From: a virus
Length of the DNA stretch: 43,690 nucleotides
Reading direction: 5' to 3' (one strand)
Virus record (IMG/VR): IMGVR_UViG_3300023094_000002
Coordinates: 1 to 43,690 of that record
Below, piece after piece: positions 1 to 43,690 of this stretch. Under the pieces are notes generated by a model. It was not told where the DNA came from. It saw only the letters and a list, made by a program, of their open reading frames with translations, and searched no databases. Within the stretch, counting starts at the first letter, position 1. The number at the start of each line of letters is the position of its first letter. A program made the position numbers and the translations under genes.

Positions 1-127
1 CTTATCGCCTTTTTCCAACTTTCTAAGGTTAGCTTTGCTTTCTCCGGTGCTTTTTACATTTCCGTGTTTGTCGGTATGGATTTCCGGCCCACGTTCATCA
101 ACCCAAGCATAACCACCTGGCGCGTTG
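1..127. repeat. Terminal direct repeat, left copy (circular assembly overlap)
   Basis: The first 127 bases are identical to bases 43564-43690. The repeat lies inside one continuous reading frame (tape measure), and joining the two ends restores that frame. An exact 127-base overlap equals a common maximum assembler k-mer, so this is most likely how a circular or circularly permuted genome was written out, not a biological terminal repeat. Confidence 0.95.
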
Positions 128-2841
128 TCAGTACCTTTCCAGTATTCAGGTACATTGTTCAATGCTGATAATTGGATTGCCGTAATCCCCGCAATAACAG
201 CCGCGAAAATAGCTCCCTTAATAATATTACCGTCTTTGAAAGCAGCAACAATACCCTGTGCTGAATTAATCAGTATGTTTGCCTTTGCTAAATCCCTGTT
301 AGCTTTTAATTCACGCCTGCGGATTTCTTTTCTTCTCGCTTCCTCTTGTTTTTCGATCTCAGCAATAGCAACGGCGTTTCCTTCAGCAAATTGTTTGGCT
401 AATGACGCTTGTCTGGTGTTTTGCTCATATTCTGCGTCGAAATTTTGTTTTGAGGCTTGTGCGATCAAGTTGAACGCTTCTTGCGCGACTTCTGAAACTA
501 CTAAAAACGCGTAAGTCGCTTTAGCTCTGAATCTTTCTGTTGAATCCTCAATCTGATCAAATCCTTTCATCACCTTGTCGAAAGTACCATCAAATATCTG
601 AGCCAAAGACCCCATTCCCGCTGAACTTAAAAAATCGTTTTTAAAGGTATTTGCTAAATCTTTTAAAGCATTATTTGCGTATTCCAATGATTTAGCAAAC
701 GGACTTTCTTCTTTGCTTTCTGTATTTAATAATCGGTTAGCAACTTCAAATCTGGCTTTTATTTGCTTGATTTCTTCGTCGTTGTTTCCCGCTTTAGCTA
801 GCGCAACATTTTTATCAATATCAAGTTCCTTGCGTTTAAGTTCAATGTAGCTTTCAAAAGACCTTTGTCTAACTTCAACAGAAAGTTTTTCATTATCAGC
901 ATTCTTTTTAAATATTGCGGATTGTTCGTCTCGATATGTTTTATCGGTAGCAGCGATTATTTCACGCCTTTTTTGATTTATTAAAATAATAGCCTGCGCG
1001 GTTTCCTCAGCGATGTTTTGGTTTTCTTTCGAAACACGTATTTCAATTTCTAATTCTCTTTGAGCATATTTTTGCGTTCTTACAAAAGCCTCGTCTGCAT
1101 AATACTTTTTGATTGCAGCTACTTGTTTCGGGGCATTTCCAGCTCTTTTTAAATCTGCCTCCTCTGCCTTTAAACTTTGCTCCTGCTCAACGTTTAACTG
1201 TTCTTTTAGCAATTGTAAAGATGAAGCCTGATCTTTCAGTAAAGCGTCCTGTTTTAGCTTAATGAATTCCCCGTATGAAGCTATCCGGTCGTTGAAACTT
1301 CTTTTCTCGTCTTTTGCCAGCTTTTCTAATTCGGCAATTTGGTTTTCTCTGAACTTCTTTTCATTCTCATTTTCTGCTTTTGTGAGTTCAGCAACTTCTT
1401 TTAGATAACGCAAACGCGCATTTGTTTCTGATCCGTTTGGATCGAAATTTGTTTTGGGTGCTTTTGTTGGTGTTTCTTTTTGGAAATCCAATAAGGATGA
1501 AATGCGGTATAAATTATTAATTACGCCTTTTTCGCGATTGTATTCTCTAACAAGATTATCGGCATTTGTTCTAAGTTTTTTTATCTGTTTTTCATCAAAA
1601 TAACCTAGCGCATTTATAGAAACTTTACCGAATTTCTCAACCAGTTTTTCATCATCATTAATAACGTCGGCGTGTTGTTCGATTCTTTTCTGCCATTCTT
1701 TGTAGGAAAGGTTTCCTTTGTTTATTTCGTCGTTTAAACGTTCGCGTGTCGCAACTTCCTGACGCAAATCTCCAATTTCATCTAAAGTAACAGCGGCTTG
1801 CGTTTCTTTTGCTTTTGCATCGGCACGCGTTTTTATAGCGATGTTCAAACCGTCTATTTTTCGGGTATATTCTTCAGTTGCTTTACTCGTTTGATTAAGC
1901 AATATTTCTTCTTTGGTAAAATTAGCTAAATATCCAGGATAGGCTTTTTTAAGTCTTTCTGCGGCATTTAATCTTTCCTCACGGCTTTTGTTTTCATCCG
2001 TGATAGTCGCGAACAATCTTGCAGCATTTTCTGATTCTTGAATTTGATTAACCAATGATTCCTTTTGCGTTTGATTAAAACGTTCCCGTGCCTGACTTAC
2101 TAAATCTAACTTTTTAGAAAACAAATCCAACCCATCTATTAATTTATATAATGGGTCTAAAGCAAGCCCGAAAATACCGGCTATACCTAGACCTGGTAAG
2201 ATATACGCTAATATTCGAACCCTTTCAAAAACATAACCAAGCGCATTACCGATTCGGCCGCCTAGTGTTGTGGTCTCCGCACTTACCTCGTCAATAGTCC
2301 TTCGGCTAGTTCTGCCCCATCTTCCCGTCGCTTCATCCGCCGCTAATAATCGGTTTCTATAACCGTCAAGTCGAGACTGAGCAGCCGTAAGTTCATTATT
2401 AAAAGATCTTAATGTTTGATTTTCGGTACGTCCCCTAGCGATTAAGTCCTGTAATGCACGAGCTGCCAAAGCCTCGTTTGTTGCTAGTCTTTGATAAGAT
2501 CCTGCTAGATTTGAGTTTAATATTGCCGCTTGCCTCGCATTACGGTTTAATATTCCCTGATTTACGGCTTCCTCTGCGGTTTGTTGGGTTCTTTGGCGTT
2601 GTGATGCAGCAGCCGAAGTATATTGCCTTTGCAGTGCTGCTAGCGCGTTTTGTTGCGCAAGTAATTGCTGGGTTAATGCATTTGTAGCGTTACCACTTGC
2701 GCCGGGTGTATTTTGCCCCGACATTAACTGATTGAGTTTTTTAACGTTCTCGATGCTGGTCAAAACAAGTGCGTTCCCTTCTTTAAGGTCTGCTAATGCA
2801 TTCGGGGATAGGAAATCAATAAAACCGTCGTTATTTGCCAT
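1..2841 (-). CDS. Tape measure protein, N-terminal 947 codons (continues at 43563 to 43288)
   Basis: Starts at ATG 2841 and stays open to base 1; across the circular junction it continues from 43563 and stops at 43288, giving 1038 residues. The protein sets tail length and is packed in the tail lumen. It is almost all charged coiled coil, rich in Lys, Glu, Gln and Ala. A hydrophobic stretch lies at about residues 208-230 (ILAYILPGLGIAGIFGLAL) and a second near residues 855-885 (GAIFAAVIAGITAIQLSAL), as is usual for tape measures of siphoviruses. It is the longest gene of the genome and sits between the tail tube genes and the 901-residue tail protein. Its start overlaps the preceding gene by 11 bases. 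Confidence 0.93.
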   Translation of the reverse strand, partial: MANNDGFIDFLSPNALADLKEGNALVLTSIENVKKLNQLMSGQNTPGASGNATNALTQQLLAQQNALAALQRQYTSAAASQRQRTQQTAEEAVNQGILNRNARQAAILNSNLAGSYQRLATNEALAARALQDLIARGRTENQTLRSFNNELTAAQSRLDGYRNRLLAADEATGRWGRTSRRTIDEVSAETTTLGGRIGNALGYVFERVRILAYILPGLGIAGIFGLALDPLYKLIDGLDLFSKKLDLVSQARERFNQTQKESLVNQIQESENAARLFATITDENKSREERLNAAERLKKAYPGYLANFTKEEILLNQTSKATEEYTRKIDGLNIAIKTRADAKAKETQAAVTLDEIGDLRQEVATRERLNDEINKGNLSYKEWQKRIEQHADVINDDEKLVEKFGKVSINALGYFDEKQIKKLRTNADNLVREYNREKGVINNLYRISSLLDFQKETPTKAPKTNFDPNGSETNARLRYLKEVAELTKAENENEKKFRENQIAELEKLAKDEKRSFNDRIASYGEFIKLKQDALLKDQASSLQLLKEQLNVEQEQSLKAEEADLKRAGNAPKQVAAIKKYYADEAFVRTQKYAQRELEIEIRVSKENQNIAEETAQAIILINQKRREIIAATDKTYRDEQSAIFKKNADNEKLSVEVRQRSFESYIELKRKELDIDKNVALAKAGNNDEEIKQIKARFEVANRLLNTESKEESPFAKSLEYANNALKDLANTFKNDFLSSAGMGSLAQIFDGTFDKVMKGFDQIEDSTERFRAKATYAFLVVSEVAQEAFNLIAQASKQNFDAEYEQNTRQASLAKQFAEGNAVAIAEIEKQEEARRKEIRRRELKANRDLAKANILINSAQGIVAAFKDGNIIKGAIFAAVIAGITAIQLSALNNVPEYWKGTDNAPGGYAWVDERGPEIHTDKHGNVKSTGESKANLRKLEKGDK

Positions 2842-3499
2842 TTTTTAATTGTCTTAGTTTTGCGTCCTCTGCTTTTTTATGTGCCAATTTTACCAGTTCA
2901 ACATATTTAGGCAGCATCATTTTTTCATCGAGTGTACGACCGTGTGCTTCTTCCAAAGCAACAATATCAGCGTAATAATTGAAAACTACTTCTTCGGATT
3001 CCTGTTGCAACTGTGTTAATTCATTCGTTAAAATGGAAATTTCATCGTTGATAATACCTATTTCCACATTCATAACGCGCTCAATTTCTTGCAACGTGTC
3101 GGATTCAAGATCAAAAGGGCTGTCTAAAAACGAATTTATCGCATCGATTTGCTGTTTTCTGAATTCTACAAATGCAGGGTGTAGCCATAAGTTTTCGGGC
3201 GTTTTCCAAGTGAATTCCATTACTGAAGCAATAGATTGCTTTTTTGCGTTTAAAACCGCTAATTCGCCCCTTATTTGAATGTATCGAACCGCATCTTTGT
3301 TGTCCAACTTTTCGAAAAACACATCGTAAGTAGCCAAATATAGATTTTCCAACTGCTCTGTCGATGTTCCGGGCTTCGGGCGCATCAATTGAAAGTTTTC
3401 TTCTGATCGCACATCAAAGAATACCTTTGCCGGAAAAGTGTAGTAAGAGCGATACTTACAAATCGGTTTATCTAAGCCTGTTTTTAATTTCTCTGACAA
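2831..3499 (-). CDS. Putative tail assembly protein upstream of tape measure
   Basis: 222 residues. No domain recognised. The C-terminal half (about 105-215) is predicted helical and coiled coil (EIGIINDEISILTNELTQL). It lies between the tail tube and tape measure genes, the position usually held by tail assembly chaperones, and overlaps the tape measure start by 11 bases and the gene before it by 32 bases, so it is probably translationally coupled. I saw no obvious slippery site that would make a chaperone frameshift product. The role is inferred from position only. Confidence 0.6.
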   Translation of the reverse strand: MSEKLKTGLDKPICKYRSYYTFPAKVFFDVRSEENFQLMRPKPGTSTEQLENLYLATYDVFFEKLDNKDAVRYIQIRGELAVLNAKKQSIASVMEFTWKTPENLWLHPAFVEFRKQQIDAINSFLDSPFDLESDTLQEIERVMNVEIGIINDEISILTNELTQLQQESEEVVFNYYADIVALEEAHGRTLDEKMMLPKYVELVKLAHKKAEDAKLRQLKNGK

Positions 3500-3917
3500 A
3501 ATTAGGTTTTATTTTTTCCTTTAGGAATTGGTTAAACGTGTTTTGGTTCAATCCGGCAATGTCTGTGCCGTACTTACCGAATAACGAACGCGCTTTATGA
3601 TCTCGGAATCCGAAAATGTACTTTCCCGCGCTCGGTCGTTTCAAATAAGCAGAATTTACAAAATCCCCACTAAGAATTAAATCTACCGCGCCGCCCGCTA
3701 AAGGGTTTTGACGCGCTTTGAATATCGAATAGGATTCGCTACGGTATGCGCCAATTATTGATCCATTCGGACGTTCTCCGCGCTTAAATTCACTTTCCTT
3801 TAGATTTACCAGATCGTCCTGGGACGGAATTATTTCCTTCTGCACTATTTCCCTGAGCGTCGTTATCGATAACAGGGCTTGCAACTTCTGTTGGAACTGT
3901 TTTGGCGACTGTCTCAT
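3468..3917 (-). CDS. Conserved phage structural or assembly protein (unknown)
   Basis: 149 residues, basic. The N-terminus is helical (FQQKLQALLSITTLREIVQK). The middle carries GAVDLILSGDFVNSAY and DHKARSLFGKYGTDIAGLN, followed by a basic helical C-terminus. This looks like a small tail or head-tail assembly protein of Bacteroidota phages, but I cannot name the family. It overlaps the genes on both sides in different frames (128 bases with the next upstream gene), which is unusually long, so the exact start may be further in. Confidence 0.6.
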   Translation of the reverse strand: MRQSPKQFQQKLQALLSITTLREIVQKEIIPSQDDLVNLKESEFKRGERPNGSIIGAYRSESYSIFKARQNPLAGGAVDLILSGDFVNSAYLKRPSAGKYIFGFRDHKARSLFGKYGTDIAGLNQNTFNQFLKEKIKPNFVREIKNRLR

Positions 3918-4110
3918 TTTTTAGCTTTTTGTCTTTACATCCCTGGCATTCTCCGTCTTTATCCGGCCTGATCGCTGTGATAAATTCTTCAATCAAAGCA
4001 TCGTTAGTTTGATTGGTGTTTTTTTTGATCCACTTTTTTTTATCTGCGCAAGATTGATCTAAGAACCATTGCGCATCCGATCCGAATATTTGTACATTAA
4101 ATACATTCAT
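3790..4110 (-). CDS. Hypothetical protein, possible small tail protein
   Basis: I chose ATG 4110 (MNVFNVQIFGSDAQWF), 106 residues; the frame is open to a GTG at 4155, but that start would lie inside the terminator hairpin. The N-terminal 60 residues look folded, with CADKKKW and a later CQGC pair. The C-terminal 45 residues are Ser, Gly, Asn and Lys rich and probably disordered. It is the first gene after the terminator that follows the tail tube gene. Function unknown. Confidence 0.6.
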   Translation of the reverse strand: MNVFNVQIFGSDAQWFLDQSCADKKKWIKKNTNQTNDALIEEFITAIRPDKDGECQGCKDKKLKNETVAKTVPTEVASPVIDNDAQGNSAEGNNSVPGRSGKSKGK

Positions 4111-4141
4111 AATATTGTTTTTATGTTGTTTCAAAGATATT

Positions 4142-4171
4142 AAAAAAGCCGCCACAAAATGCAGCGGCTTT
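4142..4171 (-). terminator. Intrinsic terminator after tail tube gene
   Basis: An 8-bp stem (AAAGCCGC / GCGGCTTT, arms 4145-4152 and 4164-4171) with an 11-base loop is followed on the minus strand by six T residues. It begins 25 bases after the stop of the tail tube gene, so it likely raises tail tube mRNA over downstream genes. Unlike the elements at 16.5, 28.7, 31.8 and 40.5 kb, its loop has no complement upstream. Confidence 0.85.
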
Positions 4172-4195
4172 CAAAAAATAACCTAACTCAATTTT

Positions 4196-5131
4196 TTATG
4201 CTACCGGAGTGATTACATCGGTTTGACCTTCGTAGAATCTCGGATTCCCTGTTCCGACTTTGGCTACGTCTACCGGAGGCGTTGCGGTTGCGTCTGTTAA
4301 GTAAACCACTACCGGAGTAGAAATAGTCAATGTTGTCGTTGGTTCAATTTTCCACTCTTTGGTCACAGGGTCTTTTACAACCGCGCCATCAATAGGATCA
4401 GCAACGCCGGAAACTGTAATTCTGAAGTTTGCAGCGGCAAATCCCGAAATAGAATCCGTTGTGTTTCTCAACCACGGCGTTTTAACGTAAATAGCGTTTT
4501 CGGAAACATCAGCGCGTCCAGTCATAGCCACGTCAACAATATTGTTGATTTCTGTATTCGGGTTGAAGTTCAGATTGGTAAGGAAAATCCCTTGAGTATT
4601 GTACTGAAGCAAATCAACCATTTGGTACATGATCCGAGTTTGCTGAATAGCCGCGTCTGTTGCGTCTTGAACAGTAAGCACCTCGTACATCCCAACATTG
4701 AAGCCGGAAATCGTTTGACCATCTTTAGACAAAGCCACGCGAAGTGATCCATCCTGAAAGATTTCAATAACCGAAGTGTCGTTGTAACCTGAATTCATAA
4801 ACGCGCCAGCATGCCATTCGTAACCTTTTTTAAAGATACTCGTTACAACAGGCAATGCGCGTGTAGTAACGGCCTGAATTTGCAAAGAACTTGTTTCCGT
4901 TGTCGGATCTGCTGTTTCGGTAGTTACTCCGAATGCGCCGCTGAAGAACTTTGCAACGCCTTGTTGCACTAAATTATTCCAGTACGCTTTGTCGAAAGCG
5001 TCCGTAATCGGAGCTGACCACCCCAAAGGCAGTTTGATGTGTCCAATTTTTTGCCCTGGTGTAGCAATACAATTTCCTACGCCAATGTTTCCATTTTTAC
5101 CGGAGCAGTCAATACCTATAACTGTTGCCAT
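4196..5131 (-). CDS. Putative major tail tube protein
   Basis: 311 residues, no signal peptide. Rich in Thr, Val and Asn with alternating beta-type sequence, including GFNVGMYEVLTVQDATDAAI and ANFRITVSGVADPIDG; the last about 90 residues could be an Ig-like domain. It lies after the capsid and connector genes and two genes before the tape measure, and is followed by a strong terminator, as expected for a highly made tail tube subunit. No sheath gene is nearby, which points to a siphovirus. Assigned from position, size and composition, not from a recognised motif. Confidence 0.65.
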   Translation of the reverse strand: MATVIGIDCSGKNGNIGVGNCIATPGQKIGHIKLPLGWSAPITDAFDKAYWNNLVQQGVAKFFSGAFGVTTETADPTTETSSLQIQAVTTRALPVVTSIFKKGYEWHAGAFMNSGYNDTSVIEIFQDGSLRVALSKDGQTISGFNVGMYEVLTVQDATDAAIQQTRIMYQMVDLLQYNTQGIFLTNLNFNPNTEINNIVDVAMTGRADVSENAIYVKTPWLRNTTDSISGFAAANFRITVSGVADPIDGAVVKDPVTKEWKIEPTTTLTISTPVVVYLTDATATPPVDVAKVGTGNPRFYEGQTDVITPVA

Positions 5132-5146
5132 AATATTTTTTTGTTT

Positions 5147-5671
5147 TTAATAAAAGTTAATAGTGTTGATGCATTGAAAGTTTTCGTTTAAAAGCAAAGT
5201 GCATTCTAAAATAACAACATTCCAATGATCGATAGTTTTTGTTTTTCCTTCCCGTTCGTATTCACTGTAATTAGCCTCTCTGTAGACGGAATATTTACGC
5301 CCTTCCGGTTGTGTTACTCCTGATCTTTCGAGCGCTTTAATCACATTTTCCAACAACGGATTTAGAAAATTAACAAACTCCGTGTCCCATACTATAGGAT
5401 TCATTGACGTTTTATGCTCTGAACTTTTAGCAAGAATCAACTTAATGTCACGGGTTAAATCTCCCGCTTGCATTTCGTCTTTACTGCCCTGCACCAACCA
5501 AATAAGCGGTGTTGTATTTCCGCTTTCCTGCTTCATGTACAAATTCAAATCATCCTGTCCGCCCCAATGATACTTAACCGGAATACTCGTTTCTCCCTTA
5601 TTCACATCAGTATAAACTACATCTGGAATCTGGCTGAAAATATCCCTTAGAAGCGTTTCGACTACTATCAT
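5147..5671 (-). CDS. Putative tail terminator or tail completion protein
   Basis: 174 residues. The N-terminus LLRDIFSQIPDVVYT followed by PVKYHWGGQDDLNLYMK and a mid helix (FLNPLLENVIKALERSG) fits the general pattern of tail-completion proteins that cap the tail tube. It sits directly upstream of the tail tube gene and overlaps the stop of the previous gene by 4 bases. The function is inferred from gene order. Confidence 0.55.
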   Translation of the reverse strand: MIVVETLLRDIFSQIPDVVYTDVNKGETSIPVKYHWGGQDDLNLYMKQESGNTTPLIWLVQGSKDEMQAGDLTRDIKLILAKSSEHKTSMNPIVWDTEFVNFLNPLLENVIKALERSGVTQPEGRKYSVYREANYSEYEREGKTKTIDHWNVVILECTLLLNENFQCINTINFY

Positions 5672-6345
5672 ATCCCTAACTGATTTTTTACGTCATAAAC
5701 GTATAACTCGCAGTCCGGGTAATCACTAGCATTTTCAGACAAGAACTGAAGCAAAGAAACATCGTTGTTGTTATTTCCGAAATATCCGACATAATAGCCT
5801 TCGTACTGCGGAATCCCAATGTGATAAACGTTTCCTACTCTTCGGGAACAATCGGAACCCTGATACATATTTAGAAACTCATTCCATACCGTTGTGTACT
5901 TTTGAGTAGAGTTTACACCTCGAGCGTTTTTAGCCTCGGCTTTCACTTCCCCTACACCACTTTGATAAGAAACGTTTTCTTCCAGGTAAAAAGGAAAACA
6001 GTAATTAGCCAATACAGAACCCTTGTAAGTTCCTTCAATAAAATACAATCCCTTCCATCGTTTTGTAACATCATTGACTGTATAATTGCAGCCCGTGATT
6101 AAATTACGCCACTTTGGCGGAACCGGATCTACATCCGGACTTTCCGGAACAGCGGGTAATTTTCCGTTAACCAGAAGACTGTCCATTGCTTGAAAGTTTA
6201 CAAGCCCTAAAGCCGACAACAATAACAAACGACACTTTTCGTCGATGATTCTATTCAATGCCGTTAATGACTTTGAATTGGCTTCATCGAGATTGGAAAC
6301 TTCAATTTTTCCAATAAAAAAAGTGTCGTCTATTAAGTATGCCAT
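5668..6345 (-). CDS. Putative head-tail connector or adaptor
   Basis: 225 residues. It begins with a helical segment (SKSLTALNRIIDEKCRLLLLSALG) of the kind seen in head-tail adaptors, then an aromatic-rich body with many Tyr and Asn residues (FLNMYQGSDCSRRVGNVYHI). It follows the capsid gene by one small gene and precedes the tail terminator candidate, the usual place for a connector. I cannot name the family with confidence. Confidence 0.55.
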   Translation of the reverse strand: MAYLIDDTFFIGKIEVSNLDEANSKSLTALNRIIDEKCRLLLLSALGLVNFQAMDSLLVNGKLPAVPESPDVDPVPPKWRNLITGCNYTVNDVTKRWKGLYFIEGTYKGSVLANYCFPFYLEENVSYQSGVGEVKAEAKNARGVNSTQKYTTVWNEFLNMYQGSDCSRRVGNVYHIGIPQYEGYYVGYFGNNNNDVSLLQFLSENASDYPDCELYVYDVKNQLGI

Positions 6346-6349
6346 TGGA

Positions 6350-6703
6350 TTACTTTGCTAAAGGTGTTTTTTTACTTGCCGGAAGGTCAATGTCGCGATC
6401 TCCGTCCAGAACTTCTTGCGTTTGAATCTCAGTAAGCAAATTTTCTGCTGAACTTCTTTCAACAACTTTGTTTTCCCAACCTGGAGCAATCAGTCCTTTT
6501 TGCTCAAACAACGCAGCGGTTGTAGGATGAACTTTGTCCTTTTCGCCCGCTTTGTAGTATTCATTCGCTTTCACGATCGTAACCTCTACAAGGTCGAAAT
6601 GACTGTTTCCTTTGTACGCTGCCTGAGCCGCTTTAGTTTTGCCTTTCTCGGCTTCGCTCATTACGCTTTTTGTCGTAACGGCTTTCTCTTTTTCGTCTGC
6701 CAT
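6350..6703 (-). CDS. Small head-region protein, unknown
   Basis: 117 residues, highly charged. The first 35 residues are Lys, Ala and Glu rich (MSEAEKGKTKAAQAAYKG) and the middle resembles the small proteins often found right after HK97-type capsid genes (VTIVKANEYYKAGEKDKVHP, then EQKGLI). It lies 13 bases after the capsid stop. It may be a capsid accessory or head-completion protein; that is inference. Confidence 0.6.
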   Translation of the reverse strand: MADEKEKAVTTKSVMSEAEKGKTKAAQAAYKGNSHFDLVEVTIVKANEYYKAGEKDKVHPTTAALFEQKGLIAPGWENKVVERSSAENLLTEIQTQEVLDGDRDIDLPASKKTPLAK

Positions 6704-6715
6704 GATGTAAATTTA

Positions 6716-8038
6716 TTAAGCGGTTGCAATTGCGGTTTTAGTCGCTGCAAATGTTGACTTGATGAACGCGATTTTCTCGTTCTCATAAATCCACAAATGG
6801 TAACGGCTTTCCCCGATGATTGTGTACATGTTTGATTCAAAATCAGAAACGATGTTGGCAGCTGTTGCATTTCCAACAATACCTTGTCCGATTCTGATAG
6901 AGAACACTTTGTAAAGTTCGCGGTGTAATTTTTTCCAGTCGCCAACAATGTAAGTTCCGGCAGGAACAGTAACACCGTCAGCAACTTCGATCAATTTAAC
7001 GCCGGAAACGGTTGTTCCGTCAGGCATTGCGAAAGGAGGGAACACGTACTGTTTTGTAGTGTCTTTAGTCGCTCCCATTGCATACATATCGCTTGAAGCG
7101 ATAAGCGCGGCATTTGGTCTGTAACGTCCTTTCGATGCAATTTTGATTGCGTAAATCGCAGCTCTGATCGCATCGTAGTTGTTTGGCGTGTCAGTTGAAG
7201 CTGCCAATGATCCAGCAACGAAAGCAGGAGCAAATCCGGCAACGGCTGTGAAAATGTCGCTTTGTACCGCGATATCATGCTGATAAGCCAATTCGTTACG
7301 AATGATCGACATGATGAACGGGATATCGTCCAAAGCCTCTTCTGAAATTTTGGTACGTCCAGCCATTTTTCTCGCTTGGCTGTAACGCAACACAAACGAT
7401 ACAGAAATAAGTGGCTTTAACGCGCCCTCTGCCGTGATTGCCATTGTACCTTCAGTAGGCTGTTTATCCATGTAAGCAATAGTTGCTTTGTTGGTTGTTC
7501 CGTTTGAAAGGTAATTGATGATATACTCTTCGGCACGAACATCGTCAGCGTAAGACGTAACTTGTTGGTAAACGTAGCTGATCGGCGTTGCGTTCGGTTG
7601 AGAAATTGCGCCTGTGGTCATTGTAACCGGAGCTTTCACAATCATTTCCAACTCATAGGCATTGTTACCCATTGCTTTGGCTTGCTCTTTTACTTTTGGC
7701 AAGAAATCAACTAATCCTTTTTCGATAGCATCAAGGATGTTGTTGTCAGCGTTGCCAGATCCAAAAAGCAAATTGCTTTCTTTGATTTGCGCAAGTTGTT
7801 CTTTGAGTTCTTTGAACTCGACAGGGTTTACGCTTTGTTTTAACTCCAAAGCTTTTACCTGTACTTCGATTTCAGTTTTTTGACTTTCCGTAAGTTCGAG
7901 TTTAAGAGCGTCTTTTGCTTCTTTAATTGATGCTTCCAAAAGTCCTTTTTCGTGTGCGGCTTTTTTCTCGGCGTATTCGTCGAGCTGCGTTTCATTGAAC
8001 GTCTTTAATTCCGCTTGTTTTAAATACTTAAATTCCAT
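6716..8038 (-). CDS. Major capsid protein, HK97 fold
   Basis: 440 residues. Residues 1-110 are a Lys/Glu-rich coiled coil (delta or scaffold-like domain, for example KAAHEKGLLEASIKEAKDAL) that the adjacent protease would remove. The rest has the phage capsid family pattern: a central stretch with RTKISEEALDDIPFIMSIIR, a helix with Asp-Ala-Ile-Arg-Ala-Ala, then ALIASSDMYAMGATKD and GVKLIEVADGVTVPAGTYIV, and a C-terminal stretch with an Asn-Met-Tyr-Thr-Ile-Ile-Gly-Glu motif. It follows the prohead protease by 5 bases. Identification as HK97-type capsid is firm from order and motifs. Confidence 0.92.
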   Translation of the reverse strand: MEFKYLKQAELKTFNETQLDEYAEKKAAHEKGLLEASIKEAKDALKLELTESQKTEIEVQVKALELKQSVNPVEFKELKEQLAQIKESNLLFGSGNADNNILDAIEKGLVDFLPKVKEQAKAMGNNAYELEMIVKAPVTMTTGAISQPNATPISYVYQQVTSYADDVRAEEYIINYLSNGTTNKATIAYMDKQPTEGTMAITAEGALKPLISVSFVLRYSQARKMAGRTKISEEALDDIPFIMSIIRNELAYQHDIAVQSDIFTAVAGFAPAFVAGSLAASTDTPNNYDAIRAAIYAIKIASKGRYRPNAALIASSDMYAMGATKDTTKQYVFPPFAMPDGTTVSGVKLIEVADGVTVPAGTYIVGDWKKLHRELYKVFSIRIGQGIVGNATAANIVSDFESNMYTIIGESRYHLWIYENEKIAFIKSTFAATKTAIATA

Positions 8039-8043
8039 GATTT

Positions 8044-8712
8044 TTAAAGGAAATTAGCGTTAGTAAATTGTTTATGACTGCCTTTTAGCGGGTCTGTTTC
8101 ATTTTCAGAGTGGTTAACCGGCTCTAATATCATTGATTTTAATTCCTGCAATTTAATTTCTAAAAGCTTGCCGTATTCATCGGTATAATTACCGAATGAA
8201 ACTTTCAACGTAAGCGTTTCGATAAGCTCGTTAATATCCGTTTCTGACTTGATGCCGTGCAAAGGCGTATTGCTTACCGCGCCAAATAACAAAGTGCTAT
8301 ACTCGAATTGTTTAATCTCAGCGAAATCTTTACCGCCTTTTTCATTAGCAGTGTACTTTCCAGATACAGCCATAAACCCGTGAGAATGTTGTAAAGAGCG
8401 TCCGTGTTCCTGACTGAATTTATAATCGGCCAATAGATCAATTCCAACCTGTTTATTAAGATTCAATTGACTTTCTACAATTCCGGTTTTAGGATCTTTA
8501 GCAATCGGCAATCCGACAAACGTACTCATGCCTTTTTGATGATCGATAAGGTGTACCTGTTTACTTTCGCTCCATGTTTTAGATAGAGAGCCAGACAGCA
8601 AACGGTCGTTATCGCTGTCGTATTGGTCAAACTGGGTAATTCCGATAATAACGATACCTTTTTCGGTTACGTCGTTAACGGTTGTTTTGAGGCTTTTTGT
8701 TATCTTGTTCAT
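8044..8712 (-). CDS. Prohead maturation protease, HK97/U35 type
   Basis: 222 residues between portal and capsid genes. The serine protease family has a catalytic His and Ser; here HLIDH gives His58 after a QFDQYDSDNDRLLSGSL segment typical of the family, and LQHSHGF gives Ser110 in the place of the usual S-x-G-F motif. It should cut the delta domain from the capsid protein during procapsid maturation. The last 40 residues are loosely conserved. The gene ends 5 bases before the capsid start, so the two are probably coupled. Confidence 0.85.
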   Translation of the reverse strand: MNKITKSLKTTVNDVTEKGIVIIGITQFDQYDSDNDRLLSGSLSKTWSESKQVHLIDHQKGMSTFVGLPIAKDPKTGIVESQLNLNKQVGIDLLADYKFSQEHGRSLQHSHGFMAVSGKYTANEKGGKDFAEIKQFEYSTLLFGAVSNTPLHGIKSETDINELIETLTLKVSFGNYTDEYGKLLEIKLQELKSMILEPVNHSENETDPLKGSHKQFTNANFL

Positions 8713-8738
8713 CTTCTTTTGGTATAAATACTGCCTTT

Positions 8739-10010
8739 TCAGACTTTTTGACTTTCTTGTGTGTTTTGCTGTTGGGTATTTGCGACTCTATTTGCTGTTT
8801 CATAATTCAATTCTCTTAATTCTAAATCCAACATTTCGTTTATCTGATCCATTTTAACCCCGGCTTTCATATAATTAAGCAGGGTTTCGGACTTGATTTT
8901 ATCGGTTTCGGCACGCTCTTTGGCGAAAACCTGCATAAACGGCAAATGTTCCCAATCTATAAGGATTGTTTTATCGGTGTAACTGAAGAAATTAGCCAGA
9001 CTTTCAAACCAACCGTTTCCTTTAGGCTGCAAACAATAAGAAACAAACGCGCCTCTTGCCTTTTCTTGGTTCTCATACGTTCCGCTGTTGAACGCCTCTA
9101 AAACATCCTTAGGGATGCCGTACATCGATCCAATTGTAAAATAGTCTGCTAGGTATGAATCATCCAATTTCAACGCACCAATATCAGAAACGAACCTTTG
9201 TATGTCGATCATGCTTTTAATTGCATAAACACGCTTACGTCCGTTCATTTTGCTTTCAATGTCACGCTTTTCCTGTTCGCCCATTGGCAGTTGATCTACG
9301 TTTCCTGGATCTGCCTGTCCTGCTACTAAAAACTTAGCGGAGTATTGCAAATTAACATTCTTTGCTTCGATTGCCCTTTCGGAATTGCTTACAATTTTGT
9401 AAAGCGCATCAATCCGGCTTTGTCCGCCAAACCAATTGCCTGTACCATTGCTAAGGTCTGGGTTATGAATAATGTAACGCCAATTCAAGTTAGTTGCCGT
9501 TCCGTCAGCATAACGATATTCAATATTGAACTTATTAATAACTTCTTCTTCCTTGCTGCTTAAGATTATCTTATCCTGATAAGCCAACATTTCAGTCGGG
9601 AACTTCATTTTGTGATTCTCCAGAATGTACAATTTGTTGTCTACCGTAGGAATATAAGAATCAGCATATACGTAAGTATTGCCGATCATATTCCAAAACA
9701 TAAAATCCCACTTAAATTGCGCTTCCCTTTGAAAGGGGTTTGGCTTTTTAATCATTTCAAGGAACGGATCTGTTTTTAATGCTTTTCCGTTTTGATAAAC
9801 GTAAACCTTACCTAAACTAAACATATCGCATTGCAAGCAGAATACCTTCAATAAAGCCGGATTGCTAAATATGCGCTCCAACTTTTTTTTATCATCGGTT
9901 GCGCTTTGAAAGTTAGTGCTTCCGTTGATCTGATCGTTTACATACATCACCACTTCATCGAGCGTAGGTATTCCGAACGTCCGCGCAATTGTGTTCTGAA
10001 ACCAATTCAT
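8739..10010 (-). CDS. Portal protein, HK97 family
   Basis: 423 residues. Family signs are KPNPFQREAQFKWDFMFWNM near residue 90, then YIIHNPDLSNG, GGQSRIDALYKIVSNSERAI, and the diagnostic MYGIPKDVLEAFNSGTYEN with a following EKARGAFVSYCLQP. It forms the dodecameric channel for DNA entry at the capsid vertex. It is the first gene after the element at 10.02-10.15 kb, so it may start a separate transcript from the terminase. The C-terminus is Gln and Asn rich. Confidence 0.92.
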   Translation of the reverse strand: MNWFQNTIARTFGIPTLDEVVMYVNDQINGSTNFQSATDDKKKLERIFSNPALLKVFCLQCDMFSLGKVYVYQNGKALKTDPFLEMIKKPNPFQREAQFKWDFMFWNMIGNTYVYADSYIPTVDNKLYILENHKMKFPTEMLAYQDKIILSSKEEEVINKFNIEYRYADGTATNLNWRYIIHNPDLSNGTGNWFGGQSRIDALYKIVSNSERAIEAKNVNLQYSAKFLVAGQADPGNVDQLPMGEQEKRDIESKMNGRKRVYAIKSMIDIQRFVSDIGALKLDDSYLADYFTIGSMYGIPKDVLEAFNSGTYENQEKARGAFVSYCLQPKGNGWFESLANFFSYTDKTILIDWEHLPFMQVFAKERAETDKIKSETLLNYMKAGVKMDQINEMLDLELRELNYETANRVANTQQQNTQESQKV

Positions 10011-10022
10011 TATTTACCAAAG

Positions 10023-10116
10023 TAAAAAACCGCTGCCGACAATGAAGCCGGGAGCGGTAAGTTAATATTGAATTGATCTCTCATACATTCGGGATGATGC
10101 ATCTTCACATCAGTTA
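10023..10116 (-). ncRNA. Candidate leader RNA with intrinsic terminator before portal gene (element E)
   Basis: Lies between terL and portal. A terminator hairpin (ACCGCT / AGCGGT arms 10029-10034 and 10053-10058, with a possible inner CCG/CGG pair) is followed by a T tract and ends 13 bases before the portal ATG. A good -7 box lies upstream at 10120-10127. The loop CTTCAT can pair with GTGAAG at 10103-10108 (five Watson-Crick pairs and one G-U), a weaker version of the loop-to-5'-end pairing in elements A-D. No clear middle hairpin. Confidence 0.4.
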
Positions 10117-10119
10117 GGG

Positions 10120-10150
10120 CAAATATAATGATTTTTATTAATTAAGCGAA
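10120..10150 (-). promoter_or_regulatory. Possible promoter for portal/head operon
   Basis: TATATTTG at 10127-10120 is a perfect Bacteroidota -7 box; 20 bases upstream is TTC instead of TTG. It is outside any gene. Transcripts would start near 10115 and meet the terminator at 10029-10058. Confidence 0.5.
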
Positions 10151-10152
10151 TA

Positions 10153-11469
10153 TTACGACAAATATTTATCTGCGTGCCTCCTGCCGTATCTTATCGGATC
10201 TATTAAATCATCGTAGGCTTTTATAACTTCATCATCAACAACCCCAAGTCTGTCGTTAGCATAGGAGTAGTTTTTAAACTCAAGGTCAATGCCCTTTGAT
10301 TCCTCAGTATAGATTACATTAGTTGAGTGCAGCAATGTAATTCCAGCCATAACAGAACCTTTTGGTTTATCTATTCCATAAGCATACTCCCAGCCGTAAG
10401 TTCTTAGTTTTTTTATATTGTCTGGAACAGCAGAATCACAAACCAAATACGCGTCTTTTGGTATTCCTAGTCTTTTTACCGTGTGAGCTATAATGCCTCC
10501 GAATACTTTTTCTCCTCGATCATCTTTAATAAAATCAGAATTTATAGCCTCAATTTCTAAGTCAGTCATTTGGGCTAATAATTCATTTTCGGAAAAGTAG
10601 TTCAATTCGTGGCAATAAAGCGTATTGCTATATGGATTGTATTTCAATTCAACAATCCCGAATTTATGGTTTTTACCCCAGTCAATGCCGTAAAAGGATC
10701 TGAATTTTAATTGCCTGAATTCTGAATACGGTATTCGTTTCCAATTATTAAAAATACGGCCTTCTACAGCTTCAGTCCATCCACCCATAACAACCTGTTC
10801 GTACTTGTCTGGGTCAGTTATTTTTAACTGTTGGTAGTACTGGATAATGTTTGGCGCAAGGTATTCTTTAGGTACATCCAAATAGGACGTATGAATATAC
10901 ATGACGTTGTTTTTGACGGTGTTGCTCCCGCCATCAACTTGTTTTTCAATAAAGAAATATCGGTAAATCCAATGGTGGACTGATGCAGGATTCAGTATCA
11001 AAATTGTAATATTCCGCTTATCCTTGCTCCTAATGCTTAAAAAGACTTTTTCAAACGTTTCAAAATCCGGAGTTTCTTCTGCCTCATCGATAACAAAAAG
11101 ATTGAATCCGAATAAAGATTTTAGATTTGCTGTCTGCTGCTTAGAGCCGGTTTTTATTCCTTTGAACGCTATTCTGTTACCGTTGTGTTCGATGTGGCTG
11201 GTCGTTGAATTAACGTAATCAGTCAATTGCAATAATTCAATCTTGTCGTCTACCTCCGGCTTAATTGAATCAATAATACTAACATTAGTAAACCTGGTGT
11301 AAAGCACGTTCCAAGCGTGGTAAACAAGTGCAGTCAATGCTAGGCAAGCAATGACAAAAGATTTTGCAGATCCGCGACCTCCGGTAAGAATAACGGTGTC
11401 GACTTCTGGATATTTTCCAGTTAGTAATTGGAATAATGGTTTGTATTTTTTGGAGAATTTAATCTGCAT
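10153..11469 (-). CDS. terL: Terminase large subunit
   Basis: ATG 11469 is chosen (438 residues); a TTG at 11487 is also in frame but would overlap terS more. The ATPase has Walker A GGRGSAKS at residues 30-37 and Walker B LFVIDEAEE at 124-132. The nuclease domain has YGIDWG (Asp263) and LVCDSA (Asp345), expected metal ligands. It packages DNA into procapsids with TerS. It overlaps terS by 11 bases. The circularly permuted assembly is compatible with headful packaging, but the ends cannot be decided from sequence. Confidence 0.95.
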   Translation of the reverse strand: MQIKFSKKYKPLFQLLTGKYPEVDTVILTGGRGSAKSFVIACLALTALVYHAWNVLYTRFTNVSIIDSIKPEVDDKIELLQLTDYVNSTTSHIEHNGNRIAFKGIKTGSKQQTANLKSLFGFNLFVIDEAEETPDFETFEKVFLSIRSKDKRNITILILNPASVHHWIYRYFFIEKQVDGGSNTVKNNVMYIHTSYLDVPKEYLAPNIIQYYQQLKITDPDKYEQVVMGGWTEAVEGRIFNNWKRIPYSEFRQLKFRSFYGIDWGKNHKFGIVELKYNPYSNTLYCHELNYFSENELLAQMTDLEIEAINSDFIKDDRGEKVFGGIIAHTVKRLGIPKDAYLVCDSAVPDNIKKLRTYGWEYAYGIDKPKGSVMAGITLLHSTNVIYTEESKGIDLEFKNYSYANDRLGVVDDEVIKAYDDLIDPIRYGRRHADKYLS

Positions 11470-11869
11470 CGTCAGACGAATCAACAAAGATTATCTGAGG
11501 CGGTAATTGATTTATTGCCTTTCCATCAGTAGTAACATCAACCTTGTCGCCGAACATTTTAGGATAGAATTTAGCGGCCAGCCATTTGTTCGTTTGAATC
11601 AATACATTTGCCGCAGACGCTTCTAATTCTCCGCCTTTAAGTAAATCATACACGTGGTCAATTTCTTCGATCACACTTTCTGATTTGTCTTGCATAGCGT
11701 TTACATATAGGTCGCGTAATTCGGTATGTTCCCGCTTCCATCTGCACCATGTAGAAAAATGCGGATAGTCTTCGTTTGACTTCAAAACTGTCTTAATATT
11801 AAACCCTTCCGCTACTTCTTCGCAGATAGTTTTACATATTTCAAAGTCATATTCTGATAATCTGGCCAT
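11459..11869 (-). CDS. terS: Terminase small subunit
   Basis: 136 residues. The N-terminal half is a helix-turn-helix DNA-binding region (CEEVAEGFNIKTVLKSNEDY, then FSTWCRWKREH), and the C-terminal half carries TNKWLAAKFYPKMFGDKVDV, close to Sf6-type small terminases. It recognises phage DNA and regulates TerL. A -7 promoter box ends only 4 bases before the ATG, so the packaging operon may begin here with a leaderless mRNA. Confidence 0.88.
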   Translation of the reverse strand: MARLSEYDFEICKTICEEVAEGFNIKTVLKSNEDYPHFSTWCRWKREHTELRDLYVNAMQDKSESVIEEIDHVYDLLKGGELEASAANVLIQTNKWLAAKFYPKMFGDKVDVTTDGKAINQLPPQIIFVDSSDDAD

Positions 11870-11873
11870 ACCG

Positions 11874-11900
11874 CAAATATAACAATTATTTTCTTTCCAA
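11874..11900 (-). promoter_or_regulatory. Promoter for packaging operon, predicted leaderless
   Basis: TATATTTG at 11881-11874 lies 4 bases from the terS ATG, with TTG at 11900-11898 (spacing 16, slightly short). Since Bacteroidota transcripts start a few bases after this box, the mRNA would begin at or next to the ATG. Confidence 0.55.
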
Positions 11901-12050
11901 ATTCACTACCCTTAAAAATTCATCACTTCCGATTACTCTTAAAATCCAATGCGTTTGATCGCGGCCGGAAATGTAGACTTGTTTGCCATTGTATTCGAAA
12001 GGTGTTTCGTTGGATGGTATTTGGTTGGTTGATCCGGCGCGTTGTTTCAT
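11886..12050 (-). CDS. Small hypothetical protein, 54 residues
   Basis: ATG 12050 overlaps the TGA of the previous gene (ATGA). Sequence includes STNQIPSNETPFEYNGKQVY and DQTHWILRVIGSDEFLRVVN, which reads like a real folded small protein (beta-rich, WILRVIG). It ends 17 bases before the terS start and contains the terS -33 element in its last codons. Function unknown; too short for most gene finders. Confidence 0.65.
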   Translation of the reverse strand: MKQRAGSTNQIPSNETPFEYNGKQVYISGRDQTHWILRVIGSDEFLRVVNLERK

Positions 12051-12349
12051 CGGTAATCAGGTTCTCCACATTCAATGCAACTATCGTTATTTTTGCAATT
12101 AAATCTATCGCAATGTTTGCATTTAATCAGTCCATTCTTTTCCTCAGGATTATTATACCGATTCTCAGTAAATTGAATCACGCCTTTTTGCTCTAGCCAT
12201 TGGACGTGACTGGCTAACATTTCATCGATTGTGTATTTTGGACTTTTACTAGATAATGAATATACATGAAATAATTCTTCTTGTAATTCCGGATATCGAT
12301 AATCCAAATACTCCCGTGCGTTTTTTAGGTCTTTTTCTTGGTTTGTCAT
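12047..12349 (-). CDS. Small zinc-ribbon protein
   Basis: 100 residues. Residues 1-75 are helical and acidic (LQEELFHVYSLSSKSP). The C-terminus has four Cys in a ribbon pattern, CKHCDRFNCKNNDSCIECG, consistent with Zn binding. It is coupled to the gene before it (overlap of 4 bases) and lies between ninG and terS. It may bind nucleic acid or protein; function unknown. Confidence 0.7.
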   Translation of the reverse strand: MTNQEKDLKNAREYLDYRYPELQEELFHVYSLSSKSPKYTIDEMLASHVQWLEQKGVIQFTENRYNNPEEKNGLIKCKHCDRFNCKNNDSCIECGEPDYR

Positions 12350-12540
12350 AATAATTTATTTACGTATTTTCTTAATTCGTCTTTTTCTTTTTCCATCAGT
12401 TCGGATATCGCCCAACTTTTAGCTTCTTTCTTCGGCGAATATTCGCGTTCGGCCGTTTCTGCCTTATCCTTTCTTTTTTGTAGCTGCCTGATAGATGTGG
12501 CTATGTAGTGGATATGGTTTATTATTTGTTGTTGGGTCAT
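12346..12540 (-). CDS. Hypothetical helical protein, 64 residues
   Basis: Highly charged and helical, with IHYIATSIRQLQKRKDKAE and a Lys/Glu-rich tail. Overlaps the next gene by 4 bases and starts 5 bases after ninG ends, so it belongs to the replication and recombination operon. No family recognised. Confidence 0.6.
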   Translation of the reverse strand: MTQQQIINHIHYIATSIRQLQKRKDKAETAEREYSPKKEAKSWAISELMEKEKDELRKYVNKLL

Positions 12541-12544
12541 TGTG

Positions 12545-13135
12545 TTATGATTTTAGGTTTTTTCTTACTTCTTTTAAGTTTTCTAATGTCCAAACTTTTT
12601 GCGCTTGTTTGTCGATGGACGCAAGTTCAACGAGTGCGCTATATCTTTCCTGACCAATCCGGATTGGCAATCTCAATGAATAATTATCAAAGTTTCCTTC
12701 TAGGAATAAATTGCAGCGTTCGCATTGTCCGTGTATGTTGTCCACATGATATTTTAATGTTGTGAAGGTTTCAGACTTGTAGAAATGCCCAGCTTGAAAT
12801 GAATTTTGCCAGGGCGCACCGCAACTAATACAAGGTTTTCCCTTGTCGCGTTCCCTAACAAATGCGTGTACTTGCATTCTAGTATTCGTGTGAGCCGTTT
12901 TAAGCGCGTTTTTGCTTTTATACTCACTTGCGTATGCTTCGGCTTCAATTCGTGGCTTCTGAACCTTTAAAATCGATCTTTGCATTTTAAGTTTGCCATT
13001 ATCCGTCGTAAGCAGCCATGTTGGATAACATTTTGATTTGCATAAACCGTAAACACGATTTTCAACGTTGGTTAATTTTCCGCATCCGTGACCTTTTGCA
13101 AGTCCCTGACCGAAACATTTCTTTTGCTTAATCAT
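12545..13135 (-). CDS. ninG: NinG-like recombination protein
   Basis: 196 residues. The lambda NinG (Rap) family pattern is complete: PCISCG (Cys102, Cys105), QAGHFYKSETFTTLKYH (His117), NIHGQCERCN (Cys138, Cys141), then GNFDNYSLRL. This Zn-bound HNH-like core nicks branched recombination intermediates in lambda. An N-terminal Cys cluster (Cys7, Cys18, Cys32, Cys36) may bind a second metal. It lies in the replication operon after an AP2 protein and overlaps its stop by 8 bases. Confidence 0.87.
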   Translation of the reverse strand: MIKQKKCFGQGLAKGHGCGKLTNVENRVYGLCKSKCYPTWLLTTDNGKLKMQRSILKVQKPRIEAEAYASEYKSKNALKTAHTNTRMQVHAFVRERDKGKPCISCGAPWQNSFQAGHFYKSETFTTLKYHVDNIHGQCERCNLFLEGNFDNYSLRLPIRIGQERYSALVELASIDKQAQKVWTLENLKEVRKNLKS

Positions 13136-13340
13136 TTTTCTTTTTTAAAATATTAACCGGTTCTTTTTGATTATTAATTAAAACTTTGTCATAAGCAATA
13201 GCTGCTTCTCTTTCTGTTTCAAAAGGGTGACTAAATTTAAATTTTTTATTTTCAGCTCTCCAAATATATTTTCCATGAGATCGAACTCTATAAACACCTT
13301 TGTAAATTAAGCTTTTTGTTTTTCCAGTCCGTTTTTCCAT
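13128..13340 (-). CDS. AP2-domain DNA-binding protein
   Basis: 70 residues that consist of one AP2/ERF-like domain: YKGVYRVRSHGKYIWRAEN forms the three-strand sheet and EREAAIAYDKVLI the helix with its Ala-Ala-Ala-Tyr-Asp pattern, ending NQKEPVNIL. In phages this domain usually sits on HNH homing endonucleases. Here it stands alone with no nuclease, next to NinG, which itself has an HNH-like core. It probably binds DNA; whether it is a remnant of a homing gene or a regulator is open. Confidence 0.8.
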   Translation of the reverse strand: MEKRTGKTKSLIYKGVYRVRSHGKYIWRAENKKFKFSHPFETEREAAIAYDKVLINNQKEPVNILKKKND

Positions 13341-13342
13341 AA

Positions 13343-13759
13343 TTAAAAATATTGTTGTAGTTCTTCTTCTAACGTTTCAGATTCAATGCCTAAAAACCTT
13401 ACGATTACATCACGAACCGCGGTGTAAACTTCTGCAAATTCGGTATCATCCATAGTCGAAAATGAAATTGAGTTTGGTTTTTTCCTGATCTCGCCGGTAA
13501 TTACATTCACAACTTCGGTATAAAATCCCGCTTCAATAGTTACATCGTGACGTAAGTCTTCTAAGTTACGGTAACTATCCTGATTTTCAAAACACAATTT
13601 TAGCATGGCGAAAAATAAGCGATGAAATTTAGGATTACGGACTTTCTTATATTCGATTTCAAAAACCTCGTTTAAAGGCATTTTACCAAACTGCTCGTGA
13701 TCGGAATCATAAGCGGGTTTTAAGAATCCGTTTATTGTTTTGGCTACTAGGATTTTCAT
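13343..13759 (-). CDS. DUF1367-family phage protein
   Basis: 138 residues. RNPKFHRLFFAMLKLCFENQ near residues 41-60 is the hallmark of DUF1367, a family found in the replication regions of many tailed phages, with a following ITGEIRKKPNSISF segment. Function is not known, though it tends to occur near ninG-type recombination genes, as here. It overlaps the gene upstream by 4 bases. Confidence 0.8.
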   Translation of the reverse strand: MKILVAKTINGFLKPAYDSDHEQFGKMPLNEVFEIEYKKVRNPKFHRLFFAMLKLCFENQDSYRNLEDLRHDVTIEAGFYTEVVNVITGEIRKKPNSISFSTMDDTEFAEVYTAVRDVIVRFLGIESETLEEELQQYF

Positions 13760-13956
13760 TTTAATACACTAAATCTTGGATGGCCTTTTGGAATTCCAAA
13801 CCCTAAACCCAAATAAATAGACCAATACCCGAAACAAACCCCAATACCATACACTTTTACAATCTTTCCAATCGATTTTACCCTAAATAGGTATGGTGTA
13901 ATAGCCAAATCTTCCCCATTAGTTCTAGTGTCCTGATAACCTCCTATTAATTTCAT
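13756..13956 (-). CDS. Hypothetical protein, 66 residues
   Basis: Starts MKLIGGYQDTRTNGEDLAIT and continues into a Gly- and aromatic-rich segment (GIGVCFGYWSIYLGLGFGI) that is too polar at its flanks for a sure membrane helix. Coupled to the DUF1367 gene (4-base overlap). No family recognised. Confidence 0.5.
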   Translation of the reverse strand: MKLIGGYQDTRTNGEDLAITPYLFRVKSIGKIVKVYGIGVCFGYWSIYLGLGFGIPKGHPRFSVLK

Positions 13957-13967
13957 ATTTTATATTT

Positions 13968-14255
13968 TTAAAATGGTAATTGTAAATACATTTCTTTCGC
14001 TTTGGTAATCTCTGAGTCCGGCAGTTTATGCACCACATAAGTAAAAGTATTGCCAAACTTGTTCTTTTTGTTCTTACGCTCGCAAACCAAATTTAATCCT
14101 TTACGGTTTAATTCACTTACTCTGGTTCTGAATCCTGAAAGCCATGGAAATTCCATAATCGAAACTGATCCGGTGTTGATTAAAGTTAGAAGTATTTCCT
14201 GCGTGTTGGTCTTTGGCTGTGGTAAGCCTCCGAAAATGTCTTGTTGTGTGTTCAT
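13968..14255 (-). CDS. Winged-helix-like DNA-binding protein
   Basis: 95 residues. Residues 15-65 look like a winged helix: TQEILLTLINTGSVSIMEFP, then GFRTRVSELNRKGLNLVCER as recognition helix and wing. It ends with YLQLPF. Similar small proteins accompany replication genes in other phages. It may assist origin recognition; target unknown. Confidence 0.6.
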   Translation of the reverse strand: MNTQQDIFGGLPQPKTNTQEILLTLINTGSVSIMEFPWLSGFRTRVSELNRKGLNLVCERKNKKNKFGNTFTYVVHKLPDSEITKAKEMYLQLPF

Positions 14256-14266
14256 ATATTTTAGTT

Positions 14267-15103
14267 TTAAAATTCTTCAATCAGGTATGGCAATGCATCT
14301 TTGTTGATATCGAAAGTAAAGTCTTCAAAATGATAACCGCGTGAATATGGATTTGAAACTGTAACTGTTTTATCATCGTTTACCTCCAGATTAATGACGC
14401 TTTCGGCTTTCTTCAAAACATAAGTTCCCAAATGACCTAAAGGCTTTCCTGTAACTGCGCTTTTGTGAATTACTGCTGTTACGTGTATGTTATACTCATA
14501 AGTCCATTTCATGATGTAATCAGCCGCCTCTTTACTCATTACAATGTCGTTGGTGTTCTCTACAAGATCAGCAATACCGTCGATCGATACCAATTTTACA
14601 GGCTTTTTGTAAAGTGTGTTTTGGTTTTTAAGGCAATAATCTATTAATCCCAATCTTTCAGGCGAAGATAAGTGTCTGGTTGCATAGCCTTTGTAATGAT
14701 CGTATAACGTGCCTGTTATCTCCTGCACCCGTCTAAATGTGCGTTGGGTGTAATAGCGTCCCTGCTCTGTATCAAAGTCCAAAATCGTGTATTCAGCGTC
14801 TCGGTGCGTTTTAATGTTCGGAAACAACACGCTTGACTGCCCGCCAATGTAAGAGCCTAAAAAGGCAGATTTTATGAAAGACTTTTTCGCTTTTGATACC
14901 GCGACAATAGCAGAAAACTCGCTAGCCGTCATTACTGGTGTATCATACCAAACGCCCTTGTATTCATGTTTTCCGATCGAAAGCAGGATTTCCGGCTTCT
15001 GCATTTCTTCCGACAAATCAACTAAGCACGAATAAGCTATTTGAGAATAGTCTACTTCTGGCGCAATTCCTTTTTCCAGGTTATCAAAGTTTAATTCAGC
15101 CAT
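14267..15103 (-). CDS. RepA/RecA-like ATPase with variant P-loop
   Basis: 278 residues. The fold signs are a P-loop region IVAVSKAKKSF (65-76) where the standard G-x4-GK-S/T is replaced by S-K-A-K-K-S, then ILDFDTEQGR (107-116), a Walker B-like KLVSIDGIADLV (170-181), an Ala-Val-Ile-His-Lys motif and GHLGTYVLKKAESVI near the C-terminus. This is the pattern of RepA-like hexameric ATPases, used as replicative helicase or loader. It overlaps the gene before it by 8 bases and forms a replication set with it and with 16228-15557. Confidence 0.78.
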   Translation of the reverse strand: MAELNFDNLEKGIAPEVDYSQIAYSCLVDLSEEMQKPEILLSIGKHEYKGVWYDTPVMTASEFSAIVAVSKAKKSFIKSAFLGSYIGGQSSVLFPNIKTHRDAEYTILDFDTEQGRYYTQRTFRRVQEITGTLYDHYKGYATRHLSSPERLGLIDYCLKNQNTLYKKPVKLVSIDGIADLVENTNDIVMSKEAADYIMKWTYEYNIHVTAVIHKSAVTGKPLGHLGTYVLKKAESVINLEVNDDKTVTVSNPYSRGYHFEDFTFDINKDALPYLIEEF

Positions 15104-15557
15104 AATTTTCTATGTCGGTTATAAAGTCGTTGCAGGTTTTGTAAAAGCTTTTTGAAACATTTTCAATACTCCAGTTGGTATTTAATTTATCAATGATCGC
15201 CTGTTGGTTTTGGGATATTTCATTTTCTTTAATCGTATCAAAGAATGCTATTTTATCAGATTCGTTTAAAGCCTTTGTGAGCGAAAATAAATGAACATCC
15301 ATGTTTGTTTTTAGATCATGCGCCATTTGCATTTTAGCGTCCCTGATGTTTCCGTAGTACTGCACATGATAACGCATCATGCAGCAAAGAAGTTTAGCAA
15401 AAAGGATATTATCAACTGTAACCGATTTTGCACTGGATTCGACAATTTCGTTCAGATGTTTTAAGGCTTCAATGTCCTGCGGATAAACTCGGTCTTTATT
15501 CTTTTGAAATACATTGAAGATTCTTTGTATTGCATTGTGGTCTTTCCAACTTCCCAT
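15096..15557 (-). CDS. Replication-region helical protein, unknown
   Basis: 153 residues, mostly helical (AIQRIFNVFQKNKDRVYPQD; ILFAKLLCCMMRYHVQYYG). It lies between the replisome-organiser-like gene and the ATPase and overlaps both by 1-8 bases, so it is likely made with them. The position suggests a replisome accessory factor, perhaps a helicase loader; nothing in the sequence proves it. Confidence 0.55.
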   Translation of the reverse strand: MGSWKDHNAIQRIFNVFQKNKDRVYPQDIEALKHLNEIVESSAKSVTVDNILFAKLLCCMMRYHVQYYGNIRDAKMQMAHDLKTNMDVHLFSLTKALNESDKIAFFDTIKENEISQNQQAIIDKLNTNWSIENVSKSFYKTCNDFITDIENYG

Positions 15558-16228
15558 TATAATAATAGTTTTTTCGGATCATTATTTGCCTCAACTGCCT
15601 TTTGCTGATTTCGTTTGTTCATCCAATTAACAAAATGACTTTTGTAATCTTTCAGGGTAGTTTTATTTTCAGACTGGGAAATCAAATGCAAGTTGAAGTT
15701 TTTAAGAGCTATTTCGGTCTTGCCTTTTAAAACTACTTTTTGCATTTCGATTGTTTCGATCCACGTCGGTTGCTCCAAGCATTGTTTAGAGTAAGAATTA
15801 TGTTTAATAACCAAAGGGTCGTTGTTGTCTAATTCACTTATATTCTCTTTATATTCTCTTTCACTTTCTAAAGGTGGGTTATTTTGGGTTTCTTTTTTGG
15901 GTTCTTTGGGTTTTTCTGGTCGCCCTCCTTTTTTTCCATTTTCCCTGTTAGCAAGGGTTTTTCTTAGCCTTTTGTTTACAGAAGGGTGCGTAAAATTTCC
16001 ATTCTCTAAAATGAACTTATCTGTAACTATTTTCCAATCTTCAGCCGATATTTCAATTCGTGTTCGGTTTTCAAACTGGGTTTTTTGGGTTTTCATCAGA
16101 CCATCATTGGAGTACATAATGAACAAAGATTCAAGATAAATGTATCTTTGATGTGGGTTCAATTCAAAGAAGCTTTCAGAAGTCCACCAATCTTTTGGGT
16201 AGAAAGTGAATCCTAACTTATCGGACAT
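15557..16228 (-). CDS. Phage replisome organiser-like protein
   Basis: 223 residues. The N-terminus FTFYPKDWWTSESFFELNPH followed by RYIYLESLFIMYSNDG is the winged-helix start typical of DUF1376-like and replisome-organiser proteins. A basic, Pro-rich linker (GKKGGRPEKPKEPKKETQN, 97-115) separates it from a C-terminal part ending KDYKSHFVNWMNKR, as in the DnaD-like end domains of such proteins. It should recognise the phage origin and recruit the helicase. The linker DNA is a natural origin candidate, but I see no clear iterons. Confidence 0.7.
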   Translation of the reverse strand: MSDKLGFTFYPKDWWTSESFFELNPHQRYIYLESLFIMYSNDGLMKTQKTQFENRTRIEISAEDWKIVTDKFILENGNFTHPSVNKRLRKTLANRENGKKGGRPEKPKEPKKETQNNPPLESEREYKENISELDNNDPLVIKHNSYSKQCLEQPTWIETIEMQKVVLKGKTEIALKNFNLHLISQSENKTTLKDYKSHFVNWMNKRNQQKAVEANNDPKKLLL

Positions 16229-16436
16229 TTTTAACCTCGCTTTCTGTAATTTTATTAATTTCAGTACGAAGTGTTTTAGCGAATTTTATCGCGGTGGATT
16301 TGTCAAGCCTAATTTGCTTTAAGGAAAGCCCTTGATTTATGCATATTAAAATCCCTTGTGGGTTTTCAATTTTCTTGCATTGAATAGTAATGTAGTCGAA
16401 TTCGGAATCTCCGAATGTTAAATCGAATTTTGCCAT
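16218..16436 (-). CDS. Small hypothetical protein, first gene of replication operon
   Basis: 72 residues from ATG 16436 (MAKFDLTFGDSEFDYITIQC). The frame extends upstream to 16496, but that stretch is the terminator hairpin and its U tract, so the inner ATG is right. Beta-rich start, helical Lys-rich end (LDKSTAIKFAKTLRTEINKI). Overlaps the next gene by 11 bases. It is the gene directly controlled by element D. Confidence 0.7.
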   Translation of the reverse strand: MAKFDLTFGDSEFDYITIQCKKIENPQGILICINQGLSLKQIRLDKSTAIKFAKTLRTEINKITESEVKNVR

Positions 16437-16468
16437 AATTATAAAGGTTTTAAGTTCCAGTAAACTAT

Positions 16469-16570
16469 TAAAAAACAAAACCCTTAATAGCCGCATCTAC
16501 TCGGTTCTTAAGGGTTGTTCTTGGTTAATGGTGGTTAACCTAAAGTCTTAAATGAGGTAGATGATCTCGA
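16469..16570 (-). ncRNA. Promoter-proximal pseudoknot-terminator RNA (element D)
   Basis: Three parts in order of transcription: 5' segment CATCTACCTC (16563-16554); a 6-bp hairpin GGTTAA/TTAACC (16535-16540 with 16523-16528); and a terminator with a 9-bp stem AACCCTTAA/TTAAGGGTT (16508-16516 with 16479-16487), 20-base loop and TTGTTTTTT tail. The loop holds GAGTAGATG, which pairs with the 5' segment (7 bp plus 2 bp past one bulge), giving an H-type pseudoknot. It ends about 33 bases before the ATG at 16436. It may be an attenuator or a small RNA. Confidence 0.6.
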
Positions 16571-16573
16571 ATA

Positions 16574-16602
16574 CAAATATAGTAAATTATTCTAATAATC
16601 AA
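16574..16602 (-). promoter_or_regulatory. Promoter of replication operon (element D)
   Basis: TATATTTG at 16581-16574 with TTG at 16602-16600 (spacing 18) or at 16606-16604 (spacing 22). The TTG lies in the T tract of the terminator that closes the previous operon. Confidence 0.75.
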
Positions 16603-16603
16603 A

Positions 16604-16630
16604 CAAAAAAACCGGATATTTCTACCCGGC
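16604..16630 (-). terminator. Intrinsic terminator of recombination operon
   Basis: Stem GCCGG/CCGGT (16626-16630 with 16611-16615, one G-U), 10-base loop, then seven T. It follows the gene ending at 16643 and abuts the element D promoter. Confidence 0.75.
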
Positions 16631-16642
16631 TAAACCAAATTA

Positions 16643-16987
16643 TTAAGTTGGAAAGGTAGGGAAATTTTTTTGTAAATAATCTTTGTAAGCTAAAATAACT
16701 TCATTTCGATCAACTCCGTATTTAACAACTCGAAGTTTGCCTTTTATCATTTTCTCAGCATACCAAAGCTTTTTTGCGTAGTTGTAATAAATGCCTTTAA
16801 GCTTCTCAAACCTTGAAACTACCTGATACTTTGCAATGTGTTCAGCACAGTTTTTAACGGCTATTAAGTGCTGTTTGTGCGGATTGTGTTTAATACGCTC
16901 CAACTCGTTTATTAAAGCCTGTATTCCATTTCCTTCTGATTCGATTTCAACGTAGGACAGGCTGTTTATTTTAGAAGGTATTAGCAT
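16643..16987 (-). CDS. Hypothetical basic protein
   Basis: 114 residues, pI clearly basic. Helical middle (NGIQALINELERIKHNPHKQ) and a C-terminus with YYNYAKKLWYAEKMIKGKLR and a VILAYKDYLQKNF helix. Last gene of the ERF/SSB operon, starting one base into the stop of the SSB-like gene. Possibly nucleic-acid binding; no family recognised. Confidence 0.6.
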   Translation of the reverse strand: MLIPSKINSLSYVEIESEGNGIQALINELERIKHNPHKQHLIAVKNCAEHIAKYQVVSRFEKLKGIYYNYAKKLWYAEKMIKGKLRVVKYGVDRNEVILAYKDYLQKNFPTFPT

Positions 16988-17340
16988 TAGAACGGTAGAT
17001 CGTCGTGTTCTTCTTCGGTAAAACTTGGCGCAGGGGTAAATGATTTAGAAGGTGTTTGTGCCGTTGTTTGATCCTTTTCGATTCTCCAACCCTTAATGCT
17101 ATTAAAATATTTCGCTTCGCCTTGTGGGTTGATCCATTCGCGTCCCTGCAAATTGATACCAACTTTAACGGATTCCCCAACTTTATACCCGTTCAATAAG
17201 TCGGTTTTGTCCTGTACGAATTCAATCATGATCTGCTGCGGATATTGCTCATCCGTTGTAATTACGAGTTCTCTTTTTTGAAAAGATGCAGACACTTGCT
17301 GCGTTTGTTTTAATTCTTTAATAGTTCCTGAAATTTCCAT
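16987..17340 (-). CDS. DUF3127 single-stranded-DNA-binding-like protein
   Basis: 117 residues. The OB-fold pattern of DUF3127 is clear: SGTIKELKQTQQVSASFQKR, then ELVITTDEQYPQQIMIEFVQ, VGESVKVGINLQGREW and KYFNSIKGWRIE. After a Pro/Thr/Ser linker it ends in an acidic tip EEEHDDLPF, the partner-binding tail typical of SSB proteins. Located directly after the ERF annealing protein gene and one small gene, so it likely coats ssDNA in phage recombination and replication. Confidence 0.85.
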   Translation of the reverse strand: MEISGTIKELKQTQQVSASFQKRELVITTDEQYPQQIMIEFVQDKTDLLNGYKVGESVKVGINLQGREWINPQGEAKYFNSIKGWRIEKDQTTAQTPSKSFTPAPSFTEEEHDDLPF

Positions 17341-17345
17341 TGTTG

Positions 17346-17591
17346 TTATTTATTTAAGTTATTTTTTATGCGTTCTTCCCGTAACTGAAACTGGCGTTCT
17401 TCCAAATGCTTTTTTGCGTGTTTCAATTCATCGTACAATTTAGCAAAATGCGGATCTTTCATGTTCTCCGCCCAGTCGCTGTTTTCAGAATCTACCCGCT
17501 TTGCATTTAAAAACCGCTCTCTTATTTCTCCTGGAATGCTTAAGAAATGTTCTTCAGACATCCTAAGCAATAGTTCTTTTGTTGCTCCCAT
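17346..17591 (-). CDS. Hypothetical helical protein in recombination operon
   Basis: 81 residues from ATG 17591, which overlaps the TAA of the ERF gene by one base. Starts MGATKELLLRMSEEHFLSIP, a common opening of small phage proteins of Bacteroidota, and ends in a charged coiled coil (LKHAKKHLEERQFQLREERI). Lies between ERF and SSB-like genes; may help recombination. No proven function. Confidence 0.65.
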   Translation of the reverse strand: MGATKELLLRMSEEHFLSIPGEIRERFLNAKRVDSENSDWAENMKDPHFAKLYDELKHAKKHLEERQFQLREERIKNNLNK

Positions 17592-18205
17592 TACTCCTTT
17601 GGTGTTAGTGCTATTTTCATTTCCTCTTTTGCGGGCATTAAAGCGTCTTTTTCTAATCCGGGAGGTATAGACTTCCAAATCTCGGCAAGGTTGCTTAAAT
17701 CCTTTGCATTGCGTATTTTTTGCTCGTTTGAAAGCGGCTGAGATTCTTCCTGTGTCTTGCGTTCTGGATTGTCTATATCGTCCTCGTCAGTATTGATGTG
17801 GAAATACTTAAGCAAGAAGTAACGCTCCGCATACGTTAAAGCAGAACCAACGCCTTTGTCCCAATCATTTTGACCGTTAGCACCGAAAAGGTTTTCGTCT
17901 TTGTCGCCAGAATCAACGTCTACCCAAGTGAAACGCATCATTACCTTTGATAGTATTTCGGATTTTTGACCTGATTTAACGGCATAGTCTTGACGAACGT
18001 TTTCAATCGATAAGACTTCTTGTTTTAAGATTATCCCGAGTTCCACCATCAGAGGCTTTACGTTTTCAAGAACTTTTGATCCGGTTACGTATTTGTAACC
18101 TTTCGGATTGTATTGTGAAGAAGTATCTTTGTCTTTACCCAAACCAAGTACTTTGCTTTGTATCTCAGCCAGCTTTTGGTATAAGTTCAATTTATCTGTA
18201 CTCAT
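17591..18205 (-). CDS. ERF-family single-strand annealing protein
   Basis: 204 residues. The ERF signature is present: KLAEIQSKVLGLGKDKDT at the start, a KPLMVELGIIL segment, and the core KGVGSALTYAERYFLLKYFH (117-136) followed by INTDEDDID. ERF proteins anneal complementary ssDNA during phage recombination. It works with the SSB-like protein encoded two genes downstream. The C-terminal 45 residues are variable, as usual. Confidence 0.9.
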   Translation of the reverse strand: MSTDKLNLYQKLAEIQSKVLGLGKDKDTSSQYNPKGYKYVTGSKVLENVKPLMVELGIILKQEVLSIENVRQDYAVKSGQKSEILSKVMMRFTWVDVDSGDKDENLFGANGQNDWDKGVGSALTYAERYFLLKYFHINTDEDDIDNPERKTQEESQPLSNEQKIRNAKDLSNLAEIWKSIPPGLEKDALMPAKEEMKIALTPKE

Positions 18206-18207
18206 AA

Positions 18208-18456
18208 TTAATTGATTTTATTTAAAATTCTCTTTAAAATTGTTTTCCAGCCGCTTTCCATTCCTTCTATCTGCGTTCTAAGTTCCCGCAATGCGCTTGC
18301 CTGTACTTCCTGATAATACCGTAATTCTTCTAAAGCAGATGAACTAGGCGTTTCAATGTAATTATCAATTGCTTCGTTTAAACAGGCTGCATTTAGCGTT
18401 TCCGGATCGGGTTGGTTGATCGGGTTATTTGAGTTGTGTTCGGTGTAGGTGTCCAT
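18208..18456 (-). CDS. Hypothetical protein
   Basis: 82 residues. Acidic, Asn- and Pro-rich start (NSNNPINQPDPETLNAACLN) and a helical C-terminus (SALRELRTQIEGMESGWKTI). Overlaps the upstream gene by 1 base and ends 2 bases before ERF. No family recognised. Confidence 0.6.
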   Translation of the reverse strand: MDTYTEHNSNNPINQPDPETLNAACLNEAIDNYIETPSSSALEELRYYQEVQASALRELRTQIEGMESGWKTILKRILNKIN

Positions 18457-18722
18457 TAGGTTACGATTTCGTAGTTGGTTTCAATTTCAGAAAGCGGCTT
18501 ATCGAAAACAGGATCGTTAATATCGATTTTACTAACCAATTCTTTAATTTGCTGAATTGATTCTTTTACGGTTTTCGGCTGGGCCAACAATAAACCACTT
18601 GAAATTTTAACTTCGTCTAAAAACCTGTGGAAAAACTCACGCTCTGTTAAAGTCATTGAAGCATACGGATTGCCGTTTACAAGCCATTTTCCGTCTTTTA
18701 ATTCTATGTTTATATTTTTCAT
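18456..18722 (-). CDS. Hypothetical protein
   Basis: 88 residues. Begins INIELKDGKWLVNGNPYASM with a short beta meander, followed by LTEREFFHRFLDEVK and an acidic tail. Its leader repeats, nearly base for base, the leader of the gene starting at 19253. No family recognised. Confidence 0.65.
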   Translation of the reverse strand: MKNINIELKDGKWLVNGNPYASMTLTEREFFHRFLDEVKISSGLLLAQPKTVKESIQQIKELVSKIDINDPVFDKPLSEIETNYEIVT

Positions 18723-18724
18723 TT

Positions 18725-18738
18725 TGTTAGTTTTGAAA
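18725..18738 (-). repeat. Duplicated translation leader, copy 1 (copy 2 at 19256-19269)
   Basis: Minus strand TTTCAAAACTAACA followed after 2 bases by ATG in both copies. The likeness continues upstream with AAAAAATAAnAA in both. The two downstream genes are not alike in protein sequence, so this is a repeated leader rather than a gene duplication. Confidence 0.7.
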
Positions 18739-18781
18739 AGTTATTATTTTTTATCTGGTGTTAGGGTTGGGTCTGGCATGG

Positions 18782-18970
18782 TTACATATGTTTGATATTG
18801 CTTGCGGCGGCTTGATAAGCATCGTTGCAAAATTCATCCACCTGTTCTTTTGTGAAATATCTTTTGTCTATGAATAACTTTACCATTTCGACAATTCTAA
18901 TTTCATTTGCTCCTGAATCAAAAATATGCTTTACTTCTAATTCTAATTGTTTTTCATCTTCTACGCTCAT
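18782..18970 (-). CDS. Hypothetical acidic helical protein
   Basis: 62 residues, helical and acidic (EDEKQLELEVKHIFDSGANE; FTKEQVDEFCNDAYQAAASN). Four bases after the previous gene. Between it and the next gene is 59 bp holding the repeated leader and no larger gene. Confidence 0.6.
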   Translation of the reverse strand: MSVEDEKQLELEVKHIFDSGANEIRIVEMVKLFIDKRYFTKEQVDEFCNDAYQAAASNIKHM

Positions 18971-18974
18971 AACT

Positions 18975-19253
18975 CTATTTTTTTAATGCTTCCTTTTCGC
19001 AAGCGGTTTTAATTTCTAACTTACCTTGTTGTATTGCGGCCAATACGTTTATTACATCTAAGCAAGGCTCAACAACCAAGTCAAGGTATTTGTTTAAACA
19101 TTGCTCTACGTTAAGGAAATGATACTCCTGCGTGGATTCGTAAGGTTCTGCAAGGTTTGTATCTTTGTTTACTTTGAATTTCTTTTCTGTGTGAATCAAA
19201 GTACATCCGTTTCCGTCTGTGTTAATCTTGAAATTTTCGTTAATCGTTATCAT
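18975..19253 (-). CDS. Hypothetical phage protein
   Basis: 92 residues. Beta-rich start (ITINENFKINTDGNGCTLIH; EYHFLNVEQCLNKYLDLVVE), a layout of small phage proteins with a strand pair, a displayed-column helix and a Lys-rich end. No function known. Has copy 2 of the repeated leader. Confidence 0.65.
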   Translation of the reverse strand: MITINENFKINTDGNGCTLIHTEKKFKVNKDTNLAEPYESTQEYHFLNVEQCLNKYLDLVVEPCLDVINVLAAIQQGKLEIKTACEKEALKK

Positions 19254-19274
19254 AATGTTAGTTTTGAAAGATTG

Positions 19275-19505
19275 TTATTTTTTCGGGTTATTCTTTTTAA
19301 TTATCCAATTTAGATTATCAATATAGGCGCAGTCTTTCAGCAGACAATAGCTCGTGCTTCCTAAGTCATTCGTTATGTTAAAATCAGTCATTAAATCTCC
19401 TATCGAAACTTCGCTAACAATATATTCTTTTCCAGAAGTAACGTAAATATTTTCTTCAAAACCATTAGGCGCGATTACTATATCTCCATCTTTAAGATTC
19501 TCCAT
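19275..19505 (-). CDS. Hypothetical small beta protein
   Basis: 76 residues. The pattern NLKDGDIVIAPNGFEENIYV then SGKEYIVSEVS suggests a small SH3-like barrel. No catalytic motif. In the operon after the HTH protein. Confidence 0.6.
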   Translation of the reverse strand: MENLKDGDIVIAPNGFEENIYVTSGKEYIVSEVSIGDLMTDFNITNDLGSTSYCLLKDCAYIDNLNWIIKKNNPKK

Positions 19506-19508
19506 AAT

Positions 19509-19751
19509 TTATTTTAATTTAGATGAATTATCCAATGCTTTTTCTTGAAGCAACCGCATCAGTTTGTTGCCGTGATCTACTAAGAATGATTTAAGATCGT
19601 TGTAGTTCTTTTCTGTGAAGTTGTTGCGATTCCTTTTATCGCTTTTGTTGTCGCGAAACGTTTGGACTTTTATTCCCATTGCCTCGGCCGCGTCCTGATC
19701 GGATATTTTAGAATCCGTTATTAATTGTAAGATGTGGTCTTTGTAGTTCAT
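19509..19751 (-). CDS. Helix-turn-helix protein, possible regulator
   Basis: 80 residues. SDQDAAEAMGIKVQTFRDNK (17-36) is a good helix-turn-helix, with a basic stretch SDKRNRNNF right after and a long C-terminal helix. It is the third gene of the operon whose promoter carries a perfect inverted repeat (20591-20612), so it is a natural candidate for autoregulation of that promoter. Binding is inferred. Confidence 0.65.
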   Translation of the reverse strand: MNYKDHILQLITDSKISDQDAAEAMGIKVQTFRDNKSDKRNRNNFTEKNYNDLKSFLVDHGNKLMRLLQEKALDNSSKLK

Positions 19752-19757
19752 AGGTTA

Positions 19758-20372
19758 TTATTTAAATGCGCTCATTATAACATGAAGTCCTAATTTTGGA
19801 TGCACACAGTTTCTAAGGATTTGCACAGGACAATGATTTCCGTCATAATAAATATTTTCTTCATAATGAATACCTAGCCAGTCCATCATCTGCTTTTTTT
19901 GCCCTACCGTCGCAAGGTTCATCATTCCTTTTGGCGACTTTGGCGCATCGATCATTTCCGGAATCTCGAAGTTTGACCAAAACAAGTGCCGTCCAATTTT
20001 TGTAGGTTTTCCATAGGGTTCGTAATAAGGGACAACGTTTTCAACAAACCAGTTTCCTTTAAAATAAGTTTTAAGGAAAATTATTTCTTCAAATAGCCTT
20101 CCATCGGCAAACCTTACCATATTGTGACGTGTTGCGCGGTTCATTTTAGAATGTGTTTGGCAAGGAATTCCACTAATAATAAAATCAAAATCTTTGTAGT
20201 TTTCCAAAAGAAATTGATGCGCATCGGCAATTATTACTTTTTGGTTTGGCTTTCTTTCCTGCAATACTTTTGCTATCTTTGGATTCAATTCGATGTGTGT
20301 AATCTCGAATTTGTTTTCGTCCAACAAGTCGGTTGTGCCTCCTAATCCTGCGTAAAGGTGTAGTAATTTCAT
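19758..20372 (-). CDS. Compact C5 cytosine DNA methyltransferase
   Basis: 204 residues, much shorter than usual bacterial enzymes (over 300). Motif I is LHLYAGLGGTTDLL (4-17), motif IV SGIPCQTHSKMN with nucleophile Cys71, motif VI WFVENVVPYY with Glu111, and a motif X-like NCVHPKLGLHVIMSAF at the end. The target recognition region is very short. Such small forms are known from phages and may protect phage DNA from host restriction. No restriction partner is nearby. The ATG overlaps the stop of the 59-residue gene by one base. Confidence 0.85.
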   Translation of the reverse strand: MKLLHLYAGLGGTTDLLDENKFEITHIELNPKIAKVLQERKPNQKVIIADAHQFLLENYKDFDFIISGIPCQTHSKMNRATRHNMVRFADGRLFEEIIFLKTYFKGNWFVENVVPYYEPYGKPTKIGRHLFWSNFEIPEMIDAPKSPKGMMNLATVGQKKQMMDWLGIHYEENIYYDGNHCPVQILRNCVHPKLGLHVIMSAFK

Positions 20373-20551
20373 TATTTAGAAATGTATAAATCGATAATTT
20401 CACCAATTAAATCGTTTAGTTTGTCGATTTTGACTATATCTCCAGCAGTAATTAGCATTTTCATTCCTAACTCTAATTGAGCGATTAAGTCTTTCAAATC
20501 TGCTTTTGACAATTTAGATAAGTCAATGTTTTTTTCTGTGTACAAATCCAT
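20372..20551 (-). CDS. Small helical protein, first gene of methyltransferase operon
   Basis: 59 residues from ATG 20551: MDLYTEKNIDLSKLSKADLK, then LIAQLELGMKMLITAGDIVK. TAATG overlap with the methyltransferase. It sits directly behind the operator-bearing promoter. Function unknown. Confidence 0.7.
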   Translation of the reverse strand: MDLYTEKNIDLSKLSKADLKDLIAQLELGMKMLITAGDIVKIDKLNDLIGEIIDLYISK

Positions 20552-20584
20552 AATTTTTATTTTAAGTGTTGATTTCTATACCAG

Positions 20585-20615
20585 CAATATTACACTATAT
20601 TTTCATAGTGTACAA
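20585..20615 (-). promoter_or_regulatory. Promoter with perfect palindromic operator
   Basis: TTG at 20615-20613, 20-base spacing, TAATATTG at 20592-20585. An 8-bp perfect inverted repeat, TACACTAT / ATAGTGTA (20591-20598 and 20605-20612, 6-base centre), fills the spacer and touches the -7 box. A dimeric repressor bound here would block RNA polymerase. It drives genes from 20551 to 16643. Confidence 0.75.
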
Positions 20616-20632
20616 ATAAAAACTGTTAAAAT

Positions 20633-20661
20633 TTAAAAAAGCCAACAATTACGATGGCTTT
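20633..20661 (-). terminator. Intrinsic terminator
   Basis: 7-bp stem AAAGCCA/TGGCTTT (20655-20661 with 20638-20644), 10-base loop, then six T on the minus strand. Closes the operon ending with the zinc-ribbon gene at 20688. Confidence 0.8.
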
Positions 20662-20687
20662 AAAGTGGTATTTATTTCAGTCTGTTG

Positions 20688-20876
20688 TTATTCTAATAGT
20701 CCATAAAACTCATTATTGCCGCAATTTGGGCAAACTGATTCGTAAATTTTATATTCAGGATCAGTGCTTTTTTGTTCCTTTTCAGAATCCAATCCCTGCC
20801 ATTTGCATTTACGCTTCGTGCATTCAAACCTTACAGGTTCTTCTCTAAAATTCGTGTATTTCCTTTTCTTTGCCAT
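20688..20876 (-). CDS. Small zinc-ribbon protein
   Basis: 62 residues. Very basic start (MAKKRKYTNFREEPVRFECT) and four Cys in two pairs: ECTKRKC and SVCPNCGN. Likely a Zn ribbon that binds nucleic acid or protein. Last gene before the terminator at 20.64 kb. Confidence 0.7.
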   Translation of the reverse strand: MAKKRKYTNFREEPVRFECTKRKCKWQGLDSEKEQKSTDPEYKIYESVCPNCGNNEFYGLLE

Positions 20877-20900
20877 AATTTATAAATATAATTAAGTTAT

Positions 20901-20922
20901 AAGTGGTCAAAATCGACCACTT
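20901..20922. repeat. Inverted repeat after coiled-coil membrane protein gene
   Basis: Perfect 8-bp arms AAGTGGTC / GACCACTT with a 6-base loop, 2 bases after the stop at 20925. No T tract on the minus strand; T-rich on the plus side. It could be a weak plus-strand terminator, an mRNA-stabilising hairpin or a protein site. Confidence 0.6.
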
Positions 20923-20924
20923 TA

Positions 20925-21311
20925 TTATTTTGCAATATACAGTCCGCCTAGCAGACCCAAAAATCCGTAAAATATCGGGTGTTTATACCACGGGACAGGC
21001 CGATCATTCTTAACCGCTTCAATTTTTACCGCATTGTCCAGTTTCATTTGCCAAAGAAGATCCTTTTGAACGTCCAAATCAGCGATACTATCCAAAGCCC
21101 GATCATACTTTGCAACTGTATTAACCGTTATGGCGTGCATTTGAGTCTTTTGCGCCTTTAACGTATCAACTTCGATAAGTAATTCGTTTCGCTCGAAAAT
21201 AACGCGGGAAATCGAAGGTAATTTAGCTTTTATCTTCTCGCAGAAATCAGGATCGTTTACCGATTGTGAAAACGCGGGGATTGTTAGGAGTAGGAGTAGG
21301 ATGGTTTTCAT
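20925..21311 (-). CDS. Exported coiled-coil protein with C-terminal membrane helix
   Basis: 128 residues. Signal peptide MKTILLLLLTIPAFSQ (cleavage likely after Ser-Gln region), a long coiled coil (about 45-100, LIEVDTLKAQKTQMHAI), then KHPIFYGFLGLLGGLYIAK, a C-terminal membrane helix. Lies 3 genes after another membrane coiled-coil protein (22056-21727). The design recalls spanin-like envelope proteins, but a better spanin pair exists at 26.6-27.1 kb. Function unknown. Confidence 0.6.
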   Translation of the reverse strand: MKTILLLLLTIPAFSQSVNDPDFCEKIKAKLPSISRVIFERNELLIEVDTLKAQKTQMHAITVNTVAKYDRALDSIADLDVQKDLLWQMKLDNAVKIEAVKNDRPVPWYKHPIFYGFLGLLGGLYIAK

Positions 21312-21730
21312 GATAGCGATGGATTTTGATGAATATTTCCTATCAATTCTAAATCTTTATCGGTAGTTTCTGCGTAAGCAAAACTCCCGTATTCAAAAAC
21401 ATGGCTTACATTTTTAGCATTGAATTTTATATCTGGGCCAATTTCAATTACCGCTACTCTATTGGTTATCTCTCTCGAAGAGTTCCTCAAATGTCCCCAT
21501 TTAACAACGTCTCCTTCGTAAAGTTGTCTTTTTTTAATCGCGTACAAACCAGTGAACTGACCTATGGTTTTAGGAATAACTTCTACGCCATTAAAAACTG
21601 AATCATTATCTGTTAGGTTTACCGATTGGCAGTTATTTATAATGAAACATTTGGTTTCAACAAAAAACGGAACGCCATAAACCCATTCGTTATTTTCAAC
21701 ACTCAATCCTCTAAACTTAATTTCTCTCAT
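21308..21730 (-). CDS. YopX-family protein
   Basis: 140 residues. Starts MREIKFRGLSVENNEWVYGV, then PKTIGQFTGLYAIKKRQLYE with EGDVVKWG, and ends LELIGNIHQNP: the complete YopX pattern found in many phages. Biochemical role unknown. Overlaps neighbours on both sides by 4 bases. Confidence 0.85.
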   Translation of the reverse strand: MREIKFRGLSVENNEWVYGVPFFVETKCFIINNCQSVNLTDNDSVFNGVEVIPKTIGQFTGLYAIKKRQLYEGDVVKWGHLRNSSREITNRVAVIEIGPDIKFNAKNVSHVFEYGSFAYAETTDKDLELIGNIHQNPSLS

Positions 21731-22056
21731 GGCAAATTTAATATATCCCTATAACTACTGTCTAAGGATGGTTTTACAAATTGTTTTTTTACTATTTTCT
21801 TTTCGTTGATGGATTTGGAAATCGATACTGCATCCTTCCCGCCCTGCTTAGCCTCTGAAATTTGCTTTTTAAATTCTGATGTTCTTTGATCTAATAAATC
21901 GGATACCGAATCATTTTTACGAAGCAGTTCTTTGGTCTGTATATCGACAATCTTATTCTCCAATCGCCTAACCTCGATATAACAGCCAAGCGCGATCAAC
22001 CCGAAGATTATCGGTAGCCAAATGTAAATGCGCGGTATTTTAGTTTGTGGTTCCAT
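21727..22056 (-). CDS. Membrane-anchored coiled-coil protein
   Basis: 109 residues. N-terminal membrane helix YIWLPIIFGLIALGCYI (11-27) followed by a coiled coil (RRLENKIVDIQTKELLRKND) and a Lys/Ser-rich tail. Topology would place the tail in the periplasm. It may act with the exported protein at 21311-20925. Function unknown. Confidence 0.6.
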   Translation of the reverse strand: MEPQTKIPRIYIWLPIIFGLIALGCYIEVRRLENKIVDIQTKELLRKNDSVSDLLDQRTSEFKKQISEAKQGGKDAVSISKSINEKKIVKKQFVKPSLDSSYRDILNLP

Positions 22057-22066
22057 ATTTTTTGTT

Positions 22067-22234
22067 TTAAAAGTCGCTTATTGAAAAATCGGCATCAGAT
22101 TTATAGTATCTTACCTTAGTGATGCATATCTTGAATTTTGCAGTTAGCGTTCTAGGAGTTGCAGCAATTATAATCCCTTCTCCTTTTGTTCCGTGATTGA
22201 ATTTAAACCCAATCTTAATGTCTTTTACTTTCAT
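22067..22234 (-). CDS. Small hypothetical protein, 55 residues
   Basis: ATG 22234; MKVKDIKIGFKFNHGTKGEG then IIIAATPRTLTAKFKICITK. Beta-rich and basic. The ATG follows a structured leader (22257-22318). Function unknown. Confidence 0.65.
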   Translation of the reverse strand: MKVKDIKIGFKFNHGTKGEGIIIAATPRTLTAKFKICITKVRYYKSDADFSISDF

Positions 22235-22256
22235 CTTTTCTATTGTTTTAAAATTA

Positions 22257-22318
22257 ACCCGCCAATCAACTCTCAGAATACCACATTCTAGCCGTTTTAA
22301 GGTTAAGTGCTGGCGGGT
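22257..22318 (-). ncRNA. Structured leader with 8-bp closing stem
   Basis: ACCCGCCA (22318-22311) pairs with TGGCGGGT (22264-22257) across 46 bases, inside which AGAAT-GTGGT-ATTCT forms a small hairpin. The T tract after it (TTAATTTT) is weak, so it may be a poor terminator or a cis-regulatory fold 23 bases before the ATG at 22234. It fills the gap between two genes. Confidence 0.45.
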
Positions 22319-22330
22319 GTTTTTGGTTAT

Positions 22331-22588
22331 TTAGTCTAAAAATTCGGTTGATGCGATAATTGCAAAATTTTCCCCAACTGCTAAATCAAAAAGGCATATT
22401 TCTTCTGGAATGAATTCTGTATTTTTTACCATGATTTTTTTAGCTTCATCTTCTGTGATTTCTTCCAGGCTTTCGATTTCCTGAATCGGAAGATCAAAAT
22501 ATAAATCATAAGACTTTATCAAATCCAGCTGATCTTTTGCAGTACACCAGTCAATCCTTCCATCGTCAAAACTTAATTTGTAAATCAT
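22331..22588 (-). CDS. Hypothetical acidic protein
   Basis: 85 residues, strongly acidic (IQEIESLEEITEDEAKKIMV; EFIPEEICLFDLAVGENF). No recognised domain. Acidic early phage proteins often bind host DNA-binding proteins, but nothing here proves it. The 59 bases upstream hold only a small GCGA/TCGC hairpin. Confidence 0.6.
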   Translation of the reverse strand: MIYKLSFDDGRIDWCTAKDQLDLIKSYDLYFDLPIQEIESLEEITEDEAKKIMVKNTEFIPEEICLFDLAVGENFAIIASTEFLD

Positions 22589-22647
22589 ACTCTTTATTTA
22601 TTAGGGTTAATAGTTAATGCGATAATCTCGCGGGTTTAGTCTAAGGT

Positions 22648-22866
22648 TTAAAATCCATTTTTCAAAATTGGCATCGGCATCCAATGTGTAGCTTTTAATT
22701 TTTCCTTTGTCAGATAAGAATAAAAACCATTCATATACCACCCGGCCATTACCATCGGTTTGCAAAGTCTGTTTTGTAAATCTGAAATATTGTTTGCTCC
22801 AAAAATAACTGCATCGCCATTGCTTGGTAATTTTTTATCGACTTCAATCCAATTTCCTGCTGTCAT
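22648..22866 (-). CDS. DUF551-like protein
   Basis: 72 residues. NWIEVDKKLPSNGDAVIFGA at the start and KATHWMPMPILKNGF at the end match the DUF551 pattern (W-x-LP ... HWMPLP). Common in phages, function unknown. Confidence 0.75.
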   Translation of the reverse strand: MTAGNWIEVDKKLPSNGDAVIFGANNISDLQNRLCKPMVMAGWYMNGFYSYLTKEKLKATHWMPMPILKNGF

Positions 22867-22899
22867 ATCTATTTAATTTTACACCCGTTTAGGGAGTGG

Positions 22900-23112
22900 T
22901 TAGTAATAACTCATTTTTCCAAAACTTTCTCCATTAGCGTTTGCATCTTCGATTCTAAGTTTTTCTCGCCAAAACTTTCCGTACTTCTTGTTTATTTCGG
23001 CTCTAGCTTTATCGTGAAAACCTTTAACGCCTTCTGATTCTAATTTTGAAGAAATTTCTTTAAGTTCTTTGGATATTTTCTTTGACTGGTTTAAGAATTC
23101 GTTATTTCTCAT
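22900..23112 (-). CDS. Hypothetical basic helical protein
   Basis: 70 residues: NQSKKISKELKEISSKLESE coiled coil, then KARAEINKKYGKFWREKLRI. Preceded by the strong 15-bp hairpin at 23150-23181. Function unknown. Confidence 0.55.
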   Translation of the reverse strand: MRNNEFLNQSKKISKELKEISSKLESEGVKGFHDKARAEINKKYGKFWREKLRIEDANANGESFGKMSYY

Positions 23113-23149
23113 AATTTAAGTTTAATTGTTACTGTGAAAGGTTTTGGTA

Positions 23150-23181
23150 AATTGTTTCCCTTATTGATAAGGGAAACAATT
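23150..23181. repeat. Perfect 15-bp inverted repeat between genes
   Basis: AATTGTTTCCCTTAT and its complement are separated by 2 bases; the hairpin overlaps the stop codon at 23180-23182. There is no T tract on the minus strand, so termination is doubtful. It may be a processing or stability hairpin in the early mRNA. Confidence 0.7.
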
Positions 23182-23620
23182 ATTTTAAAGTTGATTTTTC
23201 TATGTATTCCGATTCTGGGAGCGAAAAACAATTGAAGTGGTTGTTGATTAGGTATTGGAAACACTCTAACTGGTTGTTTACTCGGAGATGAATTCCATTA
23301 TATACTAATTGAAATCCTTCGGAATAAAAGAATGAGTAATATCTATTAAATTTAGCACATTTGTCAACTAACTTCCAGTCTTGTTCAGGAAACGCAATCT
23401 TAGCCAGCATCAATATCGGAATATCTCCATTTTCAAGCGGCTGCGTTAGGCGGTTCATGCTGTGAAGTGCGGGTTTAACTTCAATCAGGCTGTAACCGTT
23501 AACGAAAATATCTCCTTTTTCGTAAAAGTAAACACTTTTGAGTTCGTTAATTTGACCCGACCAGTCTTCAAATTTCAAGCCCGTTCCTAAATAGTGGTGT
23601 AATACCGTTTTTGTTGTCAT
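23180..23620 (-). CDS. Hypothetical phage protein
   Basis: 146 residues. Contains HHYLGTGLKFEDWSGQINEL and LHSMNRLTQPLENGDIPILM then AFPEQDWKLV, a combination seen in uncharacterised phage proteins of Bacteroidota that I recall only as conserved. Aromatic-rich C-terminus. No catalytic motif. Confidence 0.65.
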   Translation of the reverse strand: MTTKTVLHHYLGTGLKFEDWSGQINELKSVYFYEKGDIFVNGYSLIEVKPALHSMNRLTQPLENGDIPILMLAKIAFPEQDWKLVDKCAKFNRYYSFFYSEGFQLVYNGIHLRVNNQLECFQYLINNHFNCFSLPESEYIEKSTLK

Positions 23621-23623
23621 TGG

Positions 23624-24094
23624 TTAAGGTTTTAAAGTCGTTCTAGCAATGAAATTAACTTCGATAAGTCTATCAACAGCATTGATGTTTTTGCTTTCGT
23701 CGTAGTCTAATTTGGCGATTTTTTCAAGGGCGGTTTTGTATTCTTGTTCGCGGCTTGGTTTGGTTGTTGGGAGTGAGGCGAGGGTTTTTGAGCATATATT
23801 TCTTACGCTTTCTATCCAATCTCTACATTCTCCTTTTGTGCATGGTTGTTGATAATTTATAATCTTCTCTAAAGCCGTTTTCATTTCCTCGAATTGGGTT
23901 AAGCGGGTTTCCGTTTCCAAAAGTCGTTTTCCTAATTCAATGAAAAGCATATCGGGATCTCGATTGAAATTAACAGGAACTTGAAGTGACCAGGATTTTC
24001 CGCCTGTTTTTGCAAGTTTATTAACTAATTCATTTGCCCGCTGCACAATTTCTGAATTTGATAATGTGCATTTGTCTTTCGTTGTATTATCCAT
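23624..24094 (-). CDS. Hypothetical protein
   Basis: 156 residues. Helical, with VNFNRDPDMLFIELGKRLLE and two copies of a TALEKI segment (at about residues 87 and 135) that suggest an internal repeat. Starts 5 bases after the zinc-finger gene. Function unknown. Confidence 0.6.
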   Translation of the reverse strand: MDNTTKDKCTLSNSEIVQRANELVNKLAKTGGKSWSLQVPVNFNRDPDMLFIELGKRLLETETRLTQFEEMKTALEKIINYQQPCTKGECRDWIESVRNICSKTLASLPTTKPSREQEYKTALEKIAKLDYDESKNINAVDRLIEVNFIARTTLKP

Positions 24095-24098
24095 GATG

Positions 24099-24269
24099 TT
24101 ATGATTTAGAAAATTTGTAGTTTTTGGTGTTGCCGTAAGTATAAGTAACTTTGCAATCTTGTTTTTTATCTCGATGCATTGCCGTATGCCGGTTTATTCC
24201 CAAATAATGAAAATCTTTTCCGCAAGTATGGCAATGACAATTTTTATCTAAAGTTATTTTTCTTCCCAT
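24099..24269 (-). CDS. Single C2H2 zinc-finger protein, 56 residues
   Basis: ATG 24269: MGRKITLDKNCHCHTCGKDF, then HYLGINRHTAMHRDKK. The four ligands CHTC ... INRHTAMH fit a C2H2 finger (C-x2-C, Phe and Leu core, H-x3-H) with a basic tail. It would bind DNA, RNA or protein. C2H2 fingers are rare in bacteria and their phages. Just too small for many gene callers. Confidence 0.75.
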   Translation of the reverse strand: MGRKITLDKNCHCHTCGKDFHYLGINRHTAMHRDKKQDCKVTYTYGNTKNYKFSKS

Positions 24270-24281
24270 TTTCTTTATTTG

Positions 24282-24836
24282 TTAACTGTGTGGTTGGAGG
24301 TTAGCAATCAATCTGCTTTTTAATTCAGATATTTCTTTTTCAATCATTTCGTTGTGAGTTTCAACCTCGATTGGTATAATTGAAATTTCTCTTACACTTC
24401 TTGCATGGCTAACTGCTTCTTTTTTATCATACACTCCGGCACGTGATTTAAAATCAGTATATCCAGCCCAATTTGGGCGATAATACATTCCTTTCAAGAT
24501 ATAGCAATGCGAAATATTTTCGTCATTAAAAATCTGGTCTAACGATTCTTTACGGCTACGCTCGGTTAACAATTCATCTATGCTGTACAACGAAAGTTCT
24601 TTGTCTTCAAAATTGTATAAGTCTGATTCTTCATCGCGAACAACCGGAATGTTTAAATATGAAATTTCCTCGTCTGAAAACCTCAAACTGTAATTGTCAT
24701 TATTAATGACTTTCAAAAGCGCCGATTTTGCCTTATTAAGATTTTCAGCATAAACAATCTCTTTTGAATAACAATAACCTTCGTCGATTTTTCCCAAATC
24801 GATTGTATATGCTTTTTTTGCTAATTTGTATGACAT
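24282..24836 (-). CDS. Conserved phage protein with YRPNWAGYTDF motif
   Basis: 184 residues. The segment MYYRPNWAGYTDFKSRAGVY (117-136) followed by DKKEAVSHARSV resembles a motif shared by many small phage proteins, typically with the form YRPNxxGYT and AGxY. The first 115 residues are acidic and unrecognised. Function unknown. Confidence 0.7.
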   Translation of the reverse strand: MSYKLAKKAYTIDLGKIDEGYCYSKEIVYAENLNKAKSALLKVINNDNYSLRFSDEEISYLNIPVVRDEESDLYNFEDKELSLYSIDELLTERSRKESLDQIFNDENISHCYILKGMYYRPNWAGYTDFKSRAGVYDKKEAVSHARSVREISIIPIEVETHNEMIEKEISELKSRLIANLQPHS

Positions 24837-24838
24837 CC

Positions 24839-25162
24839 TTATTCAGTTTTTAAATTATTAGTTGATAAAACAGCCCCGAGTTTGATCCTGAAAACATCGC
24901 CTTGCCAATTTTCCGACCATTCGGGTTTAGCTTCGCCAATATCGATGCCTTTGAATTCAACTATCATTTCCGGCGCGTTTCTTTGATAACCGTTTTTGAA
25001 TGTGACTGTGTCGAATGATTCAAATATTGCTCCATCCAAATCAAAATATTCAATAAGTCTTTGATTCCAATGCGATTTTATCTCCCGATATTCCTCAGTC
25101 TTTTTGCCCGACAAAATCATATCGAACCACTTCTTTTTTAAAGGTAGGTGTAGTGTTTTCAT
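24839..25162 (-). CDS. ASCH-domain protein
   Basis: 107 residues. LPLKKKWFDMILSGKKTEEY then REIKSHWNQR is the diagnostic start of ASCH domains (PUA-like fold, RNA binding or nucleotide-linked chemistry), with VEFKGIDIGEAKPEW near the end. Phage ASCH proteins may act on modified nucleosides or RNA. Specific role unknown. Confidence 0.85.
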   Translation of the reverse strand: MKTLHLPLKKKWFDMILSGKKTEEYREIKSHWNQRLIEYFDLDGAIFESFDTVTFKNGYQRNAPEMIVEFKGIDIGEAKPEWSENWQGDVFRIKLGAVLSTNNLKTE

Positions 25163-25168
25163 CCCCTA

Positions 25169-25546
25169 TTATTTTTGTGATGGCAAAGCATCGGTTAAAG
25201 GCAATTCTTTTTGAGTTAATGCAAAGTATAGGTTTTGCAGTTGATGAACGTATTTAATGTCAACTACTGTTTCATTTAACCAAAACCGAGTTATTGATCC
25301 ATTTATATCTAAACTGAATCCTTTATCATAAAAGTGAAAATTATCCTCTACTAATTCAAATCCAAAACTTAAGAGCAATTTATCATTTAGCTCAATACCT
25401 TTTATTTCAGAATATTTATATCCGACCGCGATTGTTGTTTTTGTTTTGGAAATTATAAGTTCTTTTTCTCTAATCTCACGGACTATATAAATACCGCCGT
25501 AATTTTCCCAAACATAATTTCCTGTTCTAAGACTGTTATTTTCCAT
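25169..25546 (-). CDS. Conserved protein of Bacteroidota phages
   Basis: 125 residues. LRTGNYVWENYGGIYIVREI, then SEIKGIELNDKLLLSFGFEL, and VHQLQNLYFALTQKELPL are a pattern I recognise from many uncharacterised proteins in Bacteroidota and their phages. Beta-rich. No function assigned. Confidence 0.75.
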   Translation of the reverse strand: MENNSLRTGNYVWENYGGIYIVREIREKELIISKTKTTIAVGYKYSEIKGIELNDKLLLSFGFELVEDNFHFYDKGFSLDINGSITRFWLNETVVDIKYVHQLQNLYFALTQKELPLTDALPSQK

Positions 25547-25561
25547 AATAATCCCCTTTAT

Positions 25562-25726
25562 TTAATTGTTTGAAATGCCGGACAGCCTTTCGTATTCGGT
25601 ATTTAGCGATTTAGTCGCGAATTCCTGCGCTTTCTCCTCGCCCCCTAGCTTCTCTACTACTTTATTTTTAACAGCCGATCTAACGATTGTTATTTTCTCT
25701 TGGTGTGGTATTGTTTTTCTTCCCAT
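25562..25726 (-). CDS. Small hypothetical protein, 54 residues
   Basis: ATG 25726: MGRKTIPHQEKITIVRSAVK, then NKVVEKLGGEEKAQEFATKS. A short strand followed by two helices could be a ribbon-helix-helix-like DNA binder, but this is weak. Shares the MGRK start with the zinc-finger protein. It begins one base after the gene before it. Confidence 0.65.
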   Translation of the reverse strand: MGRKTIPHQEKITIVRSAVKNKVVEKLGGEEKAQEFATKSLNTEYERLSGISNN

Positions 25727-25727
25727 T

Positions 25728-25940
25728 TTATTTTGAATAAGGCATTTTATCTTCTAAAATTTCAACTGGCTGAACATCTACTATTGATTTCCAGAATTTA
25801 GATCCGTGTATATTTTGAACTTTAATCCACTTTCCGCTTGGGCTAACTTCGAGTATTTTAAACTCCTCTACACTAACTCTTGAACCAGAATATCCTGATT
25901 TTTCCAAAACAAGAACTCTTTTTCCTAAAAACTCAGTCAT
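25728..25940 (-). CDS. Small beta-rich protein, first early gene
   Basis: 70 residues: FLGKRVLVLEKSGYSGSRVS then GKWIKVQNIHGSKFWK, an SH3-like barrel pattern. First gene behind the best promoter of the genome. Function unknown. Confidence 0.7.
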   Translation of the reverse strand: MTEFLGKRVLVLEKSGYSGSRVSVEEFKILEVSPSGKWIKVQNIHGSKFWKSIVDVQPVEILEDKMPYSK

Positions 25941-25968
25941 AATTTTTATTTTTAAATGTTATTGAGTA

Positions 25969-26000
25969 CAAATATAATAAATACTTTTATATTACAGCAA
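25969..26000 (-). promoter_or_regulatory. Early-region promoter
   Basis: TTG at 26000-25998, 21-base spacing, TATATTTG at 25976-25969: full match to the Bacteroidota consensus. It lies just after a terminator and gives a leader of about 25-30 bases. Confidence 0.85.
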
Positions 26001-26026
26001 TTTTATTTAATTATTTTTAAGTAAAA

Positions 26027-26053
26027 CAAAAACGCCCCAATTAAGGAGCGTTT
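26027..26053 (-). terminator. Intrinsic terminator of lysis operon
   Basis: Stem AACGCTCC/GGGGCGTT (26045-26052 with 26031-26038, one G-U), 6-base loop, TTTTTG tail. Between it and the endolysin stop at 26114 is a weak hairpin ATATTAT/ATAATAT. Confidence 0.85.
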
Positions 26054-26113
26054 GAGTCATATTATCGGTATCTGATCGTCAATAATATTTTATGTAAAGT
26101 ATTTAGGTTTATC

Positions 26114-26488
26114 TTACCATCTTGCCTTTGTTCCGCGAATATCGTAATGCACGAAGTTCTGGTAAATGCCTAAACCGCCTTGTTTCATTTTTTTAGCAGC
26201 TATTAAAGTTTCGATTGCAAAAGCCAATTCTTTAGGAGTTAATCCTTTTGCGTTAATATCAGCCGCGGAACTAGTCAAATGCTGGCTATTTTTTGCGCCT
26301 CCAACCTTTTTGTTATGTGACGCAGTTCTATAACCGCTGCCAGTAATTGATACAGGAACGCCTAAATGATCGCGAAGGACTTGTAAGTTGTTTGCGACTT
26401 CCTGCGCATTGTGAATGTATTTTTCTGGCACTTTTGTACCATCATGACAATCAAATTCCGATAAGCTAAAGTTTTTTGTGAGTTTCAT
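26114..26488 (-). CDS. Peptidase M15A endolysin
   Basis: 124 residues. The Zn peptidase motifs are SGYRTASHNKKVGGAKNSQH (51-70) with His70, SSAADI with Asp77, and FVHYDIRG with His114. These metallopeptidases cut peptide cross-links of peptidoglycan. No signal peptide, so it depends on the holin-like proteins encoded upstream. It is the last gene of the lysis operon, with the spanin-like pair just before it. Phages of this phylum often use a single M15A domain as endolysin. Confidence 0.88.
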   Translation of the reverse strand: MKLTKNFSLSEFDCHDGTKVPEKYIHNAQEVANNLQVLRDHLGVPVSITGSGYRTASHNKKVGGAKNSQHLTSSAADINAKGLTPKELAFAIETLIAAKKMKQGGLGIYQNFVHYDIRGTKARW

Positions 26489-26600
26489 ATTTCCATTTCC
26501 AAATTAAATCATCAATTAACCAATAAATACCCAATCCGATTGCAAAAAATATACCCGCAGCACACGCGAATAATATTACGGCAAGCCAAATCGGGCTTTG
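26466..26600 (-). other. Open membrane-helix frame directly after a UGA stop
   Basis: In frame after the UGA of the 26819-26601 gene, reading continues QSPIWLAVILFACAAGIFFA then IGLGIYWLIDDLIWKWKYE and stops at 26466, overlapping the endolysin start. It encodes a clear membrane helix with a Trp-rich, charged end, yet has no ATG, GTG or TTG; ATT at 26591 is the only near-start. It may be read through from the upstream gene, start at ATT, or be unused. Confidence 0.4.
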
Positions 26601-26819
26601 TCATTGCAAAGCCTCTTTAAGTTCTTTTGTGCTAATGTACGCCTGTTGCTCAGCTTTACTGAATTCGTTCTTATAACAGTTGTATTCCAGCCTCAACGCA
26701 TCCAACGGATCAATTACAGAAATATAAGTCTTTGGTTTTTCTTTAGCAATATGCGGCGTTTCGCTGGTGCAGACAACTAAAACAATAACCATTAATAATA
26801 TTTCGTAGAGTTTCATCAT
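26601..26819 (-). CDS. Putative outer-membrane spanin lipoprotein
   Basis: 72 residues. A short N-terminal hydrophobic segment LYEILLMVIVLVVC is followed by Ser-Glu; LVVC could be a lipobox with lipidated Cys17. The remainder is a small helical periplasmic domain. It overlaps by 4 bases the gene for a membrane coiled-coil protein, as in two-component spanin pairs. The lipobox is imperfect, so this is provisional. Confidence 0.6.
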   Translation of the reverse strand: MMKLYEILLMVIVLVVCTSETPHIAKEKPKTYISVIDPLDALRLEYNCYKNEFSKAEQQAYISTKELKEALQ

Positions 26820-27133
26820 TTAATATTTAATTTCGATTTTATAGTCTTGACGTCGGTCTTTATGCTATCCATTTTCGGAGTGCCAATCTTGTAAAAAAGG
26901 CTGTTTTCGATTAACAACGCTTTATTCTCTTTGCGAAGTTCTTTATTGTCTGACCTAACTTCGTTATATAAAATGAATAAACTATTATATCTTTTATCTG
27001 CAAGCTCCTGGATCTTATTGGCTGACCTGTCATTTGCCCAACCAAAATATAAGACCATTCCAACAACCAGAATAGTAAACTTTTTCCGATCCGTGAAATT
27101 GGCAAAATTAAATAAATCGGATAATTGAGGCAT
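26816..27133 (-). CDS. Putative inner-membrane spanin
   Basis: 105 residues. One membrane helix KFTILVVGMVLYFGW (18-32) followed by a periplasmic coiled coil (LFILYNEVRSDNKELRKENK). This is the layout of Rz-type i-spanins, and the next gene encodes a candidate lipoprotein partner. It sits between holin-like and endolysin genes. Confidence 0.7.
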   Translation of the reverse strand: MPQLSDLFNFANFTDRKKFTILVVGMVLYFGWANDRSANKIQELADKRYNSLFILYNEVRSDNKELRKENKALLIENSLFYKIGTPKMDSIKTDVKTIKSKLNIK

Positions 27134-27149
27134 TTACTTTTAAATTGGG

Positions 27150-27203
27150 CTATTCGTAGAAATCGGTTTCTCCATCGTAATCGTACGGGATATTATCTTT
27201 CAT
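27150..27203 (-). CDS. Possible 17-residue peptide
   Basis: ATG 27203 overlaps the end of the preceding gene and reads MKDNIPYDYDGETDFYE, then TAG. Very acidic. It fills the gap between two lysis genes and has the same coupled arrangement as its neighbours, but it is so short that chance is a fair explanation. Confidence 0.3.
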   Translation of the reverse strand: MKDNIPYDYDGETDFYE

Positions 27204-27438
27204 ACTGATCGTCTGTTTGCTTATCAATTTCTGCTTTTGTCTGTGCGGTTTCTCCTACGCCCGTAACGTTTTTATCTTTTGCTAACAAACCAATTCCTAT
27301 AGTACCGAAAAAAGTAGCTGCCAACCCGACTATTTTAAGCCAATTCGGTACTACTTCTAATCCTAATTGTTGAATCGCGGCAGGAACTAATCCTAAAGCC
27401 GTAACGATTGATGCTAATGAAGTCCTCCAATTTCTCAT
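27193..27438 (-). CDS. Small holin-like membrane protein
   Basis: 81 residues with two hydrophobic helices (SIVTALGLVPAAIQQLG and LKIVGLAATFFGTIGIGLLA) and a charged C-terminus. Size and topology fit a class II holin or pinholin. It abuts the larger holin-like gene (1-base overlap) and precedes the spanins. Which of the two sets lysis time cannot be told. Confidence 0.65.
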   Translation of the reverse strand: MRNWRTSLASIVTALGLVPAAIQQLGLEVVPNWLKIVGLAATFFGTIGIGLLAKDKNVTGVGETAQTKAEIDKQTDDQYER

Positions 27439-27857
27439 TATCTTTTTCTTTTAATTAACCAATAAATAAACTGAACGACCGGAAATATACAGATCGCCAA
27501 ACAAATGTAAAAAAGTATTTCGGATCCTGGCACAATTGCCCAGAGAATAAAAGCGACCGGCGCGCCCATAGCAGAACAAAACACATCCCATTTCTGAAAT
27601 ATAGCATTGAAAATATCGCGCTGCATCATTTCGTAAACAAATGCTACTAACAGAATGATAAAAGTATAAATGAAGTATTTTTCAGCACCCAACTCGTAAA
27701 GGGTTTTAAAGGCATCGTGCCAAACTAATTGCGGATTTTTATGCGGTACTGCGCCCCAATACATGAAGTCGTAAATAAATGCAGTAGCTACAATTAAATG
27801 CAGCATTCCCTTTGAGGCGAATAGGGTTTTACTTATGTTTGAAAGTAGCTCCTTCAT
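27438..27857 (-). CDS. Holin-like protein, phage_holin_4 type
   Basis: 139 residues with about four hydrophobic segments (LHLIVATAFIYDFMYWG; FIYTFIILLVAFVYEMM; APVAFILWAIVPGSEILFYI; ICIFPVVQFIYWLI) and a basic tip IKRKR. This matches the toxin-secretion/phage lysis holin group used by many Bacteroidota phages. It should open the inner membrane for the M15 endolysin. Confidence 0.72.
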   Translation of the reverse strand: MKELLSNISKTLFASKGMLHLIVATAFIYDFMYWGAVPHKNPQLVWHDAFKTLYELGAEKYFIYTFIILLVAFVYEMMQRDIFNAIFQKWDVFCSAMGAPVAFILWAIVPGSEILFYICLAICIFPVVQFIYWLIKRKR

Positions 27858-28042
27858 AGGTTTTCCAGATTAGCGTTTTGCAATCCGGTCAAATTCAATA
27901 GCGCGTTATCAATACAATCGCCTCGATTTTTAAAGCTCTCAGAACTTGCGCCGATGATCTTACCGTTATGCGCTGATTTCAATTGCCAACGCCAATGACC
28001 TCGCCAATTCTGTTTTAATTTAAATATTGCTGGTTTTGACAT
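27854..28042 (-). CDS. DUF1508 (YegP-like) protein
   Basis: 62 residues from ATG 28042 (the frame is open to a TTG at 28072). FKLKQNWRGHWRWQLKSAHN then KIIGASSESFKNRGDCIDNA is one DUF1508 repeat (W-R-W-x-L ... NG-x-I ... S-E-x-Y/F). Function unknown; first gene of the lysis operon. Confidence 0.82.
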   Translation of the reverse strand: MSKPAIFKLKQNWRGHWRWQLKSAHNGKIIGASSESFKNRGDCIDNALLNLTGLQNANLENL

Positions 28043-28060
28043 AATAAATAGTTTAGATTG

Positions 28061-28103
28061 TAAATATAACAAAAAAATCCTTACTCGGTTAAAAGTAAGG
28101 ATT
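28061..28103 (-). terminator. Intrinsic terminator followed by a -7-like box
   Basis: 9-bp stem AATCCTTAC/GTAAGGATT (28095-28103 with 28076-28084), 10-base loop and seven T. The T tract runs into TATATTTA (28068-28061), one base off a -7 box, which might start the lysis transcript 19 bases before the ATG. No good TTG at the right distance. Confidence 0.8.
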
Positions 28104-28141
28104 TCAAAACAATCATTATGAAAGTGTAAATGTAGGGAAAA

Positions 28142-28654
28142 TTATGGAACTTTCTTAATTTCGCTTCGCAACGCTGAAATGTCCGTACTTAGGGCAGTAC
28201 TTATTTTTGCAGGCAACAAGGCAAAAGCTTCTGGAAAATTTTCTTCAACTCTTTTGTAAGTCCTAAGCCCAAATAAAGTAACCTCAATTTCTTTTACGGT
28301 TTTCCTCATTTTTTCAGCATGAATTTCAATTTTATCTCGAAGTTTTATTAACATATCTGCCGTTTTGCTGTCTGGCGTAAATGTTCTCCCTTTTGATTGA
28401 TTTTTAGGAAGTCTCTCGGTTAATTTAAAGTTTTGCCAATTCCAACCATTCCCGTGAAGCTGAACGGATTGAATTAACTCCATCCAATCAGGTTTTTCTT
28501 TCCACATTAATAAAACATCATTAGGGATTTTAGCCTTATAAGCTGCCGTAATTTTTTCATTAAGCTCTTTTTCCATTACTGAAATCGCTTCAGACTTTTT
28601 TTGAACTAATTTTATCGCAACTTCTGATGCGATAGCTTTTGTGATTGTACTCAT
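28142..28654 (-). CDS. Possible Nmad5-like nucleotide-modification protein
   Basis: 170 residues. The start STITKAIASEVAIKLVQKKS with a following Glu/Lys coiled coil, then AYKAKIPNDVLLMWKEKPDW and a helical C-terminus, resembles Nmad5 proteins of phages as I remember them. The family was named by association with modified-nucleotide pathways, and its activity is not established. No other base-modification genes are seen except the C5 methyltransferase. Expression may be controlled by element A just upstream. Confidence 0.5.
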   Translation of the reverse strand: MSTITKAIASEVAIKLVQKKSEAISVMEKELNEKITAAYKAKIPNDVLLMWKEKPDWMELIQSVQLHGNGWNWQNFKLTERLPKNQSKGRTFTPDSKTADMLIKLRDKIEIHAEKMRKTVKEIEVTLFGLRTYKRVEENFPEAFALLPAKISTALSTDISALRSEIKKVP

Positions 28655-28671
28655 AATAAATTTTGTAAAAT

Positions 28672-28767
28672 AGAAAAAGGCGCAGAATCCTCGACAGAAA
28701 CTACGCCTTTATCCAATTAAGATTAGTTTTTCTTAATTTTAACCGTGAGTGTCGAGCCAAACAGTAT
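28672..28767 (-). ncRNA. Promoter-proximal pseudoknot-terminator RNA (element A)
   Basis: In order of transcription: ATACTGTTTGG start, pairing segment CTCGACA (28756-28750), hairpin AATTAAGA/TCTTAATT (28738-28731 with 28722-28715), terminator with 10-bp stem AAAGGCGTAG/CTGCGCCTTT (28710-28701 with 28685-28676) and T tract. The terminator loop contains TGTCGAG (28696-28690), a perfect 7-bp complement of the 5' segment. The terminator ends about 17 bases before the ATG at 28654. Close relative of element B. Confidence 0.68.
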
Positions 28768-28769
28768 CG

Positions 28770-28799
28770 CAAACATACAAAACATTTCTCAAAAAACAA
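28770..28799 (-). promoter_or_regulatory. Promoter of element A
   Basis: TTG at 28799-28797, 19-base spacing, TATGTTTG at 28777-28770: full consensus. The TTG overlaps the last codons of the metalloprotease gene. Confidence 0.82.
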
Positions 28800-30789
28800 C
28801 CACAACGGTATTACTTTTTTCAGTACGCACACCCGCAGCGTTTTTCCCTTTCACAACGTAAGTATATCCTGATTTCACATTATTAACTGTATATGAAAAT
28901 GATTTGCCGTTTGTCGTGCCTAAATAGTGTTCGCAGGGATTGCCGCCCGGATCGTTATTATCACAAGTTGGGTTCTGATAAATACTGAAACTCGTTTGAG
29001 TAAATCCAACCGGCTGCGTCCAATTCAATCGAATGCTACTACCTGATAGAATAGTATAAGATAAAACAGGCGCATTCGATTGGCTTTCAATTGTAAACTC
29101 ATTGGATTTGGCAAAGTAAACGTTTCCGATCGGTCGTATAATGAATTGTGCTATGCCTGGTGTGTTTGGAATTGTAATGTTTTCTGATCCATCGTTGGGC
29201 GTTGATTCAATCAAGACTCTTTCGAGTCCGTTTGATATAATCCCGATGCTGATAAATTGCGTAGTTGAGCCTCCGATAGTCCACGTTAGATTGTAATCGA
29301 TGCCGGATTTTAAAAGTGGCGAAATCGCCGTAATTAAAAACGGATCGCCTTTTACCGTGATTTTAATATCATCAGTATTTGTTGCGCCTTTTCCGTCGCG
29401 AACGGTACACCTGAAATTCATTATTCGGGCTTTCTTTGCCAACGCCCACCATTTACCCTTATTTTCTATAATACGTTTAGGATCTTTTGTTGGCGGTTCT
29501 GATTTCTGCAATACACCGCTAACAGTTGTATTTAATTCAGGTATATTACTCGCCACATAACCGCGATCGAATTGTTCCCAGCAATATGTAAGCTTATCGC
29601 CATTAGCATCAAATCCGATTGCGGTCAACTCAAATGGTGTGTTTATTGGAACGATAATATCAATCCCTGCGTTAACCGTTGGCGGCGTATTTCCTGTAAT
29701 AGTGGTCCGACCAATCAAAGGCTTTGACTTTACAAATTCTGTGATTTGCTGAATGCTGATAGCATGAAAATAAGCGTCTGAATGCGCTTGTACATTGTAC
29801 GCTGTAATTCCTGCATAACCCATAATCGTACTTCCTGATCCTGGTTCCATTTGTGCCGCTCCTTCAGTTGAAACGGTATGCGTATGCGTTGCCCCGAATT
29901 GATGCCCTACTTCGTGACAAATGTAATCAACTACAAAAGTTAATCCACGCGGAGAAATCGCATCAATTACATTTGTTCCTTTAGTCAATGGCAGTCCTAT
30001 TGTAGCGATCCCGCCAGCATTACCGCGATTTGAAGTCGATTTGTAAATAACCAATCCGTAGTCATAATTGGCCGTTACAATTCTCGTATCGAATAACTTT
30101 TGCTGATCTGCTGCCTTTGTAGAAATACTCGTAAATGGATCGGTCGCGGCGTTCGTGTAAATCAGGTTTTCAGAACCCGAAGCAATGACCGACCAAATCC
30201 CAAGATCGTTAAAGTAAATCGCGTTTTGGATAGTTAGCATTTCATTCCAAGCCGCCAACGTCTGACTAACCCCGCCATAAAAAGCCGTTGTTTCTCCTGG
30301 CGATGCCATTGCAACTCGGGACGTTCTTAATTTACCGTCATCAGCCGCCCATTTGTTTTGCGCTGTTGTTGCTGAACGTATCGATTTAGCATCGTAAGGC
30401 GTACCACATTCAAAATCTTTCGGTTCTGTTGATTTCTTTGTCTGCTTGTAAATATTGCCAGAAACAGGCTCTAAAATGGTATTTAAAGAATCGCTTACAA
30501 CTGAAACACCGTTCGGATTTGTGGAAATGTAAACCGTTTTATTTCCGGATTTTCCGATGTATGCTTTATAATCAGGATTTGGCGTTTCAAAGTTTGAAAA
30601 TTCAGTTAAGGTGTATTTGTCTAAGTTACCTTTTGAATCTGGGAAAACGGCTAATTTCTTACTGATCTGCTTTGTAATCGCGTTTTTGTTCAGTTCGTAA
30701 TAAACACCATCGTTGTTTTTGCTTTGGATTGGTTTCCATTGGGCTGCTGCGAATATTGGCAGGAGTAGGAATAGGATTATTTTTTTCAT
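28789..30789 (-). CDS. Secreted metzincin metalloprotease (reprolysin-like)
   Basis: 666 residues. Signal peptide MKKIILFLLLPIFAAAQ. A propeptide-like region to about 125 includes a Cys at 128 (FECGTPYDA), possibly a cysteine switch. The catalytic motif HEVGHQFGATH is at 292-302, and the Met-turn is STIMGYAG (Met323). Then come PKD/Ig-like domains (about 365-480 and 485-570) and a C-terminal fibronectin III-like domain. No type IX sorting tail is evident. Most M12B-like proteases are bacterial virulence or scavenging enzymes; here one lies among phage accessory genes. It could clear extracellular or surface protein, or alter the lysed host. Function is inferred. Confidence 0.85.
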   Translation of the reverse strand: MKKIILFLLLPIFAAAQWKPIQSKNNDGVYYELNKNAITKQISKKLAVFPDSKGNLDKYTLTEFSNFETPNPDYKAYIGKSGNKTVYISTNPNGVSVVSDSLNTILEPVSGNIYKQTKKSTEPKDFECGTPYDAKSIRSATTAQNKWAADDGKLRTSRVAMASPGETTAFYGGVSQTLAAWNEMLTIQNAIYFNDLGIWSVIASGSENLIYTNAATDPFTSISTKAADQQKLFDTRIVTANYDYGLVIYKSTSNRGNAGGIATIGLPLTKGTNVIDAISPRGLTFVVDYICHEVGHQFGATHTHTVSTEGAAQMEPGSGSTIMGYAGITAYNVQAHSDAYFHAISIQQITEFVKSKPLIGRTTITGNTPPTVNAGIDIIVPINTPFELTAIGFDANGDKLTYCWEQFDRGYVASNIPELNTTVSGVLQKSEPPTKDPKRIIENKGKWWALAKKARIMNFRCTVRDGKGATNTDDIKITVKGDPFLITAISPLLKSGIDYNLTWTIGGSTTQFISIGIISNGLERVLIESTPNDGSENITIPNTPGIAQFIIRPIGNVYFAKSNEFTIESQSNAPVLSYTILSGSSIRLNWTQPVGFTQTSFSIYQNPTCDNNDPGGNPCEHYLGTTNGKSFSYTVNNVKSGYTYVVKGKNAAGVRTEKSNTVVVVF

Positions 30790-31088
30790 TGGTTATAAAT
30801 TTCGTTTGCTTTCTGAATAATGTTTTTTGTAGCGGAAGTTCTATCTGAGTACCTGTCGTCAATCCAAGTGTGTTCGCTTTTGTATAATGCAAAAACCCTA
30901 AACTCTCCGCCCAAAATAGGCTCTATGCAAATTCTTAGCTTTACGGTATCTAGCCATTGAACAATATAAGCCAATTGGATAAATTCCGGAATACTGTCAA
31001 ACATTACCCGATATGGCGCAAGATCTTGCAAATCTAGCCATGATAAAAAATGATCTTTTGCTGTCCCTGTTAATAATTCTTCTTTCAT
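30786..31088 (-). CDS. Hypothetical protein
   Basis: 100 residues, with AKDHFLSWLDLQDLAPYRVM then EFIQLAYIVQWLDTVKLRIC and a final helix. Overlaps the protease start by 4 bases, so is translated with it. It resembles small uncharacterised phage proteins with a Leu-rich first half. Function unknown. Confidence 0.6.
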   Translation of the reverse strand: MKEELLTGTAKDHFLSWLDLQDLAPYRVMFDSIPEFIQLAYIVQWLDTVKLRICIEPILGGEFRVFALYKSEHTWIDDRYSDRTSATKNIIQKANEIYNQ

Positions 31089-31091
31089 CTG

Positions 31092-31361
31092 TTATTGATT
31101 TTCTTTTATTATTTCCTCACTAGTGACTAATATTTTATAAATAGATTTATCGCAATCAATAGTCATTCTTATTTCAATTCCAGAATCTTCAATTTGATCG
31201 GTTTCAGTTATGCTATACTCTGAAAAATAATCTTTTAGAATCTTATTCAATAGATCTAAGTTTCCTGAAAATCCTTTTACTGAAGGTTTAAATGCGCCTA
31301 TTATTTGATAATCCGAATCATCTAGACAGTCTTTAGATTGCACAATATTAATATGTTCCAT
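31092..31361 (-). CDS. Hypothetical acidic protein
   Basis: 89 residues: QSKDCLDDSDYQIIGAFKPS, LLNKILKDYFSEYSITETDQ. Acidic. A TACATTTG box lies at 31383-31376, in the T tract of element F, but lacks a TTG at a suitable distance. No family recognised. Confidence 0.6.
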   Translation of the reverse strand: MEHINIVQSKDCLDDSDYQIIGAFKPSVKGFSGNLDLLNKILKDYFSEYSITETDQIEDSGIEIRMTIDCDKSIYKILVTSEEIIKENQ

Positions 31362-31387
31362 GATTTTAGTTTTGTCAAATGTAAATA

Positions 31388-31424
31388 AAAAATCCCGACT
31401 GTTAGGACGGGATAATAATCCTAA
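31388..31424 (-). ncRNA. Terminator with adjacent loop complement (element F)
   Basis: Terminator stem TCCCG/CGGGA (31412-31408 with 31397-31393), 10-base loop, T tract. The loop starts TCCTAA (31407-31402), a 6-bp complement of TTAGGA (31424-31419), which begins inside the stop codon of the upstream gene. This gives the order a-b-a'-b' of a compact H-type pseudoknot. It has no promoter or middle hairpin, and a 6-bp match is weak evidence. Confidence 0.45.
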
Positions 31425-31753
31425 ACGTAATGAGGTAAATAATATAACATTGGTTCGGGGAATATTTTAGTAGGATAAAGTTCAAAGAACTTGTTTCTAA
31501 TTTTAGAAAAGTCTAGGTTTGAATTTATCACAACCTCAGTTTCATCATCATCAAAACCATTATTTAATTGCGTTATAAATCCGAAATATGTGTATTCTCC
31601 ACTCATTCCATCTGTTATAAAAAACGGTTTGTCTTTTTCCTTTTCTTCATTCCATTGCATTTCATCACTAAATGGCATTTCCCAGAATTCTTCTGTGAAT
31701 TCTTCGCCAAACTTTACGCCGTAAATAATATACGTTTCTTTTCTAACTGACAT
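31421..31753 (-). CDS. Hypothetical acidic protein
   Basis: 110 residues, Glu, Asp and Phe rich (KFGEEFTEEFWEMPFSDEMQ; DGMSGEYTYFGFITQLNN). The later part FFELYPTKIFPEPMLYYLP is common in uncharacterised proteins of phages and bacteria. It is preceded by element B. Function unknown. Confidence 0.62.
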   Translation of the reverse strand: MSVRKETYIIYGVKFGEEFTEEFWEMPFSDEMQWNEEKEKDKPFFITDGMSGEYTYFGFITQLNNGFDDDETEVVINSNLDFSKIRNKFFELYPTKIFPEPMLYYLPHYV

Positions 31754-31772
31754 AATCTTTAAGTATTAACCC

Positions 31773-31867
31773 GAAAAAACCCGCAACACTCGAATGCTAC
31801 GGGTTTTCCCTATCAAATTAAATAGTTTGATAATTGACTGTTAGACGTTTCGAGCCGATAAAACAGT
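31773..31867 (-). ncRNA. Promoter-proximal pseudoknot-terminator RNA (element B)
   Basis: CATACTGTTTTATCGG start, pairing segment CTCGAA (31854-31849), hairpin TATCAAA/TTTGATA (31832-31826 with 31817-31811), terminator with a 13-bp stem (31807-31795 with 31788-31776, some G-U) and T tract. The whole 6-base loop TTCGAG (31794-31789) is complementary to the 5' segment (7 bp with one G-U). Start region and design match element A, while the pairing bases differ and stay complementary. Confidence 0.68.
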
Positions 31868-31870
31868 ATG

Positions 31871-31900
31871 CGAATATAATAATTATTTCTTACTATGCAA
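31871..31900 (-). promoter_or_regulatory. Promoter of element B
   Basis: TTG at 31900-31898, 19-base spacing, TATATTCG at 31878-31871 (one base off TAnnTTTG). The TTG lies within the end of the upstream membrane protein gene. Confidence 0.7.
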
Positions 31901-32296
31901 CCAATCGCGCCAATTAATTACATAGTAAAAGAACACAAACATAGTCAGCAATGCGGCAATGAAGTAATGAAAGCACATCCAATTTGATTGTGATTGGTAA
32001 ATTATATCCTCTACAATCCGCAAAGATACCGTTCGCGTTTGCATATAAATTGCAGCGGCTTGTATGTGTTGGGATAACGCCAATAAAGTAGCGAACAACG
32101 AATAAATCAGCATGCAGGAAACAAACCATTTCTTTGTCGATCTTTGATAATGATAAGCGCAAACAATCAACGCGCATAAGATCATAAACGACCAAATAAG
32201 CCGTTCAAAATAATAATACAACTGAAACCAATCTAAAACCAAAACAGCCATACCGATTAAGAATATGACTGTAATATAATTATGAACCGATTTCAT
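31883..32296 (-). CDS. Four-helix membrane protein
   Basis: 137 residues with about four membrane helices (YITVIFLIGMAVLVLDWF; IWSFMILCALIVCAYHYQ; VSCMLIYSLFATLLALSQ; FHYFIAALLTMFVFFYYV). No family recognised. Away from the lysis genes, so it could be a superinfection or envelope protein; this is inference. Confidence 0.65.
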   Translation of the reverse strand: MKSVHNYITVIFLIGMAVLVLDWFQLYYYFERLIWSFMILCALIVCAYHYQRSTKKWFVSCMLIYSLFATLLALSQHIQAAAIYMQTRTVSLRIVEDIIYQSQSNWMCFHYFIAALLTMFVFFYYVINWRDWLHSKK

Positions 32297-32469
32297 TAAG
32301 CGGGGTTTGTCGGGCGTGTTGGCCTCGGATTAATTCCTGCGCGTGTAGCCATGTCAACGGTCTGAACGAGGTTTCCGGCTAATTCCTCAGCTTCTACCAT
32401 TGCGAGTAATTCTGCCTGTTCTGTGGGATTTTTAGGCGCTTTAGTCCTGATAAGTACAATGTCTGCCAT
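32296..32469 (-). CDS. Small hypothetical protein, 57 residues
   Basis: ATG 32469: MADIVLIRTKAPKNPTEQAE, then LAMVEAEELAGNLVQTVDMA and a Pro-rich tail. TAATG overlap with the membrane protein gene. Function unknown. Confidence 0.62.
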   Translation of the reverse strand: MADIVLIRTKAPKNPTEQAELLAMVEAEELAGNLVQTVDMATRAGINPRPTRPTNPA

Positions 32470-32480
32470 ATTTAAAGATT

Positions 32481-32582
32481 TTAAGGTGTTACAATTTCCG
32501 CGTCGATTACTTCAAATTCATCAATAAGGCTTTCTTCAAGCATATCGATTGCCAATTCTATATAATCGTTTGCGTTATTCAT
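32481..32582 (-). CDS. Very small acidic protein, 33 residues
   Basis: ATG 32582 overlaps the TGA of the previous gene (ATGA): MNNANDYIELAIDMLEESLI, then DEFEVIDAEIVTP. Amphipathic and acidic. The coupled start and good spacing support it. Confidence 0.5.
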   Translation of the reverse strand: MNNANDYIELAIDMLEESLIDEFEVIDAEIVTP

Positions 32583-32848
32583 TTGATAAAGGTTATTTTT
32601 AAATTTGTATTTGGCTTGCCTTTAAACTCGCAGCCGTTAATATCGTTATACATCACTTTTGCGCTGTCTTTTCCGTCGAAAGCTCTTACTTCTGGTATTG
32701 GATAACCCTCGTTGATATAATGGATATAACCGCGTCCGTTTGCGTCCGTTCTGATTATAATTTCAGGCGTTTTATTAACCGACATACTACCAACCCATAT
32801 CGCAGCAGAACCGATTAAAACAAACAATAAGATTAGCTTATTTGCCAT
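32579..32848 (-). CDS. Small membrane-anchored or exported protein
   Basis: 89 residues. N-terminal hydrophobic segment KLILLFVLIGSAAIWVGSM, then a polar beta-rich domain with RTDANGRGYIHYINEGYPIP. Periplasmic by topology. Starts 4 bases after a TATATTTG box, so the mRNA may be leaderless. Function unknown. Confidence 0.65.
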   Translation of the reverse strand: MANKLILLFVLIGSAAIWVGSMSVNKTPEIIIRTDANGRGYIHYINEGYPIPEVRAFDGKDSAKVMYNDINGCEFKGKPNTNLKITFIK

Positions 32849-32852
32849 AGGT

Positions 32853-32860
32853 CAAATATA
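32853..32860 (-). promoter_or_regulatory. -7 box four bases before ATG 32848
   Basis: TATATTTG then ACCT then ATG. No TTG at the right distance because the terminator stem occupies that place. Confidence 0.5.
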
Positions 32861-32861
32861 A

Positions 32862-32892
32862 TGAAAAAACCTTTCCGATTAGAGAAAGGTTT
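32862..32892 (-). terminator. Intrinsic terminator after tRNA cluster
   Basis: 9-bp stem AAACCTTTC/GAAAGGTTT (32892-32884 with 32875-32867), 8-base loop, T tract. Starts 9 bases after tRNA-Cys. Confidence 0.85.
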
Positions 32893-32900
32893 AAAAATAG

Positions 32901-32974
32901 AGGCGAAAGTCAGAATCGAACTGACGTCAAACGGGTTGCAAGCGTTCTCCAAAACCAACATTAGAAATTTCGCC
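32901..32974 (-). tRNA. tRNA-Cys(GCA)
   Basis: 74 bases. Acceptor GGCGAAA/TTTCGCC, T arm GTCAG-TTCGATT-CTGAC, anticodon loop TTGCAAC giving GCA. Discriminator T, as expected for Cys. The last anticodon stem pair is C-C. No CCA encoded. Confidence 0.85.
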
Positions 32975-32980
32975 ATTTTG

Positions 32981-33053
32981 TACCTCGTGAAAGATTCGAA
33001 CTTTCAACCACAATATCCTAAGTATTGCCGCACTTCCGTTAGCGTAACGAGGC
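32981..33053 (-). tRNA. tRNA with anticodon TAG (Leu CUA), short variable loop
   Basis: 73 bases. Acceptor GCCTCGT/ACGAGGT, anticodon stem CAATA/TATTG with loop CTTAGGA, T arm GAAAG-TTCGAAT-CTTTC, discriminator A. The anticodon reads CUA (Leu), yet the variable region is about five bases, where bacterial tRNA-Leu has a long arm. Confidence 0.75.
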
Positions 33054-33058
33054 ATTTG

Positions 33059-33145
33059 CAGAAAGTAAGGGAATCGAACCCTTGCCGCTTTAACACGGAC
33101 TTGTTTAGCAAACAAGCATAACAAACCAACATTTAACTACTTTCT
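33059..33145 (-). tRNA. tRNA-Ser(GCT)
   Basis: 87 bases. Acceptor AGAAAGT/ACTTTCT, anticodon stem CTTGT/ACAAG with loop TTGCTAA, long variable arm, T arm AAGGG-TTCGATT-CCCTT, discriminator G. The D arm is unusually AT-rich. Confidence 0.82.
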
Positions 33146-33150
33146 ATTTG

Positions 33151-33239
33151 CGGAAGAAGTGAGGCTCGAACTCACACATCTTGGTAGATCAACGGTTTTC
33201 AAGACCGCGCCCCTTAGTCCTCGCTTGGGTTATTCTTCC
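33151..33239 (-). tRNA. tRNA-Ser(TGA)
   Basis: 89 bases. Acceptor GGAAGAA/TTCTTCC, anticodon stem GCGGT/ACCGT with loop CTTGAAA, long variable arm, T arm GTGAG-TTCGAGC-CTCAC, discriminator G. Confidence 0.88.
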
Positions 33240-33243
33240 TTTG

Positions 33244-33316
33244 TGACCGCTATGGGATTCGAACCCATACTGAACGGGGCTTAAACCCGATGCCTCTGCC
33301 GTTGGGCTAAGCGGCT
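33244..33316 (-). tRNA. tRNA with anticodon TAA (Leu UUA), short variable loop
   Basis: 73 bases. Acceptor AGCCGCT/AGCGGTC with an A-C mismatch at the first pair, anticodon loop TTTAAGC in stem CGGG/CCCG, T arm ATGGG-TTCGAAT-CCCAT, discriminator A. Reads UUA (Leu) but again lacks the long variable arm. Confidence 0.75.
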
Positions 33317-33321
33317 ATTTG

Positions 33322-33394
33322 TGGAAATGGCAAGAATCGAACTTGCGACGCTCACGGCTTCAACGTGACGCTCTACACTCTGAGCTACATTTCC
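33322..33394 (-). tRNA. tRNA-Phe(GAA)
   Basis: 73 bases. Acceptor GGAAATG/CATTTCC, anticodon stem TCACG/CGTGA with loop TTGAAGC, T arm GCAAG-TTCGATT-CTTGC, discriminator A. Confidence 0.9.
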
Positions 33395-33401
33395 CTTTTT
33401 G

Positions 33402-33482
33402 TGGGAATAGATGGAATCGAACCACCCAACATGACGTTTAGCAGATTTACAGTCTGCCGCCTAACCGATCGGCCTTATTCCC
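33402..33482 (-). tRNA. tRNA-Tyr(GTA)
   Basis: 81 bases. Acceptor GGGAATA/TATTCCC, anticodon stem GCAGA/TCTGC with loop CTGTAAA, medium-long variable arm as expected for bacterial Tyr, discriminator A. First tRNA of the cluster, beginning right after the T tract of a terminator. Confidence 0.9.
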
Positions 33483-33483
33483 A

Positions 33484-33517
33484 AAATAAAAAAATCCCGA
33501 ACTTTCGAACGGGATTT
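33484..33517 (-). terminator. Intrinsic terminator between promoter and tRNA cluster
   Basis: 8-bp stem AAATCCCG/CGGGATTT (33517-33510 with 33499-33492), 10-base loop, seven T. It lies about 100 bases after the promoter and directly before tRNA-Tyr, so tRNA expression from that promoter needs read-through. Confidence 0.85.
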
Positions 33518-33538
33518 ACTTTTTATAGATTATTGTTT

Positions 33539-33607
33539 TTATCCATAGTAAGCTGACCCGCTTAAGTGCGAATAACAAAACGATAGATATAAACTTGTTT
33601 TTTTCAT
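33539..33607 (-). CDS. Possible leaderless 22-residue peptide
   Basis: ATG 33607 lies 4 bases after a perfect promoter box: MKKTSLYLSFCYSHLSGSAY then YG and TAA. Ends about 20 bases before the terminator stem. Could be a leader peptide controlling entry into the tRNA cluster. Very short; the exact promoter spacing is the main support. Confidence 0.4.
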   Translation of the reverse strand: MKKTSLYLSFCYSHLSGSAYYG

Positions 33608-33611
33608 AAGG

Positions 33612-33641
33612 CAAATATATGAATTGTTTTTTAATCCGCAA
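33612..33641 (-). promoter_or_regulatory. Promoter before tRNA cluster, predicted leaderless
   Basis: TTG at 33641-33639, 19-base spacing, TATATTTG at 33619-33612, then CCTT and ATG. Full consensus. Located right after the stop of the gene ending at 33649. Confidence 0.82.
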
Positions 33642-33648
33642 GTTTTAT

Positions 33649-34299
33649 TTAAAATAATACTTCCTGACCTCGCCCATAACTCACAGAAGCAGTTCCTGTC
33701 GTAGAACTTCGTAATCTAACAAGTGCATTCGCCGGAATTGCACCGCTTAAAACATATTTGCTAGGTTGGGTTAATTGCAAAGATACAGTAAGCCCAACAC
33801 TCGACCCATTTGAAATATCAGAAACCGTTATCCATGTTGTTCCGGCATCCGTTGAATACTCCAGAAAAGCGTTTGCCGTAGATGATCCTGCTAATAATGG
33901 ATTGGTACAACTTACATTTATTGAATAAGTAGTAAGCGCGTCGCGTGTTGTTGAAACGGTGTAATTGCTGTTTAACGATCTTGAAACGTTGTTGTTGAAT
34001 GTTTTAGATGCAGCGATTGACGGTAAAGTAAATGAACCGCCGCCTTTTGATAAAGTGTAGATATTACCTACGTTTGAGAACGTCTGTATTTCATTTAAAA
34101 CATCCTGATCCGGATCTGTATTAAAAAACCTGTAATCCATTCCTTCAGTTAAAGGAATTAAATCAAGACGCAAATTAGTTCCTGTTCCCGCGCCCAAGTT
34201 TACGCCTGTGCCATTATTCAAGTCAAATGTTGTTTGACCTTGTAAATTGAAAGTGCTGATCGCTAAAAAAGCAATCGAATAAAGTAGAGTTTTCATCAT
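33649..34299 (-). CDS. Exported protein in tail-fibre operon
   Basis: 216 residues. Signal peptide MKTLLYSIAFLAISTFNLQG with cleavage near Gln22, then a Thr, Ser and Asn-rich beta protein (SLNSNYTVSTTRDALTTYSI; SLQLTQPSKYVLSGAIPANA) like a jelly-roll or Ig domain. No lipobox. A cleavable signal is odd in a group of virion genes; the protein may go to the cell envelope, for instance to change receptor access. Last gene of the fibre operon. Confidence 0.7.
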   Translation of the reverse strand: MMKTLLYSIAFLAISTFNLQGQTTFDLNNGTGVNLGAGTGTNLRLDLIPLTEGMDYRFFNTDPDQDVLNEIQTFSNVGNIYTLSKGGGSFTLPSIAASKTFNNNVSRSLNSNYTVSTTRDALTTYSINVSCTNPLLAGSSTANAFLEYSTDAGTTWITVSDISNGSSVGLTVSLQLTQPSKYVLSGAIPANALVRLRSSTTGTASVSYGRGQEVLF

Positions 34300-34316
34300 A
34301 TATAAAAATTAAGTGG

Positions 34317-36212
34317 TTACAATTTGGTAAGTGCGTAAGAAGATGCAGACGTAGTGTCCGCAGCGTTTATGTTTTGAACGTCAATAAACAACCAGTATTT
34401 GGTCGTGGTATTATCAAAACTTGTGGTTGATCTAGCAGCCGCTACCGCTGCCGATTCATCTGAAATAGCCGGAGAAGAAAAAGGGAATCCTTCCAATATA
34501 CCGCCAGTTCTTACATTGTAATTTCTAACAAAAGGAGTTGTTAAATTTGAAGCTCCCATATTCACTATTCCTATCGGAGTTGCGCCAGTCAATGTATTGG
34601 ATGTATTTATTTCGATCCTAAAGTTTGCCCCGCCAGCAACCCCAACTTTGTTTAAAAATGTAGCTATTTTCAAAACATCGCCAGGAGCATAAGTCCCAAT
34701 CTCAATAGGGATCGTGTACAACATTGTTTTGGTTGTTCCGGACACAGTAGGCGAAGAATTTACATCTTTAGAAATGGTTCTGGCGAATCCTAAAAGCTCA
34801 TTATGTACATAAGCCGTATTTGCTAACTGCGTATTGTTAGAAGCAGCCGTTGCCGTTGGCGCGGTCGGGGTTCCTGTGAATGTTGGACTTGCCAAATCAG
34901 CTTTCAAAGCTAACGCCGTATTAACAGCCGTTTTGCTCGGAGCAACCGTAGTTGATGCGGTAAGATTGTTTTCGACTTTCGCATTTGCAACCGCGTCACG
35001 CGCTGTAGTGTAATTCGATGAAATACCGATAACTGGTGTGGTTGTTCCGCTTGCTACTGTTGTTTCATTTGATACGCCTGTAACGCTTGTAACCGTTCCT
35101 GTATTTGCAGTTGCTCCCGATGCTATTCCTGCAAGTTTTGTTTTTTCGGTAGCGGAATATTGTTTGTAGGTTGTTCCGTCTAAAACATCGTCTTGCGTTA
35201 AAACAATGTCGCCAGTTTGTCCGTTTACTGAAGACACCGCGCCGCCGCCTGTAGGTACTGTTACATTTCCGTTTGGATCAGCAGGAATTCCGTTAACGGT
35301 TAATACTTCTGTAAAATCTCCTGAAGCGTCCGCGGTCGTAATGTTTAATTCGTTTCCAGTACCAACATCGGTAAAAGACTGCGGAACAATCCTGTTTATC
35401 GTTTTTCCGTTGCTTAAAATATTTTCTTTTATTCCGTCTGCATCAGTTACGATTTTAGAATTTACAAACTGTTCATTATCTGATCTAAGATCAAATTGAT
35501 TTTCAGACAAAGAAACTTTTGGAGCAGTAAAACCGTCGTTCTTAGATAGAATTTTTAAAGCTAAAACACCGTCGTTACCTACAAATATGGATTTTGTATC
35601 TTCATCCATTTCATCGCCCAACCAAACAGTAACTCCGTTTGCTGCATGTGTCGTATGAACTCCTGTAGGATCGCCAACTACAATAGGAATATTGGTAATT
35701 GCGCCGTTTTCTGTAGTCTGTTGTAAGTCCTGAGAACCGCCAGCTTCTGCATTAATCATATAAGGATCAACAAAACTACCGCTTCCCGATACAGTTGTGT
35801 TTGCTCCATCTGCAATATAAGTTGTAGAACCGCCGCCGCCCGAATCTGGAACGTATAAAAGTCCGTCATTACCCAGACGCAATATGTTCCCGCCCTCGAT
35901 GCTGATTAATCCGAAAGCATTAACCATTTCAATATAACCAGGATAGTTTAATTGGCGCAAACGTGTAAGTAAAGCAACTTCATTAGGAAACGGACCTTCA
36001 ACCGCGCCATTGCCAACCTTAATAGTTATTTTGTCAAATGAATAAGGGAATCTTGCTGCTCCTGAACCGCCTCGACCTTCTTTAATCTGGAACATACCCA
36101 TATCAATATCGAAAAAGAATTTCGATACCGTAAACGGCTTAGGTATTTGGCTGTCTTTGTGTTGCCAAACAAAAGGCGCGGGATTTAATATAAGCAGTTC
36201 TCTTTCTTCCAT
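34317..36212 (-). CDS. Tail fibre protein
   Basis: 631 residues. N-terminal virion-binding part (about 1-130, with TVSKFFFDIDMGMFQIKEGR), then a Gly/Ser linker, then a long beta-rich shaft with fibre motifs VNGIPADPNGNVTVPTGGG, VSSVNGQTGDIVLTQDDV, ATEKTKLAGIASGATAN and the tail-fibre hallmark ASPTFTGTPTAPTA (about 450-465). The C-terminal 150 residues likely form the receptor-binding tip. Probably trimeric. Confidence 0.88.
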   Translation of the reverse strand: MEERELLILNPAPFVWQHKDSQIPKPFTVSKFFFDIDMGMFQIKEGRGGSGAARFPYSFDKITIKVGNGAVEGPFPNEVALLTRLRQLNYPGYIEMVNAFGLISIEGGNILRLGNDGLLYVPDSGGGGSTTYIADGANTTVSGSGSFVDPYMINAEAGGSQDLQQTTENGAITNIPIVVGDPTGVHTTHAANGVTVWLGDEMDEDTKSIFVGNDGVLALKILSKNDGFTAPKVSLSENQFDLRSDNEQFVNSKIVTDADGIKENILSNGKTINRIVPQSFTDVGTGNELNITTADASGDFTEVLTVNGIPADPNGNVTVPTGGGAVSSVNGQTGDIVLTQDDVLDGTTYKQYSATEKTKLAGIASGATANTGTVTSVTGVSNETTVASGTTTPVIGISSNYTTARDAVANAKVENNLTASTTVAPSKTAVNTALALKADLASPTFTGTPTAPTATAASNNTQLANTAYVHNELLGFARTISKDVNSSPTVSGTTKTMLYTIPIEIGTYAPGDVLKIATFLNKVGVAGGANFRIEINTSNTLTGATPIGIVNMGASNLTTPFVRNYNVRTGGILEGFPFSSPAISDESAAVAAARSTTSFDNTTTKYWLFIDVQNINAADTTSASSYALTKL

Positions 36213-37018
36213 TACTTCACTATTTTAATCGGATAATCCGCAGCATTTAGAACAATTGTCGACCCGGTGTTATTTGTATATGGTATTTTAACAGTTCCAG
36301 GAGCAGAAACCCACGCTTTACCCCATAGCCCGCCCAAAATCATTACAGCGTTCTTTACTCCGTACAAAACAATATTCCCATCTTGTGCGTCCGGAACATT
36401 GTTAATTGTCATTGTAGTTGTCGATCCTGACGTTACCGATCCAAAGGTTATATTGTAATTCTTACCTAGTGGCTCTGGCTCTAAATACGGCGTTGGTAAT
36501 CCTGTTGCATTAGGATCGAATTCCACTTTTAAATTATCAATCCAAACCGTACTGTCAGCAAATCCCGAAGTGAAATTACCCTTAAAGGAAACTACTTCGC
36601 CCGCGTTTAACTGCATTGATTGCGCGAAATACTGCCATTGGTTATTGCTCCTACCGTCTCCGCTTAAATCACATTGAAGCTGATAAGGGTTTATTCCGTC
36701 TCTGTAAAATTCCAGAATAACGTTCGCATCATCGCCAAGCAAAACCGTTTTGTAAATTTCAACTGAAAAAACGTACATTCCGGTTGCCGGAGCGGTAAAA
36801 TTCAACTGATCGGTAAGTGAAAATGAAACCGTAGTGTCCGCAATACTATTAACGCGTAAAGCCTTTCCGTTAAGCGCGTGTGTTGCATCGTTTACAGCCG
36901 TTCCGCTTCCGGTAACATTCCAGGTTTGCGTTTCGTTAAATGTCGATGCGTAAGGGAGTAAATTTCTGCCGAATTCGTTTCTAACAGGCGGGTTGAACAT
37001 TGCTGGTATAATAGCCAT
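36212..37018 (-). CDS. Putative carbohydrate-binding tail protein
   Basis: 268 residues from ATG 37018 (MAIIPAMFNPPVRNEFGRNL); an in-frame ATG at 37036 would add MLYILI. Residues 20-165 read like a CBM4/9-type jelly roll: GRNLLPYASTFNETQTWNVT, FTAPATGMYVFSVEIYK, DSTVWIDNLKVEFDP. A second small beta domain follows. It probably binds host surface glycan as part of the receptor apparatus. Coupled to the fibre gene (1-base overlap). Confidence 0.65.
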   Translation of the reverse strand: MAIIPAMFNPPVRNEFGRNLLPYASTFNETQTWNVTGSGTAVNDATHALNGKALRVNSIADTTVSFSLTDQLNFTAPATGMYVFSVEIYKTVLLGDDANVILEFYRDGINPYQLQCDLSGDGRSNNQWQYFAQSMQLNAGEVVSFKGNFTSGFADSTVWIDNLKVEFDPNATGLPTPYLEPEPLGKNYNITFGSVTSGSTTTMTINNVPDAQDGNIVLYGVKNAVMILGGLWGKAWVSAPGTVKIPYTNNTGSTIVLNAADYPIKIVK

Positions 37019-37039
37019 AATAAGTATGTATAACATTTT

Positions 37040-37555
37040 TTAGTATTTAGTATCGTATGTCATTGTTGGCATGATTCTGTAAGTTCCAGCCGGGAATGCG
37101 CCAAGCACTTTAATAGCGTAATTTGCAGAATCAAAGTAAACCGCAACCTGAATAAATGTGCCGTTCTCGATACTTCTGGCAAGTCCTCTGTAAACAAAAG
37201 CCGATCCAGCAACAAGAGTGTCATTTGGCAGGTATTCGCTATCTTCATCATCAATGGTTGAATTGAATTGACAAATCTCGGTTGTGTTAACGCCAAAGGA
37301 TGTGATTAGCTTAATTTCTCCTGACAAAAAGTTGGTATTACCTTGTTTTTTGAAATACAAACCATAAGTAAGCACGGCAGGATTATTTGAAGCAGTCGTG
37401 ATAACGTTTGATGTTTCTGTTTCGTAAACAGGCGTTGGGTAAGCGTCTTCTAAGATTGCCGTTCCGACTTGTCTGTCTTTAATTGGCAATCTTCTAGGGC
37501 TTGTAATATCGCCCCAATTTCCTGAAATAAGATTTGCTATAATTGATTTTTTCAT
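37040..37555 (-). CDS. Tail-associated protein, unknown
   Basis: 171 residues, beta-rich. KKSIIANLISGNWGDITSPR, then YGLYFKKQGNTNFLSGEIKL. Between the 394-residue protein and the jelly-roll protein, in a tight operon (3- to 4-base gaps), so it is likely a minor virion component. Family unknown. Confidence 0.6.
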   Translation of the reverse strand: MKKSIIANLISGNWGDITSPRRLPIKDRQVGTAILEDAYPTPVYETETSNVITTASNNPAVLTYGLYFKKQGNTNFLSGEIKLITSFGVNTTEICQFNSTIDDEDSEYLPNDTLVAGSAFVYRGLARSIENGTFIQVAVYFDSANYAIKVLGAFPAGTYRIMPTMTYDTKY

Positions 37556-37558
37556 AAT

Positions 37559-38743
37559 CTATTCTGTAAAATAATAATCATCATCGTAATACATTGGATC
37601 GTAATATCCACTTTCTAAAACCTCAAAATTCCAATCAACCGTATATCCGCTTTGTCCAAACGCAAAACTAAACAGCGATGTATCAAAAGTAATATAATAT
37701 TCGCCATTTTCATCGGCTGCGGGTTGATTTATTGTAAATGTGTTGCCGTCAACAATTATGTCAGCCTCAGTAAATGTTTTTACTATCGAACCATCAGAAA
37801 CTTTTCTGACGTACAAATTACCAGTTCCTAATATAATTGGATAATTAAATTGTCCTTCAATACGATCATCTAAACCGGACAATGTATAAACCGAAACCGG
37901 ATAAATCGGAGTGAATGACAAAAGCGGTGCGATTTGGAAAACAGGCGTGTAAGTGTCGAGTTCATTTGGATAAGCTGAAAACTTCCCTTCGTAAAAATTA
38001 CTGTTTCCTTCGCGCTCGCCTAACGATAATTGCCCAGCAGTATGACGAATTCCATTTAAATAAAACAATGGCGATCTGAACCATTGGGCAAGGGCTTTTT
38101 GAGCGTAGGCTGTAACGTGTTCAAAAGTATATTCTGCTTGTAATGAAATTGTAGGATCGGCAGAAATTGTATTCCCAGACTGCTGAAGGTATTTTTGCGT
38201 TTCGGTTTCATCGGTGTATTTATTGAACCAACCTTTAATCCCAAACGACTGCATGAAATTAGCGTTCGTATAATCAACACCGTTATTTTTACCGTAACCT
38301 CGATAATCAATTCTTAAAACTTCTTTAGGATTGTACGCAACGTGAAAAGGATTGCTGTAAATTACCAAATCACTAACAGGGAAACCTCCTGCCCAATGTG
38401 ATATTTTTAAATGTAAAGCTTTTCCGAAGTGAGGGTAAACGCTGCCGATTTGGATAATCTCAACTGAAATATTTTGAAAACCTGTGATTCCGTTTGAACT
38501 TTGGTAAATGAAGATATTTTCAGTAACATCCTTTAAAACCTTTCCGCAGCAATCAACCAACTCGGCTTTGTAATCGCCTCCGAAATTAATATCGGCATCG
38601 AAATTGCTGGTTTGCTCGTAAATACCATCGGGTAAAACGCACAAAAACGACCAATCAAACACATTTGCAACTTTACTATCTCCTAAGTCCTTTGCGGCTT
38701 CTAAGGTCGGTTTAAAGCGTAATAGTGCGTTGTCGATTGTCAT
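37559..38743 (-). CDS. Tail or baseplate protein
   Basis: 394 residues, beta-rich with many aromatic residues (WSFLCVLPDGIYEQTSNFDA; LHLKISHWAGGFPVSDLVIY; VLRIDYRGYGKNNGVDY). The C-terminus is acidic and Tyr-rich (YYDPMYYDDDYYFTE). Similar proteins occur before fibre genes in Bacteroidota siphoviruses. First gene of the fibre operon, with a -7 box 4 bases from its ATG. Confidence 0.65.
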   Translation of the reverse strand: MTIDNALLRFKPTLEAAKDLGDSKVANVFDWSFLCVLPDGIYEQTSNFDADINFGGDYKAELVDCCGKVLKDVTENIFIYQSSNGITGFQNISVEIIQIGSVYPHFGKALHLKISHWAGGFPVSDLVIYSNPFHVAYNPKEVLRIDYRGYGKNNGVDYTNANFMQSFGIKGWFNKYTDETETQKYLQQSGNTISADPTISLQAEYTFEHVTAYAQKALAQWFRSPLFYLNGIRHTAGQLSLGEREGNSNFYEGKFSAYPNELDTYTPVFQIAPLLSFTPIYPVSVYTLSGLDDRIEGQFNYPIILGTGNLYVRKVSDGSIVKTFTEADIIVDGNTFTINQPAADENGEYYITFDTSLFSFAFGQSGYTVDWNFEVLESGYYDPMYYDDDYYFTE

Positions 38744-38747
38744 AAGG

Positions 38748-38755
38748 CAAATATA
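38748..38755 (-). promoter_or_regulatory. -7 box four bases before ATG 38743
   Basis: TATATTTG, CCTT, ATG: same arrangement and same spacer as at 33612. Lies in the T tract of a terminator. No TTG at a suitable distance. Confidence 0.55.
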
Positions 38756-38756
38756 T

Positions 38757-38786
38757 AAAAAAATCCCACCGTTTTATGATGGGATT
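38757..38786 (-). terminator. Intrinsic terminator before fibre operon
   Basis: 7-bp stem AATCCCA/TGGGATT (38786-38780 with 38768-38762), 11-base loop, seven T. Starts 6 bases after the stop at 38792. Confidence 0.82.
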
Positions 38787-38791
38787 GAAAA

Positions 38792-38974
38792 TTAGTTTCT
38801 CAGGATTATAATTTTAAAGGACGTAATATCTCTGATAAAATCGTCTCCTTCGGTACCTTCTTGAATTTCATACTTTGGCTCTGTCCAATTTAGTCTAAAA
38901 CGGCTAAGATGGTATTTTGATAAATCCTCTATATAGGATATTATATTTTCGCTATGCCTAAGTTCATTAGTCAC
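38792..38974 (-). CDS. Hypothetical protein, probably a frameshifted C-terminal part
   Basis: The frame has only GTG 38974 as start (60 residues): TNELRHSENIISYIEDLSKY, then RFRLNWTEPKYEIQEGTEGD. It lies just after a run of nine T. Removing one T would fuse it to the 31-residue frame upstream to give about 90 residues. No family recognised. Confidence 0.5.
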   Translation of the reverse strand: MTNELRHSENIISYIEDLSKYHLSRFRLNWTEPKYEIQEGTEGDDFIRDITSFKIIILRN

Positions 38975-39062
38975 TTTTAAAAAAAAACACTTTTCCTGAT
39001 AATCTTATTTTATTCTTTTCACGAATGTATTTTAGTTTTCTGTTGGTTCTGTTGTTTTTCAT
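38967..39062 (-). CDS. Hypothetical basic protein, probably a frameshifted N-terminal part
   Basis: ATG 39062 overlaps the TGA of the previous gene. 31 residues: KNNRTNRKLKYIREKNKIRL then SGKVFFFKSD. The last codons include TTTTTTTTTAAAA, a strong slippage run, after which the +1 frame continues in the next entry. Confidence 0.5.
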   Translation of the reverse strand: MKNNRTNRKLKYIREKNKIRLSGKVFFFKSD

Positions 39063-39411
39063 CAATCTACTATTTTTTTATTCAATTGTTCTTCGGCTTC
39101 TTTTCGGGTTATGGTTGGGATAGGTGTTGCCCAAATTCCGTTCTGAAATATATTGTAAGAATTAGATTCGCTAAAAACTGTATTATACGTTGGTGTTAAA
39201 CTAACTTTTAAGTCAGGGTTTGATTTTCTAATCCCTAAATATGGCTTGGCATCCCATTTGTGAAAACATTTGTCCAACCCTCTTTTAATCGCCTCTGCTT
39301 TGAGAGCGGCGGTAACTTCTTCGGTTGTGGCTGGGACAATGCCTGTACTGTCTTCGTAAACACCTAGATCATTGCTCCAGATTCCTTTTGTATCAAAGCC
39401 GTAATTTTAAA
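39062..39411 (-). pseudogene. C-terminal part of a frameshifted gene (with 40074-39364)
   Basis: Reading frame without a usable ATG: from 39408 it gives NYGFDTKGIWSNDLGVYEDS, then VPATTEEVTAALKAEAIKRG, and from TTG 39277 DKCFHKWDAKPYLGIRKSNP to WATPIPTITRKEAEEQLNKK. The motifs AT-xEEV-x2-AL-x2-EA-x-KRG and IW-AxPI-PTITxxEAE are those of a common phage protein family whose members are one polypeptide. It joins the 40074 frame exactly if one base is gained near 39405-39412. Either a true mutation, recoding, or an assembly error. Confidence 0.7.
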
Positions 39412-40074
39412 AGAACCAAACCCTGCAAAGCAAAATAAGATATAATTTTCATGACCTTTAGGAACTCTCTTATACCACCTCCCAACAACTAACTCAACTT
39501 CCTTTTCCTTAACCGGAACATCAAAAGAGAATTGCACTTGTTCGTCGTCTTTAAATATTTTCACGATAGAATCAGCAACTTTTACAATTTTGTCAATTCG
39601 CTTTTGTTGACGTTCAATTTTATATCTTAACTTTTCCATTTCAGCAAGCGCATCGTATTTCATCTTTTCTTCCTTCGGCATTATCTCTGATAGTTTGATT
39701 ATTGGGAGGTTATCCTCTTTATCTGTTCTATTAAAGTGAACTCCCTCACTATATTTACCAAAATAAACAAACTTTTCCGAATGACTTGTTCCTATTCCCG
39801 CCTCTTTCAAAACATCCCTAAGCAAATCCAGATTATCACAATCCTTTTCAATTTGATGGGAGCCGGATTTTATGGCTTCACAGGCTGCTTTGAATGGCAT
39901 CTTTGAAGTTTCGCTTACTTCCATTGATTTAATCAAAGTTACGTCATTTACAAATTCTTCAACAGCGTCAGGCGTAAAGTTTAAACTAATGCCGCCTTTC
40001 GCGTTAATCACGTAATGAAGTCCGCATTTTGTAGTTGTGATATCTTCTTTTGTTAAGAGAATTGTTGTTTTCAT
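39364..40074 (-). CDS. N-terminal part of frameshifted phage protein
   Basis: 236 residues as read. It has a helical central part (EKLRYKIERQQKRIDKIVKV) and ends VVGRWYKRVPKGHENYILFC. After FGSFK the frame runs on only 13 residues (ITALIQKESGAMI) that look non-native, while the other frame continues the family sequence NYGFDTKGIW. An intact gene would have about 337 residues. Function of the family is unknown. Confidence 0.7.
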   Translation of the reverse strand: MKTTILLTKEDITTTKCGLHYVINAKGGISLNFTPDAVEEFVNDVTLIKSMEVSETSKMPFKAACEAIKSGSHQIEKDCDNLDLLRDVLKEAGIGTSHSEKFVYFGKYSEGVHFNRTDKEDNLPIIKLSEIMPKEEKMKYDALAEMEKLRYKIERQQKRIDKIVKVADSIVKIFKDDEQVQFSFDVPVKEKEVELVVGRWYKRVPKGHENYILFCFAGFGSFKITALIQKESGAMI

Positions 40075-40085
40075 AATGTTATTTT

Positions 40086-40439
40086 TTAGTGGTTATAAGT
40101 GTCCATTAATTTGTTAAGCGCTAACAGTTGCTTTGAAAGCAAATTATGCTGGTCTTGAAGAACAGAATAAAAATAATCTGTATCTTTTTTCTTGGTAATT
40201 TCAGCAGGTGGTATTATTTTTTCAGCAATAACTGATTCCTCAAAGAATATTGGCAGCTTATGAAACTCGGCGAACTTTACAATTAACGAATATACTTCTT
40301 CGTCACTTACAAATCCTTTATAAACTCCCGCGTCTTTTGCTTTGGAAATCAAAACCTTTTTACCTTTAACTGCATATCGATCAATAAGCGATTTTAATAT
40401 TTCACGTCTTAGCGCATCTGATTTATTTTCCATAATCAT
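40086..40439 (-). CDS. Hypothetical protein
   Basis: 117 residues (ATG 40439, or 40433 giving MENKSDALRREILKSLIDRY). Helical, Lys-rich: GKKVLISKAKDAGVYKGFVS. The gene stands right after element C. Function unknown. Confidence 0.6.
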   Translation of the reverse strand: MIMENKSDALRREILKSLIDRYAVKGKKVLISKAKDAGVYKGFVSDEEVYSLIVKFAEFHKLPIFFEESVIAEKIIPPAEITKKKDTDYFYSVLQDQHNLLSKQLLALNKLMDTYNH

Positions 40440-40455
40440 AATTATTTATAAAACG

Positions 40456-40574
40456 CGAAAACCCGACAAATTAGAGGTTCGTCGGGTCACGGTTTCAGAA
40501 GTTAAACTATTAATTCAACTCTGTATATCGTACAATTGGAATCCCTCTAATATTCCGCTTGTTATATTTCAGTA
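40456..40574 (-). ncRNA. Promoter-proximal pseudoknot-terminator RNA (element C)
   Basis: TACTG near the start, pairing segment ATTAGAGG (40551-40544), hairpin GAGTTGAA/TTTAACTT (40521-40514 with 40506-40499, some G-U), terminator stem ACCCGAC/GTCGGGT (40487-40481 with 40467-40461) and T tract. The 13-base loop holds CCTCTAAT (40477-40470), an 8-bp perfect complement of the 5' segment, the longest unbroken match in the set. The terminator also closes the 901-residue gene's transcript. Confidence 0.65.
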
Positions 40575-40577
40575 GGA

Positions 40578-40608
40578 CAATATTAAGATATATTTTCCAA
40601 TGCTGCAA
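40578..40608 (-). promoter_or_regulatory. Possible promoter of element C
   Basis: TTG at 40608-40606, 20-base spacing, TAATATTG at 40585-40578 (one base off consensus; same box as the operator promoter at 20.6 kb). The box includes the stop codon of the upstream gene. Confidence 0.55.
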
Positions 40609-43288
40609 CAAAATCAACAACATTATTATAGGGCACGCCGTTTATGGATACTTTTTCGTAGTTGGTCGGGTTTATAATATCTCGGTTTCGCTCGTCGAAT
40701 AGGATAACCTCGTCATTTGAATTGACTTCAAACCAATTGATACCCTTTACATAAGCTGCGCCGTCAATGTATAGAACGCCGTCAACAACCGAAATAACAA
40801 CTGTATCACTTTCATTACGAACAACGCCTTTGTTAATTTCTAAAATACCACCGCGCCATACATTAGCCGAATCGTCAATGTGTATCTTTTTAATCCCGGC
40901 GTTTGTCCTGATCCTGAAAAAGCCGCCAATTGTATTATCCGGATTGCGTTCGGTCATAGCTTTTAAAACATAAATACCTGTTTCGAAATCTACTTTACAT
41001 TTAGTTTTGTAAACGGAATTGTCCAATACCTTTTCGCGCATTTCGCTAACTGGCAAATCAGCGCCTTGTTTTATCAATCTACCGCCGCTGTATCTGGCTG
41101 TAAAATCTTTATTGTTGACAAAAGAAATGTTCTTTGCCGTTCCATTTGGATAAGCGGCCATGATCTCGTTTAGGTCTGAGCTGTACAAAGCCAGAATATT
41201 ACCAACGCCAAATCTTAAATTGCTCCAACGCTCCGGAACTGATAGCCCGGAAATATCTGTAAAGCCTTCAATCGTTCTATTTGTCCAATCTACGCCTGTG
41301 TAAAAAAACGATGATGTTATTAGATAAGATCCGTTAAAATTTGGAATGTAGTCGGTTGCCTGTACTCTTACAATCGTGTTTTGTATTTCTAAAACCGTGT
41401 GATGATACTCAACTCCATTGTAGGTAAAATTAAAAGACTGTCCAACGGTTAAACCGGGTTGCGTCCATTTGAATACTGCCGGAATATCATTTTCAGGGTT
41501 TTTATTTAAGATCGTAATTACATTTCCAACAGTTTGCAGTCCTAAAACTGCTGAAAAGCCGCCTTTTGCACTAGGATCTAACGGTATGCCGTCAACACGT
41601 ATAATTGTATTGTCATTTTCTGTTGCTGTCGTTTCTCTCAAAGATTCTTTTATGACCTTTTGGATAAACTTTCCGTCTAAAGCGGCGTTGATCTTTATTT
41701 CTAATTTATTCTCTACCTTTTCGTTCAGCAATCCCCATTGTCCTCTGGTATGGAAACTTTCAGTTGTGTTTTTAGCATCGTCAGCAGTTTCATATTTGGT
41801 AAATTCAATTGTAACCAGATTTACCTTTGCACGCTCGTTAAATGTACGTTCAATTTCAACCGGAACGTCAGTATCTAAAAACCCTTTATCAACGTTCGGG
41901 TAATAATCGTCTTTGCTAGCTATATCTATTTTGGTTTGGCTGGTTTGATAGTCTAAACGCAACAACCGCAAATCTTCTGCTTCATTCTTGAAAACGAAAT
42001 TTAAAGGCTTATTTAATCCCGGCTGACACATATTCTTATTAAACGTGAATTGATCCTTAAACTCGCCTGTTTGAATTCTAGGAGCGACTAATGGCAGTCT
42101 TGTTAGTTGCTCAACTCCTTTGGCAAAGAAATCTTCATATCTAACAACTTCCAAAACTACATCAATCGCGGTAGAATATCCGGTAGCTAAAACTGCCATT
42201 GTCGCGCCTACTATTTCGGTTGTCGATATTGGGCCGCCAGCCGGAGCAGGGTTTGAAGTAGCTACTGAAAAATAAAGCCAAACAGTTGATCCTCTCGGTA
42301 AAAAAGGAATTGTGTAACTGAAACTGGCGTTATTTAGATTTAAGGCTCCGGTTTCATTGTCGATAAAGTTTATAGATTCATTATCTGTAATTACATCAGT
42401 ACCCCAAACGAGCGTAAAAGACTTTCTGGTAAACACGCCACTTGTTTCGTCAATGAATGCGTTTATCTTAGTAAAATCAAACTGTAAATTCGTGGTGTCT
42501 TCTGCAACGATTAATATTTTAAACCTGTCTAAAGCCTCGCGCAATTGCGCCGTTGTATATCCAGGCGGTAATTGTGTGTAAGCCTGTGTTTCTGCGCTGA
42601 ATTCGCCCGGTATTCCTGTACCGTTAGTAACGTAGCTGTTTTCGATTCCTAACGTACCGACCGGATCAATAGCAGGATTGAAAAAGAACGCATCCCCACC
42701 GTACGAAATGTATGTTTTATTTAAAGCGGCGGGTGTTTGGTACTCGCTCTTTTGAAAATCCGGCAAAGATTTCTGCAAAAACTTCATTCTACTCAAAGGA
42801 ACAATCGGCTTTCCGTCTACATCCGTATTCGAAAACACATCCGGTTCAAAGTCTGCGCGCCTATCCAAAAGAGCGGTTTTAGTCTCAACGATAATATTAC
42901 AACTCAAATATTTTAAATCATCGGTCTTTAACTCTGAAAAGTCCAGTTCTCCGGTAATGAAAACAACGCCGTTCTCCTTTAATTTAAGGCGTACAGTTGC
43001 TTCAAAGCCTTTGTTTTTAGGATTCGATATATCCAACAATTCCTTAAAGCAATGCGTTGCAAATGAAATGTAATATCCGTGATTGTCGTAAAAACCATGA
43101 TTATCAGCAACATAGACGCTATTCCAAAAGGTTAAATCCAATTCATCCGCGCCAATTACTTGATCGCGACCCCAACGGTTCGCTCCTTGTTTTAATTTAT
43201 TGGCGAACGCGTCGAATCCCGGCATTTCAGTACATGCGAATTCCTGTATATTATCGGCTGAGTATTCAAATTCTAGTGATATTTCCAT
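40583..43288 (-). CDS. Large tail tip or baseplate protein
   Basis: 901 residues, directly after the tape measure (TAATG overlap), where siphoviruses carry distal tail and tail-associated genes. The N-terminal 200 residues (LEFEYSADNIQEFACTEMPG; LDLTFWNSVYVADNHGFYDN; VFITGELDFSELKTDDLKYL) may be a Dit-like domain. The middle has RTFNERAKVNLVTIEFTKYE. The C-terminus is beta-rich. It likely closes the tail tube and holds the fibres. No lysin motif seen. Confidence 0.75.
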   Translation of the reverse strand: MEISLEFEYSADNIQEFACTEMPGFDAFANKLKQGANRWGRDQVIGADELDLTFWNSVYVADNHGFYDNHGYYISFATHCFKELLDISNPKNKGFEATVRLKLKENGVVFITGELDFSELKTDDLKYLSCNIIVETKTALLDRRADFEPDVFSNTDVDGKPIVPLSRMKFLQKSLPDFQKSEYQTPAALNKTYISYGGDAFFFNPAIDPVGTLGIENSYVTNGTGIPGEFSAETQAYTQLPPGYTTAQLREALDRFKILIVAEDTTNLQFDFTKINAFIDETSGVFTRKSFTLVWGTDVITDNESINFIDNETGALNLNNASFSYTIPFLPRGSTVWLYFSVATSNPAPAGGPISTTEIVGATMAVLATGYSTAIDVVLEVVRYEDFFAKGVEQLTRLPLVAPRIQTGEFKDQFTFNKNMCQPGLNKPLNFVFKNEAEDLRLLRLDYQTSQTKIDIASKDDYYPNVDKGFLDTDVPVEIERTFNERAKVNLVTIEFTKYETADDAKNTTESFHTRGQWGLLNEKVENKLEIKINAALDGKFIQKVIKESLRETTATENDNTIIRVDGIPLDPSAKGGFSAVLGLQTVGNVITILNKNPENDIPAVFKWTQPGLTVGQSFNFTYNGVEYHHTVLEIQNTIVRVQATDYIPNFNGSYLITSSFFYTGVDWTNRTIEGFTDISGLSVPERWSNLRFGVGNILALYSSDLNEIMAAYPNGTAKNISFVNNKDFTARYSGGRLIKQGADLPVSEMREKVLDNSVYKTKCKVDFETGIYVLKAMTERNPDNTIGGFFRIRTNAGIKKIHIDDSANVWRGGILEINKGVVRNESDTVVISVVDGVLYIDGAAYVKGINWFEVNSNDEVILFDERNRDIINPTNYEKVSINGVPYNNVVDFVAALENIS

Positions 43289-43690
43289 TATGGATTGGTT
43301 TTGCCTCTGCGGCTCATGCGATCATTCATAACTATTGTTCTTTGGTTTCCGTTCCTTTGATACCTTTTAAGTACCGTGTCGGTTAATTGTAATCCCGGAA
43401 TGTTTGAAACGGCGTTTTCGATTCTGCTGGCAGTTGCGTTGAAAGCGTCGATTGGAAACTCTGAATTTACAGTAATGTTTTGACTTCCTGAAATGCCATT
43501 ATAAAGTATTTTATTCAGTCCGTTGTCGAACATCAACGCCTTACTTTTCATGTGTGGGATAATCTTATCGCCTTTTTCCAACTTTCTAAGGTTAGCTTTG
43601 CTTTCTCCGGTGCTTTTTACATTTCCGTGTTTGTCGGTATGGATTTCCGGCCCACGTTCATCAACCCAAGCATAACCACCTGGCGCGTTG
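43288..43690 (-). CDS. Tape measure protein, C-terminal part (continues from base 1)
   Basis: Same frame as 2841-1 after removing the 127-base overlap; the new part is 43563-43288 (91 residues and stop). The sequence across the junction reads GYAWVDERGPEIHTDKHGNV, then LEKGDKIIPHMKSKAL, the usual Gly-rich end of tape measure proteins. Its TAA overlaps the ATG of the 901-residue gene by one base. Confidence 0.93.
   Translation of the reverse strand, partial: NAPGGYAWVDERGPEIHTDKHGNVKSTGESKANLRKLEKGDKIIPHMKSKALMFDNGLNKILYNGISGSQNITVNSEFPIDAFNATASRIENAVSNIPGLQLTDTVLKRYQRNGNQRTIVMNDRMSRRGKTNP
43564..43690. repeat. Terminal direct repeat, right copy
   Basis: Identical to bases 1-127. See the left copy. 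Confidence 0.95.

Follow-up and report, generated by a model that had tools for sequence, protein, structure and literature searches.

Conserved loop–loop pairing in a terminator-bearing phage leader: a candidate attenuator of replication operons in viruses of Flavobacteria

The window, by which we mean the whole stretch of DNA analysed, is a 43.69-kb phage record that ends in an exact terminal direct repeat of 127 bp (1-127 and 43564-43690). A seven-tRNA array (Cys, Leu, Ser, Ser, Leu, Phe, Tyr) was also noted at 32900-33482. The present study concerns element D, which lies on the minus strand. The features at the locus are the following.

16631-16610, minus strand: terminator of the preceding operon, from the sequence
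16607-16469, minus strand: element D as a whole unit (promoter, 5′-terminal hairpin H1, internal hairpin, strong intrinsic terminator T)
16607-16604 and 16603-16600, minus strand: two candidate −33 elements, TTTG, by pattern match in the sequence
16581-16574, minus strand: −7 promoter box TATATTTG, a perfect TAHHTTTG, with predicted +1 at about 16569
16568-16554, minus strand: H1, GAG-AUCAUCUAC-CUC, from the minimum-energy fold; the 5′ kissing segment lies in its loop
16563-16557, minus strand: 5′ kissing segment CAUCUAC, from the sequence; the same word occurs in one relative, G015 (L151)
16540-16523, minus strand: internal hairpin H2, GGUUAA-CCACCA-UUAACC, predicted fold; optional, missing in many relatives
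16516-16479, minus strand: terminator hairpin T, predicted fold, with lower stem AACCCUUAA/UUAAGGGUU and upper stem CCG/CGG within 16504-16491
16501-16494, minus strand: apical loop of T, 8 nt, AGUAGAUG, closed by the CCG/CGG upper stem
16500-16494, minus strand: 3′ kissing segment GUAGAUG in the T apical loop, from the swap test and covariation in relatives
16480-16471, minus strand: U-tract of T, from the sequence
16470-16441, minus strand: second conserved leader stretch between T and the start codon, UAAUAGUUUA..GG.A.CUUAAAACC..UUAU, also given as UAAUAGUUUA..GGUAAUCUUAAAACC..UUUA
16436-16218, minus strand: first operon gene, 72 aa (MAKFDL..), phrog_33177, no assigned function; ATG at 16436
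16228-15557, minus strand: second operon gene, 223 aa, DUF7833

The promoter, the 5′ segment, the GGTTAA/TTAACC hairpin and the terminator with a 20-nt loop were all located in the sequence, as the preliminary description states, and T reads as AACCCTTAA-20 nt-TTAAGGGTT at the DNA level (16516-16479). The −7 box fits the Bacteroidetes consensus TANNTTTG and its refined form TAHHTTTG (PMC6847099; PMC9723704). The spacing between the −33 candidates and this box is 22 or 18 nt, which is close to the usual spacing and not identical to it; judged by these boxes, the promoter is of the Flavobacteria type. A consensus sigma-70 scan, which targets a promoter type that does not apply to this phylum, gave no enrichment over shuffles and was rejected.

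The minimum-energy fold of D is the structure composed of H1, H2 and T (−24 kcal/mol, z −3.3), and a free energy of −13.2 kcal/mol was obtained for the T hairpin of the G015 copy of D. H1 begins at about the predicted +1, and its stem comprises 3 bp only in D and 3-10 bp in the relatives. The 5′ segment, CATCTACCTC at the DNA level (CATCTAC(CTC)), begins at 16563 and pairs with the terminator loop just as had been described: CATCTAC and GTAGATG are perfectly complementary over 7 bp, and TC:GA follows beyond a bulged C. The segment was thus rightly regarded as one half of a pairing, an account that was incomplete, since the pairing is made by a kissing loop that joins the H1 loop to the T loop. 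The two features that the preliminary description lacks are the 5′-terminal GAG/CTC hairpin (16568-16554) and the CCG/CGG upper stem of T. Because CAUCUAC lies in the H1 loop and the CCG/CGG stem places GUAGAUG in an apical loop, the pairing in the predicted structure is a loop–loop (kissing) contact, beyond mere long-range pairing. No ATG occurs in the sequence of D from the predicted +1 to the terminator stem, and hence no open reading frame for a leader peptide was found there.

The ATG of the first operon gene lies about 33 nt past the U-tract, in agreement with the distance of 33 bases reported for the first replication gene. The claim that the preceding operon is closed by a terminator of its own also holds (16631-16610). 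In the 41 strong elements described below, the distance from U-tract to start codon is mostly 8-54 nt, and none of the 41 has a second TANNTTTG box between T and the start codon. With its terminator placed between promoter and first gene, and no other promoter, D shows the arrangement expected of a classical attenuator. The second conserved stretch (16441-16470) is common to L067, L077, L089, L151, Harreka_1, phi19:1 and morran9-1, where it precedes a homologous small gene of the MAK type; it may form a small hairpin with a conserved loop and is a candidate translational operator.

Because DUF7833 has no assigned function, the replication role of the window operon is a putative one, assigned by synteny. 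The 223-aa gene shares a blastp cluster with g1 of L091, which lies before a DnaB/Toprim primase-helicase, and homologues of the 72-aa gene followed by a replication protein or a primase/helicase were found in Olleya phage Harreka_1, Cellulophaga phage phi19:1 and Flavobacterium phage morran9-1. In elemoE_6-9C, the kissing element stands before a replication initiation gene. The genes behind the elements cluster into a small MAK-type gene with a replication protein, DNA helicase, primase, an operon with a YqaJ-type exonuclease, and methyltransferases; as far as gene content tells, kissing leaders directly precede gene starts, mostly those of replication and recombination operons. The words before the 72-aa gene family are CAUCUAC (the window and one close relative), AGUGAGAUUU, GUAGAG, GUCGUGAG, CUUCUCAC, GUACGAC, GUGAGAAG and GUGGUGG, each of which complements its own terminator loop. 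There is good support for the earlier proposal that D belongs to the leader of the replication operon and does not close the preceding one, as the same unit stands before homologous genes in other phages, cultured ones included.

Taken by itself, the 7-bp loop complement of D is unremarkable, with 0-3 per strand in window-length shuffles (first-order Markov resamples, as for all shuffles here), and the case against chance rests on comparison across phages for that reason. Relatives were gathered via the DUF7833, portal and single-stranded-DNA-binding (SSB) proteins, together with whole contigs, which skews the leader set toward phages with this SSB and portal family; the breadth seen is that within phages of Flavobacteria. 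A scanner that requires a promoter box and a large-loop terminator, with scores set by hand and blind to pairing, returned 62 non-redundant leaders. Pairing was scored as 3 per G-C and 2 per A-U. The mean score of the leader 5′ region against its own terminator loop was 16.1, the maximum among permutations with swapped loops was 12.5 (n = 62), and none of 20,000 permutations attained the observed mean. A score of at least 15 was reached by 41 of the 62 leaders as against 5.5 expected.

When H1 was included in the scan and the T-tail left optional, 54 hits (43 non-redundant) were obtained on both strands, compared with 2 in one-strand shuffles; T-rich tails nevertheless follow the hairpin directly in nearly all elements. 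Viral DNA contained 50 elements in 1.76 Mb versus 6 in 1.43 Mb of host chromosome, and at a stricter score 38 versus 1, the control being Flavobacteriaceae chromosomes of a base composition similar to the viral set. The 6 host matches are poor and unlike real elements, so that host chromosomes appear essentially devoid of the kissing leader. Phages of Flavobacterium, Olleya and Cellulophaga show the pairing, as do many viral contigs from the environment; the loop letters vary among them while complementarity is kept. Searches of cultured phages by tblastn with DUF7833 and the portal protein gave no or few matches; cultured phages with a kissing element were reached via SSB and leader-DNA searches. 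Harreka_1, elemoE, phi19:1, morran9-1 and FL-1 are among the cultured phages concerned. No convincing kissing element was found in crAss001 (first 50 kb) or B124-14.

Independent covariation was obtained from IMG/VR using a pattern built on one frequent kissing word, TATATTTG..GTGAGA..TCTCAC. The complementary pattern matched at least 120 viral stretches and a non-complementary control of equal composition matched 20. Among the matches listed, the full element was present at 63 of 80 loci. In the 57 non-redundant elements among these listed matches, the pair adjoining the seed, which lay outside the search pattern and is independent of it, was Watson-Crick in 77% versus 24% with swapped partners, and the four pair types were about equally common (GC 12, CG 12, AT 11, TA 9). 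On these comparative grounds, chance is excluded by the conservation of loop complementarity across phages. An ordinary insulating terminator with accidental loop complementarity, a reading for which the unremarkable 7-bp match in D alone could be cited, is scarcely credible: it is contradicted by the blind swap test, by covariation outside the seed, by the conserved place before the same genes and by the host-chromosome control.

Two sister elements and the leader of the portal operon were found in the window.

28777-28676, minus strand: sister element with box TATGTTTG, H1 ACUGU/ACGGU, loop CUCGACA and terminator loop UGUCGAG, from scan and sequence
31878-31778, minus strand: sister element with box TATATTCG, H1 ACUGUU/AACAGU, loop CUCGAA and terminator loop UUCGAG, from scan and sequence
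10127-10029, minus strand: leader of the portal (late) operon with promoter, hairpin UGAUG..CAUCA and terminator; kissing weak (UGAAG/CUUCA)

Orthologues of the first sister element carry UCGCUAC/GUAGCGA and ACGGCUAC/GUAGCCGU. Loop words differ even among elements within one phage; a permutation test for orthogonality of the words within a phage was flat, in a small set with double-counted promoters. The portal leaders (10029-10127 in the window, and those of L016, L018, L034, L038, L039 and L176) lack strong kissing, and 8-18 nt separate their terminator from the start codon that follows. Their 5′ hairpin loop is often GNRA-like (GUGA, GCGA), and the terminator loop is small in the related contigs. 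The portal leader of the window probably belongs to a different, non-kissing class. The portal leaders of the related contigs hint that replication genes and late genes have leaders of distinct classes.

Some further leaders and boxes deserve mention in their own right. A TATATTTG box at 25966-25973 immediately precedes a gene of 70 aa (25940-25728) that lacks a leader terminator, and it is a candidate early, unattenuated promoter. In L082, L076 and L084 (near 1800; the GGUCAG group), the terminator 5′ arm repeats part of the kissing target (CUGAC), and H1 could there pair with the terminator arm in place of the loop. The leaders of Riemerella phage CRP5 (L271:15075-15250) and of PJA1 (L272:7790-7985) carry a 14-nt 5′ segment, GTTAATCCAAGTGC and GTACAATCAAGGGC, respectively, and a long terminator loop contains a sequence perfectly complementary to it. 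The gene start repeats the segment (ATGTTAATCCAAG and ATGTACAATCAAG), and all three sites co-vary between both phages; this is possibly a translational or three-way switch.

Turning to mechanism, a classical antiterminator that excludes the terminator and a start-codon trap were both considered and rejected, for lack of conserved pairing in 49 elements. Pairing of the leader with the terminator arms showed no excess over swapped partners in this set (z −0.3 for the 5′ arm, −0.6 for the 3′ arm). No conserved pairing was found between terminator loop and start region, and spacer pairing was likewise without signal. The spacer self-hairpin gave z 7, which may be inflated by palindromes and is given no weight. 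Kissing itself gave z 24 in these 49 elements, which were selected for kissing; the unbiased tests are the 62-leader swap and the +1 pair.

We infer regulated termination, its direction and its trigger from this arrangement. The reading that we hold to be probable is that D attenuates transcription of the replication operon in cis, from within its leader; the kissing state would set termination, the kissed form would favour the off state and the trigger would recognise shape. Host RNA polymerase would start near 16569, and H1 would form at the extreme 5′ end, followed by T, a strong terminator at which, by default, transcription would stop some 33 nt short of the first gene. The H1 and T loops would then make a 7-bp kissing complex within one RNA. 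About 14 nt of RNA are held inside polymerase, so the T apical loop would be freed only on entry into the U-tract, and kissing and closure would be decided together. Neither terminator arm takes part in the kissing pairs, so kissing and closure can coexist. For the same reason, the kissed form would be the terminating (off) state, and blocking the kissing or binding the complex would lead to read-through. The sequence turns over under a constant shape, which makes a phage or host factor that reads kissing complexes by shape the most plausible trigger.

As to the direction, kissed as off is the most likely assignment and appears only moderately better than the opposite sign; a terminator that needs no help makes the latter almost equally plausible. 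With the sign reversed, H1 would capture the T loop and delay closure during the U-tract, giving read-through, and a masked or unfolded H1 would give termination. The T hairpins indeed exceed ordinary terminator-like hairpins in strength (median −17.5 versus −11.3 kcal/mol). As T is strong enough to act without kissing, kissing may oppose termination, and it seems not to compensate for weak terminators (Spearman −0.17, p 0.25, no significant correlation with T strength). Moreover, by its coordinates the 3′ kissing segment would leave polymerase just before the termination point. Nevertheless, the pairing leaves both arms of T free, and a kissing complex and the two stems fit together sterically; capture would thus not have to prevent closure. 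Arm pairing, which would be a simpler antiterminator, is not seen. As an explanation in its own right, the reversed sign is rather doubtful to us, and its confidence overlaps with that of the attenuator described above because the attenuator core is common to both.

The terminated RNA of about 95 nt could also be the product itself, a compact small RNA with a trans or decoy function, and read-through into the operon would then be a by-product. Its two ends would be locked, the 5′ end by H1, which starts close to the predicted terminus, and the 3′ end by T, and its shape is kept while its sequence changes. We regard this as unlikely, as the unit adjoins gene starts with no second promoter, often those of homologous replication genes, a location for which a free RNA has no need. 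More improbable still is a 5′ UTR structure serving mRNA stability or translation, in which the U-rich stretch would be a translation start region and not a terminator tail. Start codons do lie mostly 8-54 nt past the hairpin, and translation in F. johnsoniae is tuned by structure near the start codon (PMC6847099). Start-codon regions in Bacteroidetes are A/U-rich, so a share of the U-tract signal could have a translational role. Against this, the stems are laid out A-rich/G+C/T-rich, as in intrinsic terminators, with T-rich tails directly after them in nearly all cases, and neither loops nor arms show conserved pairing to the start region.

A wider proposal may be offered tentatively, with confidence short of even: a leader terminator switched by tertiary loop–loop contact alone, with no alternative secondary structure, would time the replication operons of Flavobacteria phages via a shape-recognising factor, with a second, non-kissing class for late genes, and would represent a previously undescribed RNA class. 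Rfam gave no match at the elements, its Flavo-1 and other leader motifs included. Its only matches elsewhere were to tRNAs, to off-target sequences at weak scores and, in a relative, to a DUF805b RNA; the DUF805b match, a cis-regulatory motif, lies just before a ParB-like gene in Flavobacterium phage morran9-1 (L274:4380-4414). Models built on conserved sequence and nested pairs would miss kissing leaders because the loop sequences are not conserved. No description of kissing, pseudoknot or terminator leaders like D in phages was found in the open-licence part of PubMed Central. Little has apparently been published on gene timing in Bacteroidetes phages, and nothing was found in the same collection. 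The leaders point to an undescribed on/off control in viruses of Flavobacteria and, being widespread and strongly covarying, provide a definite control point that can be tested in cultured phages. They also lend themselves to the question of whether loop–loop contact suffices, with no competing helix, to switch an intrinsic terminator, and they supply RNA engineering with a natural collection of independent kissing pairs.

Compared with known systems, the kissing leader is plausibly a variant of the attenuator and makes a plausible case for a new class, because it would work like an attenuator yet has no antiterminator, no match to an aptamer model and no leader peptide. With classical attenuators and terminator/antiterminator riboswitches, the D-type leaders share the promoter-proximal position and the intrinsic terminator before the first gene; they differ from classical attenuators in having no conserved alternative pairing of the arms, the only long-range conserved pairing found being loop to loop. 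The guanidine-II riboswitch regulates via a loop–loop contact between hairpins. In the cobalamin riboswitch, the L5-L13 kissing loop brings an upstream hairpin into contact with the expression-platform hairpin and regulates (PMC10907184). The loop–loop contact is common to these two and the D-type leaders, but the latter have no conserved aptamer nucleotides and no Rfam match, their partner loop belongs to a terminator and their kissing words vary. Kissing over about 7 bp is also known from the antisense systems of ColE1 (RNA I/II) and the pT181 repC attenuator, and in pT181 it controls a leader terminator; the D-type leaders are alike in kissing length, whereas both of their loops reside in one RNA. 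Finally, at the lambdoid put and nut sites, early phage transcripts begin with structured RNA that decides read-through. The D-type leaders resemble them in opening early phage transcripts with structured RNA and in the read-through decision that is predicted for them, but they have no conserved sequence box, contain their own terminator and show loop–loop covariation.
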